Source: Ruminococcus sp. (lineage in GTDB: Bacteria > Bacillota > Clostridia > Oscillospirales > Ruminococcaceae). From it: a stretch of 45,025 bases of DNA. Each line of letters starts with the position of its first letter. Positions within the stretch are counted from its first letter, which is position 1. The notes beneath the pieces were generated by a model. That model ran no database searches, was not told the origin of the DNA, and saw only the letters and a program-made list of their open reading frames with translations. The stretch lies in NCBI GenBank assembly GCA_017523285.1, contig JAFWWU010000027.1, forward strand, positions 1 to 45,025, read 5' to 3'. A program made the position numbers and the translations under genes. Positions 1 through 45,025 of this stretch are shown here, piece by piece.

Positions 1-1615
1 ATACCTCGTCATTGTCAGAACCGTAAACAACAGTACCGAGCTTTTCTGAGAAACCATAGCGTGTAACCATATTTCTTGCTGTTTTTGTAGCTCTTTCCAT
101 ATCGTTTGAAGCACCTGTGCAGATATCTTCGAGAACAAGAGCTTCTGCCGCACGTCCGCCGAGGAACATTGCGATGCTTTCTGTCATCTGACGCTTTGAA
201 ACGTGGTTGTTGTCATTTGCAGGACGTGTAACAGTAAGACCTGCCGCCATACCACGCTGAATAATTGTAACCTGATGAATCTTATCCTGAGTTTCAAGGT
301 TATAGCCTACGATAGCGTGACCTGCCTCGTGATAAGCTGTAATCTTCTTATCTCTTTCGGTAACAATTCTTGATTTCTTTTCAGGTCCTGCAATAACCTT
401 CATTGTAGCTTCTTCAATATCAGCCTCTGTGATAGCTCTTCTGTTTGCTCTTGCAGCAAGGAGAGCAGCTTCATTGAGGAGATTTTCAAGGTCAGCACCT
501 GTGAAGCCCTGAGTTGTCTTTGCGATTATGCCAAGGTCAACATCCGGACCCATCGGCTTGTTTTTAGCGTGAACTTTAAGGATTTCTTCTCTGCCCTTTA
601 CGTCAGGATAGCCTACAACAATCTGTCTGTCGAAACGTCCCGGACGGAGAAGTGCAGGGTCGAGAATATCACGTCTGTTTGTAGCGGCAATAACGATAAC
701 GCTTTCATTGCCTGTAAAGCCATCCATTTCAACGAGAAGCTGGTTGAGCGTCTGTTCACGTTCATCGTGACCGCCGCCAAGTCCTGCACCTCTGTGACGA
801 CCTACTGCGTCAATTTCATCGATGAAGATGATTGCAGGAGCATGCTTTTTAGCCTGTTCAAAAAGATCACGGACTCTTGAAGCACCAACGCCGACAAACA
901 TTTCAACGAAGTCTGAACCTGAAATAGGGAAGAAAGGACAGCCTGCCTCGCCTGCAACAGCTCTTGCAAGGAGAGTTTTACCTGTACCCGGAGGGCCTAA
1001 AAGAAGAACGCCCTTAGGGATTTTTGCACCGATATCCTTATATTTATTTGAATGCTTAAGGAAGTCAACGATTTCTTCAAGCTCCTGTTTTTCTTCGTCA
1101 GCACCTGCAACATCGGCAAAAGTAGCCTTTCTTGCATTAGCCTGATTTTTGAGATTGGCTTTTCCGAAATTGCTGTATTTTCCGCCGCCGCCTGCCTGTT
1201 TCATCATAATATAGATGAATACAATGCCGAGAATGAGCATTAATACTGTCGGGATGATCGAGAGAAGCCATGAGTTATCTGTAATCTTGTAATAATCCTG
1301 TGTAAGAGGTTCATCAGGATATTTTTCATTGTAAAGCTTACGATAATCATCTGTATCGTCAAGGAAGATACTTACATTAGGAACTTCATAAGTAATTTTC
1401 TTTTCCTCGCCACGAAGCTTCAGTTTAAGCTCGCCTGTTCCGAGGTCGAGAGTGTAGGATTCAACCTCAAGATTGTCAAAGTGTGTGATGATTTCTGAAT
1501 ACTGTGTATTTTTGCCACCTGAACTCAGTTTTGACATAACAGTAGAAATGCCGAAAACTGCAATGATAAAGATAAGCAGGTAAGCAAAAATACCTCTGTT
1601 TTTTTTCGGTGTCAA
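1..1615 (-). CDS. ftsH: ATP-dependent zinc metalloprotease FtsH (partial, C-terminus outside window)
   Basis: Membrane AAA+ protease that degrades misfolded membrane proteins and short-lived regulators. The reading frame starts at a TTG (1613-1615) with GGAG seven bases upstream; the nearer ATGs run into a stop after a few codons. The visible 538 residues carry a first membrane segment (about 8-27), an extracytoplasmic domain, a second membrane segment, the AAA Walker A loop GPPGTGKT (complement of about 983-1006), the arginine-finger region, and the zinc motif HEAGH (about 318-332) with the downstream Asp ligand region (LEDICTG). Roughly the last 100 residues of a normal FtsH lie beyond position 1. 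It follows tilS by 68 bases, as in many Firmicutes, but the hpt gene often found between them is absent. Identification is certain; only the end is missing. Confidence 0.97.
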
Positions 1616-1683
1616 GATAACATCTCCATTCTGTAAAGTGTATATATCAATATAATTGAGATTTGTATTGTAACAGATGCAAA

Positions 1684-3006
1684 TTACATCTCAATAATAG
1701 TTATTCTCAAAAAATCGGTAGTTAATTCATCAGGAGCAACTCTTTGTGCAATTCCAAGCTTTTCAGCAAATACAGTTCCAAGCTCATCCTCGATGAAGTG
1801 AAGTTCTGCTCTGTCTGAGGGGGAAATCCTCTCATTTATCAGCTTTTTTACCGATGAAGTGAAATTTCTTCCCGAAAGCTGAATTTTATCTCCGAATTTT
1901 CTTTCACGGATAACAGCTTTGCCGCTTAGCTTACTGTAATCGAGAAAAAAACTATCTTTGGAATTTTTCAGCTTTGAATATTCCATTCTGTCGATTATCT
2001 CAGCAGATAGCGTTTTATTCGGAAAAAGGTGATTTTCACCGATTTGTAATTCAACAGGCAGTACAGAGTGTACTTTTTTAATTAAAACAAGCGAAAGTGA
2101 AAAGTTTGTGGAAACGATGTAAAAATCTTTTGAAACATTGATTTTGCCGTCGTTCTGAAGTACATAATCTATCTGTTCAAGCCGCTGGCTGTTATAAGGA
2201 AGATTATTCTCCGATAAAAGACGAGCATAACAGCGGTGACGAATAGCCTTATGAAAGACTTCAAGTCCTTTGAAGCCGCCATTTGTGCGGCATTCCGTAT
2301 AGGCTTTGTCTGTTTGTTCTTCAATAAAGCTGTTTTCAAGCGATATTGCATTTATAGTGCTTACTGATGTTTTCAGAAGCGAATTATTTATTTCAGACAT
2401 AACAGGAATTACATTGTGTCTGATTTTATTTCGTGTGTAATCATCTGAAAGATTAGAGCTGTCAGTTACATACGAAAGAGAATTATCTTCAAGATACTGT
2501 TCAATTTCAGCTCTTGTTACCGTTAAAAGAGGGCGGATTATATTATCTCTTACAGGCGGAATACCTGTAAGTCCCTTTACAGCAGTACCTCTTATAAGAT
2601 TGTGGACTACTGTTTCAAGGTTATCATCGGCATTATGAGCCGTAGCGATAAATTTTCCCTCAGAGCAGTCAGCAAAAGCCTTATACCGCATAATGCGTGC
2701 GGCTTCTTCGGTTGAAAGCTTATTCTGCTCAGCGTAATCCTTTACATTGCATGAAACAACAGTAAGAGGAATACCGAGTTTTTCGCAGAATTTTTCACAG
2801 AAAAGCTGGTCGCTGTCACTTTCTTCTGCTCTCAGATTGTGGTTGATGTGGACAGCCTCAAGCTTAAAGCCGATACTGCGGCTAAGCTTACTGAGTACAG
2901 ATGTAAGACATACGCTGTCTGCACCGCCCGAAAGTCCTGCAATAACAGTAATATCGGGTGAGAGCATATTGAATTTTTTTGTATAATCAATAATTTTTTC
3001 AAGCAT
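1684..3006 (-). CDS. tilS: tRNA(Ile)-lysidine synthase TilS
   Basis: Essential enzyme that ligates lysine to C34 of the CAU anticodon of tRNA-Ile, so that it reads AUA codons. The 440-residue product has the N-type ATP pyrophosphatase P-loop SGGADS at residues 26-31, the following HINHNLR segment, a central substrate-binding region and a C-terminal domain (about 365-435) typical of full-length TilS. Length matches the family. The start ATG lies two bases after the dnaB stop, so the genes are almost certainly co-transcribed and translationally coupled. The order dnaB-tilS-ftsH is a compact housekeeping arrangement. Nothing unusual was seen. Confidence 0.96.
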
Positions 3007-3008
3007 AA

Positions 3009-4364
3009 TCAGGCAGGTTCGGATTTTGTCTGGAAATCAGGATTTGAGAAGCGTGTGTACTGACCGTCCCATATAAGTTCAACAGTACCTGTTTCACCAT
3101 GACGGTTTTTAGCTACAATACATTCAGAAATATTCTGGCGTGTACTCTCTTTATTATAATAAGCGTCACGATAAAGGAAAAGAACAATATCTGCGTCCTG
3201 CTCGATAGAACCCGATTCTCTCAGGTCTGAAAGCATAGGGCGTTTATCTGTACGGCTTTCAACGCCACGGGAGAGCTGTGAAAGCAGTATGACAGGAACA
3301 TTAAGCTCCTTAGCCATAACCTTGAGCTGACGTGTGATTTCTGAAATAACAACAACTCTGTTATCTGATTTCGAGGTTGAATCCATAAGCTGTAAATAGT
3401 CAATAACGACAAGTCCGAGATTTTTTGTACGTCTGAGCTTTGCCTTCATCTGAGGAACAGTCATACTTGCCGTATCGTCAATATAAAGAGAAAGATTGCT
3501 CAGATATCCTGCACTTGTTGCAAGACGCACCCAGTCATCAGTAGAAATTCTGCCGTTTCTCAGTGAATTCGAATCAACAAGAGCCTCAGTGGAAAGCATA
3601 CGGGTTGCAAGCTGATCCTTTGACATTTCGAGGTTGAAGATAACAACGTCCTTTTCGCTTCTTCTTGCAACATTTGTGGAAATATTCATTGCGAAAGAGG
3701 TTTTACCCATAGCAGGACGTGCGGCAAGAATGATAAGGTCTGATTTATTAAGCCCCGATGTGATTGAATCGAGGTATGTAAAGCCTGTTCTTGCACCGAT
3801 ATATTTATCCTTGTCAGGACCTGCGATTTTACCGATTTTATCATAAGCCTCTGCAACAGCGTCGCTTATCGGAACAAGTCCCTGAACATTTCTGCCCTCT
3901 CTGATATCGTAGATTTTCTGTTCGGCAGAATCAAGGAGAATCTGAGCATTATGCTCGCCCGACTGAACATCCTGAAGAATGCTTCTTGCGGCATAGCTAA
4001 GACTGCGGATATAGTATTTTTCCGCAACAATTCTGCAATAGCTTTCGATATTTGCGGTAGAGGGGAGGATTTCTGCAAGATTTGCAAGATATCTTCTGCC
4101 CTCAGCGGCATTTTCGAAAATGTGAAGCTTTTCTGCTTCATTCAGAACAGTAATGATATCAGCATTCGCACCGCCTGTAAACATACGCATTATAATGCTG
4201 TAAAGGCTTCTGTGCTGCTGACTGTAAAAATATTCGGGCTTGATTTTCTCCACAACAAGCGGGAGAACCGACGGATCAGCAAGAACAGCACCAAGAATGG
4301 ACTGTTCAGCTTCAATACTGCGCGGAAGCTCTCTGTCGGTTATCTGAAAATCATTATTTTCCAT
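3009..4364 (-). CDS. dnaB: Replicative DNA helicase DnaB
   Basis: Hexameric 5'-3' helicase that unwinds DNA at the replication fork (called DnaC in Bacillus). The 451-residue protein has the N-terminal helical domain (about 8-110), a linker, and a RecA-like domain with Walker A ARPAMGKTS at 215-223 and the Walker B strand VVIDYLQLM near 320. No intein interrupts it, although DnaB is a common intein host. It begins eight bases after the rplI stop; the rplI-dnaB neighbourhood is conserved in Firmicutes. It ends with a normal TGA stop, which matters because another gene in this window has an internal TGA. Confidence 0.97.
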   Translation of the reverse strand: MENNDFQITDRELPRSIEAEQSILGAVLADPSVLPLVVEKIKPEYFYSQQHRSLYSIIMRMFTGGANADIITVLNEAEKLHIFENAAEGRRYLANLAEILPSTANIESYCRIVAEKYYIRSLSYAARSILQDVQSGEHNAQILLDSAEQKIYDIREGRNVQGLVPISDAVAEAYDKIGKIAGPDKDKYIGARTGFTYLDSITSGLNKSDLIILAARPAMGKTSFAMNISTNVARRSEKDVVIFNLEMSKDQLATRMLSTEALVDSNSLRNGRISTDDWVRLATSAGYLSNLSLYIDDTASMTVPQMKAKLRRTKNLGLVVIDYLQLMDSTSKSDNRVVVISEITRQLKVMAKELNVPVILLSQLSRGVESRTDKRPMLSDLRESGSIEQDADIVLFLYRDAYYNKESTRQNISECIVAKNRHGETGTVELIWDGQYTRFSNPDFQTKSEPA

Positions 4365-4372
4365 TATAAGAA

Positions 4373-4819
4373 TTACTCCTCAGTAACTTCAACGGTAATA
4401 TTTGCTGTAATACCTGTGTAAAGCTTGATTACAGCGTCATAAGTGCCGAAATTCTTGATATCTGTTTTAAGATTGATTTTCTTCTTATCGATTTTAACAT
4501 CAAACTGCTTTTCAAGAGCTTCTGAAACGTGATTTGAAGTTACAGAGCCGAAAAGCTTTGTGTTGTTGCCAGCCTTAGCCTTGATGATAACCTTTTTATC
4601 GTTTATCTTAGCGGCAATTTCATTGGCAGCCTGTTTTTCCATATCTATCTTGTGCTGTGCAGATGATTTCTGACCTGCAAGCTCGCTGAGGTTTGAAGAA
4701 GTAGCTTCAACAGCAAGCTTCTTAGGGAAAAGCATATTTCTTGCGTAGCCGTCAGCTACGTTCTTGATTTCACCTTTTTTTCCTGAACCTTTAACGTCCT
4801 GTAAAAAAATAACCTTCAT
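4373..4819 (-). CDS. rplI: 50S ribosomal protein L9
   Basis: Binds 23S rRNA at the base of the L1 stalk. The 148-residue product begins [11 protein letters not shown], the canonical L9 start, has the N-terminal RNA-binding domain (1-50), the long connecting helix (about 45-75) and the C-terminal domain. A GTG twelve bases further upstream is in frame but lies inside the AAAGGTG ribosome binding site, so the ATG at 4819 is the right start. It sits between gdpP and dnaB, the usual Firmicutes order, with short gaps on both sides. Confidence 0.97.
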
Positions 4820-4855
4820 TATATAAAACACCTTTCTGTATTTTGGGGAATCATA

Positions 4856-6817
4856 TTATTCCTTGTGATTGTCATCTATTGCTTTTATAAGCTGTTTTCT
4901 TGCTTCAGCAATTGAAACATTCTCAAGCTGGGCCGCAGCCATGGTCTGATGACCGCCGCCGCCAAGACATTCCATAATAACCTGAACATTCAATGCACCG
5001 AGTGAACGTGCTGAAATGTTAATGATATCGCCTGTTCTGTAAAGTACAAATGAAGCGTCTACGTCTGTGATGTTGAGCAGCTCATCTGCCGCCTGAGGAC
5101 ATACAAGACGAATGTTATCGCATTTCATTTCTGTGTGAGCGATAGCACATCGGTTATATATTTCAGCAGAAGAAACAACCTGAGTTTTCTTCTGGTATGT
5201 ATCGATGGAATTTGTAAAGAGTGATTTTACGACTATTGTATCAGCACCGATTTTCTTAAGAAAAGCCGCCGCTTCAAATGTTCTTACACCTGTACGCATT
5301 ACGAAATTCTTAGTATCGAGTGCGATACCTGCAAGGAGAGCCTCTGAAGCAAATGCAGGGATTGATTTGTTATCAAGCTTGAAATACTGTATAAGCTCTG
5401 TAACCATTTCAGAAGCCGATGAAGCATAAGGCTCATGCAGGAATATAACAGCGTCGTCTATAAAGTTTACATTTTTTCTGTGGTGGTCGATTATGACAAC
5501 ACGATGTGATTTCTTATAGAGGTCGCCGTTTTCAAGGAAGTCCTTATTGTGAGTATCACATATAATAAGAAGATCCTTTTCTTTAATCTGATCGCATGCC
5601 TCAGATGGTGAAACAAAATAGTTTGTATCCGAATTTGAGTCCACCATTTCGATAAGCTGAGAAGCAAGATTCTTCTTTTTGTCAACAACGACATAAGCTT
5701 CCTTATCCATAAGTCTTACAGCACTTACAATACCTACAGCCGAGCCGATAGAATCGAGGTCGCCGAAGCGATGTCCCATAACAAATACTCTTTCAGAGTC
5801 TGTGATAAGGTCCTGAAGTGCATTTGCGATAACTCTTGTTTTTGACTTGGATTTCTTTTCAACGCCCTTTGATACGCCGCCAAAGAATCGGTAGCCGTTT
5901 TCTGTTTTAAGAACAGCCTGGTCGCCGCCGCGTCCGAGAGCCATATCAAGACATTGTCTTGCAAGGATTTCGCTTTCGATGAGATTATCTGTTCCCTGAC
6001 CTACACCGATAGAAAGTGTAAGAGGAGTACGCTCGCCGATTTTGATATTTCTTGCAAGGTCGAGGATTTTGAATTTTTCCTCAATAATCTTGTTTATGTG
6101 ATAATCCTCCATAATAATGAGGAATGTATTGTTTGAAATACTTTTTGCGATACCGTTTGTATCAGCCATGAAGTTTTCGATAAGTTGCTGGGCTTCAACA
6201 GTAGTTTTAGCCTTTTCGCTCTCTTTTGCATTCTGCATAATGTCATCATAATTATCAAGCATAATTATGAGAACGGAATGATGCGTTTCAACAATCTGCT
6301 TTTGAAGCTTGTAAACCTCAGTAGCGTCCTGAAAATTCAGAACATATACAGTATCATCTTTAAGTGAATCTTTTTTTGCGGAAACATCATAGATACTTCC
6401 GTTTACATTACAAGGACGGCTTTCACCGTTTTTCAGCGCAAGAATATCGATACTGATGCAGTCCTGAAGATTAAGTCCGAAAGCTTCACGCTCAATAGCA
6501 ACTTTTTCTCTGAAAAATTCATTGTACCATATGATGTTATTATTTTCATCAATGACTGCAACAGGGGAAGGAAGTGACGTTATATATTCAGCGCCTGCTG
6601 TCTTGATAAGCCTGTTCATTCTTGAAACATGTCTGTACATTGACTTTGACATAAAGAAAAGAATAAGAATAAAAATAATTGAAAGTACAATGGCAATAGT
6701 AAGCGTTACAAAGAAATAATTAAGATTATAAAGGCTCAGCAGAATTGCCGCACCGATAGTGTTCGCAAGCATAAGCAGCGAAACAAATATAACGGGAAAA
6801 GGAAGCTTGCTTTTCAT
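4856..6817 (-). CDS. gdpP: Cyclic-di-AMP phosphodiesterase GdpP (DHH family)
   Basis: Hydrolyses the second messenger c-di-AMP to pApA and so affects potassium and wall homeostasis. The 653-residue protein has the full GdpP architecture: two membrane segments (about 8-30 and 35-57), a PAS domain (about 75-165), a degenerate GGDEF domain (about 170-310, lacking a GGDEF signature), and DHH/DHHA1 domains. Metal-binding motifs are visible: GHRFGDLDS at 348-356, IIDHH in the middle of the DHH domain, and GGGGHQ near 620. A GGGGGGA-type ribosome binding site precedes the ATG. It lies between rnj and rplI; gdpP-rplI-dnaB is a well-known gene order in Bacilli and Clostridia. All catalytic elements are present, so it should be active. 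Confidence 0.95.
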   Translation of the reverse strand: MKSKLPFPVIFVSLLMLANTIGAAILLSLYNLNYFFVTLTIAIVLSIIFILILFFMSKSMYRHVSRMNRLIKTAGAEYITSLPSPVAVIDENNNIIWYNEFFREKVAIEREAFGLNLQDCISIDILALKNGESRPCNVNGSIYDVSAKKDSLKDDTVYVLNFQDATEVYKLQKQIVETHHSVLIIMLDNYDDIMQNAKESEKAKTTVEAQQLIENFMADTNGIAKSISNNTFLIIMEDYHINKIIEEKFKILDLARNIKIGERTPLTLSIGVGQGTDNLIESEILARQCLDMALGRGGDQAVLKTENGYRFFGGVSKGVEKKSKSKTRVIANALQDLITDSERVFVMGHRFGDLDSIGSAVGIVSAVRLMDKEAYVVVDKKKNLASQLIEMVDSNSDTNYFVSPSEACDQIKEKDLLIICDTHNKDFLENGDLYKKSHRVVIIDHHRKNVNFIDDAVIFLHEPYASSASEMVTELIQYFKLDNKSIPAFASEALLAGIALDTKNFVMRTGVRTFEAAAFLKKIGADTIVVKSLFTNSIDTYQKKTQVVSSAEIYNRCAIAHTEMKCDNIRLVCPQAADELLNITDVDASFVLYRTGDIINISARSLGALNVQVIMECLGGGGHQTMAAAQLENVSIAEARKQLIKAIDDNHKE

Positions 6818-6858
6818 TTTCAGAAATCCCCCCTGTCAGATATTTTTTATTATTGATA

Positions 6859-8658
6859 TTATGTTTCCATTATAATAGGAAGAATCATAGGACTGCGCTT
6901 TGTTTTCTGATAGATATAATCAGAAAGTGCATCACGCATTTTTCCCTTGAGTGTATTCCACTCTTTAAGCTCGTGAATAGAGCAGTTGTAAAGTGTATCG
7001 CTTAGAAGCTGTTTTGCTTCTTCGATGAGTTCCTCTGATTCTCTTACATATACAAATCCTCTTGAAATTATGTCAGGACCTGCAATAATTGTATTTGAAG
7101 CTCTTTCAATACCGATAACGATAATGATAAGACCATCCTGCGCAAGATGCTTTCTGTCACGAAGAACAATAGAGCCGACATCTCCGACACCAAGTCCGTC
7201 AACGAGGACTCTTCCTGCGGGAACCTGAGAAACGACGTTCATTTTAAGTCCGTCTGTTTCGATAACATTTCCGATTTCAGCGGTAATTACGTTTTCTCTT
7301 GGTATGCCCATTTCAACAGCGAGGTCGCCATGCTTTTTAAGGTGCTTGTATTCACCGTGAACAGGAATAAAGAACTTAGGTCTTGTAAGAGCAAGCATAA
7401 GCTTGAGTTCCTCCTGACAGGCATGGCCTGAAACGTGAACTTCATACATAGCCTCGTAAACTACTTCTGCTCCTGATTTCATAAGCTCATTTACAACTCT
7501 TGTAACATATTTTTCATTACCTGGGATAGGAGTAGCTGAGATGATTATGAAATCCATAGGAGTGATATTTACTTTTTTATGGTCATTCATAGCCATACGG
7601 GTAAGAGCAGACATAGGCTCGCCCTGACTTCCCGTAGTGATAAGAACTATACGCTCGTTTTCATAGCGGTTCATAGTTTCTATATCAATAAGAATTCCCT
7701 TAGGAACGCTAAGATATCCAAGCTCGATAGCAGTTGAAATAACATTTACCATACTTCTGCCGAAAACAGCAACTTTTCTGTCGTAACGCTCGGCACAATT
7801 GATAATCTGCTGAACTCTGTGGATATTTGATGAGAATGTAGCAATAATAATACGCTTGCCCTCTGCATTTTTGAAAAGGCTGTCAAACGATTCGCCGACT
7901 TTTCTTTCAGTCTGAGTATATCCGGGTCTTTCAGCATTTGTTGAATCAGCCATAAGAGCAAGAACGCCCTTGCTTCCAAGCTCGCCGAATCTTGCAAGGT
8001 CGATGATTCCGCCGTCAATAGGTGAGAAATCCACCTTGAAGTCGCCCGTATGAACGACAACACCAGCGGGAGTATGAATTGCCATGCCCACAGCACCTGG
8101 GATAGAGTGATTTACCTTGATAAACTCAACAGCCATACAGCCCATTTTTACAGTTTTCTTAGGCTCGATGATGTTAAGCTTTACTTTGCCGTCAAGCCCG
8201 TGTTCCTTGAGTTTACCCTCAACAAGACCGAGAGTAAGCTTTGTTCCGTAGACAGGAACATTAACTTTTTTGAGAAGGTAAGCAAGTCCGCCGATATGGT
8301 CTTCGTGACCGTGAGTAAGTACAATACCTCTGAGCTTTTCCTGATTTCGTTCAACGTATGTGAAATCGGGGATAACTATATCAACACCCAGCATATCAGC
8401 GTCAGGGAAAGCAAGACCGCAGTCGAGAATGAACATATCGTTTGAACATTCGAAAACAGTCATATTCTTTCCGATTTCGTTAAGACCACCGAGCGGAATA
8501 ATGCGGATAGGAGTTTTTCTTACCTCTTTTACCTTTTTAACGGCTGCTTCTGCTCTTACAGCAACAACAGCGTCAGAACTGCTCTGTGTTTTTTTTCTGA
8601 TATATCTTCTTCTCGGAGCAGAGGAAGGGTTTTTTCTTGAATTGTCTTTTTCGTTCAC
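6859..8658 (-). CDS. rnj: Ribonuclease J
   Basis: Metallo-beta-lactamase/beta-CASP ribonuclease with 5'-exonuclease and endonuclease activity, central to mRNA decay and rRNA maturation in Gram-positives. The 599-residue protein has a basic, low-complexity N-terminal extension of about 48 residues, then the lactamase core with HGHEDHIGG (H116, H118, D120, H121), the beta-CASP insert and a C-terminal domain. The usual RNase J length is about 555, so the extension explains the excess. The start is a GTG with GAGAGG eight bases upstream. A seven-codon open frame (ATG at 8678) ends in a TGA that overlaps this GTG, which could couple translation, but it has no clear ribosome binding site. It is expressed from a long structured leader (see 8659-9278). 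Confidence 0.95.
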   Translation of the reverse strand: MNEKDNSRKNPSSAPRRRYIRKKTQSSSDAVVAVRAEAAVKKVKEVRKTPIRIIPLGGLNEIGKNMTVFECSNDMFILDCGLAFPDADMLGVDIVIPDFTYVERNQEKLRGIVLTHGHEDHIGGLAYLLKKVNVPVYGTKLTLGLVEGKLKEHGLDGKVKLNIIEPKKTVKMGCMAVEFIKVNHSIPGAVGMAIHTPAGVVVHTGDFKVDFSPIDGGIIDLARFGELGSKGVLALMADSTNAERPGYTQTERKVGESFDSLFKNAEGKRIIIATFSSNIHRVQQIINCAERYDRKVAVFGRSMVNVISTAIELGYLSVPKGILIDIETMNRYENERIVLITTGSQGEPMSALTRMAMNDHKKVNITPMDFIIISATPIPGNEKYVTRVVNELMKSGAEVVYEAMYEVHVSGHACQEELKLMLALTRPKFFIPVHGEYKHLKKHGDLAVEMGIPRENVITAEIGNVIETDGLKMNVVSQVPAGRVLVDGLGVGDVGSIVLRDRKHLAQDGLIIIVIGIERASNTIIAGPDIISRGFVYVRESEELIEEAKQLLSDTLYNCSIHELKEWNTLKGKMRDALSDYIYQKTKRSPMILPIIMET

Positions 8659-9278
8659 TTAGAGAACCTCTCTTTCATAGTCGCGGGTGCATACGGCATA
8701 ACAACGTATAATTGGTAAAATACAGCCGCAGGCACAAAATACAATGGGTGGATGCAGAAATTCAAGCTTTAAAACGGTTAAAACTATTTTGTGGGGGTAA
8801 ATGCTTAAAGATATAACAAAGCAGACGACTAATGCGTAATCGTCATAAGACCGAACAGAAACAATATCACATAAAACAGAGATTAAGATAACAAAGCATT
8901 ATCTTTTGCAATGTACCGATAAAAAGTAAGACGTATGAAGATTTGAAAAAATCAATAATATCGGGATAAATGCAGAATTGAATGCTGTATGTAATGTGTG
9001 TAAATCGGTACATAAAGAATACAGCATACAGATTTCAGCGTAGATTCATCATTATCTGTGATTTAAGTGATATTGAGAGAACATCGGCGGCTCATTAAAC
9101 GTATCAGCGACAAAGCGCAGAGCATAACCGAAAAACCGAACAAAAAGCTTAAATATAATATATATTTAAAGGCATAAAAACGTATGCCAATAAAGTCTGA
9201 AACAAGTGCGGTACATATATGTTACAGATGCTTTACTTGTCACATCTATATGTTACCGCATATAATAAATCATTATTA
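8659..9278 (-). ncRNA. Long structured leader of rnj (candidate regulatory RNA)
   Basis: No protein gene fits this 735-base gap. On the minus strand a consensus promoter (9279-9307) would start a transcript at about 9272 that runs roughly 615 nt before the rnj start. It contains several hairpins: TGCGGTA/TACCGCA arms at 9254-9260 and 9207-9213, GGCATA/TATGCC at 9171-9188, an AT-rich perfect 9-bp stem at 9149-9169, and TGCTGTAT/ATACAGCA arms at 8983-9026. The loop of the last contains 10 bases (9004-9013) perfectly complementary to 8911-8920, so a pseudoknot or an alternative pairing is possible. No known riboswitch class was recognised. The hairpins are seen in the sequence; regulation of RNase J through this leader is inference. 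Confidence 0.5.
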
Positions 9279-9307
9279 ATTATACGTCTAATAAAGAGGG
9301 ATGTCAA
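9279..9307 (-). promoter_or_regulatory. Perfect sigma-A promoter for the rnj leader
   Basis: On the minus strand TTGACA (9302-9307) and TATAAT (9279-9284) are separated by exactly 17 bases, a full match to the vegetative consensus. The next gene in that direction is rnj, about 620 bases away. Confidence 0.8.
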
Positions 9308-9393
9308 GAGATTGAAGAGTGAATTATTAGAAGTTTATAAAAATCCCTTGAACGTGTAAAGAAAATACTATTAAATAGTCAAAATACGGAAAA

Positions 9394-10446
9394 TCATTCT
9401 TTTGGCTGTATTTTTAAGGAATCAATATAATTACAGCAAAGCTCTGACGCTGTTTCTGCTTTATATGCCTGAGCCGCAACGGTAATCCTGTTTTTTCCGC
9501 TGTGTGTAATACTGATTTTTCCGCTTGTACCGAAGAAGTCTTTTTCATTGCAGTTTTCTGTGATAATTTCACGTTTTGCTGTATAGAATCCGGGAACTTC
9601 ATTGCATACTGAGATGAAATCCTTTTCCTGCGACATAAGCGTAATGCACATATATAAAGGGTCAGCAGTAAAACGCTGGAGCGATATTTCTTCAGAACAT
9701 GAAGCAGAATATCTCAGAATACGGCTGTTATGCCTGTCTGCAAGCTCATCGGCGATAAAATGAACGTAATCGGGAAGAACGGGACAGATATTTCTTTTCA
9801 TAAGGCAGACCGCACAGGCAATCATAAGCTTTTCATGGCTGATAAATCCGAGCTTATCGGAATATGCGTTTACAGCAGAGCCGTCTGACGCTACCTGAAA
9901 TGTAAGGGCATCAGAATCGGTAACAAAAAAGCTTTTCCATATGTTTCGAGTTATGCTATTGGCACAGCTTATTGAAGCAGAGGCGAAAAAATCCTTGCCT
10001 GTAATGCTCTGTAAATTTCTCAGATAGAATAAATCAGCCTGATTGAATGATGAAATTTCACCATTTTTATTATTTTTTTCAGAATAACCGAAAAGAAAAT
10101 CGGAAGAAAGAGGCATACCGACGCTGTCAAAGAACGATATAACAAGAGGGTTGATTCTCTTGATGTAGATACCTGCTGTTATATTAAGCTCTTTAATGGT
10201 ATACATAAACGACGGAAGAATACAGTTTTCAAAAATCAGAGCATCATTTCCATGCTCGGCAACGCCTACACTTATGCTGTATGCGCACGATTTATGCTCA
10301 TTGTTACCATATCCGACTGCGATTGTACCCGATTTGAATGGTGCTTTTCTGAAAAAATCCGTTATATCGGAAAAAGACTTGCCGACTGTTTCCTCACATA
10401 TATTATCCCTTAAGCTGAAACCGTATAATTCTCCGTAATAGCTCAT
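9394..10446 (-). CDS. Degenerate phosphohexomutase-like protein (probable pseudoenzyme)
   Basis: No exact family name can be given, but the order of segments follows alpha-D-phosphohexomutases such as GlmM. Numbering from the upstream GTG at 10458 (ATG = residue 5): YYGELYGFSLRD (7-18) sits where YFGTDGIRG is expected. AGIYIKRINP followed by ISFFDSVGMPLS (95-118) matches the active-site loop AGVMITASHNP...IKFFDSDG, but the TASHN phospho-serine motif is lost. VASDGSAVNAYSDKLG (189-204) stands in place of the DGDGDR metal loop, and GKISITHSGKNR (313-324) in place of the GRVLVRPSGTEP phosphate loop. At about 350 residues it is some 100 shorter than GlmM. The start is uncertain: AGGAG is one base from the GTG and 13 from the ATG. 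The catalytic residues appear to be gone, so a regulatory or binding role is more likely than catalysis (inference). Confidence 0.6.
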   Translation of the reverse strand: MSYYGELYGFSLRDNICEETVGKSFSDITDFFRKAPFKSGTIAVGYGNNEHKSCAYSISVGVAEHGNDALIFENCILPSFMYTIKELNITAGIYIKRINPLVISFFDSVGMPLSSDFLFGYSEKNNKNGEISSFNQADLFYLRNLQSITGKDFFASASISCANSITRNIWKSFFVTDSDALTFQVASDGSAVNAYSDKLGFISHEKLMIACAVCLMKRNICPVLPDYVHFIADELADRHNSRILRYSASCSEEISLQRFTADPLYMCITLMSQEKDFISVCNEVPGFYTAKREIITENCNEKDFFGTSGKISITHSGKNRITVAAQAYKAETASELCCNYIDSLKIQPKE

Positions 10447-10507
10447 AAATAATTTCACACTCCTAAAGCTTTATGTATAGCTTTAATATTACCTGAAATA
10501 TCCATTT

Positions 10508-11794
10508 TTATTCCGAATATGTATTTTTCACTCTGAATGATAGCAGAATAAGCGCAAGAAGATTAGGGAATGCCATAAGACTATTGAAAATATCCGATAA
10601 TGTCCATACGGCTTCAAGTGCCGATATTGCACCGAATGCTGTAACAGCTGAAAAAACAATACTGTAAGCTTTTGTTGCTTTACCATTTGTTATAAATCTG
10701 AATGCAGTTTCTCCGCAGTAATACCAGCCAATTATGGTGCAGAATGCGAAAAGTGTAATCGATATAAATATGAAAATATCGGAATATGAGCCGAAAATAA
10801 CTGAAAATGCTTTATTTATGCTGAAATTTTCCGCTTTTGACGTAAGAAGCACAAGTGCTGTAAGGGTACAGCATATTATCGTGTCAAGAAACACTTCAAA
10901 AACGCTCCACATTCCCTGAACGGAGGGAGAGGTGTTTTCGGCTGTTCCGTGCATAATCGGAGAACTGCCAAGCCCTGCCTCATTAGAGAAAATTCCTCTG
11001 CGCAGACCGACAGAAAGAGCTTTTGACATGGTGTATCCGCCTACACCTCCTGCGGCTGATTTAAAGGAAAAAGCCTGCGAAAAAATATCTCTGAACGCTG
11101 AAAAAAGATTTTCTCTGAAAATAATAATCACAGCGATTGAAGAGGCGATATAAACAGAAGTAATAACAGGAATTATTATTCCCGCAACTGTTCCGATACG
11201 TTTCATACCTCCTAAGGTAACGGCAATAACAGCAGTAAATATAATCAATGCAATGTAAATCGGACTGATATTGAAACAGTTACAGCAGGCGATACTGATA
11301 GAGTTTGATTGTACCATTCCACCCATACCGAATGAAGCAAGCAGACAAAATACCGAAAATACCATAGCAAGCCTGCGTGAGCCGAGTCCTTTTTCGATAT
11401 AGCACATAGGGCCGCTGAAACAGGAATTTTTCTCTTTGAAAAGTACGGAAAGATAGTTTTCGCTGTAAACAAGTGCCATTCCGAGAAAGGCTGATACCCA
11501 CATCCAGAAAATACTTCCTGCACCTCCTGCTATAAGAGCCGCCGAAACTCCGACTATATTTCCCGTACCCATTGCAGTTCCGAGCGAGGCACATACCGTT
11601 TTAAGCTGTGAAATACCATTCTGAGCCGATGAATTGTCTTTACGCTTTATTTGTCTGAAAAGAAAAGGGAAAAGCCTGAACTGAATAAATTTCAGCCTGA
11701 ATGTAAAGAATAACCCCGTAAAAAGCAATAAAAACAGCAATCCTGTTCCCCATACGAGCGAGCTGATTTTTTCGAGCAAAAAAATAACCGACAT
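10508..11794 (-). CDS. Alanine/glycine:sodium symporter (AGCS family)
   Basis: Secondary transporter that imports alanine or glycine with Na+. The 428-residue polytopic protein has about eleven hydrophobic segments, the family signature around GTGNIVGVSAAL (residues about 75-86), the GPMCYIEKGLG segment after the third membrane region, and the conserved stretch RRGIFSNEAGLGSSP. Length is at the short end for the family (about 430-480). AAGGAG precedes the ATG. It is followed by the phosphohexomutase-like gene after about 60 bases, so the two may share a transcript. It is divergent from the PH-domain operon at 11873. Confidence 0.9.
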   Translation of the reverse strand: MSVIFLLEKISSLVWGTGLLFLLLFTGLFFTFRLKFIQFRLFPFLFRQIKRKDNSSAQNGISQLKTVCASLGTAMGTGNIVGVSAALIAGGAGSIFWMWVSAFLGMALVYSENYLSVLFKEKNSCFSGPMCYIEKGLGSRRLAMVFSVFCLLASFGMGGMVQSNSISIACCNCFNISPIYIALIIFTAVIAVTLGGMKRIGTVAGIIIPVITSVYIASSIAVIIIFRENLFSAFRDIFSQAFSFKSAAGGVGGYTMSKALSVGLRRGIFSNEAGLGSSPIMHGTAENTSPSVQGMWSVFEVFLDTIICCTLTALVLLTSKAENFSINKAFSVIFGSYSDIFIFISITLFAFCTIIGWYYCGETAFRFITNGKATKAYSIVFSAVTAFGAISALEAVWTLSDIFNSLMAFPNLLALILLSFRVKNTYSE

Positions 11795-11808
11795 TTATTT
11801 ATATCTCC

Positions 11809-11838
11809 TTGAAAAAAAGCATATTAATGTGATATAAT
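11809..11838 (+). promoter_or_regulatory. Promoter for the PH-domain operon
   Basis: TTGAAA (11809-11814), an 18-base spacer and a perfect TATAAT (11833-11838) lie 35 bases ahead of the first gene. Confidence 0.6.
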
Positions 11839-11872
11839 TATTAATATCATCACAAATTAAGGCGGTGGAAGA

Positions 11873-12304
11873 ATGAAAGTGATAAAGGCTGACAGAACTA
11901 TATTGCCGTTAATTCAGCTTATTACTGCGATTATTGCAGCGATGCTGACAATGGCTTCATATAAATTCATATCTATAAGAATTGTTATGCTTATATTCTG
12001 CGGCATATTCTTACTGACGGGAGCATTTCTTGTTTTATTCTATCTTCCGCTATGGTTCAGACGTCTGCAATACAGTATAACAAATGAAACAGTAACGAAA
12101 AGAAGCGGTGTTTTTTTCACTACCGAGCGTACTGTACGTTTTTCTTCTGTACAGTTTGCAGATATAGTGTCATTTCCGTTTTCAAAATTTACAGGACTGA
12201 ATTTTATAATACTTAGTGCATACGGCGGAAAAATTGCGCTTTTGTTCCTTAAGGAGCAGGATAAAAAAACATTATTGAAAAATATCGGCAGAGATTATTG
12301 CTGA
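11873..12304 (+). CDS. Membrane protein with bacterial PH domain (YdbS-like)
   Basis: Two membrane segments (about residues 10-30 and 36-58) are followed by a bacterial PH domain (bPH2, formerly DUF304), seen as the pattern LQYSITNETVTKRSGVFF followed by ERTVRFSSVQFADI. The 143-residue length and its position just before a larger multi-copy bPH2 protein match the YdbS/YdbT pair of Bacillus. The biochemical role of the family is not settled; YdbS/YdbT have been linked to resistance to some bacteriocins. A GGCGGTGGAAG ribosome binding site precedes the ATG. First gene of a three-gene operon. Confidence 0.82.
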   Translation: MKVIKADRTILPLIQLITAIIAAMLTMASYKFISIRIVMLIFCGIFLLTGAFLVLFYLPLWFRRLQYSITNETVTKRSGVFFTTERTVRFSSVQFADIVSFPFSKFTGLNFIILSAYGGKIALLFLKEQDKKTLLKNIGRDYC

Positions 12305-12315
12305 GGGAGGCTAAT

Positions 12316-13755
12316 TTGTATCACGAACATCCATTGAAGATACTGAAATATTCAGCGAAGAATATATGGCTTCTTGTATTTCCGCTTGTGCGAGGAATAT
12401 GGGCAATGAAGCTTGATGTAAATAAGCTTTATATGTGGCTCAGGGGTGCATGGTTTGATATTCTTGTTGTTATCCTGATTATCCTTTTCGGCTTTGCAAA
12501 GTGGTATTTTTCGAGGATAACATTCGGTGAAAGTGCGGTAATTCATAAAAAGGGGATAATAATCAAATCGCTTAAGATAATTCCCTATGAGAATCTTTCA
12601 GCTTTAACAAGGGAACATTCTTATTATCTCAGACCTTTCAGAGCTGTAAGAGTTTTTACAGATACCTGCGGAGGAATTATGAAAGCCTCGGATATGCGTT
12701 TTCTGCTCAGCTATAAGGTGTGCGCTGAATTTATAAATAAAATTCCCCAGTCAGAGCATGAAAGCGATATTGTATACAGATACAAGCCGAAATTTATACT
12801 TATATTCTTTTTTTCGGCACTTTTTTCAAGCAGCTTTTCTGGAGTTGTCTATATCGGAGCGTTTTTCTTTGAGGGTGGACAGATTGCACAGGATATTATC
12901 CGTACATCACTTGACCGTTTTACCGCTGAGGCTTCAAAATTTCTGATAATGAATATTCCCTATGCTGTACTTACCGTAATTGTAATAATATTCGGGGCAT
13001 GGCTTATATCCTTCATCACAAATATGATAAGATATTCGGGATTTTTTATACGACGTTACAAGCATATCATAAGAATTGAAAGCGGAAGAATAACTCCGAG
13101 AAGATTTTTAATAAGTCAGGATAAGATTAATTATTATTATCTCAGACAAAATCTTTTAATGAAGATATTCCGTGTTATGTCGGTAAATATAAGCTGTTCG
13201 GGCTATGAAACAAAGAAAAACAAGAATTATCCCGTATTTCTTCCGATAGAATCGGGAAGAAAAATAAAATCAGATCTTGAAAATGCGGCAGGAATAAGAT
13301 ATAATCATAAACGACAGTATAAGCCGAAGTTTTCGGGAATATGGAATTATATATGGTTTGCTGTGTTGATTGCGGCAGTTATATTTCCTGTATTCCGTAT
13401 TCTGCCAAGAATTATTCCCGAACTTGATGAGGCGGCAAGTTTTTTTCTGATTATGGCAGAAATACCTGCTATTTGGTTTTTTATCGTAAGAATTGCCGCT
13501 TTGCTGACGAGTGGAGTTACCATTGACGGAGAGCTTATTTATGTGCGTTATTCAAAGCGTTTTGATTTCTACACGATAATAGGCGAAAAAAGCAAGCTTG
13601 TTAAGCTTGATGTCAAGCAGAATTTATTTCAGCGTTATGTATCGCATAAATGTACGGTAAGCTTTTATTTTCATAATGAGATTTCACAGCGTCATTATGT
13701 AAAGGGCTTAAAGCTTGAACAGGCAAAGGAAATTTCAGAAAAATGTTTAAGGTAA
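12316..13755 (+). CDS. Large membrane protein with repeated bacterial PH domains (YdbT-like)
   Basis: Partner of the preceding protein. It has six hydrophobic segments in three pairs, each pair followed by a bPH2-like module (around residues 70-140, 240-310 and 400-475). The frame stays open upstream to 12298, but GGGAGG at 12305-12310 sits five bases before a TTG at 12316, which is the preferred start and removes an overlap with the upstream gene. The product then begins near LYHEHPLKILKYS, resembling the N-terminus of YdbT-type proteins. About 479 residues, the usual size. Function unknown beyond the family. Confidence 0.8.
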   Translation: MYHEHPLKILKYSAKNIWLLVFPLVRGIWAMKLDVNKLYMWLRGAWFDILVVILIILFGFAKWYFSRITFGESAVIHKKGIIIKSLKIIPYENLSALTREHSYYLRPFRAVRVFTDTCGGIMKASDMRFLLSYKVCAEFINKIPQSEHESDIVYRYKPKFILIFFFSALFSSSFSGVVYIGAFFFEGGQIAQDIIRTSLDRFTAEASKFLIMNIPYAVLTVIVIIFGAWLISFITNMIRYSGFFIRRYKHIIRIESGRITPRRFLISQDKINYYYLRQNLLMKIFRVMSVNISCSGYETKKNKNYPVFLPIESGRKIKSDLENAAGIRYNHKRQYKPKFSGIWNYIWFAVLIAAVIFPVFRILPRIIPELDEAASFFLIMAEIPAIWFFIVRIAALLTSGVTIDGELIYVRYSKRFDFYTIIGEKSKLVKLDVKQNLFQRYVSHKCTVSFYFHNEISQRHYVKGLKLEQAKEISEKCLR

Positions 13756-13767
13756 AGGAGTAAATAT

Positions 13768-14376
13768 ATGAAATGCAGTGTATGTTCATCATATCTTGAT
13801 AATGTAGGGGACGGGATGTATTATTGCCCGAGATGCAAAAAAATGTACGGTGAAAATGAAGCTGTAAGAGAAACAAAATATGAATCTGAAAAAACGGATA
13901 ATTATTCCTATGAGGCTGAAAACAGAGAAATGCCCGATGTTTTTGATAACAGCCGTAATCAGTATTACGAGGATACGGGCAGTAATTATTATGATGATAA
14001 GCCTGAGATGATTGATGAAACAAAGCCGCAGAGATATGAAAAATCCGCAAGTGTGTATACGAAAAAAGCAGTTACAGTAAAAAATACATCTGCAAATAAT
14101 ATTAGTATTTCTTCTGCAAAGCAACTGGCAACAATAACGATTATTCTTTTTGTGTGCAGTCTTATATTCAGCATTCTTTCATTGCCATCTTTGATTATTG
14201 CATTCGTGAATGCGAATAAACTGAAGAATCCGCCGCCTGACTGTGAGAATCCTGCTGAATATAAAAAGCATCATAAAACATGTATTACCTGTGCAATAAT
14301 TCAGCTGATTTTTCTGATTGCTAAAATAGTTTTTGCGGTAGGCTATATATACATACTTGAAAGCGCATTACGATAA
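13768..14376 (+). CDS. Zinc-ribbon membrane protein of unknown function
   Basis: The product (202 residues) opens with a small zinc ribbon (C3, C6, C20, C23), continues with an acidic, Tyr/Asn/Glu-rich linker of about 90 residues that is probably disordered, and ends with two membrane segments (about 112-140 and 170-196) flanking a short loop with a few cysteines. This is the common zinc-ribbon/DUF4190-like layout, but I cannot name a family with confidence. It starts 12 bases after the PH-domain gene with a good AAAGGAG site, so it is the third gene of that operon and may act with it at the membrane. Confidence 0.75.
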   Translation: MKCSVCSSYLDNVGDGMYYCPRCKKMYGENEAVRETKYESEKTDNYSYEAENREMPDVFDNSRNQYYEDTGSNYYDDKPEMIDETKPQRYEKSASVYTKKAVTVKNTSANNISISSAKQLATITIILFVCSLIFSILSLPSLIIAFVNANKLKNPPPDCENPAEYKKHHKTCITCAIIQLIFLIAKIVFAVGYIYILESALR

Positions 14377-14420
14377 ATATTTTTTCTGCTTTTGCTTTTA
14401 TAATTGGCATAGCAATAAAA

Positions 14421-14446
14421 AACCGACTGCCCTGTGACAGTCGGTT
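14421..14446. terminator. Bidirectional terminator between convergent genes
   Basis: A 9-bp perfect stem AACCGACTG/CAGTCGGTT with an 8-base loop. It is followed by AATTTTG on the plus strand and by a T-rich run (complement of 14416-14420) on the minus strand, so it can end both the PH-domain operon and the xre gene. Confidence 0.8.
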
Positions 14447-14507
14447 AATTTTGTATATATGATTTTTTGTGGGAGAATAATATCTGCCCCTACGTAAATA
14501 ATATGCA

Positions 14508-14999
14508 TTAAATCTCAAATGTGAAATTTATATCATCCTGATTGATATATTCAGAATAAATTACATGTTTTTTTGAATTTTCGTGTTCATTAGTATATGT
14601 TACATATTTTGCGGTACTGAAAAAAAAGGCTGCTAATATTGCTAATATATTTACTATAATATAAATACCGATAATAATGAGCAAAACTCTAAGAATTATT
14701 TTCCTGTTTCTCTTTTTTCTTGCAAGTTCTTTGGCAAATTGGTCGTTAAGTATTGATAATTGTGATGATATCTGTTCGATATCGGTTTTTGATTCAAGAC
14801 TTTTTTCTGCATTACCGAGCAAATCGCTGACAGGAACTTCAAGCAGCTCTGCTAATTTTTCAAGCATAACTGCATCGGGTACGGAATATCCCTTTTCCCA
14901 TTTTGAAACAGTTTGTCTTACAACATTCATTTCCTGTGCAAGCGTTTCTTGTGTATAGCCTTTTTGCTGACGTAGTTTTTTTATATTATCTCCAAGCAT
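14508..14999 (-). CDS. Xre-family transcriptional regulator with a membrane anchor
   Basis: A Cro/C1-type helix-turn-helix fills residues 5-58 (IKKLRQQKGYTQETLAQEM, then VSKWEKGYSVPD), followed by a coiled linker (about 65-95), one strong membrane segment (about 103-128) and a short C-terminal tail likely outside the cell. Membrane-tethered Xre regulators of this build are common in Clostridia and usually have unknown signals. An AAGGAGG site lies ahead of the ATG, and a promoter (15031-15059) overlaps the leader, where the protein may autoregulate (inference). It is convergent with the zinc-ribbon gene. Confidence 0.88.
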   Translation of the reverse strand: MLGDNIKKLRQQKGYTQETLAQEMNVVRQTVSKWEKGYSVPDAVMLEKLAELLEVPVSDLLGNAEKSLESKTDIEQISSQLSILNDQFAKELARKKRNRKIILRVLLIIIGIYIIVNILAILAAFFFSTAKYVTYTNEHENSKKHVIYSEYINQDDINFTFEI

Positions 15000-15030
15000 T
15001 TTTAAGACCTCCTTAATACCTGTTGTCTAA

Positions 15031-15059
15031 ATTATATGCCAATAATGATTTCGGGTCAA
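15031..15059 (-). promoter_or_regulatory. Promoter of the xre regulator
   Basis: On the minus strand TTGACC (15054-15059), a 17-base spacer and TATAAT (15031-15036) lie about 30 bases before the start codon, with an AAGGAGG site between. Confidence 0.7.
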
Positions 15060-15095
15060 GCAACGCATATTAACATTACGTATTTTCGGGAGTTT

Positions 15096-15641
15096 TCACC
15101 TGTGCGAGTTCTTTTTAAGTAACGGCTTAAGGCGCTTGCGATATAAAATCATAAACGCAGAAATATTGAAATCATATACAACAAAGAATATATTTACGAG
15201 GATAAGCATAAAAGCTCCGCCGTATTTTCCCATTTCATTTATTTCTTCAAGCATTGCTGTAAGTCCTGCAACATAAACCGTAAGATAAAAGAATGCAAGA
15301 ACACATATATTGAATACACTCAGTTTTACAGCATATCGAAGCACAGGAATTTTTATTTTCGATATGAATATTCTCAGAAGCGGATAATGTCCGAAGAACA
15401 TAATGAAAATCAGAGAAGCCTCTTTATCGAATACAACAAAAAGAGAAAGCAGACTTACCGAAAGATAAGTAAGAAAAGCCCATGGAATATTAACCTCATC
15501 TGCGATAATAACCATTACAAGTCCTGCAATCATAGGAAGAACAAGATAAAGCACAGGTATAATTCCGGCAAAAAACATACACATAAGGCATACAGCGGTC
15601 ATTATTCCGCCGAGTGCAACACGATAGCTTAAATTATTCAT
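15096..15641 (-). CDS. Polytopic membrane protein resembling an ECF transporter S component
   Basis: A very hydrophobic protein of about 181 residues with five or six membrane segments and a basic C-terminal tail. The opening LSYRVALGGIMTAVCLMCMF and the alternating helices resemble substrate-binding S components of ECF vitamin/cofactor importers, but no ligand signature or energy-coupling partner was seen nearby, so the call is tentative. The frame remains open to a TTG at 15650; I prefer the ATG at 15641, which overlaps the stop of the dehydrogenase gene and implies translational coupling. Confidence 0.6.
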   Translation of the reverse strand: MNNLSYRVALGGIMTAVCLMCMFFAGIIPVLYLVLPMIAGLVMVIIADEVNIPWAFLTYLSVSLLSLFVVFDKEASLIFIMFFGHYPLLRIFISKIKIPVLRYAVKLSVFNICVLAFFYLTVYVAGLTAMLEEINEMGKYGGAFMLILVNIFFVVYDFNISAFMILYRKRLKPLLKKNSHR

Positions 15642-16395
15642 TGTTATCAAGCTTCTTTTCCTGTATTTTGTATGTTACAGCCGATACGATTTCTTCAGGG
15701 AGAATTCTTGAAGCAATTATGCCTGCTTTTATCATAAATGTCGGAATAATTGTTGTTTTTCCCTTTAATGCACAATCAATCCCATATTTTGCAACCGTAA
15801 CGGGAGATGCAGGCTTTATGCTGAATATAACTCCTGCACGCTTATTGAACTCAGTATCGACAGGTCCGGGGCATAATACGGATATTTTTACCTTTGACCT
15901 GCTTTTTTTCAGCTCTCTTGCAATGGCGAGAGTAAGCCTTACAACGTAATTTTTTGAAGCATAATATGATGAAAGAAGCGGACCGGTGAGAAATCCTGCA
16001 CTTGACGCTACATTCAGGATTGTTCCGCTGTTTTTCTTTTTAAAATCGCGCAGAAAAAGCTTTGTTAGTATATGAAGCGCAACAATATTCACGTTAATCA
16101 TATCAAGCTCATTTTCAAGGTCTGTTTTATCGAATTCACCGAAAATGCCAAAGCCTGCGTTGTTTACAAGCATATCTATATCATGCTTCTGACAGAAACG
16201 GTAAACCTTGAAAACTTCATTTTTATCTGATAGATCGGCAGGAATTGTGTAAACCTTCGTAGGAAGCTCATTTTCAAGCTGAGAAAGAGCCTTTTCATTT
16301 CTTCCTGTAAGAACAAGCTCCCAACCGAGTGAGGCGAGATACTCAGCCATACATTTTCCTATTCCCGATGTTGCTCCTGTGATAAGTGCTTTCAT
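15634..16395 (-). CDS. Short-chain dehydrogenase/reductase (SDR)
   Basis: NAD(P)-dependent oxidoreductase of the classical SDR family, 253 residues. Visible motifs are the cofactor loop TGATSGIG (7-14), NNAGFG in the middle, the catalytic serine strand NVASSAG, the YxxxK pair in YYASK, and the PGPVDTEF segment. The family resembles the DltE/YqjQ type, but the substrate cannot be told from the sequence. An AGGAG-like site lies ahead of the ATG. The next gene, a small membrane protein, overlaps its end by eight bases. Confidence 0.9.
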   Translation of the reverse strand: MKALITGATSGIGKCMAEYLASLGWELVLTGRNEKALSQLENELPTKVYTIPADLSDKNEVFKVYRFCQKHDIDMLVNNAGFGIFGEFDKTDLENELDMINVNIVALHILTKLFLRDFKKKNSGTILNVASSAGFLTGPLLSSYYASKNYVVRLTLAIARELKKSRSKVKISVLCPGPVDTEFNKRAGVIFSIKPASPVTVAKYGIDCALKGKTTIIPTFMIKAGIIASRILPEEIVSAVTYKIQEKKLDNNE

Positions 16396-16517
16396 AATTT
16401 CCTCCGTAATAATATCGTTTTGATTGTGTATTATTAATATTGTACCACAATATGAAAATAAAATCTATAATCTTTTTGTGTTTTTTGTGATAATATGAAA
16501 AAATTTTCTGTAAACTA

Positions 16518-16546
16518 TAGACTTTATTGAAATAATATAGTATAAT
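16518..16546 (+). promoter_or_regulatory. Promoter and hairpin leader of the foldase-like lipoprotein
   Basis: TAGACT (16518-16523), a 17-base spacer and TATAAT (16541-16546). The leader that follows has two successive small hairpins: GGCAGAC/GTCTGCC at 16569-16585 and GAGTGAA/TTCGCTC at 16596-16616. A GGAGG site then precedes the gene. The 243-base gap holds no other gene. Confidence 0.6.
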
Positions 16547-16638
16547 TATAAGGTGTATGAAACCAAGCGGCAGACCTTGTCTGCCCTATAATACAGAGTG
16601 AAGCTTTGTTTCGCTCTTGATATAACGGAGGAATAATA

Positions 16639-17883
16639 ATGAAATCACTTAAAAAGTGTACAAGCTTGATTACATCTGCTGTTCTTGCAGGTTCTATGAT
16701 TACTTCTTGCGGAAATACAAGATATGGTCTTGTTGTTGACGATGAGGAGGTAAGAGCAGGCGTATTTATTTTCTATACAATTTCATCTTACTATGACGCT
16801 GCACAGATTGTTTCTGCACAGGGAACAGACGTAAGCGATGTAAAGAATATTAAAAATGCTGTTATCGATGGCGTTTCTTCAACAGAGTGGATTCAGAACA
16901 AGGCTACTGAATACTGCGAAGATTTTGTTGCTGTAAACAAGAAGTTTGATGAAATCGGTGCAAAGCTCACAACAGAAGAGCTTGACCAGGTTGACGCTAC
17001 AATCGATTACTTCCTTGCATCAAATGCAGAACTTCTCACAAATAACGGTGTAGGCGAAGAATCACTCAGAGAAGTTGTGGAATATGATTTCAAGTGGCAG
17101 TATGTATTTGATTATTACTACGGCTTTGACAGTGAAAATGGTATGAGCGAGGAAGAATTCAAAAAGGATTATGTAGAAAACAACGCTCGTATCAAATATT
17201 TTGCAGTAAGCCTTAAGGATGCTGACGGAAATCTTCTCAAGGGAACAGATAAATCAGCGGCTATTAAAATGGCTAACGACTATGCAAAGAGAATCAACGA
17301 AAAATCAACTGTAATGGCAAGACTTTATGAAATGAATGACGTTATGGAAGAGTATGATGAATACGTTGCAAAGAAGAAGGCTGAGGCAGACGCTGCAAAG
17401 GGCTCAACAACTACAACAACCACAACTACTACAACGACTACACAGTCAGGCGCTGAAACAACAACTACAACAACAAATCCATACAAGAATGAGCTTATTA
17501 TAAACAGAGTTACAGAAACAACCCCTGCCGCAACACAGGCTGACCAGAATAATAATGCAGGTGCAACTACAACAACTACTGCTGCAAGTGTAAACTATGT
17601 TCCTTCAAAGAAGACTAACGAGCATATCTTTACAAAGGCTAAAATGGGTGTTGCTGAAGTTATCGAAGAAGCTGAATCAGTTTATATCATCTTAAAGGCT
17701 GATATCAACGAGAGAATGAACGCTGATGACTTATGGAATGAATCAAGAATTGAATCACTCCAGCTTGAAAAGTATGAAAAGGAATTCGGTGAATTCCTCG
17801 ATACAATTACAAGCAGCTATGAGGTTAAAAAGAATAAGAGCTCATACAAGAGATATGCACCATTCAAGCTTGATTTAAGCTGA
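16639..17883 (+). CDS. Foldase-like (SurA/PrsA-type) lipoprotein with poly-threonine tract
   Basis: Exported lipoprotein, 414 residues. The signal peptide ends in the lipobox ITSC with the lipidated Cys at 24. The region 30-240 is helical and matches the N-terminal chaperone domain of SurA/PrsA foldases (VDDEEVRAGVFIFY, conserved helices, EEFKKDYVENNARIKYFAVS). Where a rotamase domain is expected there is instead a low-complexity linker with twelve consecutive threonines (257-268) and further runs (274-279, 310-314), then a C-terminal helical part rich in E, K and Y. It may assist folding of secreted proteins without prolyl isomerase activity (inference). Own promoter, strong terminator behind. 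Thr-rich linkers recur in other exported proteins here. Confidence 0.72.
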   Translation: MKSLKKCTSLITSAVLAGSMITSCGNTRYGLVVDDEEVRAGVFIFYTISSYYDAAQIVSAQGTDVSDVKNIKNAVIDGVSSTEWIQNKATEYCEDFVAVNKKFDEIGAKLTTEELDQVDATIDYFLASNAELLTNNGVGEESLREVVEYDFKWQYVFDYYYGFDSENGMSEEEFKKDYVENNARIKYFAVSLKDADGNLLKGTDKSAAIKMANDYAKRINEKSTVMARLYEMNDVMEEYDEYVAKKKAEADAAKGSTTTTTTTTTTTTQSGAETTTTTTNPYKNELIINRVTETTPAATQADQNNNAGATTTTTAASVNYVPSKKTNEHIFTKAKMGVAEVIEEAESVYIILKADINERMNADDLWNESRIESLQLEKYEKEFGEFLDTITSSYEVKKNKSSYKRYAPFKLDLS

Positions 17884-17899
17884 TAAAAAGGTAAAATTA

Positions 17900-17933
17900 A
17901 AGCCGTGAAGAATTTTATAATTCTTCACGGCTT
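17900..17933. terminator. Strong rho-independent terminator
   Basis: A perfect 15-bp stem (17900-17914 with 17919-17933), 4-base loop and a T-run. It ends the foldase-like gene and, with a weaker T-run on the other strand, the nth-dtd operon. Confidence 0.9.
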
Positions 17934-17937
17934 TTTG

Positions 17938-18372
17938 TTATTCAATGACAACGGTAAATGGTCCGTCATTTAAGAGCCTTACCTTCATATCCGCACCGAA
18001 AATTCCCGACTGAACGACAGGAACACTTTTCTTGCAGTAATCAATGAAAAACTCATATAATGCCTTGGCAGTATCGGGTTTTGCCGCTTGAGTAAAGTTC
18101 GGACGGTTGCCCTTGCGGCAGTCAGCATACAGAGTGAATTGCGATACAATAAGCAGCTGACCGTTTACATCTTTAAGCGACAGATTGATTTTATCATTTT
18201 CATCTGAAAAAATGCGTAGATTTATAAGCTAATCGGCAAGACGTATGCAGTCGGCTTCTGTATTTCCGTCACCTACTCCGAGAAGAACAAGATATCCCTT
18301 GCCGATTTCACCGCAGATTTTTCCGTCAACCTCAACGCTTGCCTCTGAAACTCTCTGAATAACTAATTTCAT
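17938..18372 (-). pseudogene. dtd: D-aminoacyl-tRNA deacylase, interrupted by an in-frame amber codon
   Basis: The frame from ATG 18372 to TAA 17938 encodes a complete 144-codon DTD except that codon 48 is TAG (18229-18231). Everything around it matches the family: [18 protein letters not shown] at the start, YLVLLGVGD, then [10 protein letters not shown] directly after the stop, [17 protein letters not shown] (the catalytic SQFT strand) and NDGPFT near the end (Gly-Pro motif). Homologues commonly have Lys at or near this place, so AAG or AAA to TAG is the simplest change. The intact enzyme removes D-amino acids and glycine from mischarged tRNAs. TAG ends other genes normally here, so recoding is unlikely. 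Last gene of the nth operon. A sequencing error cannot be excluded. Confidence 0.9.
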
Positions 18373-18378
18373 AATAAA

Positions 18379-18771
18379 TCAGCCCATAACCTTAACGTAG
18401 AATTTTCTTGTGCGAGGACCATCGAATTCGCAGAAATATATTCCCTGCCATGTACCAAGCACAGGTTTTCCCTTTGAAATGATAATACTCTTTTCAGCAC
18501 CTACACAGCTTGATTTAAGATGTGCGGCTGAATTTCCCTCTGCGTGACGGAATTCAGGCATATCAGGGAAAGTTTTGTTCAATCCGAGAAGCATATCCTT
18601 TACAACATCAGGGTCTGCGTTTTCATTTATGGTTATACCTGCGGTTGTGTGAGGACAGTATACAAGGCATATACCCTCATTTACGCCGCTTTCCTTGATT
18701 GCGTGCTGAACTTCTGTTGTGATGTTAAGCATAGCCTCTGCGGGAGTATTAAGACTGAATTCAAAAAGCAT
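18379..18771 (-). CDS. yjbQ: YjbQ family protein (UPF0047)
   Basis: Small soluble protein of 130 residues that fits UPF0047/YjbQ from end to end: CPHTTAGITINENADPDV in the first half, FRHAEGNSAAHLKSS with conserved histidines, and LGTWQGIYFCEFDGPRTRK at the end. Some members have weak thiamine-phosphate synthase activity and the true role is uncertain. A GAGG site seven bases before the ATG supports the start. It lies between the antiporter gene and dtd, with only six bases to dtd. Confidence 0.93.
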   Translation of the reverse strand: MLFEFSLNTPAEAMLNITTEVQHAIKESGVNEGICLVYCPHTTAGITINENADPDVVKDMLLGLNKTFPDMPEFRHAEGNSAAHLKSSCVGAEKSIIISKGKPVLGTWQGIYFCEFDGPRTRKFYVKVMG

Positions 18772-18832
18772 AATAAAACCTCATAACTGTATAAAACAGC
18801 TCTGTCATTTTCGGCAGACAGTAAGCCGTATT

Positions 18833-19786
18833 TTATCTTATAATGATATATGCTGTATATGCAGCATATATAAGGAGAAATGAAACACCCTCAAGTCTTA
18901 CGATTTTTCTCTTTGTGAATGCGCATATAAATACATAAATTGTAACAGCAAGAAGAATGAACTGGTCGATAATGCTGTTCATATCTATCTTGAATGGACA
19001 GATAATAGCTGTAGTGCTTAGTATGAAAAGGATATTGAAAAGGTTAGAGCCGATTACATTACCAAGAGCCATATCTGTACTTCCTTTTTTAGCGGCTACA
19101 ACAGATGTAACAAGCTCAGGAAGTGAAGTGCCGATAGCGACAACAGTAAGACCGATAAGTGCGTCGCTTATTCCAAGCTGTTTTGCAATTTCTGTTGCGT
19201 TATCTACTGAAAGATTACCACCCCATACGATAACAACAGCACCGCCGATTGTATAAAGCAGACTTTTCCACATAGGAAGCACTTTTATCTGTTCGCCTGA
19301 TTCAGCAGAAGCATTGTTTTTTCTGTAAGCAAGGGCAGCTTTTACTGTAAGCACCATATATGTAAGAAAAAGTGCAAACATTATAAGACCTGCTATTCTT
19401 CCGAGTTTAAGGTCGAAAATAAGACACAGAACAGGAAGAAGTATTGAAGAAACTATAAGGAACGGAAAATCCCTCTTGAATATGGCTTTATCAACAGAAA
19501 GCGGAAGTATAACTGAAGCAACACCGAGAACGAGCAGAAGATTGAGTAAGTTTGAGCCTACTACGTTACCGATTGCGATACCGCTTGAGCCGTTGAATGC
19601 GGCTGTGATACTTACTGCGGCTTCAGGAGCACTTGTTCCCATAGCTACAATAGTAAGTCCGACAATGATATCAGGGATGTTGAAGCGTTTGGCAATAGAG
19701 CTGCTTCCCTCAACGAAGAAATCAGCGCCTTTTACGAGGATGAAAAAACCGAATGCAAGTAAAAAATAGGGTAAAACTGCGGACAT
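18833..19786 (-). CDS. Calcium/sodium antiporter (CaCA family, YrbG-like)
   Basis: Inner-membrane cation exchanger of about 317 residues with ten or so membrane segments and the two inverted alpha repeats of the family, both with the GTSxPE core: VAMGTSAPEAAVS in the first half and VAIGTSLPELVTS in the second. Homologues exchange Ca2+ for Na+ or K+. The frame is open further upstream, but AAGGAG sits ahead of the ATG at 19786 and the MSAVLPYFLLAFGF start matches the family, so the 29 extra codons are rejected. It is 16 bases downstream of nth and co-transcribed with it. Confidence 0.92.
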   Translation of the reverse strand: MSAVLPYFLLAFGFFILVKGADFFVEGSSSIAKRFNIPDIIVGLTIVAMGTSAPEAAVSITAAFNGSSGIAIGNVVGSNLLNLLLVLGVASVILPLSVDKAIFKRDFPFLIVSSILLPVLCLIFDLKLGRIAGLIMFALFLTYMVLTVKAALAYRKNNASAESGEQIKVLPMWKSLLYTIGGAVVIVWGGNLSVDNATEIAKQLGISDALIGLTVVAIGTSLPELVTSVVAAKKGSTDMALGNVIGSNLFNILFILSTTAIICPFKIDMNSIIDQFILLAVTIYVFICAFTKRKIVRLEGVSFLLIYAAYTAYIIIR

Positions 19787-19802
19787 TTTAAAATTCTCCT
19801 TA

Positions 19803-20426
19803 TTATTTGTATTTACAGAAATAGCTGAGAGGACATTTATCGCAAAGCGGATTTCTTGCCTTGCAGTATTCACGTCCGAACAGAACTATTCTATGACAGA
19901 AATCAGATGACCTTTCAGCAGGGATAAGCGGAATAAGGTCTTTTTCAACTTTGGCAGGCTCTTTGTTTGATGTAAGACCGAGTCTGCCTGTAATTCTTAT
20001 GAAATGCGTATCTGTAACGATAGCAGGCTTTTTCCATATATCGCCCATTATGAGATTTGCGGTTTTTCTTCCTATTCCCGAAAGAGTAAGAAGGTCGTCA
20101 ATATTATCAGGGAGCTGACCTCCGAAATTCTCAATAAGCTGACCTGCCATCTGCTTTATGCTTGCCGCTTTTGTCTTATAGAAGCCGCAAGGCTTTATAT
20201 CCTGTTCAAGCTGAGCGAGGTCGGCATCTGCAAAGGACTGCAAATCAGGATATTTTTTAAAAAGCGTTTCTGTTACGATATTAACTCTTGCGTCTGTGCA
20301 TTGAGCAGAAAGCCGTGTAGCAATAAGAAGCTCATAGGGTTTTGAGTAATTGAGCGAGCATATTGCTTCGGGATACAGTTTTTCGAGTTCATCGCAAGCG
20401 AGCAAAGCGATTTTCTTTTTATTCAT
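19803..20426 (-). CDS. nth: Endonuclease III
   Basis: Base-excision repair glycosylase/AP lyase acting on oxidised pyrimidines. The 207-residue protein has the helix-hairpin-helix LSGIGRKTANLI with the catalytic Lys, the catalytic Asp in VTDTHF, and the iron-sulphur ligands CKARNPLCDKCPLSYFC near the end (C-x6-C-x2-C-x5-C). The ATG at 20426 with GGAG five bases before it is preferred over a start 13 codons upstream. First gene of the minus-strand operon nth, antiporter, yjbQ, dtd. Confidence 0.95.
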   Translation of the reverse strand: MNKKKIALLACDELEKLYPEAICSLNYSKPYELLIATRLSAQCTDARVNIVTETLFKKYPDLQSFADADLAQLEQDIKPCGFYKTKAASIKQMAGQLIENFGGQLPDNIDDLLTLSGIGRKTANLIMGDIWKKPAIVTDTHFIRITGRLGLTSNKEPAKVEKDLIPLIPAERSSDFCHRIVLFGREYCKARNPLCDKCPLSYFCKYK

Positions 20427-20471
20427 ATATTCTCCGTATAAAATTATTGATGTGCTGTTACACACATCAAC

Positions 20472-20500
20472 ATTATATCACATATAAAGATAAAATACAA
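20472..20500 (-). promoter_or_regulatory. Promoter of the nth operon
   Basis: On the minus strand TTGTAT (20495-20500), a 17-base spacer and TATAAT (20472-20477). A small hairpin with TGATGTG/CACATCA arms follows in the leader (about 20447-20468). Confidence 0.6.
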
Positions 20501-20520
20501 GAAAAATATTCTATAAAACA

Positions 20521-20546
20521 AAAACGTCGGCAAAAACCGACGTTTT
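20521..20546 (-). terminator. Terminator of the sodium-pump operon
   Basis: Perfect 10-bp stem AAAACGTCGG/CCGACGTTTT with a 6-base loop. On the minus strand it is followed by TTTTGTTTTATAG, 17 bases beyond the beta-subunit stop. Confidence 0.88.
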
Positions 20547-20562
20547 TAATATTCTTACTGAA

Positions 20563-21819
20563 TTAACCGATAACGCTGAGAAGTACACCTGCCGCAACAG
20601 CAGAACCGATAACACCTGCAACGTTAGGACCCATAGCATGCATAAGCAGGAAGTTTGTAGGGTCAGTCTGAGCACCAACCTTCTGTGATACACGGGCAGC
20701 CATTGGAACAGCTGAAACACCTGCTGAACCGATAAGCGGATTGATTTTGCCGCCTGAAAGCTTGCACATAAGCTTACCGAGAAGAAGTCCGCAAGCTGTA
20801 CCGAGTGCAAATGCAACAACGCCGAGAGCGATAACCTTAGCAAATTCAAGGTTAAGAATCTTATCAGCCTTAGTTGTGGCACCAACTGAAACACCGAGGA
20901 ATATTGTGATGATATTCATAAGAGCGTTCTGTGCTGTGTCTACAAGACGTGAGCAAACTCCGCTTTCCTTGAGGATGTTACCGAGCATAAGCATACCAAC
21001 GAGTGGAGCAGCTGATGGAACGATAAGAGCAACGATTAATGTAACAGCAACAGGGAAAATGAGCTTTTCTGTCTTTGAAACGCTTCTGAGTGTAGCCATC
21101 TTGATAGCACGTTCTTTTTTAGTAGTGAGTGCCTTCATGATAGGTGGCTGGATAACAGGAACGAGCGCCATATAAGTATAAGCTGCAAGAGCGATTGTAC
21201 CTGTGCTTATCTTGAAATCTCCGCCTGAGAGGAGCTTTGTTGAAACGTAAATAGCAGTTGGGCCGTCAGCACCGCCGATGATAGCGATTGAACCAGCCTC
21301 AGCAGCAGTAAATCCGAGAACTGCCGCACCGATAAATGTAAAGAAGATACCGCCCTGAGCTGCCGCACCGAGGAGGAAGCTTCTTGGATTAGCAATAAGC
21401 GGAGCGAAGTCTGTCATAGTACCGATTCCGAGGAAGATGATCGGCGGATAGATACCAAGCTTAACGCCGAGGTAAAGAATATCGAGAAGTCCGCCCTCTT
21501 TAAGAACTCTGCCGTAATCTATATAGTGGTCTATGACGCTTCCGTCAGCGGCATATTCATAGACGTAATCGAAGAGTTCAGGATGATACATTGCATCTTC
21601 AATATTAATAATAGGAAGGTTTGTGAGGAACATACCGAAAGCGATAGGGAGCAGAAGAAGTGGTTCGAACTGCTTTGCAATAGCCAGGTACATAAATACG
21701 AAAGAAATAAGAAGCATTACAATTGATTTCCAGCCATCGCCCTGGAAAAGAGCATAGAAACCACTTGTCTGCCAGATTTCTTTCAGAGTGTCAAGAAAAA
21801 GATTAATAAATTCACTCAT
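20563..21819 (-). CDS. Sodium ion-translocating decarboxylase, beta subunit
   Basis: Membrane subunit that couples decarboxylation of a carboxybiotin intermediate to Na+ export (OadB/GcdB/MmdB family). The 418-residue polytopic protein has the conserved region GGADGPTAIYVSTKLL with the Na+-binding Asp, a GMLMLGNILKESGV-type segment, and the C-terminal helix MGPNVAGVIGSAVAAGVL with the conserved Asn, Gly and Ser. Which substrate (oxaloacetate, malonyl-, methylmalonyl- or glutaconyl-CoA) is used depends on an alpha subunit not found in this window, so no symbol is given. It follows the gamma-type gene by 24 bases. A nearby PEP carboxykinase makes oxaloacetate attractive (inference). Confidence 0.93.
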   Translation of the reverse strand: MSEFINLFLDTLKEIWQTSGFYALFQGDGWKSIVMLLISFVFMYLAIAKQFEPLLLLPIAFGMFLTNLPIINIEDAMYHPELFDYVYEYAADGSVIDHYIDYGRVLKEGGLLDILYLGVKLGIYPPIIFLGIGTMTDFAPLIANPRSFLLGAAAQGGIFFTFIGAAVLGFTAAEAGSIAIIGGADGPTAIYVSTKLLSGGDFKISTGTIALAAYTYMALVPVIQPPIMKALTTKKERAIKMATLRSVSKTEKLIFPVAVTLIVALIVPSAAPLVGMLMLGNILKESGVCSRLVDTAQNALMNIITIFLGVSVGATTKADKILNLEFAKVIALGVVAFALGTACGLLLGKLMCKLSGGKINPLIGSAGVSAVPMAARVSQKVGAQTDPTNFLLMHAMGPNVAGVIGSAVAAGVLLSVIG

Positions 21820-21843
21820 AAAATAAAAATCCTTTCACGAAAA

Positions 21844-22263
21844 TTAAAATGGGTTAGTGTTCTGGCGAATACCCTCTGCAGCCCAGATTGGTCTGCCGCC
21901 TGCGGTTGTGGTTCTGCGCTTAACGGATTTGATTTTGTAGGTTTTACCGTCAGCGGCGCTCATCTGAGCAATAACAGCTGAAATTACCGCAACAACCTCA
22001 TCTTCTTCACAAGCAAAACTCATTGGTGTTGATTTTGTTTCTGTGGCAGGTTTTGAAACTGCAGGTGCAGAAACACCGCCGCCATTTGATGCTGAATTGT
22101 TTTTCTTTGATTTGTCAAAGATTTTTCCGAAACAACCAACGAAAATGATAAGGATTAAAAGAACAAGGAATACAACAGCTATACCTGTAAAGGTAACAGC
22201 AACTCGTTCAACACCCGATACTTTTTCGGTTGCGGAAATCTTAGCCATAAGGTCGAAATACAT
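21844..22263 (-). CDS. OadG-type gamma subunit of the sodium-pumping decarboxylase
   Basis: Small assembly subunit of 139 residues: one N-terminal membrane helix (about 22-45), a flexible Ser/Ala/Pro-rich linker, and a C-terminal part EEDEVVAVISAVIAQMSAADGK followed by a basic RRTTTAGGRPIW end, typical of OadG-like proteins. The frame is open ten codons upstream, but AGGAG eight bases before the ATG at 22263 fixes the start. It precedes the beta subunit in one operon from a good promoter. No biotin carrier or alpha subunit lies next to it, which is usual only when these are encoded elsewhere. Confidence 0.82.
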   Translation of the reverse strand: MYFDLMAKISATEKVSGVERVAVTFTGIAVVFLVLLILIIFVGCFGKIFDKSKKNNSASNGGGVSAPAVSKPATETKSTPMSFACEEDEVVAVISAVIAQMSAADGKTYKIKSVKRRTTTAGGRPIWAAEGIRQNTNPF

Positions 22264-22301
22264 ATTCCACACTCCTATCGTAAAATTTAACATACAAATT
22301 A

Positions 22302-22330
22302 ATTATACTACAAATGGAAAAAGATTTCAA
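22302..22330 (-). promoter_or_regulatory. Promoter of the sodium-pump operon
   Basis: On the minus strand TTGAAA (22325-22330), a 17-base spacer and TATAAT (22302-22307), 39 bases before the gamma-subunit start. Confidence 0.7.
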
Positions 22331-22441
22331 GAAGAATTTTCAAAAAAAGAGAAAATAACAATTATTTTATATATTTGACAATCTTCGCAACAAATGCAAG
22401 GTGATAGTTTTATGAAAAATTCATTTCTGCTTACACGATTG

Positions 22442-22469
22442 TTGACTTTTTTACAGGATTTGATATAAT
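22442..22469 (+). promoter_or_regulatory. Promoter of the mscS gene
   Basis: TTGACT (22442-22447), a 16-base spacer and TATAAT (22464-22469), 45 bases before the start codon. Confidence 0.65.
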
Positions 22470-22513
22470 ATTTATTGTATATTCAAGTTTAAAACGAAAG
22501 AGAGTCTATATTT

Positions 22514-23356
22514 ATGTTTATTACAAAGGAAGTAAATGCCGATGTTGAAAAAGCGTCAACATTTTTTGATAATTTGCTCGACAGGATAAAAAGTGCTTTG
22601 CCTACACTGATTTTTGCAGTTATTGTCTTTATAATAGGTATAGTTGCAGTTAAGATTATAACTAAAATTATCAGTAGATTTATGAAGAAATCAACTGTTG
22701 ATAATGCCGCTGTTGCTTTTTTAGTGTCATTTATCAGAGTTGTTCTTTATACAATAGTAATAGTAAGTGCATTAACTTTAGTCGGAGTTCCGATGTCGTC
22801 GATAATTGCACTTATCGGTGCGGCAGGTCTTGCAGTCAGCCTTGCACTCCAGAATTATCTTTCAAATCTTGCTGGCGGATTTATAATCTTATTTTCTAAG
22901 CCTTTCAAATCGGGAGATATGATTGAAATTGACTCTACAACAGGACAAATAAAGTCAATCAATATTCTTTACACAAAAATGCTTACATCCGATAACAAGA
23001 CAGTTCTTATTCCTAATGGTAAAGTTGCTGATGCTAAGATTATAAATTACTCTGAAATGCCTACACGCCGTCTTGATATGACATTTGATATAAGCTATTC
23101 AAATGATTTTGAAAAGGCAAAAGAGATTATACAGGGGATAACTGACAGAAATAAGCTTGTTCATAAAGACCCTGAGCCGCTTATCAGACTTGGTGCACAT
23201 AAAGAGAGCGCACTTGAAATTGTTGTAAAGCTTTGGGTAGCAAATGATAAGTATTACGAATTGTTTTACGATATGTCAGAGGCTGTAAAGCGTGAATTTG
23301 ATAAGCATGGAATTGAAATTCCGTATAATCAGCTTGACGTACATATTCAGAAATAA
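22514..23356 (+). CDS. MscS family small-conductance mechanosensitive channel
   Basis: Membrane channel that opens under hypo-osmotic stress. The 280-residue protein has three membrane helices; the pore helix IGAAGLAVSLALQNYLSNLAGGFII shows the Gly/Ala packing of MscS TM3, followed by the SKPFKSGDMIEI beta domain and a C-terminal alpha/beta vestibule. Length and layout are those of the standard MscS (about 286 residues). It starts a plus-strand pair with the metallophosphoesterase, 14 bases downstream. Confidence 0.93.
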   Translation: MFITKEVNADVEKASTFFDNLLDRIKSALPTLIFAVIVFIIGIVAVKIITKIISRFMKKSTVDNAAVAFLVSFIRVVLYTIVIVSALTLVGVPMSSIIALIGAAGLAVSLALQNYLSNLAGGFIILFSKPFKSGDMIEIDSTTGQIKSINILYTKMLTSDNKTVLIPNGKVADAKIINYSEMPTRRLDMTFDISYSNDFEKAKEIIQGITDRNKLVHKDPEPLIRLGAHKESALEIVVKLWVANDKYYELFYDMSEAVKREFDKHGIEIPYNQLDVHIQK

Positions 23357-23370
23357 AGAATGGAGATATA

Positions 23371-24261
23371 ATGGGAGATAAATCAAAAGAAAATGCGGCA
23401 GAGCAGCCGCAGGAAGAAGCTCCGAAGAAAAAAGGCGGCTTTTTCAAACGTTTTATATGGTTTATACTTATTCTGCTTATAATATGGTGGTTCAATAATT
23501 TCACGATGAAAACGACTGTCGGAGAAATTACATCAGATAAGATAGTTAATCCGATTAAAATAGCTGTATTAAGCGACTATCATGCCGATAAATTCTCAAT
23601 AAGCGCAGATACTGTTGTCAGCCGCATTGAAAAGGAAGAACCCGATATCGTATTTATTCTCGGTGATATGTACACGAGAAAAAGCAGTGAGGATAAAATT
23701 GAAATTGCGGTTGAGCTTATGGCTGATATCGCAGAGCTTGGAATGCCTGTTTATTTTGTTCCCGGTGAACACGATAAGGACAGTTTTTACTTTGATATGC
23801 TTACCGAAAAAGGCATAAAGGTTATGAAATATAAAACCGAAAACATACAGATAAATGAAAACAAGCTTCAGATTATGGGTATTACCAACGCATATTATTC
23901 GCCTACATTTGACCTTTCTACTCAGTTTGAAAATGATAACGAGCGTTATAATATAGTGCTTGCTCATATACCGAACTATGAGAAATTTGCCGATTTCGGA
24001 GCTGATTTGACGCTGTGCGGAGATACTCACGGCGGAATGATGCAGCTTCCTTTCGGAAAAGGTCCTGTGTATCACAACGGAAACTGGTTTCCAGAGCTTT
24101 CAGAGGAAATAACGGAAGAAGTTTACGACAAGGGCTTTTTCAGATATAAGGGCGGCTGGATGTTCATAACTTCAGGGCTTGGAAATAATCCCGTACCTGC
24201 AAGACTGAATAACCGACCTGAAATAGCAATAATCGAAATCAAGCCTGCAAAGGCAAAGTGA
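23371..24261 (+). CDS. Membrane-anchored metallophosphoesterase with altered metal motifs
   Basis: Calcineurin-like phosphoesterase of 296 residues: a charged N-terminus, one membrane anchor (about 27-44), then the catalytic domain on the outer face (inferred from the positive-inside rule), similar to the YkuE type. Motifs visible are SDYH (D69, H71), GDM (D99), PGEHD (E133, H134), LAHIP (H199) and CGDTHGG (D218, H220). Family consensus is GNHD and GHTHGG, so one metal-bridging Asn is replaced by Glu and one His ligand by Asp. It may use other metals or have changed activity. It is co-transcribed with mscS. Substrate unknown; YkuE-like proteins are exported phosphodiesterases. Confidence 0.85.
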   Translation: MGDKSKENAAEQPQEEAPKKKGGFFKRFIWFILILLIIWWFNNFTMKTTVGEITSDKIVNPIKIAVLSDYHADKFSISADTVVSRIEKEEPDIVFILGDMYTRKSSEDKIEIAVELMADIAELGMPVYFVPGEHDKDSFYFDMLTEKGIKVMKYKTENIQINENKLQIMGITNAYYSPTFDLSTQFENDNERYNIVLAHIPNYEKFADFGADLTLCGDTHGGMMQLPFGKGPVYHNGNWFPELSEEITEEVYDKGFFRYKGGWMFITSGLGNNPVPARLNNRPEIAIIEIKPAKAK

Positions 24262-24287
24262 TTTTTCGACAAAATTCGATTTACCTA

Positions 24288-24315
24288 TTGACTTTTTTTG
24301 CAAAAGTAGTAAAAT
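24288..24315 (+). promoter_or_regulatory. Promoter of pduL
   Basis: TTGACT (24288-24293), a 16-base spacer and TAAAAT (24310-24315), followed by a GGAGG site before the ATG. Confidence 0.55.
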
Positions 24316-24350
24316 GATATATGGAAATAAAATTTTTGGAGGAAATAAAA

Positions 24351-24929
24351 ATGGCAAAAACTTTTATCGTTGAAACTTCAGCAAGACATATTCACGTTAC
24401 ACAGGAGCATCTTGAAATCCTTTTCGGTGCAGGTGCAAAGCTTACACATAAAAAAGACCTTTCACAGCCTGGTCAGTATGCTTGCGAAGAAAGAGTTACT
24501 ATCGTAGGCCCTAAAAAAGAGCTCGCAGGTGTTTCAATTCTCGGTCCTGTAAGACCTGCAACACAGGTTGAGCTTTCAGCTACAGACGCACGTTCAATCG
24601 GTATCGTTGCTCCTATCAGAGAATCAGGCGATATTGCAGGCTCAGGTGCTTGTAAGATTGTTGGTCCATGCGGCGAAATCGAAATCGCAGAGGGTGTAAT
24701 CGTTGCTAAGCGTCACATTCACCTTACTCCTGCTGATGCTGAAGAGCTTGGCGTTAAGGATAAGGAAGTAGTATGGGTAAAGCTTGACACAGATGGAAGA
24801 AGCACTATTTTCGGTGATGTAGTATGTCGTGTACACGAAAACTTCGCAAGAGCTATGCACATTGATACTGATGAATCAAATGCAGTTTCAGCTCCTCGTG
24901 AACTCTACGGCGAGATTATCAAGCTTTAA
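24351..24929 (+). CDS. pduL: Phosphate propanoyltransferase PduL
   Basis: Converts acyl-CoA and phosphate to acyl-phosphate and CoA, the PduL type of phosphotransacylase, unrelated to Pta. The 192-residue product carries both zinc-binding motifs: SARHIHVTQ near the N-terminus and KRHIHLTPADAEELGV in the middle, in the two repeated barrel-like halves. GGAGG eight bases before the ATG at 24351 fixes the start; the ten upstream codons are rejected. No microcompartment encapsulation peptide precedes the first domain and no shell genes are near, so this is likely a cytosolic enzyme for acetate or propionate formation. Confidence 0.93.
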   Translation: MAKTFIVETSARHIHVTQEHLEILFGAGAKLTHKKDLSQPGQYACEERVTIVGPKKELAGVSILGPVRPATQVELSATDARSIGIVAPIRESGDIAGSGACKIVGPCGEIEIAEGVIVAKRHIHLTPADAEELGVKDKEVVWVKLDTDGRSTIFGDVVCRVHENFARAMHIDTDESNAVSAPRELYGEIIKL

Positions 24930-24943
24930 TTTGTACATAATAT

Positions 24944-24970
24944 AAATGGGCACTTTGTGTGCCCATTTTT
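24944..24970 (+). terminator. Terminator after pduL
   Basis: 10-bp stem AAATGGGCAC/GTGCCCATTT with a 5-base loop, followed by T residues. The next gene's ribosome binding site starts four bases later. Confidence 0.88.
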
Positions 24971-24986
24971 TATAAGGAGTTATTCA

Positions 24987-25712
24987 ATGAAATGGCTTAA
25001 GATTCCTGCTCTTATTTCGCTTAATATAAATGCAATATCAATGTTGATAAGTTTTTCTCCTCTTGTGGGAATACTTTTTTCAGAGATTTATGATATTGAA
25101 ATTGTATTTTCTATTGTTTTTTTTACGTTAATAATCTGGATATTGTTTTCAATTATTATATTTGTTATTTATTATTATCCTAAAAAATGGGAAAAAGAAC
25201 TCATAGAAAAGGCGGATGCTCCTTTATGGAAAGAACTTAGCGACGAAGAAAAGAAAAAAATATCTGAGAAAAAACCTATGAGCATCAAAGTATTGGCAAT
25301 ATGGATTGCGGTAATTATAATTTTTATGTTTATAGGATATAATTTGTGCAATGATGAAACGATTTCCATGATTATAGTATTTTTTTCTGCATTATGCTGT
25401 GTTGCTGCTATGTATAAGTATATTGATTCAAATATATGGGCGGATATTGATGATACTGCTGTATATCAGGAGTTGACGGTACATCATTGTATCATTAAGA
25501 AACATCTGCCTACTCGTAAGCGTTTGTATTATTATACAAAAAGTTATTCTGAGCTTTATCAGAAAGATTTGAAGAATATTATTGTTAATCGTTATTTAGT
25601 GTGTTATCATTCAAGTGGAAAATATATTTTTTGCAGTATAGAGGATATTCATAATCCTGAAACGGTTATGATTGTTAAATATAAAGGCAAATTAAGAATT
25701 ATAGTCAGATAG
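24987..25712 (+). CDS. Membrane protein of unknown function
   Basis: I do not recognise this gene. The 241-residue product has about four membrane segments (roughly 4-30, 33-60, 102-122, 126-145), a charged cytoplasmic loop between the pairs (PLWKELSDEEKKKISEKKP), and a hydrophilic C-terminal half of about 95 residues rich in Tyr, Lys and His that may be a small beta domain. AAGGAG seven bases before the ATG at 24987 fixes the start. It ends with a TAG stop. Local base use is more AT-rich than neighbouring genes. It lies between pduL and pncB, 15 bases ahead of pncB, and may be co-transcribed with it. Confidence 0.65.
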   Translation: MKWLKIPALISLNINAISMLISFSPLVGILFSEIYDIEIVFSIVFFTLIIWILFSIIIFVIYYYPKKWEKELIEKADAPLWKELSDEEKKKISEKKPMSIKVLAIWIAVIIIFMFIGYNLCNDETISMIIVFFSALCCVAAMYKYIDSNIWADIDDTAVYQELTVHHCIIKKHLPTRKRLYYYTKSYSELYQKDLKNIIVNRYLVCYHSSGKYIFCSIEDIHNPETVMIVKYKGKLRIIVR

Positions 25713-25727
25713 CAAGGAGGATTTTAA

Positions 25728-27164
25728 ATGAATAACCGCAACCTTACAATGCTTACCGATTTTTATGAAATAACAATGTCAAACGGATTTCTTGAAAACG
25801 GAAAAGCAGATGAAATAGTTTATTTTGATATGTTTTTCCGCAGAGTTCCAGATAATGCGGGCTTTGCAATTATGGCAGGTCTTGAGCAGCTTATTGAGTA
25901 TATCCGCAGTTTAAGCTTTACTGAAAGCGATATTGAATATCTGAGAAGCAAGAAAATGTTCAGCGAGAAATTCCTCGCATATCTTGAAAAATTCAGATTT
26001 GAGTGTGATATATGGGCAATTCCCGAAGATACTCCGATTTTTCCGAACGAGCCGATAGTAAAGGTAAAAGGCCCTGCAATTCAGGCACAATTCATTGAAA
26101 CAATGGTGCTTCTTACGATTAACCATCAGAGCCTTATCGCTACAAAGGCAAATAGAATTGTAACAGCCGCAGATGGCAGACCTGTTATGGAATTCGGCTC
26201 ACGCAGAGCGCAGGGCTATGACGGAGCAATTTACGGTGCAAGAGCCGCATATATCGGCGGATGCAGCGGCACAGCCTGCACAATATCCGAAAGAGATTTC
26301 GGAGTAAAGGCTCTCGGAACAATGGCTCACAGCTGGGTACAGCTTTACGATACCGAGCTTGAAGCATTCCGTGCTTATGCAAAGGCATATCCCGATAGCT
26401 GTACATTCCTTGTTGATACCTATAATGTGTTGAAATCAGGTGTTCCTAATGCGATTACTGTATTCAAGGAGCTTGAGAAAAGCGGTCACAGGGGAGTAGG
26501 CATAAGAATTGACAGCGGAGATATTGCGTATCTTTCCAAAAAGGCAAGAAAGATGCTCAATGACGCAGGACTTGACTATATAAATATAGTAGCATCAAAC
26601 TCTCTCGATGAGTATATCATAAGGGATTTGCTTATTCAGGGGGCTGAAATTGACAGCTTCGGTGTAGGTGAAAGGCTTATTACATCAAAATCCGAGCCTG
26701 TATTCGGTGGAGTATATAAGCTTGTTGCAGTTGAAAGAAACGGAAAAGTCATTCCTAAGATTAAGATTTCGGAAAATGTAATCAAGATTACAAATCCCGG
26801 AAATAAGGAATTGTGGCGACTTTTTGACAATCAGACAGGAAAAGCAATTGCCGATGTAATTACTGTTGAGGGAGAAATTATTGACGACAGCAAGCCGTAT
26901 GTTATATTCAATCCTGAGCAGACCTATAAAAAGAAGAAGGTAACTGATTTTACGGCAAAGAAAATGCTTGTAAAAATAGCCGAAAACGGAAAAATCGTGT
27001 ATAATCTTCCTGATATAGAAGGAATAAGAGAATATACAAAGCAGCAGCTTTCTACAATATGGGATGAAGTGAAGCGTTTTGAAAATCCGCATGAGTATTA
27101 TGTAGATTTATCAAAGCAGTTATGGGATTTGAAACAGCAGCTTCTTAATGAAAATTATGTATAA
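25728..27164 (+). CDS. pncB: Nicotinate phosphoribosyltransferase
   Basis: Joins nicotinate and PRPP to nicotinate mononucleotide with ATP, in NAD salvage. The 478-residue protein starts with the conserved LTMLTDFYEITMSNGF, has FGSRRAQGYDGA (phosphate-binding region), the GTMAHSWVQ loop with the catalytic His, VDTYNVLKSG, and the RIDSGDIAYLS and VASNSLDEY PRPP-binding segments. Length is normal for the longer clostridial class. AAGGAGG eight bases before the ATG. It is the last plus-strand gene before a terminator. Confidence 0.95.
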   Translation: MNNRNLTMLTDFYEITMSNGFLENGKADEIVYFDMFFRRVPDNAGFAIMAGLEQLIEYIRSLSFTESDIEYLRSKKMFSEKFLAYLEKFRFECDIWAIPEDTPIFPNEPIVKVKGPAIQAQFIETMVLLTINHQSLIATKANRIVTAADGRPVMEFGSRRAQGYDGAIYGARAAYIGGCSGTACTISERDFGVKALGTMAHSWVQLYDTELEAFRAYAKAYPDSCTFLVDTYNVLKSGVPNAITVFKELEKSGHRGVGIRIDSGDIAYLSKKARKMLNDAGLDYINIVASNSLDEYIIRDLLIQGAEIDSFGVGERLITSKSEPVFGGVYKLVAVERNGKVIPKIKISENVIKITNPGNKELWRLFDNQTGKAIADVITVEGEIIDDSKPYVIFNPEQTYKKKKVTDFTAKKMLVKIAENGKIVYNLPDIEGIREYTKQQLSTIWDEVKRFENPHEYYVDLSKQLWDLKQQLLNENYV

Positions 27165-27198
27165 GTATATATGGGCAGACATCATCCGCCCGCAAAAT

Positions 27199-27224
27199 AA
27201 GGGTATCGGAAATCCGATACCCTT
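27199..27224. terminator. Terminator between pncB and the barnase operon
   Basis: 12-bp perfect inverted repeat AAGGGTATCGGA/TCCGATACCCTT, T-rich on both sides. The same stem occurs again at 31778-31804. Confidence 0.85.
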
Positions 27225-27238
27225 ATTATTTACATATC

Positions 27239-27508
27239 TTACATATCACCGCTGAAAGTGATATATTTATTCTCTTTTTCAGCCTGTCCGAGCAGTTTTA
27301 CAAGCACTTTTGCATAGTTTCCGAGATTATCGTAGAGTGCTTCATAGTTTATGATTTCAATTTCTGTTTCCTTGTGAATATCTGTGATACAGTCATACAG
27401 AGCGTCAAGGTTTTTTCCGTAGGTTTCGGGAAAATCAAGCTGTGAGGCGAATAATTCGTGAAGCTGTATGCGGTTTGTAATGATTCTGCCGTCAATAGTA
27501 ACTTTCAT
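27239..27508 (-). CDS. Barstar family ribonuclease inhibitor
   Basis: Cytoplasmic inhibitor protecting the producer from the barnase encoded next to it. The 89-residue length equals that of Bacillus barstar, and the key helix YGKNLDALYDCITD lines up residue for residue, with D35 and D39, which in barstar plug the barnase active site. Acidic residues follow in LLGQAEKENKYITF. Its ATG begins two bases beyond the barnase stop, so the two are translationally coupled. Toxin first and antidote second is the arrangement here. Confidence 0.93.
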   Translation of the reverse strand: MKVTIDGRIITNRIQLHELFASQLDFPETYGKNLDALYDCITDIHKETEIEIINYEALYDNLGNYAKVLVKLLGQAEKENKYITFSGDM

Positions 27509-27510
27509 AG

Positions 27511-28125
27511 CTATTCCTCATTTCCGTATAAGAGTTCAAAGGTTTCGTAGTGGTCATCTGTATAATAGATAAGACCGTCATTTGAGAAAACAATGCGTTT
27601 TGCCCCTCGTTTTTTAGCTCCGAGAGTATCAATATCGCACTCGGTGTATTTTCTGCCGTCCTTTTCGGGCAGGATACCCTCATAGTTGCCGAAATGGCTT
27701 CCGCCTATGCACTTTCCTTTAGCGTAAGGCTCAAGCGAGCCGCCTTCCCAGCCGAGCTTTTCGGCTTCTTTTTTTGTGATGAAGTTCTGCGGCAGTTTAT
27801 TATATGTATGGATGTAGAGTGCAACGTCTTCCTTTGAGGTGTATGTGCCGTTTTCATCGATTTTCGGTTCTGTCTGTGCCTCTGTGGGAGGTTCGGTTGG
27901 CGGTGCGGTGGTTGTCTGTTCCTGTGTTTCGGGTTCGGTTGTGACGATTTCCGATGAATCCGCTTCGGTTGAATCGTTTTTGCTTGTTGCGTCAATAACC
28001 TCGATAATTTTGCTTGATGAATCGGCTGTTGAGGATTCTTCAAGCGTCTGACATCCTGTAAGCGAGAAAAGAAACAGGGATGTTATAAACAGACATAAAA
28101 AGCTTTTGAATTTAAAATTTTTCAT
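27511..28125 (-). CDS. Lipoprotein-anchored barnase-type ribonuclease
   Basis: Guanyl-preferring extracellular RNase of the barnase family fused to a lipoprotein signal and spacer. The signal peptide ends in the lipobox LTGC with lipidated Cys at 25; residues 30-90 form a Ser/Thr/Glu/Pro-rich spacer (TTTAPPTEPPTEAQTEP); the barnase domain is 95-200. All catalytic positions are present: K118 (K27 in barnase), E162 in TECDID (E73), R173 and R177 (R83, R87), H192 in DDHYETF (H102). It should thus be active RNase held on the outer membrane face. Barnase-like proteins are used in competition or RNA scavenging. Next to barstar, and 11 bases after an unknown membrane gene. Confidence 0.93.
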   Translation of the reverse strand: MKNFKFKSFLCLFITSLFLFSLTGCQTLEESSTADSSSKIIEVIDATSKNDSTEADSSEIVTTEPETQEQTTTAPPTEPPTEAQTEPKIDENGTYTSKEDVALYIHTYNKLPQNFITKKEAEKLGWEGGSLEPYAKGKCIGGSHFGNYEGILPEKDGRKYTECDIDTLGAKKRGAKRIVFSNDGLIYYTDDHYETFELLYGNEE

Positions 28126-28135
28126 TTTTTTCTCC

Positions 28136-29230
28136 TTAATATTCTTCTAAAGTATAAACAGTTCTGATATAGTTGTCGTTTCCTTCTTCGTAGTGACCTG
28201 CAATTATTATTCTGTCATAAGCTGTAAGATAAGTGTCGTTATCCAAATTATCAATCTCACATACTTCAACCTGTTCATTATCAATTACAAGAAATTGATA
28301 TGTTCTATCATTGTTTATAAGATAAACATCATTTCCGCAGTCGCTTATATACTCAAATACAATAGAGTTGTTTGACGGATAGAAAACAGGTGAGTTATCA
28401 GAAAAGTTGATTACATAATCTTTTTTATCGGTTTTGACGTGTATAAGATTATTTTTAATTTTTCTGAAAGATTCGACATTGATATCAAGTTTTGTGAATT
28501 GAGGTTCATCATCTCTAAGATGAATATAGCCGCTGTAATCTTCGGTATATATGAAAAGTATTTCATCTGAAACCCATTCATATTTTTCGAAAAACGGGAT
28601 ATCTTTATAAGCAATTTTATTTGAGTCAGAAAGATATATTCTATTTTTATTATCTGTTTTAGAATATGAAATAGCATATTTGGAGTAATCAGAGGTGTCA
28701 TCGTTGTAACCATAGGTGACTTTTATGGTTTTACCGGATCGACTTCCGTCAAGATTGTATAAACGAGAGTTAAGTTCTATCAGTATATCCGGTGAATAGT
28801 AAGTGTAGTATTCAGCGTTGCTCCATAAATCAAATCTACCTCTTCCTTTTTTAATTACTTTTCCATCAGCTGAAGCGAATACATATTTTTTTGAATCTCC
28901 CAAAGCCGCACGATAGACTGATAGATTCTGATGAACGAGTATGAGTGTTTGTCCTTGTGAATCTTCAATCATATATTCTGTTGCAAATGATTTTTTTAAA
29001 TAATATTTATCATTGATTTTTATTTCATCGGGGAGTGAAGAGGTAGTGCTGTATTTAATGCTTTCGTATTTTTCTCGAAGTTCTGAATTGCGGTTAGCAA
29101 CACAGCTTCCGATTAATATAAGCATAACTAAATCTATGCCAAATATAAATAATGTACCTAAACAACCTATATAAGTTAATGGAGATTTAAAATTAAAGTA
29201 ACGTGCAATAACAGAAAATGGATTTTTCAT
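28136..29230 (-). CDS. Single-pass membrane protein of unknown function, upstream of barnase
   Basis: I do not recognise this gene. The 364-residue product has one membrane helix (about 20-44) after a short basic N-terminus and a long exported domain rich in Tyr, Asp, Asn and Ser, made of repeated short strands (LVHQNLSVYRAAL, KYVFASADGK, DEILFIYTEDYSGYIHLRDD, DVYLINNDRTYQFLVID) suggestive of a beta-propeller. No catalytic motif is evident. It is the first gene of the minus-strand set with barnase and barstar, 11 bases ahead of barnase. It might support export or surface display of the RNase, or just sense the envelope; both are speculation. Confidence 0.7.
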   Translation of the reverse strand: MKNPFSVIARYFNFKSPLTYIGCLGTLFIFGIDLVMLILIGSCVANRNSELREKYESIKYSTTSSLPDEIKINDKYYLKKSFATEYMIEDSQGQTLILVHQNLSVYRAALGDSKKYVFASADGKVIKKGRGRFDLWSNAEYYTYYSPDILIELNSRLYNLDGSRSGKTIKVTYGYNDDTSDYSKYAISYSKTDNKNRIYLSDSNKIAYKDIPFFEKYEWVSDEILFIYTEDYSGYIHLRDDEPQFTKLDINVESFRKIKNNLIHVKTDKKDYVINFSDNSPVFYPSNNSIVFEYISDCGNDVYLINNDRTYQFLVIDNEQVEVCEIDNLDNDTYLTAYDRIIIAGHYEEGNDNYIRTVYTLEEY

Positions 29231-29276
29231 ATTGTTTCCTACCTTATGTATTAATGGTAATTGCTTTATTGCCTAT

Positions 29277-29305
29277 AGTTTATCACATATTTTCAGAAAT
29301 TTCAA
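29277..29305 (-). promoter_or_regulatory. Promoter of the barnase-barstar operon
   Basis: On the minus strand TTGAAA (29300-29305), a 17-base spacer and TAAACT (29277-29282), 46 bases before the start of the unknown membrane gene. Confidence 0.5.
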
Positions 29306-29400
29306 TAAAAACACGAAAATTGTAATATTTTGTTATTGAATTGAGAAAATTTAAGGCAACATCCATAATTATGCAGATATTGCCAAAAAAACAATATTTC

Positions 29401-29429
29401 TTGACATTTTATACTGAGCGTGTTATAAT
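29401..29429 (+). promoter_or_regulatory. Perfect sigma-A promoter of the LacI-GGDEF gene
   Basis: TTGACA (29401-29406), exactly 17 bases, TATAAT (29424-29429): a full consensus match, then a GGAGG site and a GTG start. Confidence 0.82.
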
Positions 29430-29467
29430 TATTTTGATATATTATACAATTTTTCGGAGGTGGATTT

Positions 29468-31771
29468 GTGAATAAACGCTTGAATATCGGTCTTATTGTT
29501 CCGTCTGCGGATAACGAAAATACTGCTGAAATTATAAGCGGTGCTGTTAAAAGTGCAGAGGCAAACAACGTCAATCTTTTCATTATTCCTGTAAAATACA
29601 TAAGACATGATTACAGAAAAAAAGAAGATACAACATATCATTATCAGTTTACAAATCTGCTTGAATATATTACTCCTAAATGTCTTGACGGTGTGATTAT
29701 AGAATCCGCTTCTATCGGTACTTTTGTTAATGCCGAAGAAATAAAGAAGGCAATGAGGAGTTTTATCGATATCCCGATTGTCACCATTGCTCAGAAAATC
29801 GACGATATATCTTCAATCAGCTTTAATTGTGACGGCTTAAAGGACGCTATACGTCATCTTATAACTGTGCATAGAAAAAAGCATATTGCATTTGTAAGCG
29901 GTCCGTCATCGAATGAGGATTCCACAAACAGATACAACGCTTATCGTGAAGTATTGAGGGAGTTTGATATTCCGTTTGACAAATCGCTTTATGCTGTGGG
30001 TGACCTCAGCGAATTCAGTCATAATGCTGTAAGAGAGATTATGCTGAATAATCCCGATGTAGATGCTTTCTGCTTTGCCAATGACCGTATGGCTATAGCA
30101 GGTTATGAGGTTATTGCGGAAAACGGAAGAAGCGTAGGCAAGGATATTGCTGTTGTCGGATACGATGACGCTGTATCTTCTATGAAGATAGAACCAAAGC
30201 TTACTACTGTGCATACAGATATGTCTTATATGGCGTATAAGGCGCTTGAACAGTGCATAAATTGCATAAAGACAGGAACGAGAAACGATACTGTTCTTAA
30301 ATCTCAGGCTGTTTTCAGAGAGTCATGCGGATGTAGCTCACTGCTCAGCGATTTCAAATTCAAATTTGAGAGAACTGCTCTTGTTGAGTATAGCTGGGAA
30401 GAGCTTGTGAATGATGTTTCGGTTCTGTTCAACTGTGATATATCCGCCGCAGGTCTAGAGCCTATGTTTGAATATGCAGGCAGACTTGTAAAATATGCCG
30501 AGGGCGAAAATGAAAAAATAGACGTTACAGACGAGGTTCTGCTTTCGCTTTACAGAAAAATTGATTTCGATATGCTCGAATTTGATGTTTTCCTTTACGG
30601 TCTTGGAGTGCTTAAGAAGAAAATCCTTGATATTGCTTTTGATAACGGGCGATATAAGGCGATGGGCGAGATGACCGAGAAGATTACAAAGTTCCTTATT
30701 TGCAACGGATATGAAATAATACATAAAATTGAAAAGAGAAACAAAGTTCGTTATACCTCCACAGGAGAGGCTGTAAACAGCTTTATTTCGAATATCGATA
30801 AGAATGACAGCTTTTATACTTCAATTTGTCATAATCTTAACGGACTTGGTGTAAAAAGCTCGCATCTATTCCTTAATCAGCAGGTTGTGAACTGCTATGT
30901 GAACGGAGTGTGGCGACGTCCCGAAAAAATGAAATATGTATGCTTCTCTGAGGAGGGAATTGTTCAGGAGAATAGTGTGAATACTGTTGTAAACACAGAT
31001 GAAATTTTCAGACTCTGCTCGGAATCTGACAGACAGCATACAATTCTTATATCCCCGCTTTATTTTGCCGCTGAAAACTACGGAATTCTTGCAGCAGAGC
31101 TTGATATAAGGGATTATTCGTATTTTTCTGCTGTTATTCTCGATCAGGTCAATATTGCTCTTAAAATGAAATACCTTACCGAAGAGCAGGTTAAAATTCA
31201 TCAGAAGCTTCGTGAAAACCTTGAACAGATGAAGGATAACAACGAAAAGCTTACTAACGCTTCGATAATGGATGAGCTTACAGGAATTATGAACAGACGT
31301 GGATTTATCCAGTCGGCTTCGGAAATAATCTCAATGCCCGAAAACAAGGGCAGAGAAGCTCTGCTTGTATTTATCAGTATGAATAATATTAAAAAGGTGA
31401 ATGCTTCGTTTGGTAATACTGAGGGAGATTTTGCTCTTAAATCTATCGCAAATATCATCAAACGCTGTTTCAGAGGCAGGGATATTGTTGCAAGAATAGG
31501 CGGAGATGAATATGCCGCATTTGCTTTTGTGGAGGTTCCTGATATTCAGGAAATCCTTAAAAGAAGAATTGCTCAGTATTTCGATGACCTTAATCAGAAA
31601 AGCGGTAAGCCGTATTTCATTACCGTAAGTCTTGGAATGTATAAATTCAATTGCGGACCTAAAGTAGCTTTATCCGATGTGATGAAACATACAGACGAAT
31701 CGCTCAGAGAAAACAAAAAAAATAAGCCAAGCGGCATAATGAAGCCGACAAAGCTTAGTCTTACAATATAA
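29468..31771 (+). CDS. LacI-type sensor fused to a GGDEF domain
   Basis: Multidomain signalling protein, 767 residues, with a GTG start preceded by GGAGG. Residues 1-285 match the periplasmic-binding-protein-like ligand domain of LacI/GalR regulators (GLIVPSADNENTAEI, IAFVSGPSSNEDS, DAFCFANDRMAIAGYEV, VVGYDDA) but no DNA-binding domain or membrane segment is present, so it probably senses a cytosolic ligand. Residues 285-570 are of unclear fold, a coil spans 570-600, then a GGDEF domain with GGDEY at 678-682 and an RxxD I-site at 669-672. In the metal strand VFISMNN the expected Asp is Ser637, although the guanine-contacting N645 and D654 remain. Cyclase activity is therefore doubtful; c-di-GMP binding at the I-site remains possible. 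Confidence 0.85.
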   Translation: MNKRLNIGLIVPSADNENTAEIISGAVKSAEANNVNLFIIPVKYIRHDYRKKEDTTYHYQFTNLLEYITPKCLDGVIIESASIGTFVNAEEIKKAMRSFIDIPIVTIAQKIDDISSISFNCDGLKDAIRHLITVHRKKHIAFVSGPSSNEDSTNRYNAYREVLREFDIPFDKSLYAVGDLSEFSHNAVREIMLNNPDVDAFCFANDRMAIAGYEVIAENGRSVGKDIAVVGYDDAVSSMKIEPKLTTVHTDMSYMAYKALEQCINCIKTGTRNDTVLKSQAVFRESCGCSSLLSDFKFKFERTALVEYSWEELVNDVSVLFNCDISAAGLEPMFEYAGRLVKYAEGENEKIDVTDEVLLSLYRKIDFDMLEFDVFLYGLGVLKKKILDIAFDNGRYKAMGEMTEKITKFLICNGYEIIHKIEKRNKVRYTSTGEAVNSFISNIDKNDSFYTSICHNLNGLGVKSSHLFLNQQVVNCYVNGVWRRPEKMKYVCFSEEGIVQENSVNTVVNTDEIFRLCSESDRQHTILISPLYFAAENYGILAAELDIRDYSYFSAVILDQVNIALKMKYLTEEQVKIHQKLRENLEQMKDNNEKLTNASIMDELTGIMNRRGFIQSASEIISMPENKGREALLVFISMNNIKKVNASFGNTEGDFALKSIANIIKRCFRGRDIVARIGGDEYAAFAFVEVPDIQEILKRRIAQYFDDLNQKSGKPYFITVSLGMYKFNCGPKVALSDVMKHTDESLRENKKNKPSGIMKPTKLSLTI

Positions 31772-31777
31772 AAATAT

Positions 31778-31804
31778 AAGGGTATCGGAAAAGCCGATAC
31801 CCTT
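31778..31804. terminator. Terminator between convergent genes
   Basis: Stem AAGGGTATCGG/CCGATACCCTT with a 5-base loop, ending the LacI-GGDEF gene and the Lys/Ala-rich gene opposite. Same stem as at 27199-27224. Confidence 0.82.
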
Positions 31805-31818
31805 TGCTGTTTTACTGA

Positions 31819-32214
31819 TTAATAAAGATCGAAATCACCGAAAACGTCACCGTTGATAACGTAGAATACCTTGTTGATTTCAGGTCTTACATATACGTTT
31901 ACAGACTTGATTGTCTTAACTCCTGCGAGTTCCTTTGACTTAGCAATAAGAGCTTCAGCAGTGATTTCATTGCCGCCGAGCTGGATGAAAACTTCTTCCT
32001 TAGCCTTTGTAGCTGTTTTTGTTGTTTTAGAAGCTGTCTTAGCCTTTGCAGGTGCTTTAGCAGCAGTTTTAGTAGCTGTCTTAGCTTTTGATGCTGTTTT
32101 AGCAGCAGGTTTCTTTGCAGTTGCAGTTTCTGTTACAGGTGTTGCAGTTTTTTCTGTTGCAGCTGTTTCAACAGCTTTAGCAGTAGTTTCCTTTTTTTCC
32201 TTAGCAGTTGCCAT
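31819..32214 (-). CDS. Lys/Ala/Thr-rich protein with a small C-terminal domain (DUF6465-like)
   Basis: The product (131 residues) has a highly basic low-complexity first half made of K-T-A and K-A repeats (about residues 1-72), resembling the DNA-binding tail of histone H1-like proteins, and a compact second half FIQLGGNEITAEALIAKSKELAG...YVRPEINKVFYVINGD of about 55 residues that resembles DUF6465. The frame is open far upstream, but AGGAGG ten bases before the ATG at 32214 fixes the start. It has a perfect consensus promoter, implying strong expression. A nucleoid-associated role is suggested by the tail (inference). The DUF assignment is from memory of the domain pattern. Confidence 0.75.
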   Translation of the reverse strand: MATAKEKKETTAKAVETAATEKTATPVTETATAKKPAAKTASKAKTATKTAAKAPAKAKTASKTTKTATKAKEEVFIQLGGNEITAEALIAKSKELAGVKTIKSVNVYVRPEINKVFYVINGDVFGDFDLY

Positions 32215-32322
32215 AATTGGATATCCTCCTGAAAAATATGATAAAATTATTTCAAGTGATTTACCTGCATAGCAGGAAAAATCATTGTTTTTGCAAAGCA
32301 CAGCATTGATGCTTACAATGAG

Positions 32323-32351
32323 ATTATAAACTTTTTTTTCCAATTTGTCAA
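32323..32351 (-). promoter_or_regulatory. Perfect sigma-A promoter of the Lys/Ala-rich gene
   Basis: On the minus strand TTGACA (32346-32351), exactly 17 bases, TATAAT (32323-32328). The leader to the start codon is about 100 bases. Confidence 0.8.
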
Positions 32352-32521
32352 GAAAAACGCGATAAATACGACAAAATGACGATGCGAGGCGCATATACAG
32401 CGATATTTCGAGCATATTGCACAATAAACAGCAGTTTAAAAATGTGTAATTATTACTAATGGTATATGATAGGGCGTTTTTTACACTTGTGTAGATATAA
32501 TCAATCGAAAAAAGCATATAA

Positions 32522-32794
32522 AAGAAAAATGCACCCTTATAAAAAGGGTGCAGATGGAATTAGGCTTGACTATCGGTTAAACCGTAGGCACTGCAAGCCT
32601 GCCATAGATGAAAAAAGTTATTTCTTTTACTTAATGTTTGCGTTTTCGATTCGGCAAAATCGAAAAACTTTGATTAAAAAATCAAATCATCTCCATATAT
32701 GTCTATGGCTAACATTCAGAATACAATAAACAGTATCACATACATGAGAGGGGGATACATGATACTATGTATTGTAGCTTCTTTCCCAAATGTC
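32522..32794 (-). ncRNA. Candidate structured RNA of about 270 nt, family unknown
   Basis: The 818-base gap 32215-33032 holds no protein gene. On the minus strand a promoter (32801-32829) would start RNA near 32794, and a strong terminator ends it at about 32525. In order the RNA holds: a long hairpin with TACAATA/TATTGTA and AGTATCA/TGATACT arms (32722-32776) and a C-rich loop; an 8-bp pair GCCATAGA/TCTATGGC (32601-32608 with 32702-32709) enclosing two hairpins (32643-32666 and 32669-32686); a stem AGGCTTG/CAAGCCT (32562-32568, 32594-32600) with a small inner stem; and the terminator. No tRNA-like end, RNase P, SRP, T-box or 6S-type pairing of the two ends was found. Whether it is a separate RNA or a leader of the gene at 32214 is open. 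Confidence 0.6.
32525..32552 (-). terminator. Terminator of the candidate RNA
   Basis: Perfect 9-bp stem TGCACCCTT/AAGGGTGCA, 5-base loop, followed on the minus strand by TTTTTCTTTT. Confidence 0.88.
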
Positions 32795-32800
32795 AATTAC

Positions 32801-32829
32801 ATTATAAGCTATTAACGATTTATTTACAA
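32801..32829 (-). promoter_or_regulatory. Promoter of the candidate RNA
   Basis: On the minus strand TTGTAA (32824-32829), a 17-base spacer and TATAAT (32801-32806). The further upstream stretch (32830-32988) is very AT-rich and otherwise empty. Confidence 0.6.
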
Positions 32830-32988
32830 TTACATTTTATGCACTTAAATGCACAAATGTATACTATATCGTGTTTTTTGAGGTTAATTTTTTATTAATA
32901 TGTAAATACATATAATAATATTCATTTTTTATAAATATTATGCTCGTTATAGTATTTTGATGAACATATAACAGTATAAACAAACAAT

Positions 32989-33014
32989 AAAGACAGGCAC
33001 TTAAGCCTGTCTTT
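32989..33014 (-). terminator. Terminator of the carbohydrate-binding lipoprotein gene
   Basis: 10-bp stem AAAGACAGGC/GCCTGTCTTT with a 6-base loop, 18 bases after the stop, followed on the minus strand by ATTGTTTGTTT. Confidence 0.88.
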
Positions 33015-33032
33015 AAAATGATATTGTCGCTA

Positions 33033-34388
33033 TCAACCTGCATTTACAGCGTTAAGTCCGCTTTTGAGAGTATATGTGCCGTAATCCTTGTTATCGATAT
33101 TTACGCTTAGTGATGAACCTGTCGGAACATCTGATGACATTATCATTATGCATTTGTAGCTGTTATGAGGATTGAGGGTTACAAGATCGCTGTTGTTCTT
33201 TTTGATTTTTATTGTAGAGTTTGCAGGCATTGCAGCTGAGAATGCTGCTACAAAGCAAGGTGCTGACATCGATGAAGGCTGAGTCACGGCATTTCCTGCG
33301 GCATAAAGAGTTCCGCCTGTATATGTAAAGCCTGATTGTGCAAATACTGCACTCTTTTCTTCCTTTGTTCCGCCGTAAACTATGGTTTTACCACCGTTTA
33401 TGTTCATTGTGCCTTTTGATTTTAGTCCGTTTGTGCCGCCTTTGATGTTCAGCGTTCCGTCGTTTATTGTTATATCATCATTCGCCATAATGCCTGTCTT
33501 TTTTGATGTGATATTGATTGTTCCTGACTGGATTATAACGTCATCGTCGCTTGAGATGCCATGAGCATTATTTGAATTGATGTTAAGAGTTCCATTGCCC
33601 TTGATTGTAATTGTATCGTTTGAGAAGAGTGCACCGTCGTTGATTTTATCAGTGCCGCCGTCTGTGATAGTTGAGGTTGTACCGTCTACAAGCTCGATAA
33701 CTATTTTCTTGGCGTCGGAAATAAAAATTGCAGGGCCCGATGAATTTGAAATGTTTACGCCGTCAAGGAATATTTTGACCTTTTCCTTTGTATTTACTTC
33801 AAGCTGTCCGTTTGAAATCTTTCCGCTTATTCTGTAATCACCGCCAGCTGTGATGAGTGCTTTTGTGCCTGTTACAGTAATATTGCTTCCTGTTGATGAA
33901 ATTGCTGAGCCGAACTTGATTTCTCCTGTATATACTTCTTCTGGCGCAGGAGCTTCTGTTGGTGCTTGTGTCGGAGCTTCTGTTGCAGGCTGATTTCCCT
34001 CTGAATTATTGGATGAGGAATTATTCTGCTGTGAATTTCCCGACTGTGTGCCGCCTGTATTGTTTTCCTGAGGCTTGGTTGTCTGTGTAGCTTCGGGAGT
34101 TTTATTGTCAGCAGGTGCGGTTGTCTGAGTTTCGGAATTATTATCATTTGTTGAATCAGCTGCCTGAGTTGTGGTTGTTTCAGCCTGACTATTTTCTGTA
34201 TCAGTTGATGAATCACTGCTGCTGTCAGAATTATTGCTTTCGGAATCTTCTGTTGGCTCGGTTGCTGAAACTGAGCTTTCGAGAGCTATTTTGCTGTTGT
34301 TGCCTGATGTTTTCTTTTCACATCCTGTTGCTGTACATACGAGAATGATTGCAGACAGTAATGCTGAAAAGCGTTTTATTTTATCCAT
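33033..34388 (-). CDS. Lipoprotein with beta-helix-like carbohydrate-binding domain (DUF4353 type)
   Basis: Exported lipoprotein, 451 residues. Lipobox ATGC with the lipidated Cys at about residue 23, a long Ser/Thr/Asn/Gln-rich spacer (about 28-150), then a domain of short repeats of the kind NGTLNIKGGTNGLKSKGTMNING that should form a right-handed beta-helix. The pattern VTGTKALITAGGDYRISGKISNGQLEV...KIFLDGVNIS is the carbohydrate-binding-domain-containing (DUF4353) pattern, also present in the dockerin protein at 36314. The true start is taken as ATG 34388 rather than the in-frame GTG nine bases before. It lies downstream of DUF4956 after a hairpin. Its ligand is unknown. Confidence 0.85.
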   Translation of the reverse strand: MDKIKRFSALLSAIILVCTATGCEKKTSGNNSKIALESSVSATEPTEDSESNNSDSSSDSSTDTENSQAETTTTQAADSTNDNNSETQTTAPADNKTPEATQTTKPQENNTGGTQSGNSQQNNSSSNNSEGNQPATEAPTQAPTEAPAPEEVYTGEIKFGSAISSTGSNITVTGTKALITAGGDYRISGKISNGQLEVNTKEKVKIFLDGVNISNSSGPAIFISDAKKIVIELVDGTTSTITDGGTDKINDGALFSNDTITIKGNGTLNINSNNAHGISSDDDVIIQSGTINITSKKTGIMANDDITINDGTLNIKGGTNGLKSKGTMNINGGKTIVYGGTKEEKSAVFAQSGFTYTGGTLYAAGNAVTQPSSMSAPCFVAAFSAAMPANSTIKIKKNNSDLVTLNPHNSYKCIMIMSSDVPTGSSLSVNIDNKDYGTYTLKSGLNAVNAG

Positions 34389-34424
34389 AATAATCACCCA
34401 TTTTATATATTTTTATAGAACAAA

Positions 34425-34455
34425 GTGGTCAGATCTGTAAAATTAGCCTGACCAC
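34425..34455 (-). terminator. Hairpin between the DUF4956 and lipoprotein genes
   Basis: Perfect 8-bp stem GTGGTCAG/CTGACCAC with a 15-base loop; on the minus strand it is followed by TTTGTTC, a weak T-run. It may attenuate rather than fully end transcription, so the lipoprotein could still be partly co-expressed. Confidence 0.55.
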
Positions 34456-34466
34456 GATGTTATTAA

Positions 34467-35216
34467 TTAATTTTCGTAAATTTTATCGTCGTATTTGAAT
34501 AATACGAGATTGATGTTGAGGTTTCCGTTTAATGCTCTGAGTTCGTCGATGAACTGCTTCTGATTGATTTCGTCCTTAACGTCAATGCTGTAAATAAGCT
34601 CGAAAAGTGTACCGAAATTTGTTGTTTTAACTCTTCTGAGTTTGTAGAATGTTGTATATTTGCTGAGAACAGGATCGAAAACGCCTTTGTAATCGAGGTT
34701 TTCAGGAATAGTGATTTTGAGTGTCATGTGATTGATTTTACAGCCGCCGAAATTGATTGTATCGGTAATGAAGAGGATTGCACCGAGTATGAGGAAGAAA
34801 ACAACTGCAAATCCGATGTATCCCATACCGCATGCAACGCCTGTTGCCATTGAATAGAAGATGTATGCAATATCTCTCGGGTCGCCGGGTACGCTTCTGA
34901 AACGGACAAGTGTGAATGCGCCTGCAAGGCTCAATGCTCCGTATGTAGTGTTTATGAGGAGAAGAATGAGAGCAACTATTGCAGGGAGCATAATCATTGT
35001 CATTACATAACTCTGTGAATAGCCCTCTTTGCGTCTTGTAATCATATATATAAGACTTGTGAGTACACCGAGGATAATTGAAGAAATAACACATATAAAG
35101 AAAGGTTCAACTTCTATTGCGGAAGAAGCTGTTGATGCAGTTCCCTGAAGCACCTCTTCAATCGGACTGTCGGCTGTGCGGTCAAGAACATTCTTGAAAA
35201 TATCGATTTTTGCCAT
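34467..35216 (-). CDS. DUF4956 membrane protein
   Basis: A 249-residue protein with three or four membrane segments (about 40-60, 70-90, 95-112, 120-150) including the conserved stretch LAGAFTLVRFRSVPGDPRDIAYIFYSMATG that marks DUF4956, and a soluble C-terminal domain of about 85 residues (KITIPENLDYKGVFDPVL...). DUF4956 is often encoded beside VTC polyphosphate-polymerase proteins, as here, where its ATG overlaps the VTC stop by one base. Its role is unknown; a membrane partner or transport part for the polymerase is the usual guess. Confidence 0.92.
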   Translation of the reverse strand: MAKIDIFKNVLDRTADSPIEEVLQGTASTASSAIEVEPFFICVISSIILGVLTSLIYMITRRKEGYSQSYVMTMIMLPAIVALILLLINTTYGALSLAGAFTLVRFRSVPGDPRDIAYIFYSMATGVACGMGYIGFAVVFFLILGAILFITDTINFGGCKINHMTLKITIPENLDYKGVFDPVLSKYTTFYKLRRVKTTNFGTLFELIYSIDVKDEINQKQFIDELRALNGNLNINLVLFKYDDKIYEN

Positions 35217-35959
35217 TATACATTTACACTCCTGTTTTCAAATATTTTATTGTAAATAAATGTTTGATAAGCTTTTCCGTATTTTGAAAAGCTCGTCTTG
35301 TAAATCTGAAGCTCTGAGAGCTTGTTTATAAGCCATTCAGGGACAGAATCGGAAATTTTTACTTCCATAAGGCGCTGGTCTGCACCGATAATCTGTGAGC
35401 CGTAGCTTGGCTCACTGAGAGTCAGATTATCACGTCTTTCTGTAATAAGACGGTCAAATGTCAGTCTGAAATCCTTGTTGTCCTTGCCGAAAAAGGCGCG
35501 GCGCTGATAGCTTATGTACTGTTTTGGCTTGACGTAATAATTGTTGAGGAAAACGTCAAGCTCGGTGAAAACCTGCTGAGTGATGTACTTAGAGGTTTCA
35601 GGTTTTTTGCGGGTTTTAAGGTATTCGTCTGCTTCTGCGAGAGTCATTGTGACACGTCTTTTAGCAACAACACCGCCGATTTTCTTTTTGATTTCAAGAA
35701 AAACTATATCATCGGGTTTGGCAGGTGAATAATAGCTTCTGAGTCTGATTTTTTCCTTATAATAGGGCTTAGAGAGAGATTCCCTTATAAGAAAATCATC
35801 ATTTGTGTCATAATAGATGTTGTAAACTCCGTATTCTTTGCCGTCGATGCAGTATTTATCGGGATTCATATACTCATCAATTACTTCCATAATCCCGTTG
35901 TACTGCTCCATGTTAAGCAGAAACTTGATTTCCTTACGCGCAAAAGTACTTATAGCCAA
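35216..35959 (-). CDS. VTC-domain polyphosphate polymerase
   Basis: A 247-residue single-domain VTC protein, the fold that in yeast Vtc4 makes polyphosphate from ATP inside a basic tunnel. Tunnel-type residues are all visible: ARKEIKFLL at the N-terminus, KIRLRSYY, FLEIKKK, YQRRAFFG, RLTFDRLI, LMEVKIS and SFSKYGKAYQTF. No membrane segment; the DUF4956 partner supplies that. The start is a TTG with two tandem AGGAGG-type sites upstream, suggesting strong translation. It is the first gene of VTC, DUF4956 and, after a hairpin, the lipoprotein, and is divergent from the dockerin gene. Confidence 0.92.
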   Translation of the reverse strand: MAISTFARKEIKFLLNMEQYNGIMEVIDEYMNPDKYCIDGKEYGVYNIYYDTNDDFLIRESLSKPYYKEKIRLRSYYSPAKPDDIVFLEIKKKIGGVVAKRRVTMTLAEADEYLKTRKKPETSKYITQQVFTELDVFLNNYYVKPKQYISYQRRAFFGKDNKDFRLTFDRLITERRDNLTLSEPSYGSQIIGADQRLMEVKISDSVPEWLINKLSELQIYKTSFSKYGKAYQTFIYNKIFENRSVNV

Positions 35960-36072
35960 AATATTTTCCTCCTTCCTCCTTATTTCCCAAATAATATTTT
36001 ACATATCAATTCTTAAAATAGTCTTAATTATTTTTAAAAAGTTATGTGAAAAATATAAAAAACAACATTTCA

Positions 36073-36101
36073 ATTATATCATAGAAATTAAAATAATACA
36101 A
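36073..36101 (-). promoter_or_regulatory. Promoter of the VTC operon
   Basis: On the minus strand TTGTAT (36096-36101), a 17-base spacer and TATAAT (36073-36078). It sits about 100 bases from the TTTAAG array, so both directions could share control. The 354-base gap 35960-36313 holds only these signals. Confidence 0.65.
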
Positions 36102-36196
36102 GCAGAAATTTAATTTGTTTGCGGATTTAATTATGTAAAGAGCTTTTTTGATAATATAGCGTGTGTTTTATACAAGTTATGTAAAAATATTGCTGA

Positions 36197-36235
36197 TTTA
36201 AGGTGAATTTAAGATGAATTTAAGATTGTTTTAAG
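36197..36235 (+). promoter_or_regulatory. Four-fold TTTAAG direct repeat (probable response-regulator operator)
   Basis: TTTAAG occurs at 36197, 36208, 36219 and 36230, each pair separated by exactly five bases (11-bp period, one helical turn). This is the geometry of OmpR/PhoB-family binding sites, and TTTAAG-N5-TTTAAG is the known CiaR site of streptococci. A -10-like GATAAAAT begins about nine bases after the last repeat, with no -35, fitting an activated promoter for the dockerin gene. The regulator is not in the window. Confidence 0.7.
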
Positions 36236-36313
36236 GTTTCGGTGATAAAATGCAGATAGTATCGGAGTGGGAAAATAAATATGGAATATTCAAGATGAGA
36301 AAAAAGGAGTTGT

Positions 36314-37705
36314 ATGAAAATGAACAGTTCAAAAAGAATTAAAAAGCTTCTTGCGGGAGTTGCCGCTGTATGCGTTACAGCTTCGGCACTGCCTGCAATA
36401 CCTGCGTCTGCGGCTACGCTTGCGCTCGGCGATATTGACCTTGACGGCGCTGTTGACGTATTTGATCTTACCATGCTGAGGAATTATATTCTTCAACGTG
36501 AGGGGAGCGAATTAAGCGGAAATTCTGCACTTACAGCTGATGTCAATCAGGATAGTCTTGTTGATATTGTTGATGCTGTTGCGCTCAGCAGAAGTATTGT
36601 AACAGGAAAAATCAACTACATTGAAACTGCCGAGGATATTACATATATCCACCTCAACGGAAGTTCAATTACAGTTGACGGTACAAATGCTGTTGCAGAT
36701 GGCTCAAAGGTTACTATTTCAGCTTCGGGTACATATTATGTTGACGGAAGTCTTACTGACGGACAGATTGTTGTAAGTGTAGCTGATGAAACTGCTGATA
36801 CAGGCACAGTAAAGATTTTCCTTAACGGAGTAAATATCACAGGCACATCACAGCCTGCAATTTACATCGAAAATGCTGAAAACACTTCGCTTAATCTCGT
36901 AAGCGGAAAGACCAATGTAATAAACGGCGGCACAGCTGCTTATGCAGGCGATTATCTTGAATGTGCTGTAATTCATGCTAAAGATGATATGACTATTAAG
37001 GGAAGCGGAACTCTTGAGGTAAACGCTCCTGTTCAGCACGCAATTCATTGTAATAATGATATCAAGTTCAATGGCGGTACTGTTAATATTATCACAGAAA
37101 CAGAGGATGCTGTAAGAGGTAAATCTTCAGTTACAGTAAAAGATGGTATTCTCAATATCGAAGCTGAGGGCGATGGTATCAAGTCATCAAAGGGTGATGT
37201 TGCAATTGAAGGCGGTACTGTTCTTATCAAGGCAGGAAATGACGCTATTCAGGCTGAAACTACAATTGATATTTCAGGCGGTAATGTCACAGCAAGCGGT
37301 GACAGAGGTCTTACTGCTGTTACAGGCATCAATATTACAGGCGGAACAGTAGTTGCTACTGCTACCGACAATCAGGCAACGCTTATTAATGCAACTCAGG
37401 GAGCAATGCTTCTCAATTGCATTGATGATACATCAAATACAGACGGCTGCTGGAAGAAGGCAAATGCAATCAGTATATCTGATTCTATAACTGCAAAACC
37501 ACTTAAAAAGTTCAAGTATGTTCTGATTAGTGACGCTACAATCAAAAATGGCGCTACTTATACGCTGACAAATGAAAGTAACGGCTCTACCGTAACCCAC
37601 ACAAGCGGAGCGTCAAAAACTTTTGCTATGTCGGCAGTATCTACTGAATTCAATAGCGTTAATCTTGGAACAACCTCTCAGACTGAAACGGTGGACGGTT
37701 ACTGA
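36314..37705 (+). CDS. Dockerin and carbohydrate-binding-domain protein, N-terminal part (ends at a premature TGA)
   Basis: Exported surface protein. A Sec signal peptide (1-34, ending ASA) is followed directly by a type I dockerin at about 37-98, with two calcium-loop repeats GDIDLDGAVDVFDLTMLRNYI and ADVNQDSLVDIVDAVALSRSI (the second degenerate in places), which would dock onto a cohesin of a cellulosome-type scaffold. Then a DUF4353-type beta-helix domain (about 105-440): SASGTYYVDGSLTDGQIVV, VKIFLNGVNITG and NGGTVNI repeats, as in the lipoprotein at 33033. The 463-residue frame ends in TGA at 37703-37705, but coding continues in the same frame to 39376, so this is very likely the first half of a gene of about 1020 codons. 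GGAG precedes the ATG. Confidence 0.85.
   Translation: MKMNSSKRIKKLLAGVAAVCVTASALPAIPASAATLALGDIDLDGAVDVFDLTMLRNYILQREGSELSGNSALTADVNQDSLVDIVDAVALSRSIVTGKINYIETAEDITYIHLNGSSITVDGTNAVADGSKVTISASGTYYVDGSLTDGQIVVSVADETADTGTVKIFLNGVNITGTSQPAIYIENAENTSLNLVSGKTNVINGGTAAYAGDYLECAVIHAKDDMTIKGSGTLEVNAPVQHAIHCNNDIKFNGGTVNIITETEDAVRGKSSVTVKDGILNIEAEGDGIKSSKGDVAIEGGTVLIKAGNDAIQAETTIDISGGNVTASGDRGLTAVTGINITGGTVVATATDNQATLINATQGAMLLNCIDDTSNTDGCWKKANAISISDSITAKPLKKFKYVLISDATIKNGATYTLTNESNGSTVTHTSGASKTFAMSAVSTEFNSVNLGTTSQTETVDGY
37703..37705 (+). other. Premature in-frame stop (TGA) splitting the dockerin protein
   Basis: The codon follows GACGGTTAC and is followed by ATAGCACTTTCAGGC in the same frame. TGG (Trp) to TGA is the simplest origin. 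Other genes here end in TGA normally, so Trp recoding of UGA is not suggested. Confidence 0.8.
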
Positions 37706-39376
37706 ATAGCACTTTCAGGCAACGGAATTTCTACAAATGCACCTGCTGAAACTGCGTCTGTTGCCGACGGTGTAATTACCGTAAAGCAGCCGGGGGTATT
37801 TGCTGTCAGCGGCTCTATGGACGGAGGACAAATCTTCGTAAACGTAGACAAAACAGCATATCCCGACGGTGTTGTTGAGCTTGATTTAATGGGTGCAGAG
37901 CTCACAAATACAAAAAACTCTCCGATATATGTTGAGTCAATAGGCGATGAAGTTCAGCTTGTAGCCAAAAGCGGCACAGTAAATACAATTTCAGACGGAA
38001 CTTCATATACAAATGCTGATTCCGATTGCGGAGCTGTATATTCAAAGGATGACCTTAAAATCAAGGGCAGCGGCTCTCTTACAGTAAACGGCAATTGTCA
38101 GGACGGAATAGTCTGCAAGAACGACCTTAAAATATATAACGGAAATATTACTGTAAATGCCGTTGATGACGCTGTAAGAGGCAAAGACAGTATTACAATA
38201 GGTAATGATGCTGATACTGATTTCAGCACATTAAGCCTTACTGTGAAATCAACTTCGGGCGACGGTATAAAGTCTACTGAAACTGATACAACAACAGGTA
38301 AGGGCAATGTAACAATAAACGGCGGAAAGCTCAACATTACAGCATATTCTGACGGTATTCATGCTTCACAGCTTCTTGATGTGAATGGCGGAGATATCAC
38401 AATAGAAACAACCTGTCCTGCGTCTTCATCGGGCTCAACAGGCGGAATGTGGGGCGGAAGTTCAGGAAGTACAGATACTGCTGTAAGTGCAAAGGGACTT
38501 AAAGCAGGTACAACTGATGATACAACATCTGCTGAAATTACAGGCGTTATAAATGTAAATGCAGGAAATATCAATATCAATTCAACTGACGACTGCGTTC
38601 ACGCAAACGGAAATATCCTTCTTGCAGGCGGCAGACTTGACCTTAAATCAAGTGATGACGCTGTTCATACTGATGCTGACCTTACGATAGGTAACGGTAC
38701 TGCTTCAACATACGATGATATAGTAGTTGTTGTAAGTTCTGCATACGAAGGTATGGAAGGGCTTAACATAACTCAGAACAGCGGAACGGTAATTGTCAAT
38801 TCTACTGATGACGGATACAATGCCGCAGGCGGTGCTGACGGCTCAGGAAATATGTCGCCAGGCGGCTGGGGAGGCGGTTTCGGCTCTACTTCGGGCGGAA
38901 ATTACTCTCTTAACCTTAAAGGCGGATTTGCTCTTGTAAATGTTACAGACGGCGACCATGACGGTTTTGATTCAAATGGAGCTCTTACTGTTTCAGGCGG
39001 TATTGCTATAACAAACGGCAACGAGCCTTTTGACTGCGACGGAACAAAATCCTATACAGGCGGAGTTTATGTAATAAACAAAGGCTCAGGCGGTATGGGT
39101 GGAATGGGCGGTATGGGAGGAAGCGAAATGGCTTCTACTCTTACAGCTTCATGCTCGGCAGGCTCAGGTACAAGAATTACACTTGCAGACGGCTCAAAGG
39201 TTATAGCATCATTCCTTGCAAACAAGAGTGTTTCAACTCTTACAGCAGGATGCAGCAGCAATACAGGTGCTAAGTTTTATACAGGTGGTACTGTTTCAGG
39301 TACAGAGCTTATAAAAACAAGCAATCAGAGCGTCTATGTAAACGGAACGCTTTCAGGCGGAACTCAGTGTAATTAA
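37706..39376 (+). CDS. Second half of the dockerin/carbohydrate-binding protein (same frame after the TGA)
   Basis: Directly after the TGA the frame continues without interruption for 556 codons: IALSGNGISTNAP, a link, then a second DUF4353-type domain with SMDGGQIFVNVDKTAYPDGVVELDLMGAELTN, SGSLTVNGNC, NINGGKLNI and many short beta-helix repeats, Gly-rich patches (GGMGGMGGMGG) and a C-terminal piece SNQSVYVNGTLSGG. The first ATG is at 37817 and has no ribosome binding site, so independent translation from there is doubtful. It reads as the second half of the preceding gene, which would carry two tandem binding domains after the dockerin. Confidence 0.75.
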   Translation: MALSGNGISTNAPAETASVADGVITVKQPGVFAVSGSMDGGQIFVNVDKTAYPDGVVELDLMGAELTNTKNSPIYVESIGDEVQLVAKSGTVNTISDGTSYTNADSDCGAVYSKDDLKIKGSGSLTVNGNCQDGIVCKNDLKIYNGNITVNAVDDAVRGKDSITIGNDADTDFSTLSLTVKSTSGDGIKSTETDTTTGKGNVTINGGKLNITAYSDGIHASQLLDVNGGDITIETTCPASSSGSTGGMWGGSSGSTDTAVSAKGLKAGTTDDTTSAEITGVINVNAGNININSTDDCVHANGNILLAGGRLDLKSSDDAVHTDADLTIGNGTASTYDDIVVVVSSAYEGMEGLNITQNSGTVIVNSTDDGYNAAGGADGSGNMSPGGWGGGFGSTSGGNYSLNLKGGFALVNVTDGDHDGFDSNGALTVSGGIAITNGNEPFDCDGTKSYTGGVYVINKGSGGMGGMGGMGGSEMASTLTASCSAGSGTRITLADGSKVIASFLANKSVSTLTAGCSSNTGAKFYTGGTVSGTELIKTSNQSVYVNGTLSGGTQCN

Positions 39377-39426
39377 TAATGAAAAAATCTTCAGTTTGTT
39401 AATGCGATAGTCGTAAAGAAGTATTA

Positions 39427-39461
39427 AAAGCCACTTTTGATATTATGTCAGAAGTGGCTTT
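39427..39461 (+). terminator. Terminator of the dockerin gene
   Basis: 10-bp stem AAAGCCACTT/AAGTGGCTTT with a 15-base loop, 50 bases after the stop at 39376. The T-run is short. Confidence 0.75.
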
Positions 39462-39476
39462 GCGTTGCTTATGGTG

Positions 39477-39505
39477 TTGACTTTTTATATCAACAATGCT
39501 ATAAT
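39477..39505 (+). promoter_or_regulatory. Promoter of the SUKH gene
   Basis: TTGACT (39477-39482), a 17-base spacer and TATAAT (39500-39505), 42 bases before the start; an AAAGGTG site lies between. Confidence 0.7.
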
Positions 39506-39547
39506 TAACTGACGACAAACTTAAATTTAACATATAAAGGTGATATA

Positions 39548-40084
39548 ATGGTGAGAAGAGTTATTCTCAATGGAACGACAGATGATAAAATTATAACTTG
39601 TCTGAAAACAGCAGGGTGGTATAAGGGACGCTGCGTTGATTTAACTGAGGTAAAAGCTTTTTATACATCATTTGGGGTTACAATTCCAGAATATGCCGAG
39701 AATTTCTTAAAAGAATACTATGGAATCTCGGATAGCTGGTATTTCAATGAGTCAGAAGATGCATTACTCAACAGAGCACCTGATATCGAATTCAGTCTGT
39801 ATCCAACACATGATGAAAGCGTTGATGAAGAACGTTTTGAACAGGATTTCGCAGAAACGTTTGACAGATATCTTGAAAATGTGCAATTATTTTCTGGTGA
39901 GTCGGCGTTCTTCGTTGGTGAGATAGGTTATTACTATCCAGCAATGGTGTTTATTGCACAATCTGGCAAGATATATACCGCACATAATTACGATGATTTG
40001 ATTCATTGTTATGAATCTGTACCCGAAATGCTTAAATATGATTTTATTCATTCCGATGAATGGATTTCTGTAAGTGTGAAATAG
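39548..40084 (+). CDS. SUKH-3-type immunity protein (orphan)
   Basis: A 178-residue soluble protein with the SUKH-3 pattern: TAGWYKGRCVDL near the start, IPEYAENFLKEYYGI, a central acidic stretch, then SAFFVGEIGYYYPAMVFIAQSGKIYTAHNYDDLIHCY and a Trp-containing end. SUKH proteins neutralise polymorphic toxins, mostly nucleases. No toxin is next to it: the left neighbour is the surface dockerin gene and the right neighbour an acyltransferase, so it is an orphan immunity gene, as often found in gut clostridia. It has its own promoter and terminator, and a TAG stop. Confidence 0.8.
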   Translation: MVRRVILNGTTDDKIITCLKTAGWYKGRCVDLTEVKAFYTSFGVTIPEYAENFLKEYYGISDSWYFNESEDALLNRAPDIEFSLYPTHDESVDEERFEQDFAETFDRYLENVQLFSGESAFFVGEIGYYYPAMVFIAQSGKIYTAHNYDDLIHCYESVPEMLKYDFIHSDEWISVSVK

Positions 40085-40158
40085 CCGCCTTTATTTCAAC
40101 CATGATACATATTATGGGAAGTATATTAAATTCTAATTTGTCAAACTGAATATAAATA

Positions 40159-40192
40159 AAATCCAGAGAAGACTGCTTTCTTCTCTGGATTT
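40159..40192. terminator. Bidirectional terminator
   Basis: 13-bp perfect stem AAATCCAGAGAAG/CTTCTCTGGATTT with an 8-base loop between the SUKH gene and the convergent acyltransferase gene. Confidence 0.9.
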
Positions 40193-40252
40193 ACTTCTTT
40201 ACGGCTACCGCCCTTTTGAACTGAGGATTTTTTGTATAGAAAATACTTGTTC

Positions 40253-40918
40253 TTAATTTTTTGAAATAATTTCTCCGCTTACTTTATGAATAGAATCAGC
40301 GGGAATATAGCCTCTTATGAAGCTTAAAGGATAAACGCTTGAATTTCTGCCGATAACAGTTCCCGGATTGAGTACGCTGTTGCAGCCTACTTCAACGAAA
40401 TCGCCGAGGAATGCGCCTGTCTTTTTAAGACCGATTTCAATTCTTGAATCCTTGTTTCTGATAGTAACCTCTGTCTTATCTGATTTTACATTTGATGTGA
40501 TGCTTCCTGCACCCATGTGTGACTTGTAGCCGAGAATACTGTCGCCTACATAATTATAGTGAGGAACCTGTACATTATCAAAAAGAATTACATTTTTAAG
40601 CTCAACTGAATTGCCTACAACGCAGTTTTCTCCGACGAGTGCGCTTCCTCTTACGAATGCACAGTGACGAACTTCTGTATTTGCACCGATAATGCATGGT
40701 GCACCGAGATAAGCGGTAGGGAATACCTTTGCTGTTTTATGTACCCATACGTTTTCAGACGGATTATCATATTCGTCTGTGCTGAGTGTATTTCCGAGCT
40801 TTATGATGAATTCGCTTATACCTTTAAGTGCCTGCCACGGATATTCAAGACCGCCGAGATAATCCTTTGCAAGTGTATGGCTTAAATCATATAAATTCTC
40901 TATTTTCATATTCTTCAT
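40253..40918 (-). CDS. Left-handed beta-helix acyltransferase-like protein (GlmU C-terminal type)
   Basis: A 221-residue protein made of an N-terminal helical part (about 1-55) and hexapeptide repeats (about 60-200) of the left-handed beta-helix fold: VFPTAYLGAPCIIGANTEVRHCAF, VGENCVVGNSVELKNVIL, and the YVGDSILGYKSHMGAGS loop that matches the acetyltransferase active-site region of GlmU. There is no nucleotidyltransferase domain, so it is not a full GlmU; database entries of this type are often called UDP-GlcNAc pyrophosphorylase-related. It may acetylate a sugar nucleotide. An in-frame ATG lies eight codons upstream; neither start has a strong ribosome binding site, so the start is uncertain. 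Confidence 0.82.
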   Translation of the reverse strand: MKNMKIENLYDLSHTLAKDYLGGLEYPWQALKGISEFIIKLGNTLSTDEYDNPSENVWVHKTAKVFPTAYLGAPCIIGANTEVRHCAFVRGSALVGENCVVGNSVELKNVILFDNVQVPHYNYVGDSILGYKSHMGAGSITSNVKSDKTEVTIRNKDSRIEIGLKKTGAFLGDFVEVGCNSVLNPGTVIGRNSSVYPLSFIRGYIPADSIHKVSGEIISKN

Positions 40919-41084
40919 AATTGAAATCCAACCTTTTGTCATTATTTCGTGGGAATAAATTTCCCCGATTAAAATTTATTGTACTATATAAATATTGTTT
41001 TGTCAATCAGAATTTGCTGAAATATTTTATATTTTATCAGTATTGCTGATATCGGTCAATAAAATTAATTAATTAAAAATACTA

Positions 41085-41113
41085 TTGACAGCTTGACATA
41101 AAAGCATTATAAT
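41085..41113 (+). promoter_or_regulatory. Perfect sigma-A promoter of the PEP carboxykinase gene
   Basis: TTGACA (41085-41090), exactly 17 bases, TATAAT (41108-41113). A second TTGACA lies inside the spacer (41093-41098). The 80-base leader ends in AGGAGG. Confidence 0.82.
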
Positions 41114-41195
41114 AGTAAATGAGGTAAATTTGAATTATTTGCCCTGTTGATCTGAATTTTCTTCAGAAAAACGACTATTTTAGGAGGTTACTACC

Positions 41196-43007
41196 ATGTC
41201 ACTGACAAATAATGCAAATGTATTAAAATGGGTTGACGAGATGATTGCTCTCTGTAAACCTGATAAGGTTGTATGGATCGACGGATCAAAAGAACAGCTC
41301 GAAGAGCTTACAAAAGAGGTTACTTCATTACCTGATAATGATCCAAATAAAATGTACTATCTCAACCAGGAGAAGCTTCCGGGTTGTCTTTACCACAGAA
41401 CTGCTGTAAACGACGTTGCTCGTGTTGAAGACAGAACATTTATCTGTACTAAGACAAAGGAAGGCGCAGGTCCTACAAACAACTGGTGCGACCCACAGGA
41501 AATGTATGATAAGCTCAGACCAATGTATGACGGAGTTATGAAGGGTCAGACAATGTATATCATTCCATATTCAATGGGCCCTGTTGCATCACCTATCTCA
41601 AAGGTTGGTGTTGAAATTACTGACTCTATCTATGTTGTTCTCAATATGGATATTATGACAAGAATGGGTAAGGCTGCTTTCGATAAGCTCGGCGATTCAA
41701 ACGACTTCGTTAGATGTCTTCACTCAAAGGCTGATGTTGACCCTGAAAAGAGATACATCGTTCAGTTCCCTGAAGATAACACAATCTGGTCAATCAACTC
41801 AGCTTACGGCGGAAACGTTATTCTTTCAAAGAAGTGCTTTGCTCTCCGTATCGCTTCATTCCAGGGTAAGAATGAAGGCTGGATGGCTGAACACATGCTT
41901 ATTCTCGGTGTTCAGAAGCCTGATGGCGAAACAAAGTATGTTTGTGCTGCATTCCCATCTGCTTGCGGTAAGACAAACCTTGCTATGCTTATTCCGCCGG
42001 AGGGATATCAGAAGGCCGGCTACAAGGTATTCACAGTAGGTGACGATATTGCTTGGCTCAAACCTGGCAAGGATGGCAGACTCTATGCTATCAACCCTGA
42101 AAACGGCTTCTTTGGTGTTGCTCCTGGTACAAACGCTAAGTCAAACTACAATGCGCTTGCTTCAACAATGAAGAATGCTATCTTCACAAACGTTGCTATC
42201 AACAATGATGACAACACAGTTTGGTGGGAAGGTCTTGACAAGAATCCACCTGAAAATGCAACAGAGTGGAAGGGCTCAAAGGTAAACGGTAAGGAATTCA
42301 CACAGGCTGGCGAAAAGCTTGCTCATCCTAACTCACGTTTCACAGCTCCAGCTACAAACTGCCCATGCATCTCACCTGAATTTGACAATCCGGAGGGTGT
42401 TCCGATTTCAGCTATCGTATTCGGTGGTCGTCGTGCATCAACAACTCCACTCGTATATCAGTCATTTGACTGGACACACGGTACATACATCGGTTCAGCT
42501 GTTTCATCTGAAACAACTGCTGCTGCAACAGGTGCAGTAGGTGTTCTCCGTCACGACCCAATGGCTATGAAGCCATTTATCGGCTACAATGTTGGCGATT
42601 ACTGGGCACACTGGCTCGAAATGGGCAAGAAGCTCGGCGATAAGGCTCCTAAGATCTTCAATGTTAACTGGTTCAAGCAGGACGAAAACGGCAACTTTAT
42701 CTGGCCTGGTTTCGGCGACAACATGAGAGTTCTCGACTGGATCATCAAGAGATGTGACGGAACTGTTGAAGCAGATGAAACTGCAATCGGTTATCTTCCT
42801 AAGAAGAATGATATCAACGTTGAAGGTATCGAAGATGAAGTTACACCTGAAATTATGGATAAGCTTCTCAATGTTGATGCTGATCTCTGGAAGAAGGAAA
42901 TCGCAGAAATGAGAAGATATTATGATGAAGATATTGCTTCTAAGGGCGGTAATGTTCCTGCTGAACTTTATGCTCAGCTTGAAAACCTTGAAAAAAGACT
43001 TGGTTAA
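41196..43007 (+). CDS. pckG: Phosphoenolpyruvate carboxykinase (GTP)
   Basis: Interconverts oxaloacetate and PEP with GTP/GDP; in anaerobes it often runs toward oxaloacetate and gains energy. The 603-residue protein has the GTP-class P-loop FPSACGKTNLAML (C257, G258, K259, T260), the kinase-2 region FTVGDDIAWLKPG, NPENGFFGVAPGTN, and FGGRRASTTPLVY. The active-site cysteine in the P-loop distinguishes GTP from ATP enzymes. Length matches the class. It has its own consensus promoter and a strong AGGAGG site, and codon use favours high expression. Together with the sodium-pump subunits it suggests C4-dicarboxylate fermentation. Confidence 0.96.
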   Translation: MSLTNNANVLKWVDEMIALCKPDKVVWIDGSKEQLEELTKEVTSLPDNDPNKMYYLNQEKLPGCLYHRTAVNDVARVEDRTFICTKTKEGAGPTNNWCDPQEMYDKLRPMYDGVMKGQTMYIIPYSMGPVASPISKVGVEITDSIYVVLNMDIMTRMGKAAFDKLGDSNDFVRCLHSKADVDPEKRYIVQFPEDNTIWSINSAYGGNVILSKKCFALRIASFQGKNEGWMAEHMLILGVQKPDGETKYVCAAFPSACGKTNLAMLIPPEGYQKAGYKVFTVGDDIAWLKPGKDGRLYAINPENGFFGVAPGTNAKSNYNALASTMKNAIFTNVAINNDDNTVWWEGLDKNPPENATEWKGSKVNGKEFTQAGEKLAHPNSRFTAPATNCPCISPEFDNPEGVPISAIVFGGRRASTTPLVYQSFDWTHGTYIGSAVSSETTAAATGAVGVLRHDPMAMKPFIGYNVGDYWAHWLEMGKKLGDKAPKIFNVNWFKQDENGNFIWPGFGDNMRVLDWIIKRCDGTVEADETAIGYLPKKNDINVEGIEDEVTPEIMDKLLNVDADLWKKEIAEMRRYYDEDIASKGGNVPAELYAQLENLEKRLG

Positions 43008-43027
43008 TTCATAATTAATAATATACG

Positions 43028-43058
43028 TCAGGGCGGCATTGTGTCGTCCTGATTTTCT
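43028..43058 (+). terminator. Terminator after the PEP carboxykinase gene
   Basis: 8-bp stem TCAGGGCG/CGTCCTGA (one G-T pair), then TTTTCTTT, 20 bases after the stop. Confidence 0.82.
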
Positions 43059-43072
43059 TTAGGGAGTAGAAA

Positions 43073-43354
43073 ATGGGTAAGACAGAAATTATTATATTGA
43101 TTTATTTGCTTGTTATAAATCTTACGGCATTTATTGCAATGTTTGTTGACAAGCAGAAGGCAAAGAAGCATAAGTGGAGAATTCCTGAAAAGGTATTGTT
43201 TCTTTTTGTAGTTCTCGGAGGCGGCATTGGCGGCACTGCGGCAATGTCACTTTTCAGACATAAAACAAAGCATTGGTATTTCAAGATTGGATTTCCTTTG
43301 ATTACAATAGTCGAAATAGCAATGGCAGTGATTATATGTATAAAGTTCGTGTAA
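43073..43354 (+). CDS. DUF1294 membrane protein
   Basis: A 93-residue protein with three membrane segments and the DUF1294 pattern: MFVDKQKAKKHKWRIPEKVLFL in the first loop, GGGIGGTAAMSLFRHKTKHWYFKIGFPL in the second. Full length for the family; function unknown. AGGGAG nine bases before the ATG. It sits just after the PEP carboxykinase terminator and may be read through at low level. Confidence 0.9.
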   Translation: MGKTEIIILIYLLVINLTAFIAMFVDKQKAKKHKWRIPEKVLFLFVVLGGGIGGTAAMSLFRHKTKHWYFKIGFPLITIVEIAMAVIICIKFV

Positions 43355-43418
43355 ATAATTTGTTGCTTTTTTATAAAAAAGACATTATTTCCCTCGATGA
43401 GTTTTCATCGGAAATCTA

Positions 43419-43447
43419 TTTACAATAACGCCTGAATGTGTTATAAT
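43419..43447 (+). promoter_or_regulatory. Promoter of the Wzz-like gene
   Basis: TTTACA (43419-43424), a 17-base spacer and TATAAT (43442-43447), preceded by a small hairpin (43394-43409). Confidence 0.68.
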
Positions 43448-43510
43448 GATTATTGTATCGTGTAAAATGATATATTTATATTGAAATACCAAAAGGTTTC
43501 GGAGGTTAAA

Positions 43511-45025
43511 ATGAACAAGAAAGACGAACGTTATCTTAACATTACGCTGAAAAATGAAGAACAGCAGGATGAAGTAGTTATTTCCCTTGCGGGAATATTC
43601 AAAATGCTCAAAAAATATTTCCTTATCTGGCTTGTTACAGCTGTTGTAATTGCAGGGCTTGTATTTGGCGGCTCAGCAATCAGCACAAGACGTTCTTCAA
43701 ACAGAACTCCTCTTACAGCTCTTGTAAGCTTTACATTTGATGGTATCGAAGAGGGTAAAGCTCCTGACGGAACTGAATTTGATGAATATACAATCAAAAA
43801 TCCTGTTGTAATTGAAAGAAGTCTTACAGAACTCGGACATTCACTTTCTATGCTTGAAAGTGTACGTCAGGGTATTACAATTGACGGTATCAGACCTGCT
43901 GACGCTATTGACAGAATTACAGCATATCAGTCAATTTACGAAAGCGGAAGCAGTAATGCTCTCAGTGCTGCACAGAAGATGCTTGAAACAAAGTATACTC
44001 CTACACAGTACAAGGTAAACTTCAACTACTCAGCAACAGGTCTTAGTGGTAGTGAAGCTGCAAATCTCTTTAATACAATTCTTGAAAACTATCGTGGCTA
44101 CTTCTTTGAAACATACGGCTACAATGAAGCACTCGGTAGCGCTGTAAAGGCTATCTCATATCAGGATTATGACTATGCAGAAGCTGTTGAGGTTTTCAGC
44201 ACAAATCTCAAGACACTCAAATCATATGTTGATAAGCTTGCTAAGGACGATACAGCAAGATTCCGTTCAAATGTTACAGGCTATACATTTGCAGATCTCA
44301 GCGAAACAATCAATACAATTCAGCAGATGGATATCGACCTCCTTTCATCATATATTACAGTAAACAATGTAACAAAGGATAAGGAAACATTAATCAACTA
44401 CTATCAGTACAGAATTGATGCTCTTACACGTTCAATGACAGTTTCACAGGCAACACTTGCAACAGTAACAGAGTCAATCAATACATATGAAAAGGATTCA
44501 ATCATTATCTTCGGTAATGGTACTGATGATACAAAGACACAGTCAACAGTAGCATCAGATGAATACAACAAGCTTATCAATCAGAAGATTGAAGCACAGA
44601 AGGAAGTATCAAACGCTCAGCAGCAGATTACTTTCTATACAAACAGAATCACAGCACTCCAGACAGCAACTTCAGCAACAACAGCTAAGATAGAAAAGGT
44701 TGAAGCAGACCTTGAAAAGCTCAGCACAAAGGTTGATACAATCATTGAAGATGTAAACAAGACTGCTGATGATTACTATGAAAACGTAGCATTCACAAAT
44801 GGATATAATATCCTTGTAAGTGCAAGTGCTTCATCAGTACACACATCATTAAGTGGTATTATGAACAGTGCAATGATGCCTATTATTATTGCAGAAGTTC
44901 TCATTCTCGTTCTTTACATCGGTGTTGCAACAGTAATGGCTATTATCGCTGAAAACAAGAAGAAAAATTATGCTCTTGCAGGCGGAAAAGAGTCAGACGA
45001 CGATGATGACGACGACGATGACGAT
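43511..45025 (+). CDS. Wzz-like polysaccharide chain-length/export protein (partial)
   Basis: The first 505 residues are visible; no stop is reached. A membrane segment at about 33-52 is followed by a long exported region with coiled-coil stretches (about 290-330 and 355-430: EKVEADLEKLSTKVDTIIEDVNK) and a second membrane segment near 457-480, as in chain-length determinants (Wzz) and BY-kinase activators. After the second helix the tail is AENKKKNYALAGGKESDDD with at least ten aspartates, probably continuing past the end. GGAGG stands five bases before the ATG. Downstream polysaccharide genes would support the call; none are in view. Confidence 0.75.
   Translation, partial: MNKKDERYLNITLKNEEQQDEVVISLAGIFKMLKKYFLIWLVTAVVIAGLVFGGSAISTRRSSNRTPLTALVSFTFDGIEEGKAPDGTEFDEYTIKNPVVIERSLTELGHSLSMLESVRQGITIDGIRPADAIDRITAYQSIYESGSSNALSAAQKMLETKYTPTQYKVNFNYSATGLSGSEAANLFNTILENYRGYFFETYGYNEALGSAVKAISYQDYDYAEAVEVFSTNLKTLKSYVDKLAKDDTARFRSNVTGYTFADLSETINTIQQMDIDLLSSYITVNNVTKDKETLINYYQYRIDALTRSMTVSQATLATVTESINTYEKDSIIIFGNGTDDTKTQSTVASDEYNKLINQKIEAQKEVSNAQQQITFYTNRITALQTATSATTAKIEKVEADLEKLSTKVDTIIEDVNKTADDYYENVAFTNGYNILVSASASSVHTSLSGIMNSAMMPIIIAEVLILVLYIGVATVMAIIAENKKKNYALAGGKESDDDDDDDDDD

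Follow-up and report, generated by a model that had tools for sequence, protein, structure and literature searches.

A TTTAAG array between divergent surface-protein and VTC genes

The window, by which we mean the whole 45,025-nt stretch of Ruminococcus DNA analysed here, carries on its + strand a gene for a secreted-type protein (36314..37705) in which Pfam recognised a type I dockerin at residues 38–95 and a Cthe_2159 domain at residues 129–356. All 60 genus genomes, the host included, encode a match to this protein (E 1e-20 or better). Its frame ends at an in-frame TGA (37703-37705), after which a second Cthe_2159 part continues in the same frame (37706..39376, + strand; ORF listed at 37817-39376). 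The open frame spans 996–1,125 aa in 26 of the 29 fetched relatives of the surface-protein gene, versus 463 aa plus the second part here; the TGA may be a nonsense change, an assembly error or a real split. Oriented away from this gene, on the − strand, lies a presumed operon that according to Pfam encodes a VTC-domain protein of the predicted polyphosphate polymerase type (35216..35959; E 1.2e-39), followed by a DUF4956 protein (34467..35216) and a Cthe_2159-domain protein (33033..34397). The window also encodes a sugar-binding-type Peripla_BP domain fused to GGDEF (29468-31771) and, close to the surface-protein genes, a SUKH-3 immunity-type protein (39548-40084).

In the intergenic region, four exact copies of TTTAAG stand on the + strand at 36197-36202, 36208-36213, 36219-36224 and 36230-36235, with five-base spacers and an 11-bp period, as the first-pass annotation of this DNA had described. 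It had also noted a −10-like element with no −35, and both observations hold: the −10 TAAAAT (36246..36251, + strand), within GATAAAAT at 36244-36251, follows the last TTTAAG by exactly 10 nt, and AGATTG at 36223-36228, where a 17-nt spacer would place a −35, is no consensus hexamer. What had been missed is a second, weaker box on the − strand, ATTAAG-N5-TTTAAG (ATTAAGACTATTTTAAG, 36028-36012), which faces the VTC operon and is followed, again after exactly 10 nt, by a −10 TAAAAT (35996..36001, − strand). G081, the closest relative (82% protein identity), has all four units exact and keeps the opposite box with identical sequence, while its remaining intergenic DNA looks different when the unaligned sequences are compared by eye. 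The promoter region had no match in a phage collection.

The two strands of the window together contain 55 copies of TTTAAG; if these fell independently, about 1e-8 sets of four in register would be expected. Throughout the 2.84-Mb host genome (174 contigs), three or more exact units in register occurred only at the array (two overlapping matches; none in the reversed control), and four units with up to three mismatches occurred at one place, the array at 36197. Many random occurrences across the genome, which the first-pass annotation had seen as counting against its idea, are not what the scan showed for the array, which is unique. The single TTTAAG-N5-TTTAAG pair is near background, with five exact matches, three of them inside the array, versus three in the reversed control. 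Two-copy sites with up to two mismatches likewise showed no excess over chance in the window (15 versus 12.9 expected). In this genome, the two-copy site alone is therefore weak and uninformative evidence.

Genus-wide, among Ruminococcus of gut and rumen, 58 of 60 genomes, host included, contain the pattern TTTAAG-N5-TTTAAG-N(4-16)-TATAAT, with 107 matches versus 4 in the reversed control. Of the 107, 88 place TATAAT exactly 10 nt behind the box, and all 10 matches with a gap of 15 have another −10-like word at 10; the box spacer was ATTAT in 60 and ACTAT in 18. Three-copy arrays with at most one mismatch were present in 24 of 60 genomes, namely 23 of 36 from the genus (host included) and 1 of 24 outside it, with 60 matches versus 5 for the reversed pattern. 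Among named genomes, the strict pattern occurred in at least 119 stretches; 71 of the 80 listed titles are Ruminococcus, including 13 R. flavefaciens, and the other nine are Clostridiales/Clostridia (3), Clostridium (1), Oscillospiraceae (2), Anaerotruncus (1) and Alistipes (2). Two contigs from a metagenome-assembled genome titled Alistipes (L144, L168) have the box in front of genes from the target clusters described below, and this genome is perhaps a mislabelled or mixed Ruminococcus bin. Counting a unit from four of six letters, we found a box of two to five units in 29 of 30 loci of the surface-protein gene (the host's and 29 relatives; the exception is L383), with arrays of up to four to five units. 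Loss of the repeats in relatives, which the first-pass annotation had named as grounds for doubt, is thus not what is seen: 28 of the 29 fetched relatives have the box upstream.

For a survey of the genes behind the box, 238 loci were fetched around sites, and 181 distinct sites with a gap of 10 were kept; as the sites came from exact-motif searches, among the matches listed, weaker sites are absent from this set. Three classes account for 160 of the 181 listed sites, comprising secreted-type proteins (79), VTC genes (44) and a small RNA (37), and the other 21 fall into other or unassigned classes. All 79 secreted-type targets form one BLAST-linked cluster, and Pfam VTC was found in each of the 44 VTC-class targets. 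Within the secreted cluster, Pfam domains were read in 71 of 78 distinct frames (the seven longest left out, and many frames cut at locus ends), giving Cthe_2159 in 61, dockerin in 29, LTD in 5 and CotH in 4. Sites detected in the host genome include the two in the window, one before an LTD-CotH-dockerin gene on contig C87, one before the small RNA and one upstream of a response regulator gene on contig C141. Four of the 181 sites (L080, L220, L262, L265) precede a small gene whose product of 33–37 aa is hydrophobic at its start and contains a C-x-AAK motif; it is perhaps a membrane peptide of the same regulon. At L212 (about 1945, − strand), a box with a −10 precedes an apparent pair of tandem tRNA genes and is possibly a chance match.

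A conserved, predicted small RNA behind gene-less boxes

Many boxes with no gene behind them are followed by a conserved RNA, of which we collected 37 copies. Its layout is a 5′ hairpin (GGATTaagtAATCC), an unpaired stretch (CCCAATTCCCCTTCTATATTTATT) and a terminator; in the host genome, it is predicted from the sequence to be about 90 nt long with the unpaired stretch UCCCCC-AAUU-CCCC. A script found the terminator in 24 of the 37 copies (84–128 nt), and in an alignment of 17 copies, six of the eight pairs of the terminator stem are changed on both sides and thus covary. RNAalifold, run on the same 17-copy alignment, called the terminator and did not call the 5′ hairpin. The 5′ hairpin is accordingly assigned from the fold of the host copy, which forms both hairpins, and from the counts of its closing pair, which in copies with short loops is T-A (29) or C-G (5), three further copies being extended or unread. 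The C-G copies may all go back to a single change.

A covariance model built from the 17 copies found the RNA in 52 of 60 genus genomes, twice in six of them, and placed the host copy at C87:20014-20102 on the − strand. At loci found in this way, for which no promoter had been asked, the box lay right upstream in 29 of 30 by script and in the thirtieth on inspection. With the same model, six box-bearing genomes gave no copy (G013, G014, G016, G023, G078, G083). Locus L153 has two boxes and two tandem copies (1991 and 2234), the first with an enlarged 5′ region, and the copies at L120 and L244 have an enlarged 5′ region too. The nine RNA loci scanned against Rfam 15 gave no match at the RNA up to E 1, and the family is apparently new.

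The C-rich unpaired stretch suggests that the RNA probably binds Shine-Dalgarno regions. When duplex energies were computed for 56 start regions, taken from the window and from five host loci, the VTC gene ranked third, a weak indication, since strong Shine-Dalgarno sequences score well generally. An 18-nt complement of the RNA, sought in the host genome with up to three mismatches, was found only at the RNA itself, which points to no specific target. CAU occurs near the C-run in 13 of the 37 copies.

Its genomic setting also bears on whether the RNA is free. It could instead belong to downstream genes as their 5′ leader or attenuator: of the 33 copies whose neighbour could be read, 20 have the next ORF of at least 120 aa on their own strand, and in the host genome the start of a GHL10 gene lies about 70 nt beyond the RNA. 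We consider this unlikely, as the next ORF is convergent in the other 13 of the 33, the downstream genes vary between genomes, and a covarying terminator-like hairpin with its U-run closes the RNA.

A candidate regulator with the box in its own promoter

The host genome encodes 14 OmpR-type DNA-binding domains. When relatives of these were sought in the 238 loci (E 1e-10), a single one turned up, directly behind a gap-9 box, and it is 81% identical to the response regulator on contig C141 (7138-7818). The gene for this regulator overlaps by 4 nt with that for a histidine kinase (C141 5183-7141), in which Pfam recognised HisKA and HATPase_c only and which has a long proline/threonine-rich stretch. 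Upstream of the host regulator gene stands TTTAAG-TTTAT-TTCAAG-N9-TATAAT, and a site of the form TTTAAG-N5-TT(C/T/A)AA(G/T)-N9/10-TATAAT was found in all 30 C141-type loci (the host's and 29 congeners), where it scores 15–18 of 18. Ten other host regulators score 10–13 by the same measure (the script did not locate L016, L019 and L025). The box before the regulator has a gap of 9 in 26 of 29 loci (L300 left out) and a mostly imperfect second unit, whereas the targets have a gap of 10.

We compared the recognition helices of the host regulators with that of streptococcal CiaR, VVEVYVSKVRKKL, for which PMC3091779 gives V to I as the sole variation among streptococci. The helix of the C141 regulator, NIEVYISFLRKKL, is identical to it at 8 of 13 positions, the most among the nine host helices read (L016, L018, L019, L025 and L029 were left out of the 14), and the other eight share three to seven. 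Within the C141 type, the helix NIEVYISFLRKK(L/I) is identical in all 30 loci. In NCBIfam, 10 of the 14 host regulators were compared with their best 25 families each and passed no curated cut-off; solved structures matched many OmpR-type regulators, none named CiaR among the 58 matches listed.

Orthologues of the C141 regulator at 75% identity or more are present in 54 of 60 genus genomes. The two box-less genomes, G011 and G066, lack such an orthologue and the small RNA as well, and G011 has only a 54% homologue. Four box-bearing genomes gave no regulator at E 1e-60, with completeness of 68% (G021), 88% (G060), 98% (G070) and 81% (G083); incompleteness does not easily account for the absence in G070. 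Thirteen genomes have a second homologue of about 48–56% identity (G006, G007, G010, G019, G031, G034, G035, G064, G065, G071, G075, G079, G080). Outside the genus, a homologue at 50–62% identity was found in 20 of 146 genomes (E 1e-70), and at that threshold it was absent from the eight same-family genomes listed. A related direct repeat lies upstream in 14 of the 21 outside-genus loci scored, a level reached by at most 5 of 200 single-base shuffles, which fits an old autoregulation.

The first-pass annotation had proposed that an OmpR-family two-component system controls this locus through a CiaR-type box. The comparisons made here, which are of sequences, support that proposal, since the box recurs across the genus with a fixed gap before few gene classes and stands in the promoter of the regulator itself. 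As the link between box and regulator comes from promoter-level evidence, we asked whether another OmpR-type regulator of the host, for example of the L028 type, reads the box and has the C141 system as a mere target. The L028 helix shares 7 of 13 positions with that of CiaR, one less than C141, and G070 has the motif and the RNA with no C141-type regulator detected. Set against this are, for the C141 regulator, the closest helix read and a box in every one of the 30 upstream regions scored, the upstream repeats of its homologues outside the genus, and the score of 12 for the host L028 gene, which lacks such a box, and we consider it improbable that the C141 system is only a target.

Pho boxes, to which PhoB and PhoP bind, are direct repeats with an 11-bp period that replace the −35 element. 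This shared geometry, which the first-pass annotation had mentioned for PhoP-type sites, and the adjoining VTC-domain operon speak for a Pho box, which would couple the polyphosphate genes to phosphate starvation. The Pho hexamer is a different one, however, and the host pst locus on contig C61, in which Pfam recognised PBP_like_2, permease, ATPase and PhoU domains and behind which an OmpR-type regulator is encoded, has TTTACA-like words upstream instead of a TTTAAG array. We rejected the Pho box on this ground and regard the phosphate reading as very unlikely; nor do a small RNA and surface-protein targets suggest a phosphate regulon. Further PhoU loci on C75, C157 and C140 showed no four-unit array at the threshold of the script. 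That the array is an AT-rich chance arrangement or a functionless repeat, as the near-background count of the single pair in the host genome might suggest, has a negligible probability given the number of such arrays expected in the window, the retention of all four units in G081, and the fixed 10-nt gap and few target classes seen genus-wide.

Relation to CiaRH and the proposed circuit

According to PMC3091779, streptococcal CiaR binds TTTAAG-N5-TTTAAG, or NTTAAG-N5-TTTAAG, and CiaRH is apparently absent outside streptococci. In the same source, csRNA genes are predicted by a spacing of ten between box and TATAAT, and the csRNAs are presumed to base-pair at translation starts. CiaRH also feeds back on its own operon (PMC8317062), and our comparison draws on PMC8186281 as well. 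The likeness to the system described here is extensive: the box is the same and its last TTTAAG lies ten nt before a TATAAT −10, the candidate regulator is of the OmpR family and its helix fits (V/I)EVY(V/I)S..RKKL, the box stands before the regulator's own gene, and directly behind a box there is an RNA, its transcription predicted, with a stem-loop, an unpaired stretch and a terminator, as in the csRNAs.

The differences are as plain. The comparison with CiaR is of the helix only, and 8 of 13 positions agree, with three changes other than V to I. The host is a Ruminococcus, the targets are Cthe_2159, dockerin, LTD and CotH proteins and a VTC operon, the arrays reach four to five units, and the kinase has its proline/threonine-rich stretch. 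Unlike the csRNAs, the Ruminococcus RNA has C-runs, is mostly present in one copy per genome, and has the streptococcal nonamer (A/C)UCCUAAA(A/C) in none of the 37 copies. With an apparent Ruminococcus as host, the binder here is not streptococcal CiaR itself, and because the helix differs beyond the V/I changes, we do not equate the two: the C141 system appears CiaR-like in its box, geometry, own-gene site and small-RNA output, and identity as CiaR is not claimed.

A second parallel is Listeria LisRK, a two-component system that drives the LhrC RNAs, in which UCCC motifs bind a G-rich sequence before the start codon; such motifs bind Shine-Dalgarno regions in small RNAs of several low-GC bacteria (PMC4132741). 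The likeness lies in a two-component system driving RNAs with UCCC-type motifs, and the differences in the five LhrC copies, their other targets and LisR, for which that paper gives no consensus. In Clostridium perfringens, VTC-domain and CotH genes are close together in NELoc-2, as they are among the targets here, although the available part of PMC2879425 describes no common regulator for them. Among the matches listed in a search of literature titles and opening abstracts, there was no CiaR-like system or such RNA in Ruminococcus.

Taken from the sequence itself are the box, its fixed distance, its conservation, the target classes, the box in the regulator promoter and the covarying terminator; binding, activation and the action of the RNA we infer. 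On this basis, we predict that 36197..36235 is an operator for a CiaR-like response regulator, and it is likely that the array serves an activator-dependent promoter under the OmpR-family two-component system on C141. Once phosphorylated, the regulator would bind head-to-tail at TTTAAG-N5-TTTAAG, 10 nt upstream of the −10, where it would take the place of the missing −35 and recruit RNA polymerase. The two extra units of the array could admit a second dimer, which may make the response stronger or more graded. In the host, the system would switch on the dockerin/Cthe_2159 protein and the divergent VTC-DUF4956-Cthe_2159 operon, and likewise the LTD-CotH-dockerin protein on C87, the small RNA of about 90 nt and the regulator itself.

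What appears to be new is a CiaR-like circuit outside streptococci, together with an apparently new small RNA family. We lean towards the view that a circuit of the CiaRH/csRNA kind does exist outside streptococci, in which the same box and geometry would drive a surface programme and an RNA that masks ribosome-binding sites. If this is true, the wiring of box, helix and small RNA is far older than streptococci, or it evolved twice. It also becomes possible to ask whether a single DNA code, TTTAAG-N5-TTTAAG-N10-TATAAT read by an EVY(I/V)S..RKKL helix, is common to very distant Gram-positive lineages. For Ruminococcus, the genus of the fibre-degrading rumen bacterium R. flavefaciens, the analysis would assign genes of unknown role, namely VTC/DUF4956, Cthe_2159, and CotH with dockerins, to a coherent regulon with its regulator and operator.
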